Assembly: GCA_001785175.1 (NCBI GenBank)
Contig: MFSY01000026.1
Location: 5,196-17,956 of the forward strand
Source of the DNA: Candidatus Muproteobacteria bacterium RIFCSPHIGHO2_01_FULL_65_16
GTDB lineage: Bacteria; Pseudomonadota; Gammaproteobacteria; Acidiferrobacterales; Sulfurifustaceae
DNA: 12,761 bases
Reading direction: 5' to 3'
Shown here: positions 1 to 12,761 of the stretch, one piece after another
How positions within the stretch are numbered: position 1 is the stretch's first letter
Layout: every line of letters begins with the position of its first letter
Made by a program: the position numbers and the translations under genes
Notes under the pieces: generated by a model
Database searches by the model: none
Told to the model about the DNA's origin: nothing
What the model saw: the letters and a program-made list of their open reading frames with translations, nothing else

Positions 1-32
1 CCGAAGCGGGCGTCTCCGAGAAATTGGCATGA
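1..32 (+). CDS. cobT: Nicotinate-nucleotide-dimethylbenzimidazole phosphoribosyltransferase, C-terminal tail (partial)
   Basis: Only the last nine codons and a TGA stop at 30-32 lie in the window, reading EAGVSEKLA. CobT proteins characteristically end in an AGVS-K type tail, and a cobT directly upstream of cobC and cobS is a standard arrangement. The stop overlaps the ATG of the next gene (ATGA at 29-32), which indicates translational coupling within one operon. CobT makes alpha-ribazole phosphate from dimethylbenzimidazole, the substrate used by CobS. The call rests on nine residues plus context, so it is tentative. Confidence 0.6.
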   Translation, partial: EAGVSEKLA

Positions 33-628
33 CCGACACCCGCATTGATCTGCTGCGCCACGGTGAAACCGAGGGCGGCGCGTGTTATCGCGGCGCCGGC
101 GACGATGCGCTCAGCGCGCGCGGCTGGGAACAGATGCGCGCGGTCGTCGGCGAATCCGGCCCCTGGTCGCGTATCGTCAGCTCGCCGCTTCAGCGCTGCG
201 CCGCGTTCGCCCGCGAGACTGAGCAAATACATCGTCTGCCGCTCGACATCGAACCGCGCCTGCGCGAGCTTCACTTCGGCGATTGGGAAGGCAAGACCTC
301 GGCCGAGATTCACGCCGCCTGGCCGGACCGCCTTGAGCGATTCTGGAGCGATCCCGTCAATCACCCGCCGCCCGGCGGAGAGAACTTCTCCGCCTTTCAG
401 GCGCGCGTGCTCGGGGCGTGGGACGATCTGCTGGCGCGCCATGCCGGCGCGCATCTACTCATCGTCACGCACGGCGGGCCGATCCGCGTCATCCTCGGCC
501 GTGCGCGCGGCCTGCCGTGGGCGGAGGCGCTGTGCCAGCCGGTGCCGCCGGCGAGTCTGCATGCGCTGGTGGTATCCGCGGCAACCGGCCGCGACATCAC
601 TCGCACCGTCGCGGAAGCTCGCGGCTAG
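29..628 (+). CDS. cobC: Alpha-ribazole phosphatase (histidine phosphatase family)
   Basis: This 199-residue cytoplasmic enzyme would remove the 5'-phosphate from alpha-ribazole phosphate or from adenosylcobalamin phosphate in the last part of B12 nucleotide-loop assembly. The phosphoglycerate-mutase-like signature is complete: LRHGE at residues 9-13 with the phospho-accepting His11, Arg56 in SSPLQR, the acidic Glu80 in RELHFGDWEG, and the second catalytic His148 in IVTHGG. Length is typical of CobC. The ATG overlaps the stop of the preceding cobT-like gene and the stop lies 3 bases before cobS, so the gene sits inside a tight cob operon. The fold is shared by many phosphatases; the CobC assignment relies on its neighbours. 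Confidence 0.88.
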   Translation: MTDTRIDLLRHGETEGGACYRGAGDDALSARGWEQMRAVVGESGPWSRIVSSPLQRCAAFARETEQIHRLPLDIEPRLRELHFGDWEGKTSAEIHAAWPDRLERFWSDPVNHPPPGGENFSAFQARVLGAWDDLLARHAGAHLLIVTHGGPIRVILGRARGLPWAEALCQPVPPASLHALVVSAATGRDITRTVAEARG

Positions 629-631
629 ATC

Positions 632-1363
632 ATGGTGCGGAGCTTCTTCATCGCCGTCCAGTTTCTCACGCGGTTTCCGCTGCCGGCATTCGACAGGCCC
701 AAAGGCCGCGACGCCGGGCGTTCGCTGCTCTTCTATCCGCTGGTCGGTCTTCTCATCGGCGCCGTGCTCGTCGCGCTCAACGAGGCCGCGGCCGGGGCGG
801 CCGAAACCGTGCGCGCCGCGTTGCTCCTTGCCGCCTGGGTGATCGTTACCGGCGGGCTGCACCTCGACGGGCTCGCCGATAGCGCCGACGCCTGGGTCGG
901 CGGGCTCGGCGACCGCAAACGCACGCTCGCCATCATGAAAGACTCGCGCAGCGGGCCGGCCGCCGTGACCATGCTGGTGGTGGTCCTGATTCTGAAATTT
1001 GCCGCACTGCAAACACTCGTTGTGGCCGGCGCTTGGCAGGCGTTGCTGCTCGCGCCACTGCTCGGCCGCGGCGTCATCCCACTGCTCTTCCTCACCACGC
1101 CTTACGTCCGGCCCGGTGGTCTGGGGGCGGCCATGGCCGCACATCTGCCACGGTACGCGTCAATGGGCGTTGTGCTCGCCACCACGCTCGCGGTGTCCAT
1201 ACTCGCGGGCAAACCGGGCGTCCTGGCGCTCGCAGCCGCGGCGGCGATGTTCCTGCTGCTCCGCGCCCTGATGATACGCCGGATCAACGGCACGACCGGT
1301 GATACCGTCGGCGCGATGGTCGAATTGACCGAGACGGCGGTGCTCGTGGTTATCGCGGTGTAG
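632..1363 (+). CDS. cobS: Adenosylcobinamide-GDP ribazoletransferase (cobalamin synthase)
   Basis: CobS is an integral inner-membrane enzyme that joins adenosylcobinamide-GDP to alpha-ribazole (or its phosphate) to form adenosylcobalamin (phosphate). The 243-residue product has the usual family length and hydrophobicity. Family motifs visible in order are FLTRFPLP near residues 11-18, GGLHLDGLADSADA at 74-87 (the acidic metal/substrate site), MKDSRSGPA at 102-110, and a C-terminal TTGDTVGA-type segment. Several alanine/leucine/valine-rich stretches (about 35-50, 60-73, 111-130, 180-210) look like membrane helices. The start lies 3 bases after the cobC stop. The substrate is produced by CobT upstream and by a CobU/CobP not in the window. 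Confidence 0.93.
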   Translation: MVRSFFIAVQFLTRFPLPAFDRPKGRDAGRSLLFYPLVGLLIGAVLVALNEAAAGAAETVRAALLLAAWVIVTGGLHLDGLADSADAWVGGLGDRKRTLAIMKDSRSGPAAVTMLVVVLILKFAALQTLVVAGAWQALLLAPLLGRGVIPLLFLTTPYVRPGGLGAAMAAHLPRYASMGVVLATTLAVSILAGKPGVLALAAAAAMFLLLRALMIRRINGTTGDTVGAMVELTETAVLVVIAV

Positions 1364-1432
1364 CAGGCGGCAAGGCTCCGGCGATGCCCTTCCGGCCAAT
1401 TCGGCGTTAAACTCATCGAATCGGCACGGGGC

Positions 1433-1460
1433 GCCGGATGCGGCCAGCGCCACATCCGGC
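1433..1460 (+). other. GC-rich inverted repeat in the cobS-pduO spacer
   Basis: GCCGGATG at 1433-1440 is perfectly complementary to CATCCGGC at 1453-1460, giving an 8-bp stem with a 12-base loop. It lies in the 150-base spacer between cobS and the adenosyltransferase gene. There is no T run after it, so it is not a clear intrinsic terminator; it could be a weak terminator or an mRNA processing or stability hairpin. I see no cobalamin riboswitch (B12 box) in this spacer. Confidence 0.35.
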
Positions 1461-1513
1461 AGCAATGGTGTCGGCATGCCGCTATCCGTTATCTACCGAC
1501 TGAGAACTGGAAC

Positions 1514-2065
1514 ATGGGCCACCGCCTTTCCAAGATCTACACCCGCACCGGCGACAAGGGCACGACCGGGCTGGGCGACGGCGCGCGCGTGGACAAGGAC
1601 CATCCGCGCATCGAGGCCGGCGGCGCGGTGGACGAGCTGAACAGCGTGCTCGGCGTGCTGCTGGCCGAGGAGCTCCCGCAAGACATCCGCACGATCCTCG
1701 GCGACATCCAGCACGAGCTGTTCGACCTCGGCGGCGAACTGAGCGTACCCGGGCGCGCGCGGCTCACCGAAAGCCCGGTCACGCAGCTGGAAAACATCCT
1801 GGATAAACTGAACGCCGAGCTCGGGCCGCTCAAGGAATTCGTGCTGCCCGGCGGGACGCGCGCCGCGGCGCTCTGTCACCTCGCGCGCACCGTCTGCCGG
1901 CGCGCCGAGCGGCGCGTGGTCACGCTGGGGAAAACGGAGGCCGTCAACCCCGTCGTGGTGAAATATCTGAATCGCCTCTCCGATCTGCTGTTCGTAATCG
2001 CGCGCACGCTGAACCGGCGCGCGGGACAAGCCGATGTGCTGTGGCGGCCGGGAAAGAACAAGTAA
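1514..2065 (+). CDS. Cob(I)yrinic acid a,c-diamide / cob(I)alamin adenosyltransferase, PduO type
   Basis: This 183-residue enzyme transfers the adenosyl group of ATP to cob(I)alamin or corrinoid precursors, forming the Co-C bond. The PduO-type N-terminal ATP-binding motif TRTGDKGTTGLG is at residues 10-21, followed by GAVDELNSVLG at 38-47, FVLPGG at 109-114, and the helical CRRAER (128-133) and YLNRLSDLLFVIAR (151-164) segments that line the active site in this trimeric family. Length is normal. The ATG at 1514 begins MGHRLSKIYTRTGD, the usual N-terminus; no strong Shine-Dalgarno precedes it. It lies 150 bases after cobS on the same strand and completes adenosylation for the same pathway. Synonyms include pduO, cobO and mmaB, so no symbol is assigned. 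Confidence 0.93.
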   Translation: MGHRLSKIYTRTGDKGTTGLGDGARVDKDHPRIEAGGAVDELNSVLGVLLAEELPQDIRTILGDIQHELFDLGGELSVPGRARLTESPVTQLENILDKLNAELGPLKEFVLPGGTRAAALCHLARTVCRRAERRVVTLGKTEAVNPVVVKYLNRLSDLLFVIARTLNRRAGQADVLWRPGKNK

Positions 2066-2072
2066 CCCCAAT

Positions 2073-2119
2073 AAAACGGCGATTGCATCCGCAGATTACG
2101 CGAATTTCCGCAGATTTTA
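2073..2119 (+). repeat. Dispersed repeat 'CCGCAGATTACGC' type, copy A
   Basis: This 47-bp segment is identical at 45 of 47 positions to 3516-3562, in the same orientation; the only change is GA to AG near the middle. It contains repeated CCGCAGATT/CGCAGATT words. It begins 8 bases after the adenosyltransferase stop. With copy B it brackets the btuF-like gene. Confidence 0.85.
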
Positions 2120-2131
2120 GGAAAAATGCTG

Positions 2132-2176
2132 AAACCACAGATACACACGGATAAACACGGATAAACACGGATTAAG
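2132..2176 (+). repeat. Dispersed repeat, ACCACAGAT / 10-bp periodic element, left arm
   Basis: AAACCACAGAT at 2132-2142 leads into a roughly 10-bp periodic run of ACACGGAT units. The first 31 bases (2132-2162) are an inverted match (26 of 31) to 2461-2491, which reads ATCTGTGTTC twice and then ATCTGTGGTTT. The two arms are about 300 bases apart. They look like two copies of one short dispersed repeat family in opposite orientation; nothing indicates coding. Confidence 0.7.
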
Positions 2177-2183
2177 AAATAAT

Positions 2184-2216
2184 GCTATCAGCTATCAGCG
2201 GTCAGCTATCAGCTAA
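2184..2216 (+). repeat. Short tandem repeat of AGCTATC / GCTATCAGC units
   Basis: The units CTATCAG and GTCAGCTATCAGC recur about four times with one degenerate copy (GCGGTCAGC). It is a low-complexity heptamer-type array inside the gene-free spacer, with no coding signal. Confidence 0.65.
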
Positions 2217-2261
2217 AGAAACTCGGATTACTGATCCGGTCGTCAAATAGTGCATGTCGCT

Positions 2262-2420
2262 TCTCTCCCTCTCCCTCATCCCCATCCCTTCTCCCGGAGG
2301 GAGAAGGGAGCGAGCCGAGCGCGCTTGCGCGCGATTTCATTCACCCTGGTCGGGGTGAGGGCCAAGCAGCGCAAAAAACGGCCCTCATCCTGTCCTTCTC
2401 CCGCTGGGAGAAGGGACCCG
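2262..2420 (+). repeat. Pair of CCCTTCTCCC...GGGAGAAGGG palindromic modules
   Basis: Two direct copies of one module are present. Copy 1 (about 2273-2308) is CCCTCATCC plus a perfect 10-bp stem CCCTTCTCCC (2286-2295) / GGGAGAAGGG (2299-2308) with a 3-base loop GGA. Copy 2 (about 2382-2415) is CCCTCATCC plus a perfect 9-bp stem CCTTCTCCC (2394-2402) / GGGAGAAGG (2406-2414) with loop GCT. Between them are further short palindromes (GCGCGC-TT-GCGCGC near 2320, CACCC/GGGTG near 2343-2356). No T run follows either hairpin, so they resemble a REP-like dispersed repeat more than terminators. Confidence 0.75.
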
Positions 2421-2460
2421 GGGCTTGTCGGGATGCGCACTATTTATCGTTCTCCTCAGT

Positions 2461-2540
2461 ATCTGTGTTCATCTGTGTTCATCTGTGGTTTCGCTGTTGT
2501 TCATCTAAATGCCTTTTCTCTGCGTCTCTGCGGTGAAAAT
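2461..2540 (+). repeat. Dispersed repeats: ATCTGTGTTC right arm and TCTCTGCGTCTCTGCGG element
   Basis: Bases 2461-2491 are the inverted partner of 2132-2162. Bases 2516-2539 hold a second family, TCTCTGCGTCTCTGCGGTGAA. Its reverse complement is closely matched by the segment at 5535-5565, after the GHKL ATPase gene (CGCAGAG, GGAGAC and GGAGAAAA words in the same order). It ends about 40 bases beyond the 3' end of the btuF-like gene on the opposite strand. Confidence 0.65.
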
Positions 2541-2581
2541 CGTGCTTCGGTAATTTTCCGCGGTTCCCGAATCGGCATGGT

Positions 2582-3466
2582 TCAGCGCCGGCCGCGCGCC
2601 GCTTCGAGATCGGCGCAAAGATGCTCCGCTCCGTCCAGAATGCGCGGCCCGTGGCGCTGGAGGACATCCGGCGGGACCACGAACAGGTTGTCGCGCCGTA
2701 CCGCTCTCAGCTGCGGCCAGCGCCGCCAGGCATCGAACCACTCCGGGCGCGATGCGCCGGCGCCGCTCGCAACAATCGCCTCCGGATCGGCGGCGAGCAC
2801 CGCCTCGACATCCACCGTCGGCGCCAGTATGGGCAGATCGGCAAAAACATTGCGCCCGCCGCACAGATGGATGACATCGCTGATGAGCTGTTTTCCGTTC
2901 ACCGTCATGAGCGGCCGATCCCAGATCTGATAGAACACCGTCACCGCCGGGCGCGCAGCATAGCGGCGGCGCAACGCCTCGTGGCGCTGACGGAAGGCTC
3001 GCGCCGCCCGGAGCGCGGCATCCGCGGTTCCGGCCAACCGCCCGAGGCGCTCGATATTCGTCGCGACATCCTCGATATGACGCGGCTCGGAGACGTAGAC
3101 CGCCAGACCGAGCGCGCGCAACCGCTCCACCTGGGACGGCGGGTTGCCGCTCTGCCAGGCGATGATGAGGTCCGGCCGCAACGCCACGATCGCCTCGAGA
3201 TCGAGACCGGTATAGCTCCCGACCCGCGGGATGCGCTTCGCCGCCTCGGGATAATCGCTGTAATCCACAGCGCCGACGACATACCCGCCGGCGCCGGCGG
3301 CATACAGCAGTTCGGTTACATGGGGCGCAAGACTTACGACGCGGCGCGCGGGCGCGGCGAGCACGACCGTCGCGCCCGCGTCGTCCGGCACGCGGGTCGG
3401 CGCCGGCGCGGGGGCCGCGCCGAGCAGTCCGAGCAGCACACCCGCAAGGAGGCCGTGGGTTTTCAT
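2582..3466 (-). CDS. btuF: Cobalamin-binding periplasmic protein, BtuF-like ABC transporter component
   Basis: The 294-residue product is a class III periplasmic binding protein that would capture corrinoids and pass them to a BtuCD-type permease. An N-terminal hydrophobic signal (about 1-21, LLAGVLLGLLGA) supports export. Two lobes follow. The first has RRVVSLAPHVTELLYAAG (41-58), VGAVDYSDYPEAAKRIPRVG (64-83) and LEAIVALRPDLIIAW (90-104), all hallmark segments of BtuF. The second has YQIWDRPLMTVN (179-190), ISDVIHLCGGRNVFAD (195-210) and RHGPRILDGAEHL (271-283). It is convergent with the upstream cob genes, and no btuC or btuD is visible in the window, so the permease must be encoded elsewhere. 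It is bracketed by 47-bp direct repeats. Siderophore-binding relatives share the fold, but context favours B12. Confidence 0.87.
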   Translation of the reverse strand: MKTHGLLAGVLLGLLGAAPAPAPTRVPDDAGATVVLAAPARRVVSLAPHVTELLYAAGAGGYVVGAVDYSDYPEAAKRIPRVGSYTGLDLEAIVALRPDLIIAWQSGNPPSQVERLRALGLAVYVSEPRHIEDVATNIERLGRLAGTADAALRAARAFRQRHEALRRRYAARPAVTVFYQIWDRPLMTVNGKQLISDVIHLCGGRNVFADLPILAPTVDVEAVLAADPEAIVASGAGASRPEWFDAWRRWPQLRAVRRDNLFVVPPDVLQRHGPRILDGAEHLCADLEAARGRR

Positions 3467-3515
3467 GCCGCGAATGCTAACATGACGCGGCGCGGCGCTT
3501 TGAGTGATAATCCTA

Positions 3516-3562
3516 AAAACGGCGATTGCATCCGCAGATTACGCAGATTTCCGCAGATTTTA
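3516..3562 (+). repeat. Dispersed repeat 'CCGCAGATTACGC' type, copy B
   Basis: This is the second copy of the 47-bp repeat at 2073-2119 (45 of 47 identical, same orientation). It lies 50 bases upstream of the btuF-like start codon, in the divergent spacer before the GHKL ATPase gene. Confidence 0.85.
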
Positions 3563-3631
3563 AGAACGGGTGCGCCAGGCAGTCATTCAAACCAATTGAT
3601 TCATCTGCGTTAATCTGCGAAATCTGCGGAT
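3530..3631. repeat. Imperfect 29-bp inverted repeat (potential large hairpin)
   Basis: Bases 3530-3558 and 3603-3631 are inverted copies, matching at 26 of 29 positions, separated by 44 bases. Each arm is built of GCAGATT words, so the right arm is a third, inverted copy of the repeat core at 3516-3562. The structure sits in the intergenic region of two divergently transcribed genes and could extrude as a cruciform or form a hairpin in either transcript. No obvious promoter is separable from it. Confidence 0.75.
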
Positions 3632-3689
3632 AACTGATTTTTCCAGGATAATCCGGACACGAACGCCGTTCTCTGACGACCCCTACTCC

Positions 3690-5492
3690 ATGCCCAAGTC
3701 GAAACGAGCATCCGAGGCCGAGCGCGGCAAGCTGCGCATCGGCGACGACTGGAACGCCATCACCATCATCGCGCTCTCGCAGAGCAACCCGCTAAAAGCC
3801 GTCGCGGAGTTCGTCGAGAACAGCATAGACGCCCAGGCCCGGCACGTCACCATCACCCGCGGGCGCGAGCACGGCGCGCATTACCTGCGCATCACCGACG
3901 ACGGCGACGGCATCCCGCGCGACGAGCACGGCGCGCCGAACTTCAAGTACGTCGCCACGCACATCTGCGACTCCATCAAGCGCCGGCTCAAGCACGATGG
4001 CATAACCGGCCTCCAGGGCGAGTTCGGCATCGGCCTGCTGTCCTTCTGGACCGTGGGCGAGGAGCTGACGCTCACCTGCGCGGGCGCCGACGGCAAGACC
4101 CATCAGATGACCATGCGCAAGGGCGACCCCGGCTACGCGGTGACCCAGCGCCGGACGCTCTTCGCGCAACACGGCACGGACCTCCTCATCCGGCCGCTGC
4201 TTGCGGGCATCCGCCAACTGAGCGGCGAGAAGATCCAGTGGTATCTCGCCTCGGAGCTGCGCGACCGCATCCGCCACTCGGGCGTGAAGATCAAGGTGGT
4301 GGACCGGCAGGCGCGGCAGGAATACAAGGTCGAGCCGCGGCAGTTTTCCGGAAGGCTCCTGCACCAACTGCCGGCGGCCGCGACCTCCGTCGGCGATGTC
4401 TACCTCGAGCTTTATCTCGTGGAGCCGGGCCAGGAAAATCGCGTCGGGCTCTACCGCGCTGGCACGCGGGTGCTGGCGGACATCGCCGAGCTCGAGGCGT
4501 TCCGGCGTCCGCCCTGGAGCGGCGGCTATCTTCAGGGAATCGTTGATGCGCCGTTCCTCAATCTCACGCCCGGCACGCGCCTGGGCGTCATCCACGACGA
4601 GCGCTACGCCGCCTTCTGCGCCGCGCTCACCGACACGGAGCAGGCCCTCATGGGCCAGATCGAGGCGCAACGCCAGGCGGAGGAGGAACAGGCGAGCGCG
4701 CAGATGCTGCGTTCGCTCCAGAAGGCCTTCCGCGAGGCGCTGCTCGCGCTCCCGGCCGAGGAGTACGACTGGTTCGACATCCACACCCACGGGAGCAAGC
4801 GACCGGGACGGCACGACGGCGAGGAGATCGCGGGGCTTGCGGTCGAAGCCGAAGGGGCGCCGGAACCGACACGCCAGAAGCAGTTCTTCGAGTTCGCCGG
4901 GCCGCTGTACAGCGCGCGCATCGCGCCCGCAACCTGCGTCGTGCCGGTCGGCGAGTCGCGCGGCTTCCGCGCCGTGCCGCGCGACAAATCGCGCCACCTC
5001 GTAGAGCACAACCTGACGTTCCGGTGGGAGATCGCCGAAGGCGGCGGACGACTCGAAAATACCGAAGGCGAGGTCGCGACCTTTCACGCCCCGCCCGAAC
5101 CCGCGCTCGTGCGGCTCAGGCTGCGCGTCACCCAGGGGGATATCGCCTGCGAGGCCGAGGCGGTCGTCACGGTGACGGATTCGCTGCTGCCCGAGGCCGC
5201 CGCGCCCAGGGAGACCGCCGCGACCAGGCACGGCCTGCCGGGCTACACCTTCCAGCGCGCGCCGGGGGAGCTGTGGCGCTCGCGCTACGACGCCGAGCAG
5301 AACGTGATCGTCGTCAACAACGCCCACCGCGACTTCGTCTACGCCGCGCGTGCCAAGGCGCTGAAGCTGCGCTACATCAGCCGCCTCTACGCCAAGGAGC
5401 TGGTGCTGAAAAACTTTCCCGGCCTGGCGCCGGAGCAACTGCTCGAACGCATGATCGAGCTGTCGCTGTACACCGACGAAAATCTAAAGTAG
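3690..5492 (+). CDS. GHKL-type (Hsp90/MutL-like) ATPase with an Ig-like domain, function unknown
   Basis: This 600-residue cytoplasmic protein opens with a complete Bergerat ATP-binding fold. The N-box is AEFVENSIDAQA, with likely catalytic Glu40 and Mg-ligand Asn44. The G1 box is DDGDGIP at 70-76 and the G2 lid is GEFGIGLLSFW at 110-120; a GTDLLIRPL strand lies at 162-170. Residues 171-330 resemble a transducer region. A Gln/Glu/Ala-rich helix (about 320-350) looks coiled. Residues about 410-498 look like a bacterial Ig-like beta-sandwich: a VVPVGESRGFRAVP strand pair, FRWEIAEGGGRL, an ATFHAP turn and a closing AEAVVTVTD strand. A basic helical tail (about 550-600) ends the protein. No signal peptide is seen. 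It stands alone on its strand, so no partner is indicated. I do not recognise a named family; repair, chaperone or defence roles are all possible. Confidence 0.85.
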   Translation: MPKSKRASEAERGKLRIGDDWNAITIIALSQSNPLKAVAEFVENSIDAQARHVTITRGREHGAHYLRITDDGDGIPRDEHGAPNFKYVATHICDSIKRRLKHDGITGLQGEFGIGLLSFWTVGEELTLTCAGADGKTHQMTMRKGDPGYAVTQRRTLFAQHGTDLLIRPLLAGIRQLSGEKIQWYLASELRDRIRHSGVKIKVVDRQARQEYKVEPRQFSGRLLHQLPAAATSVGDVYLELYLVEPGQENRVGLYRAGTRVLADIAELEAFRRPPWSGGYLQGIVDAPFLNLTPGTRLGVIHDERYAAFCAALTDTEQALMGQIEAQRQAEEEQASAQMLRSLQKAFREALLALPAEEYDWFDIHTHGSKRPGRHDGEEIAGLAVEAEGAPEPTRQKQFFEFAGPLYSARIAPATCVVPVGESRGFRAVPRDKSRHLVEHNLTFRWEIAEGGGRLENTEGEVATFHAPPEPALVRLRLRVTQGDIACEAEAVVTVTDSLLPEAAAPRETAATRHGLPGYTFQRAPGELWRSRYDAEQNVIVVNNAHRDFVYAARAKALKLRYISRLYAKELVLKNFPGLAPEQLLERMIELSLYTDENLK

Positions 5493-5534
5493 CGGCTCCG
5501 GAAGAACCGACGGAAGGTCTGATTTATATGATTA

Positions 5535-5568
5535 TTCAACGCAGAGGCGCGGAGACGGCGGAGAAAAA
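5535..5568 (-). repeat. Dispersed repeat, CGCAGAG...GGAGA type (inverted relative to 2516-2539)
   Basis: The segment CGCAGAGGCGCGGAGACGG followed by CGGAGAAAA starts 42 bases after the GHKL ATPase stop. It is a diverged, inverted counterpart of the element at 2516-2539 near the 3' end of the btuF-like gene. No terminator-like T run follows it. Confidence 0.5.
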
Positions 5569-5688
5569 ACAAGGCTATTGACCAGGCAAGATTGTTCTTG
5601 AACGAAGGCAGGCCGGATAGGGGTTTCATGGCATCCGTGACGGCGCGGGCGTGCCGGGTAAATAGCGAAAATCATATGACTTTTCGAT

Positions 5689-5775
5689 TATTGCGGCGGC
5701 ATGAGGGCTTCGATCCCGGGTCATCGGAGCAACAGCCCGTCGGGCGGGTTCAGGTGGATTCATGCCGCCGCAATA
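5689..5775. repeat. 87-bp element with 16-bp perfect terminal inverted repeats
   Basis: TATTGCGGCGGCATGA at 5689-5704 is the exact reverse complement of TCATGCCGCCGCAATA at 5760-5775. The 55-base interior contains a small GCCC/GGGC hairpin (5735-5745). The whole element can fold into one long stem with an internal hairpin, as a MITE/REP-like element or a small structured RNA would. No clear target-site duplication is visible at its edges and no ORF spans it. It lies in the 510-base gene-free stretch (5493-6003). Confidence 0.7.
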
Positions 5776-5803
5776 TCAACAAAAAAATCTTTGCGTTCTT
5801 TGT

Positions 5804-5940
5804 GCTGTACAGGGACGTACTAATTTCCACGTCGCGCCGGGACGCGCGGTTGACGTGGATGCTGTACAGGGACGTACGAATTTCCACGTCGCGCCGGGAC
5901 GCGCGGTTGACGTGGATGCTGTACAGGGACGTACGAATGT
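5804..5940. repeat. 57-bp tandem repeat, about 2.4 copies
   Basis: Units start at 5804, 5861 and 5918 with GCTGTACAGGGACGTAC; the third stops after about 23 bases. Full units 1 and 2 differ at a single base (T5821 versus G5878). Each unit contains an 8-bp inverted repeat, TCCACGTC (5826-5833) / GACGTGGA (5852-5859). Because 57 is a multiple of three, several frames stay open on both strands, producing spurious repetitive ORFs. No start codon or ribosome site supports translation. Confidence 0.9.
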
Positions 5941-6003
5941 CGCGCGAGACATGATGTCGGGAGCGACCGTCTTTGCGGCGAAGACTTCTTATTCAGATGT
6001 TCC

Positions 6004-6927
6004 CTAGCCGGCAAAGACGCCGGCGCCGGTCATAAGCACTCCGACCACCAGCCAGAACAGCAGCACCCGCCAGACCAGCGCCACCACGCGGCGCACATGG
6101 CCCGCGTCCGGCAGCACCCCGAGCTCGGGCGAGCGCTCATCGTATTCCCCGCTCTCACCGGTGATGTCGCAGCCCTGCATGTGCATGGCGCCGAAGCCCG
6201 AGGCCAGCAGCGGCCCGCTGTTGATGTCCGACCAGACGCCCACGCATCTGCGCCAGCAGTGCAGCGCGTCCTCGAAATTGCCCATGATGGCGTAGGAAAG
6301 CGCCGTGACCCGCGCCGGTACCCAGCCCAGCAGATCGTCCAGCCGCGCGGCGGCCCAGCCGAAATTGACGAAGCGCTCGTAGCGGTGGCCCCAGAGTAAG
6401 TCGAGGATGCAGGCCAGCCGTTGCAGCACGGCGCCTGCCGGACCGAGCAGGATGAACCAGAATAGCGGCGAGACGACCAGGGAGTTGCCCTGCTTCAACA
6501 CCCCCTCCACCGTGGCGCGCGCGATGGCGGCGTCGGTCGCGTGCGGCGCGCCCTTGCCCGTAAGCTCGCGCAGGTGTTCGTCGGCCTCGTGCAGATCGCC
6601 GGCGTCCAGGGCGTCGGCCACGCCGTTCGCCGACTTCCCCAGGCGGTAAACATCGAGGCACAGGTAAAGCACCACGACGTCGAACACGAAGCGCGGGACG
6701 TGGCCCAACTGGCCCAGGATGTAGTGCACGAGAATCACCCCCACCGCGATCGGGAGGATGGCCATGAGCACGGCGCCGACGCCGTGCACGCGCTTGCCGC
6801 CGTTGAACTGCTCCTCGATGGATTCCGCCCAGTCGCGGTACCAGGCGAATGGTTTTATGCCATGACGGTCGGGAACGAGGCGGTCGAGGGCTACGGCGAG
6901 AAGAATGGCGGAGAGTGACTCGATCAT
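6004..6927 (-). CDS. ampE: AmpE-like inner-membrane protein (CobD/CbiB superfamily)
   Basis: A start at ATG 6927 gives 307 residues beginning MIESLSAILLAVALDRL, the expected first membrane helix. An upstream in-frame start at 7023 would overlap the end of ampD and adds a hydrophilic extension that the family lacks. Membrane segments are visible at about 1-18, 48-71, 80-92, 150-172 and 285-305. The superfamily motif RLDDLLGWVPARVTAL is at residues 195-210, and SPLFWFILLGPAGAVLQR at 153-170 resembles E. coli AmpE. AmpE is a sensory membrane protein that works with AmpD in peptidoglycan recycling and beta-lactamase control. The gene follows ampD by 65 bases on the same strand. CobD proteins share this fold, so a role in cobinamide synthesis cannot be excluded from motifs alone, but the ampD neighbour favours AmpE. 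Confidence 0.85.
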   Translation of the reverse strand: MIESLSAILLAVALDRLVPDRHGIKPFAWYRDWAESIEEQFNGGKRVHGVGAVLMAILPIAVGVILVHYILGQLGHVPRFVFDVVVLYLCLDVYRLGKSANGVADALDAGDLHEADEHLRELTGKGAPHATDAAIARATVEGVLKQGNSLVVSPLFWFILLGPAGAVLQRLACILDLLWGHRYERFVNFGWAAARLDDLLGWVPARVTALSYAIMGNFEDALHCWRRCVGVWSDINSGPLLASGFGAMHMQGCDITGESGEYDERSPELGVLPDAGHVRRVVALVWRVLLFWLVVGVLMTGAGVFAG

Positions 6928-6992
6928 GAATCTGTTTCTTGTGTCGTTTGCAGCGGCTAATTTACCGGCCCTGACGGTCGGAAGGCAAGGGT

Positions 6993-7559
6993 TCAGCCGC
7001 AGGACGTGAGGTAGCGCCCCCATTCAAACTGCGCCCCGGGATCGGTCTTGCGCCCCGGGGCGATGTCGGCATGGCCGTAAATGCGGCGGCGGTTGATGGC
7101 GGGGTACGCGCGCATGAGCGCGCGCGTGAGGTCGGCGAGCGCCCGGTATTGTGCCTCCTCGAAGGGGACGTCGTCCGCGCCCTCGATCTCGATGCCGATG
7201 GAAAAATCGTTCACCCGCGCCCGCCCCTCGCACAATGATTGGCCGGCGTGCCAGGCGCGCCGGTGCGCCGGGACGAACTGGACTATCGCGCCGTCGCGGC
7301 GGATCAGGAAGTGGCTCGATACCTCGAGTCCCTCGATATTGCGGTAGTAGGGATGCGCCGCCGCGTCGAGCTTGTTGCAGAACAGCTGCTCGATCCCCGG
7401 CCCGCCGAACTCGCCCGGCGGCAGGCTGATGGCATGCAGGACCAGCACTTCCACCGGCGTGTCCCGGGGGCGATCATCGCAGTTGGGGGACGGCGCATAG
7501 CGCGCGCCGGAAAGCAGCCCGCTCGCTGGATCAATGCTTATGGAATCCGCCCTGGGCAA
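6993..7559 (-). CDS. ampD: 1,6-anhydro-N-acetylmuramyl-L-alanine amidase
   Basis: AmpD is a cytoplasmic zinc amidase that cuts the peptide from anhydro-muropeptides during cell-wall recycling, thereby lowering the inducer of AmpR/ampC. The 188-residue product aligns closely with the E. coli enzyme. It has LHAISLPPGEFGG (41-53) with zinc ligand His42, RRDGAIVQFVP (87-97), RAWHAG (101-106), NDFSIGIEIEG (118-128) with catalytic Glu124, and YGHADIAPGRKTDPG (161-175) with zinc ligands His163 and Asp173 plus Lys171. All active-site residues are present. The start is a TTG at 7559; I find no in-frame ATG that would give a full N-terminus. It is followed by ampE on the same strand. Confidence 0.95.
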   Translation of the reverse strand: MPRADSISIDPASGLLSGARYAPSPNCDDRPRDTPVEVLVLHAISLPPGEFGGPGIEQLFCNKLDAAAHPYYRNIEGLEVSSHFLIRRDGAIVQFVPAHRRAWHAGQSLCEGRARVNDFSIGIEIEGADDVPFEEAQYRALADLTRALMRAYPAINRRRIYGHADIAPGRKTDPGAQFEWGRYLTSCG

Positions 7560-7612
7560 GATTGAAGACGTTCTCTGATTTCTGGAACCAGTCGCGGAAT
7601 GGCGCTGAATTA

Positions 7613-7688
<76 letters not shown>

Positions 7689-7748
7689 CTATGACTTGCA
7701 CGCGGCCGGAGTATACGGCCATCCTTGGATCGAACCAATAGCCTGAGA

Positions 7749-8204
7749 CTAACCTACGGCGCGCTTTTCCCGGCGCAAGCGCACGATCACGTCTATGCCT
7801 TGCAGGCGCGCGCCCTCGGGGAGCGAGGGAAGGCCGGTTACATGGATATCGCCGGCATCTATATCGGACAGTTCCTTGGTCACTTCGTCGTAGAAGTGGT
7901 GGTGGGGGGTTATGTTGGGATCGTAGAATATCTTGGTCGGGTCGGCGATCACCTCGCGGATCACGCCCCTGTCGGCCAGCAGCCCGAGCGTATTATAAAC
8001 CGTGGCCTTGGACACACTCTGATCCGCCGCCCCATTCCTCCGGACGGTGGCGTTGACAATGTTGTACACCTCCTCCGCCGAAAGGTGGGAGGGGTTGGAG
8101 TACAGCTCGCGCGTGATCTGCACCCGCTGGCTCGTTGGGTTGATCCCATGCTGGCGCAGCAGATCCACGATCTCGTTATCGGAGTAGCTTCTGATAACTC
8201 TCAT
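7749..8204 (-). CDS. Fur-family transcriptional regulator, Irr/PerR-like and cysteine-free
   Basis: This 151-residue protein has the Fur architecture. The N-terminal winged helix includes NPTSQRVQITRELY (22-35), SAEEVYNIVNATV (42-54) and the DNA-recognition helix VSKATVYNTLGLL (64-76). It is followed by the dimerisation/metal domain with IFYDPN (92-97) and THE-LIKE metal motif HHHFYDEVTKELSDI (101-115). The His triplet and following acidic residues match Irr/PerR-type proteins, which sense haem, iron or peroxide. The whole protein contains no cysteine, so it lacks the structural zinc CxxC pairs of Fur and PerR. The ATG at 8204 has no strong ribosome site. It is divergent from the minor-pilin operon with a 444-base shared upstream region. 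The specific signal sensed is not determinable here. Confidence 0.88.
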   Translation of the reverse strand: MRVIRSYSDNEIVDLLRQHGINPTSQRVQITRELYSNPSHLSAEEVYNIVNATVRRNGAADQSVSKATVYNTLGLLADRGVIREVIADPTKIFYDPNITPHHHFYDEVTKELSDIDAGDIHVTGLPSLPEGARLQGIDVIVRLRREKRAVG

Positions 8205-8261
8205 TTAGAACGAATATAGATCAACAGGTGGCAATGCTGAATAAATTCGGTCTCCAGATCA

Positions 8262-8284
8262 GAATTATGGACGGCTAATAATTC
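8262..8284. promoter_or_regulatory. Candidate operator: GAATTAT-N9-ATAATTC inverted repeat
   Basis: GAATTAT (8262-8268) and ATAATTC (8278-8284) form a perfect 7-bp inverted repeat spaced by 9 bases, 58 bases upstream of the Fur-family start codon. AT-rich dyads of this type are typical of Fur-family targets, although the 7-9-7 spacing differs from the classical 7-1-7 PerR/Fur box. An autoregulatory operator is an inference. Confidence 0.3.
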
Positions 8285-8525
8285 ACTACTTTAACTAAAA
8301 TACACGTTCCGTTCAAAATCTTGAATCCCTATCTGTTGGATACGGTCGTGACCTGGGCTGATTTGTCGTAAGGATTAAATCTAGCCCGCGTTCCGGATAC
8401 AAGCCAGTTCCATTAGTTTCATGGATTTTACCAGCAGAATTCGCATAATTTCTTGCGAACGAGTTTCAATCAAGCGCTTGCTTTCATCGAACCGAAGAAC
8501 TGTCCGGGCTTTGTGTCTCAGTGCT

Positions 8526-8534
8526 GACGAACGG
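8526..8534 (-). promoter_or_regulatory. AlgR-type binding box (inverted)
   Basis: GACGAACGG on the plus strand is a perfect reverse-complement match to the AlgR consensus CCGTTCGTC. It lies 115 bases upstream of the annotated fimU ATG, about 196 bases from the next box. Confidence 0.6.
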
Positions 8535-8648
8535 CCACTGACAAAGTGCGGCAATTGCACGTTATCAAAGGCGCATTAGACTTAAAAAGCAGGATATACC
8601 GCGATCCGCGGAAAATGCGGAGTTTTACGCGTACTCGGGAAGGCAACG

Positions 8649-9302
8649 ATGAACGACATGCAATCGAATTCGCACCACAAAGGGCCGAATCAGCTGATTC
8701 CCCGGCCCTCTTTTATCCGGCCAGAAATACCGTTCGTCGGGGGAATTATACCGCAGCCATTACCGTTCGTCGGCTATAAACTACCATCCGTACTTATTCC
8801 TGATTCCCAATCACGATTTACCCTACTCGAATTACTTTTAACCTTAACAATTGCCGGGATATTGATGACATTGGCTGTTGCTGGAATGAGTAACTTCATC
8901 AACTCCAATCGCCTGACAACGACAACCAATGATCTGGTCGCGGACTTAAATCTCGCCCGAAGTGAGGCCGTAAAGCGCGCCGGAAATGTCGTTGTGTGCA
9001 AATCCGATGATGGCGCCGATTGTACCGGCACGGGCACGTGGGCGAGCGGGCGGGTTGTTTTTTTCGATGCGGATTCGAGCAACACCAAGACCGCGGGCGA
9101 CACCGTGCTTCGGGTGCATGAAGCCATGGCCAGCGGCAACACGGTCACCGCCTCCGCCTCCGATGTCATTGTCTACTCCAAACAGGGGGCGATCACAGCC
9201 GGCTCCGGCGATTACACAATCTGCAATTCAAACATGAAGCGATCCCGGACCATCGGCATATCGGCCACCGGCCGCGCGTCTCTTACGCAAGGAGCCTGCT
9301 GA
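8649..9302 (+). CDS. fimU: GspH/FimT-family minor pseudopilin, FimU-like
   Basis: This is the first gene of the minor-pilin set that primes type IV pilus assembly. Residue 57 starts the prepilin core FTLLELLLTLTIAGILMTLAVAG, with the conserved Glu at +5. A GspH/FimT domain follows: DLVADLNLARSEAVKRAGNVVVC (starting near residue 97), a CKSDDGADC cysteine pair, and a C-terminal GISATGRASL strand. Two features are abnormal. The residue before Phe57 is Arg (codon CGA) instead of the Gly needed by prepilin peptidase PilD, and the leader is 56 residues where about 6-15 are usual. No in-frame ATG, GTG or TTG lies between the first residues and the core. The ATG at 8649 does have a GGGAAGG ribosome site 5 bases upstream. 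The leader region contains two AlgR boxes. The gene ends in a TGATG overlap with pilV. Confidence 0.82.
   Translation: MNDMQSNSHHKGPNQLIPRPSFIRPEIPFVGGIIPQPLPFVGYKLPSVLIPDSQSRFTLLELLLTLTIAGILMTLAVAGMSNFINSNRLTTTTNDLVADLNLARSEAVKRAGNVVVCKSDDGADCTGTGTWASGRVVFFDADSSNTKTAGDTVLRVHEAMASGNTVTASASDVIVYSKQGAITAGSGDYTICNSNMKRSRTIGISATGRASLTQGAC
8730..8738 (+). promoter_or_regulatory. AlgR-type binding box 1 (direct)
   Basis: A perfect CCGTTCGTC match within the 13-bp direct repeat TACCGTTCGTCGG (8728-8740), which recurs at 8761-8773. It falls inside the annotated leader of the fimU-like gene. Confidence 0.65.
8763..8771 (+). promoter_or_regulatory. AlgR-type binding box 2 (direct), beside a TATAAA -10-like hexamer
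   Basis: A second perfect CCGTTCGTC, 33 bp (about three helical turns) downstream of box 1 and in the same orientation. TATAAA at 8775-8780 follows with a poor -35 match, as expected of an activator-dependent promoter. A promoter here would put the transcript start close to the prepilin core, so its role is uncertain. Confidence 0.65.
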
Positions 9303-9817
9303 TGAGAACCACGCTATATGCCGCCAACATCATCCGCGGCGACGCCGTCAGGGGGTTTTCGCTGATCGAGGTGCTGGTCGCCTTGCTGGTGCTTTCGCTC
9401 GGGCTGCTCGGCCTCGCCGGGCTGCAGCTCACCAGCATGAAGTACAACACCGACGCCTACACCCGCACCCAGGCCACGCTCTTCGCCTATGACATCCTTG
9501 ACCGCATGCGCGCCAACTCGACCGGCAGGGCGAACGGAGACTATGACGCCAGCACCCAAGCCGCGGCGGACGCCAAGGTGTCGAGTTATGACAGTTGCAA
9601 GGGCTCTACCTGCCAGTGCGACGGCAGCACGGCATGCAGCACAAGTAATCTGGCCCTCTACGACTTCGGCAAGTGGCAGGAAGGGCTGGAGCAGGCCATT
9701 CCCGGAGCGGCGGCCGTCAGATCCACGATAGAAAGAACCGGAAACCAGGTTACGGTCACTATCCGATGGCAGGAACGTGAATTCCAGAAAGACCAAAAAT
9801 GGGTGGCCGAGTTATGA
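9302..9817 (+). CDS. pilV: Type IV pilus minor pilin PilV
   Basis: The 171-residue product has a classical class III prepilin signal. A short basic leader ends in RG at 17-18, cleavage falls before Phe19, and the core FSLIEVLVALLVLSLGLLGLAG carries Glu at +5. The LLGLAGLQL tract after the helix and QATLFAYDILDRMRAN are typical of PilV/GspI-like minor pilins. A cysteine-rich loop (CKGSTCQC, then C) lies at about 99-117, probably giving disulfides in the periplasm. The ATG is overlapped by the fimU stop (TGATG), with AAGGAG 7 bases upstream. It works with FimU, PilW, PilX and PilY1 in the initiation complex at the pilus tip. Confidence 0.93.
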   Translation: MRTTLYAANIIRGDAVRGFSLIEVLVALLVLSLGLLGLAGLQLTSMKYNTDAYTRTQATLFAYDILDRMRANSTGRANGDYDASTQAAADAKVSSYDSCKGSTCQCDGSTACSTSNLALYDFGKWQEGLEQAIPGAAAVRSTIERTGNQVTVTIRWQEREFQKDQKWVAEL

Positions 9818-10896
9818 GATACGCCGTCAACACACCGGACAATATCCGCGGGCTCAGCATAGTGGAGCTGATGATCGCGCTCACAATCGGGCTGGTCATC
9901 CTCGTGGCCGTGACCACGCTCCTGGTCAACAGCAAAAGAACTTACACGACGCAGGATCGGCTCGCGCGCGTGCAGGAAAACGGGCGGTTCGCCATGCAGT
10001 TCCTCATCAAGGACCTGCGTCTGGCTGGTTATTACGGATGCTCGAACGATATCACCAGTATAAACAACACGCTTGACACGTCCGATCCCAGCAAATTTTA
10101 TCCGTTTAACGCGGCCTACCCGCTGGAAGGCCTGGAAGCGGCCGGCGGAGCCTGGTATCCGTCAAACAGCACAACCATGCCTTCCAAACCGGTCAAGGCT
10201 GGTACCGACGCCGTCGCCATACGCAAGTTGGATCCATCGTCTTCCTTCAGCCTTGTCAAGGAAATGCCCAACGAATCCGCCGTGCTTTTTCTTGATTCCG
10301 CGAGCGGACTGAAAGATGGCGATGTCGTCATGGTCTCGGACTGCTCGAGCGGCGATCTCTTTCAGATCACAAATATTCAGGATGGATCGGGCGTTAACTC
10401 CGGTAAAAAAGGCGTTGTCCATAATCCCGGCGGTGGAGACCCAGGAAACGCGACGCAGGAACTGAGCAAGTCATACAGCCCCCCGGGCGCGTCCATCATG
10501 AAGTTCACGAGCAGCAAATATTTCATATCCACGGGCGCCGGCGGGGGGCCCGCGTTGTTCCGCGAAGATGAAACCGTCACCCCGCCTGTTGCCGAGGAAC
10601 TGGTTGAGGGTATAGAGAGCCTCCAGATCCTCTATGGCAAAGACACGGACGGAGACAAGATGCCGAATATATATCTCAAGGCCGGCGCGTCCGGCCTTGA
10701 GACGGAAAGCGATTGGAACAGCGTGGTCAGTGTGCGCGTCGGGGTGCTCGCGGTCACCACGAATCAGGAAGACGCGGAGACTGACTCCGCTTCTTACGAT
10801 GTAGACAAGGACGGAACAGACGACCTCATCGCGCCGGGCGATCGCAACAAGCGCCGTGTCTTCCTGTCCACCGTGGTCATGAGGAATATGCAATGA
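9814..10896 (+). CDS. pilW: Type IV pilus minor pilin PilW
   Basis: I chose ATG 9814, which forms an ATGA overlap with the pilV stop and gives 360 residues with a 13-residue leader (MRYAVNTPDNIRG). An in-frame ATG at 9799 would only lengthen the leader. Cleavage is expected after Gly13, giving LSIVELMIALTIGLVILVAV with Glu at +5. The RTYTTQDRLARVQENGRFAMQFL and DLRLAGYYGC segments after the helix are hallmarks of PilW/GspJ-like proteins. The large periplasmic domain ends in a region predicting a Val/Thr-rich sheet (SVRVGVLAVTT). It belongs to the minor-pilin priming complex and is translationally coupled to pilX by ATGA. Confidence 0.93.
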   Translation: MRYAVNTPDNIRGLSIVELMIALTIGLVILVAVTTLLVNSKRTYTTQDRLARVQENGRFAMQFLIKDLRLAGYYGCSNDITSINNTLDTSDPSKFYPFNAAYPLEGLEAAGGAWYPSNSTTMPSKPVKAGTDAVAIRKLDPSSSFSLVKEMPNESAVLFLDSASGLKDGDVVMVSDCSSGDLFQITNIQDGSGVNSGKKGVVHNPGGGDPGNATQELSKSYSPPGASIMKFTSSKYFISTGAGGGPALFREDETVTPPVAEELVEGIESLQILYGKDTDGDKMPNIYLKAGASGLETESDWNSVVSVRVGVLAVTTNQEDAETDSASYDVDKDGTDDLIAPGDRNKRRVFLSTVVMRNMQ

Positions 10897-11393
10897 ACAC
10901 GTTCGGTGTCGCCATTCATACCGGCAAGACCGCCGCCGCGGCCCGTGGCGGTGCGCGGGTGAAGGCATCGGGGTTCTCCGATACCAGCGGCGCGGCGCTG
11001 GTTACCAGCCTCGTGATCCTGCTCGTGCTGACGATTCTGGGACTGGCGGCCATGAGCACTTCGTCGCTTGAGGAAAAGATGTCCGGAAACATACAGGATG
11101 CCACGTTCGCGTTTGAAGCGGCGGAGTCCGGCCTGAACAAAGCGCTGACCACCGCGGGCACGCTCAGCCTTTCCGGGACGACGACCAATAGTTTTGATTT
11201 TGACAGCGGCAAAAGCGGAAGCGCCTCCGTGCAAACGGAATTTCTCCAGTACTCACCGCCCAAGCGCGGATCGGGCTACGGCAGCAATTTCGACGTCGCC
11301 AACTTCGATCAGACGAGCACGGGAACGACAACCTCGGGCGCCAAGGCGGTGATTCATCAAGGCGTGGGACAGGTCATACCCAAGGCCAATTAG
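10893..11393 (+). CDS. pilX: Type IV pilus minor pilin PilX
   Basis: This 166-residue protein carries the PilX N-terminal signature: GAALVTSLVILLVLTILGLAAM (33-54) followed by SLEEKMSGNIQDATFAFEAAESGL (58-81). Cleavage is expected between Gly33 and Ala34, so the +5 Glu of other pilins is absent, as is usual in PilX. The 33-residue leader is rather long and Ala/Arg-rich; no later in-frame start is obvious. GAGGAA lies 6 bases before the ATG, and the ATG overlaps the pilW stop (ATGA). In other bacteria PilX promotes pilus assembly together with PilY1. Confidence 0.9.
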   Translation: MNTFGVAIHTGKTAAAARGGARVKASGFSDTSGAALVTSLVILLVLTILGLAAMSTSSLEEKMSGNIQDATFAFEAAESGLNKALTTAGTLSLSGTTTNSFDFDSGKSGSASVQTEFLQYSPPKRGSGYGSNFDVANFDQTSTGTTTSGAKAVIHQGVGQVIPKAN

Positions 11394-11409
11394 AGACAGG
11401 TACTGTGTT

Positions 11410-12761
11410 ATGAAAAATTACCTACTGCATTTAAACCGCTTGCTGCTTATTCTGGCCGCGGGCGCGGCATTCGCCATGCTCGGCGCTACGGACGTCCGGG
11501 CGAAGGACACGGACATATACCTCAAGGCGCCGGCCATCGCGCGTGACGATTCGCCCAATGTCCTCCTTATCATTGATAACTCCATAAGTATGAACACGGA
11601 TGTCGCCAGCAGACCCGCATATGTCTCCACAATTGATTATTGCAGCGGCGACCTGGATACATTAACGGGCATAAGTGGCGCCAACGGCGGCAAACCCAGC
11701 GGCTGCTCGTCCATCGCAAACCGGGTGTACTGGTCATTTAGCTCGAATCCCCCATCATACAGCTCGACCAGCTGGGTTGCGGCGTCCAAAAACCGCTGCT
11801 CCAGCACCACGACTCCATTCGCCGATTCCGGGAAATATTCGGGAGACAAGATTGTGGGATACAGGCCCAGCGGGAGCAACAAAGGATGGAGATCGCTCAA
11901 AAACCGCGTAGATGGCGATTTTGATTACATAGATTGTCAAAGCGACGACGGCGCCACCGCTCCCTATGGCTATGTACAGGACAATAGTATAAACCCACGG
12001 GCCGCCTACACCACCGCCGCCGGCGACCAGTTCGTATGGGCGAACTATACGAGCAACACCAGCCCCGCGCTTTATGCCTCCAATTACATGAACTACTGGT
12101 ACAACACGGCGCTTTCAACGACAAGAACAAGGCTTCAGATCGCCAAGAGCACCGTCAATGGCATTATTGACTCGAACCCGTCGGTCCGCTTCGGGCTGAT
12201 GGTGTTCAACACGAATAGCGATGGCGCGCCCGCCGACACCGGAAACCATGGCGGCAGGGTGGTCATGAAGATAGACACCATGGACGACGACCGGCGCACC
12301 AGCATGAAAAGCGTCATTAACAGCCTGACCGCGAGCACCAGTACGCCGTTGTCCGAAACCATGTGGGAGGCCAGGCGTTACTTTGGCGCTCAGGGCGTGG
12401 ATTACGGGGACAATGATGCTTCCGCCACACCGGCGCGGGATACGACGGCTGAAAGCGGCGGCAACTACGTATCGCCGTTTATGTACGGCTGCCAGAAAGC
12501 CTTCGTCATTTATATGACGGATGGCGACCCGACCCGTGACGTTGACGCGGACTCCAAGATCAAGGGGTTGAGCGGGCTTTCGGGCAGCAGTTGTCAGGGC
12601 ATCTCCGGCCTGAGCGGGGATGCGACGCTCAGTTGTCTCAAGGAACTTTCCGGTTGGATGCATAACAACGACGTCTATGCCGGGCTGTCCGGCAATCAGA
12701 CCGTCAATACCTATACGATCGGCTTCGGCACCGGCATCTCGGCCGACGGCAAGACCTTGCT
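11410..12761 (+). CDS. pilY1: Type IV pilus tip protein PilY1 (N-terminal part, runs off the window)
   Basis: The ATG at 11410 opens a reading frame of at least 450 codons with no stop to the window end. The first ~31 residues form a signal peptide (LLLILAAGAAFAMLGA, then ADVRA-like cleavage). A von Willebrand factor A domain follows, with the MIDAS motif DNSISM at 56-61, TPLSETMWEARRYF and the third metal site YMTDGDP later in the domain. PilY1 is the large calcium-binding tip adhesin and mechanosensory regulator of type IV pili; its C-terminal beta-propeller lies beyond the window. The domain holds several Cys pairs. The start is 16 bases after pilX in the same operon; pilE would be expected downstream. 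Confidence 0.93.
   Translation, partial: MKNYLLHLNRLLLILAAGAAFAMLGATDVRAKDTDIYLKAPAIARDDSPNVLLIIDNSISMNTDVASRPAYVSTIDYCSGDLDTLTGISGANGGKPSGCSSIANRVYWSFSSNPPSYSSTSWVAASKNRCSSTTTPFADSGKYSGDKIVGYRPSGSNKGWRSLKNRVDGDFDYIDCQSDDGATAPYGYVQDNSINPRAAYTTAAGDQFVWANYTSNTSPALYASNYMNYWYNTALSTTRTRLQIAKSTVNGIIDSNPSVRFGLMVFNTNSDGAPADTGNHGGRVVMKIDTMDDDRRTSMKSVINSLTASTSTPLSETMWEARRYFGAQGVDYGDNDASATPARDTTAESGGNYVSPFMYGCQKAFVIYMTDGDPTRDVDADSKIKGLSGLSGSSCQGISGLSGDATLSCLKELSGWMHNNDVYAGLSGNQTVNTYTIGFGTGISADGKTL

Follow-up and report, generated by a model that had tools for sequence, protein, structure and literature searches.

Copies of a 9-bp box of AlgR type lie at the start of a minor-pilin operon in the DNA analysed here (the window, the whole stretch of 12,761 nucleotides, to whose first letter all positions refer), and two of them fall within the annotated leader of the first gene, fimU. 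This raises the question of whether the boxes form an operator, which protein would bind it, and how an operator could come to lie inside a translated reading frame.

The minor-pilin operon

The first-pass annotation had placed the boxes upstream of a minor-pilin operon, and the domain content of the frames upheld this context: a GspH/FimU-like gene is followed by PilV-like, PilW, PilX and PilY1-like frames in the order fimU-pilV-W-X-Y1, the last of them partial and with a VWA match below the cut-off. The features of the operon are as follows.

8637-8643, plus strand: GGGAAGG, a possible ribosome-binding site 5 nt before the ATG, recognised by eye
8649-9302, plus strand: fimU-like minor pilin gene of the GspH family (open frame of 217 residues; Pfam GspH, 1.7e-19)
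8814-8837, plus strand: prepilin processing motif R/FTLLELL, in frame, with Arg at -1
9302-9817, plus strand: pilV-like minor pilin gene (Tt1218-like and N_methyl domains)
9799-10896, plus strand: pilW (PilW domain, 3.9e-24)
10893-11393, plus strand: pilX (PilX_N, 4.7e-15)
11410-12761, plus strand: pilY1-like frame, cut by the contig end (VWA_2 below the Pfam cut-off; named mainly by position)

Read from the ATG at 8649, the fimU leader comprises 56 residues, and the GspH domain of the gene product is accompanied by an FTLxE motif with Glu5. Ribosome-binding sites were poor or unclear, by eye, in several relatives. Elsewhere in the window, a divergent Fur-family gene at 7749-8204 on the minus strand is nearest to the IrrA and Irr models, at scores below their cut-offs, and a tandem repeat at 5803-5938, with a 57-bp unit present in 2.4 copies (98% matches), is open in two overlapping frames.

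An ordered array of AlgR-type boxes

A pattern search of both strands recovered the three exact copies of CCGTTCGTC that had been reported, at 8730-8738 and 8763-8771 on the plus strand and at 8526-8534 on the minus strand, and no further exact copy in the window. The 33-bp distance between the plus-strand copies and the 13-bp direct repeat around them (TACCGTTCGTCGG, at 8728-8740 and 8761-8773) were likewise as described. With one mismatch allowed, nine matches were found in the window against 5.43 (sd 2.57) in shuffled sequence, and 22 of 200 shuffles reached nine, so that at this tolerance the window shows no excess of the box. The genome from which the window comes is an assembly of 135 contigs and 1.7 Mb with a completeness of 79%. 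Exact copies of the 9-mer number 24 in its 1,705,043 bases and those of a reversed-letter control pattern 35, and thus the 9-mer alone shows no genome-wide enrichment. These two counts place the signal in the clustering of the boxes and not in the 9-mer itself; the genome-wide rate of the exact 9-mer predicts about 0.0035 copies per 248 bp.

The two plus-strand copies proved to be part of an 84-bp array (8709-8792) with positions at offsets 0, 21, 42 (weak), 54 and 75. The degenerate boxes at 8709-8717 and 8784-8792, the weak position at 8751-8759 and the 21-33-21 spacing had all been missed in the first pass. The array and the isolated minus-strand copy are made up as follows.

8526-8534, minus strand: isolated inverted exact CCGTTCGTC, a possible half-site (pattern match; no partner at 21 bp)
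8709-8717, plus strand: array box 1, TCTTTTATC (consensus CCTTTTATC; alignment of 23 arrays)
8730-8738, plus strand: array box 2, CCGTTCGTC (exact match and alignment)
8751-8759, plus strand: array position 3, weak, CCGCAGCCA (weak conservation at offset 42)
8763-8771, plus strand: array box 4, CCGTTCGTC (exact match and alignment)
8772-8783, plus strand: linker between boxes 4 and 5, GGCTATAAACTA, which includes TATAAA at 8775-8780 (aligned consensus GGnnAnAAnAnA)
8784-8792, plus strand: array box 5, CCATCCGTA (alignment)

The 21-33-21 spacing is invariant in all 23 aligned arrays, with a gap of 12 nt inside each box pair, and the consensus across these arrays is CCGTTCGTC with G or A at base 7. 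This gap falls within the range of LytTR operators, which are described in the accessible part of PMC4847170 as two repeats of 9-11 nt lying 11-13 nt apart. The window's array holds the AlgR-site core in two exact plus-strand copies of CCGTTCGTC, a sequence that forms the core of the P. aeruginosa algD sites RB1 and RB2 (PMC4064291, in the part available). The degeneracy of boxes 1 and 5 in the window counts against the reading as an AlgR array.

A sequence-only DNA model built from the 23 arrays, the window's own among them, matched the full array in its own genome at 60.6 bits (E 1.2e-16), and this was the sole match up to E = 10. The inverted box at 8526-8534, which had been counted as a third AlgR box, has no fixed counterpart in the 30 loci analysed below and forms no 21-bp pair, and it was not retained as part of the array. 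When a paired site was sought in the region of the window upstream of the array, the best score had p = 0.39. In 9 of 29 loci, not including the window, another 21-bp pair precedes the array by about 220-290 bp.

Spread of the array among genomes

A search with the FimU protein gave matches in 42 of 60 related genomes, and the leaders of many of the fetched loci contain repeated PF[VI][GC] in the pilin frame, which at the level of DNA is the fixed box array. Within the order, the model found the array at near full length in 29 of 57 genomes, with 32 matches. Thirty of these matches, the window included, were taken as the loci for analysis, seven of which lie outside the training set of the model (L046, L049, L052, L056, L059, L060 and L061). 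The family of the window is represented by 20 genomes, four of which (G001, G007, G016 and G019) gave no array match, and the model found none in the 18 genomes of family f4.

In a sample of 369 genomes from the class, the model matched 11, of which three belong to the order; the matches in the remaining eight were partial. Outside the order, locus L066 shows the five-position layout in frame with the pilin and without a start codon after it, and the model matched in all four genomes of its family (E 0.01). The loci L063, L150 and L151 of the same family carry similar box rows with a start codon inside or after them.

Named genomes were covered by an alignment-based search, which identified 63 relatives, 12 of them with the array; a search of named-genome contigs with the single FimU protein had confirmed no relatives. 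The 12 carriers include Candidatus Muproteobacteria, Acidiferrobacterales, Acidiferrobacteraceae, Sulfuricaulis and unplaced Gammaproteobacteria/Proteobacteria, and some are the same genomes as in the order set (L083, found from L039, is 100% identical to its query), so that they are not independent cases. By these names the order, and the window with it, probably belongs in or close to Acidiferrobacterales. A recognised pilin motif is present in 47 of the other 51 named loci. A plus-strand pair (at least 12 bits, at most 500 nt upstream) occurs in 12 of these 47 array-less loci, at -112 to -285, and a minus-strand pair in three of the 47. At each of the 12 loci the plus-strand pair is separated from the pilin motif by a start codon, and the embedded array is thus a departure from the usual position. 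The PilE-like gene at L064 also has a start codon between its box pair and the pilin motif. In UBA6908 (L087:219-305), two extra box pairs lie upstream of the array, at offsets 219 and 273, besides those at 492 and 546.

The array lies inside the fimU reading frame in most loci

The first-pass annotation had remarked that the boxes overlap the annotated coding start of fimU. This holds for the window and is the rule in the order: no ATG, GTG or TTG occurs between the array and the prepilin motif in 26 of the 30 loci, and the frame test agrees. In 17 loci rare start codons are absent there as well as common ones, which rules out a late non-AUG start after the array in those loci, and translation is predicted to begin upstream of the boxes. 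The array is in frame with the prepilin Phe (or Val, Leu) codon in all 30 loci, this codon being 96-117 nt from the array start and 12-33 nt from the array end, and the frame is open through the array in 28. All seven loci outside the training set are in frame without stops in the array, and one of them (L059) has a late start codon.

Stops in frames 0, 1 and 2 number 2, 41 and 52 over the array plus 12 nt (2, 41 and 51 in a slightly shorter count) and 1, 24 and 15 over the 48 nt before the array. The two stops in frame 0 compare with 36.8 expected (sd 5.7; minimum 19 in 2000 in-place linker shuffles), a large effect in a set of related sequences that are not independent. A start codon follows the array in four of the 30 loci (L053, L055, L058 and L059). 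Two of these, L055 and L058, combine a stop within the array with the later start codon and yet keep an unchanged frame distance (108), so that being in frame is in itself no proof. Transcription of the array is probable, and in most loci so is its translation, as part of a leader that prepilin peptidase should remove.

Prepilin peptidase is expected to find Gly (or Ala) at -1. Across the 30 loci, window included, this residue is Gly in 27, Ala in two and Arg in the window alone. The Arg codon (8814-8816) may be a genuine peculiarity of this genome or stem from a faulty assembly, and it is doubtful whether the leader is cleaved at this locus.

Constraint on bases and on amino acids

The bases of the boxes are conserved beyond the peptide that they encode. 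The proline codon is CCT in 22 of 28 cases in box 1 and CCG in 27 of 28 in box 2, codons that make up 15% and 38% of Pro in the mature part. The third codon is GTC or ATC in 27, 28, 28 and 21 of 28 cases for boxes 1, 2, 4 and 5, box 5 being the looser one; in the mature part, GTC accounts for 35% of Val and ATC for 57% of Ile.

Differences per codon position were compared in seven loci of one genus, a divergent set that may be saturated, and came to 0.48/0.47/0.47 for the stretch preceding the array; the linkers gave 0.55/0.49/0.62 and the boxes 0.21/0.02/0.28. In two closer pairs of loci, the first 120 nt of the mature part gave 0.15/0.15/0.52 and 0.10/0.02/0.28 per codon position. Changes in the leader before the array numbered 3, 4, 4 and 5, 1, 6 by codon position in these two pairs, and changes in the linkers 7, 2, 3 and 2, 6, 6. 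There is little codon-level constraint on the leader amino acids, though not none.

A promoter-like element upstream of the array

A conserved promoter-like element precedes fimU in the window and consists of two parts.

8551-8558, plus strand: GCAATTGC, the -35-like part (TTGCAC at 8555-8560 is a possible -35)
8576-8584, plus strand: TTAGACTTA, the -10-like part (TAGACT at 8577-8582), 17 bp from GCAATTGC

The element GCAATTGC-N17-TTAGACTTA is perfect in the window at 8551-8584, where it starts 158 bp before the array and ends 64 nt before the ATG, and a transcript start is predicted near 8589. With up to three mismatches it was found upstream of 17 of the 30 arrays, about half of the loci, against 0 of 30 in a downstream control and none in 20 shuffle sets; with up to five mismatches it was found in 20 of 30, the shuffles giving a mean of 3.25 and a maximum of 7. 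The spacer was 17 bp in the best match of all 18 loci with at most four mismatches, spacers of 14-19 having been allowed. The element is absent upstream in 13 of 30 loci at three mismatches and in 10 of 30 at five.

An activator-dependent promoter had been suggested from the TATAAA just after the second plus-strand copy of the box. This proposal did not survive: TATAAA (8775-8780) is part of the linker that joins box 4 (8763) to box 5 (8784), and similar A/T-rich letters occupy the same position in the alignment of relatives. Immediately downstream of the array, at 90-116 bp from its first base, sigma70-like pairs begin in at most five of 30 loci, and further on they occur in 0-3 of 30, compared with 10 of 30 upstream of the array (for L032 the scan covered 124 nt upstream only, and its most distant positions may have wrapped around). 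On these counts a promoter directly following the array was rejected. In operons of LytTR regulatory systems, about 10 bp separate the repeats from a -35 downstream of them (PMC6193735, in the part available); the window has no pair in that position, its promoter-like element being upstream of the array, and the locus is unlike those operons in having no such promoter after the array.

An AlgZ-AlgR-like pair

A search of the window's own genome for an algZ/algR (LytTR) pair, which the first-pass annotation had put forward as a check, revealed an AlgZ-AlgR-like pair by domain layout. The one LytTR-domain match in this genome is in a receiver-LytTR protein encoded directly after, and adjoining, a His_kinase gene of AlgZ type. 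The name AlgR is given because of the domain layout, the neighbouring gene and the core of the boxes; an NCBIfam search gave no match above the cut-off among the 25 families listed. Of the 57 genomes of the order, 54 encode an AlgR orthologue with at least 74% identity, among them the window's own, and the remaining three (G010, G015 and G018) gave receiver-domain matches only, with no orthologue at that identity. As algR is found in array-less genomes too, co-occurrence does not single out AlgR. In the own genome, algR is preceded by a tandem of two His_kinase (PF06580) genes (L146:1437-2486 and 2496-3632); P. aeruginosa has one His_kinase gene at algR.

Proposed mechanism and alternatives

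Our reading, to which we give slightly better than an even chance, is that the translated fimU leader contains an operator array for the LytTR-type regulator AlgR, which binds it and most likely activates the promoter upstream. The operator would consist of two 21-bp-spaced box pairs, 33 bp apart, inside the leader, with the predicted transcript start about 120-200 bp upstream of it. AlgZ would activate AlgR, AlgR dimers would bind the array, and the bound AlgR would most likely raise transcription from the weak upstream promoter in the fashion of an enhancer. Prepilin peptidase should cut the leader off, and since the leader should be removed, its amino acids would be nearly free and the DNA could be used as an operator while the frame stays open. 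A wider proposal, which we hold tentatively and at somewhat less than an even chance, is that the prepilin leader has a dual role, as a discarded and nearly unconstrained peptide spacer and as the site of the operon's main AlgR array within the frame; the start codon would have moved upstream of an older array, and the operator would so have been absorbed. In the family of L066, the start codon lies inside or after a similar box row in three of four array loci.

The main rival keeps the same array and the same binder and would make of them a brake, AlgR blocking the polymerase about 120-200 bp downstream or looping with upstream sites. The array does lie downstream of the promoter-like element where this was found (17 of 30 loci at three mismatches), upstream pairs are present in 9 of 29 loci, and a dense array would suit a roadblock. 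We nevertheless regard a brake as unlikely, since AlgR activates the fimU operon in P. aeruginosa (PMC4064291, PMC8787478, in the parts available) and the weak hexamers of the predicted promoter would fit an activated one; of these two effects, activation from within the leader is the most likely. It is less probable again that the array is bound by another LytTR-type regulator or by an unrelated one. AlgR was assigned as the binder from sequence, and algR is present in array-less genomes, but the search of the own genome, in a 79% complete assembly, gave a single LytTR domain, and boxes 2 and 4 are identical to the AlgR core published in PMC4064291, in the part available.

An ordinary upstream operator with a mis-annotated start would place the promoter just downstream of the array and the start of FimU after it. 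This arrangement would account for the start codon after the array in four of 30 loci, for the start inside or after the array in three of four array loci of the other family of the class, and for the 12 of 12 other named loci with a plus-strand pair in which a start codon separates pair and motif. We consider it very improbable, as 26 of 30 loci lack ATG, GTG or TTG there and 17 lack rare starts too, the array ends just 12-33 nt from the Phe codon, sigma70-like pairs follow the array in at most five of 30 loci, and in-frame stops are strongly avoided. The constant frame of the repeats might also reflect selection for the PF[VI][GC] peptide, with a protein function for the leader repeats. That is hardly credible when the codons of the boxes are fixed beyond the amino acid and differ between box 1 and box 2, when differences before the array are spread 0.48/0.47/0.47 over the codon positions (seven loci, one genus), and when single pairs of this DNA occur at non-coding places elsewhere. 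Least probable of all is an RNA-level element in the fimU mRNA: the array would be transcribed if the promoter prediction holds, but no consensus RNA structure was found, with 0 predicted pairs on 23 arrays.

Relation to known AlgR and LytTR systems

The P. aeruginosa fimU-pilVWXY1Y2E operon (ABS1, ABS2) resembles the present locus in operon type, in the kind of regulator pair and in having related sites, and AlgR there activates fimU from sites ahead of the gene, a phosphodonor raising its affinity (PMC4064291, PMC8787478, as far as their available text goes). In P. aeruginosa the sites are located between fimT and fimU, and their sequences, CCGTTTGGC and CCCTCGGGC, deviate from the core (PMC4064291, in the part available). 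Here, by contrast, the array is preceded by the start codon in most loci and comprises 4-5 boxes at a fixed 21-33-21 spacing. The algC gene of P. aeruginosa is similar in that ABS2 (+163) and ABS3 (+391, in the ORF) lie downstream of the transcript start, and its ABS1 shows enhancer-like position independence; activity was kept when an algC AlgR site was moved to +532 (PMC4064291, in part). It differs in that its sites are single, whereas an ordered array in a pilin leader is conserved here across the order. LytTR direct-repeat operators of the YpdB and HdrR types share the 9-bp-class repeats and the 12-bp gap (PMC4847170, PMC6193735, in the parts available). An AlgR-type array inside a pilin leader was not found reported in the literature, judged by titles and the openings of abstracts, which is no proof of absence.

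If activation by AlgR from within the leader is correct, the control that AlgR exerts on minor pilins in P. aeruginosa would extend to an order of environmental bacteria, and the leader would be a clear natural example of translated DNA in which a regulator array is preserved at the level of single bases. The action of LytTR regulators from downstream of a promoter and the absorption of an operator into a gene would both become testable. The start sites of such pilins should not be shifted downstream merely to obtain a short leader.

One 1.8-Mb genome of the class (G276; loci L062, L070 and L073-L082) gave 12 partial matches to the array model. These are mostly single AlgR-type pairs, several of which lie about 100-200 bp before open frames, one frame being ankyrin-like by eye, and a wider LytTR regulon in this genome is possible.
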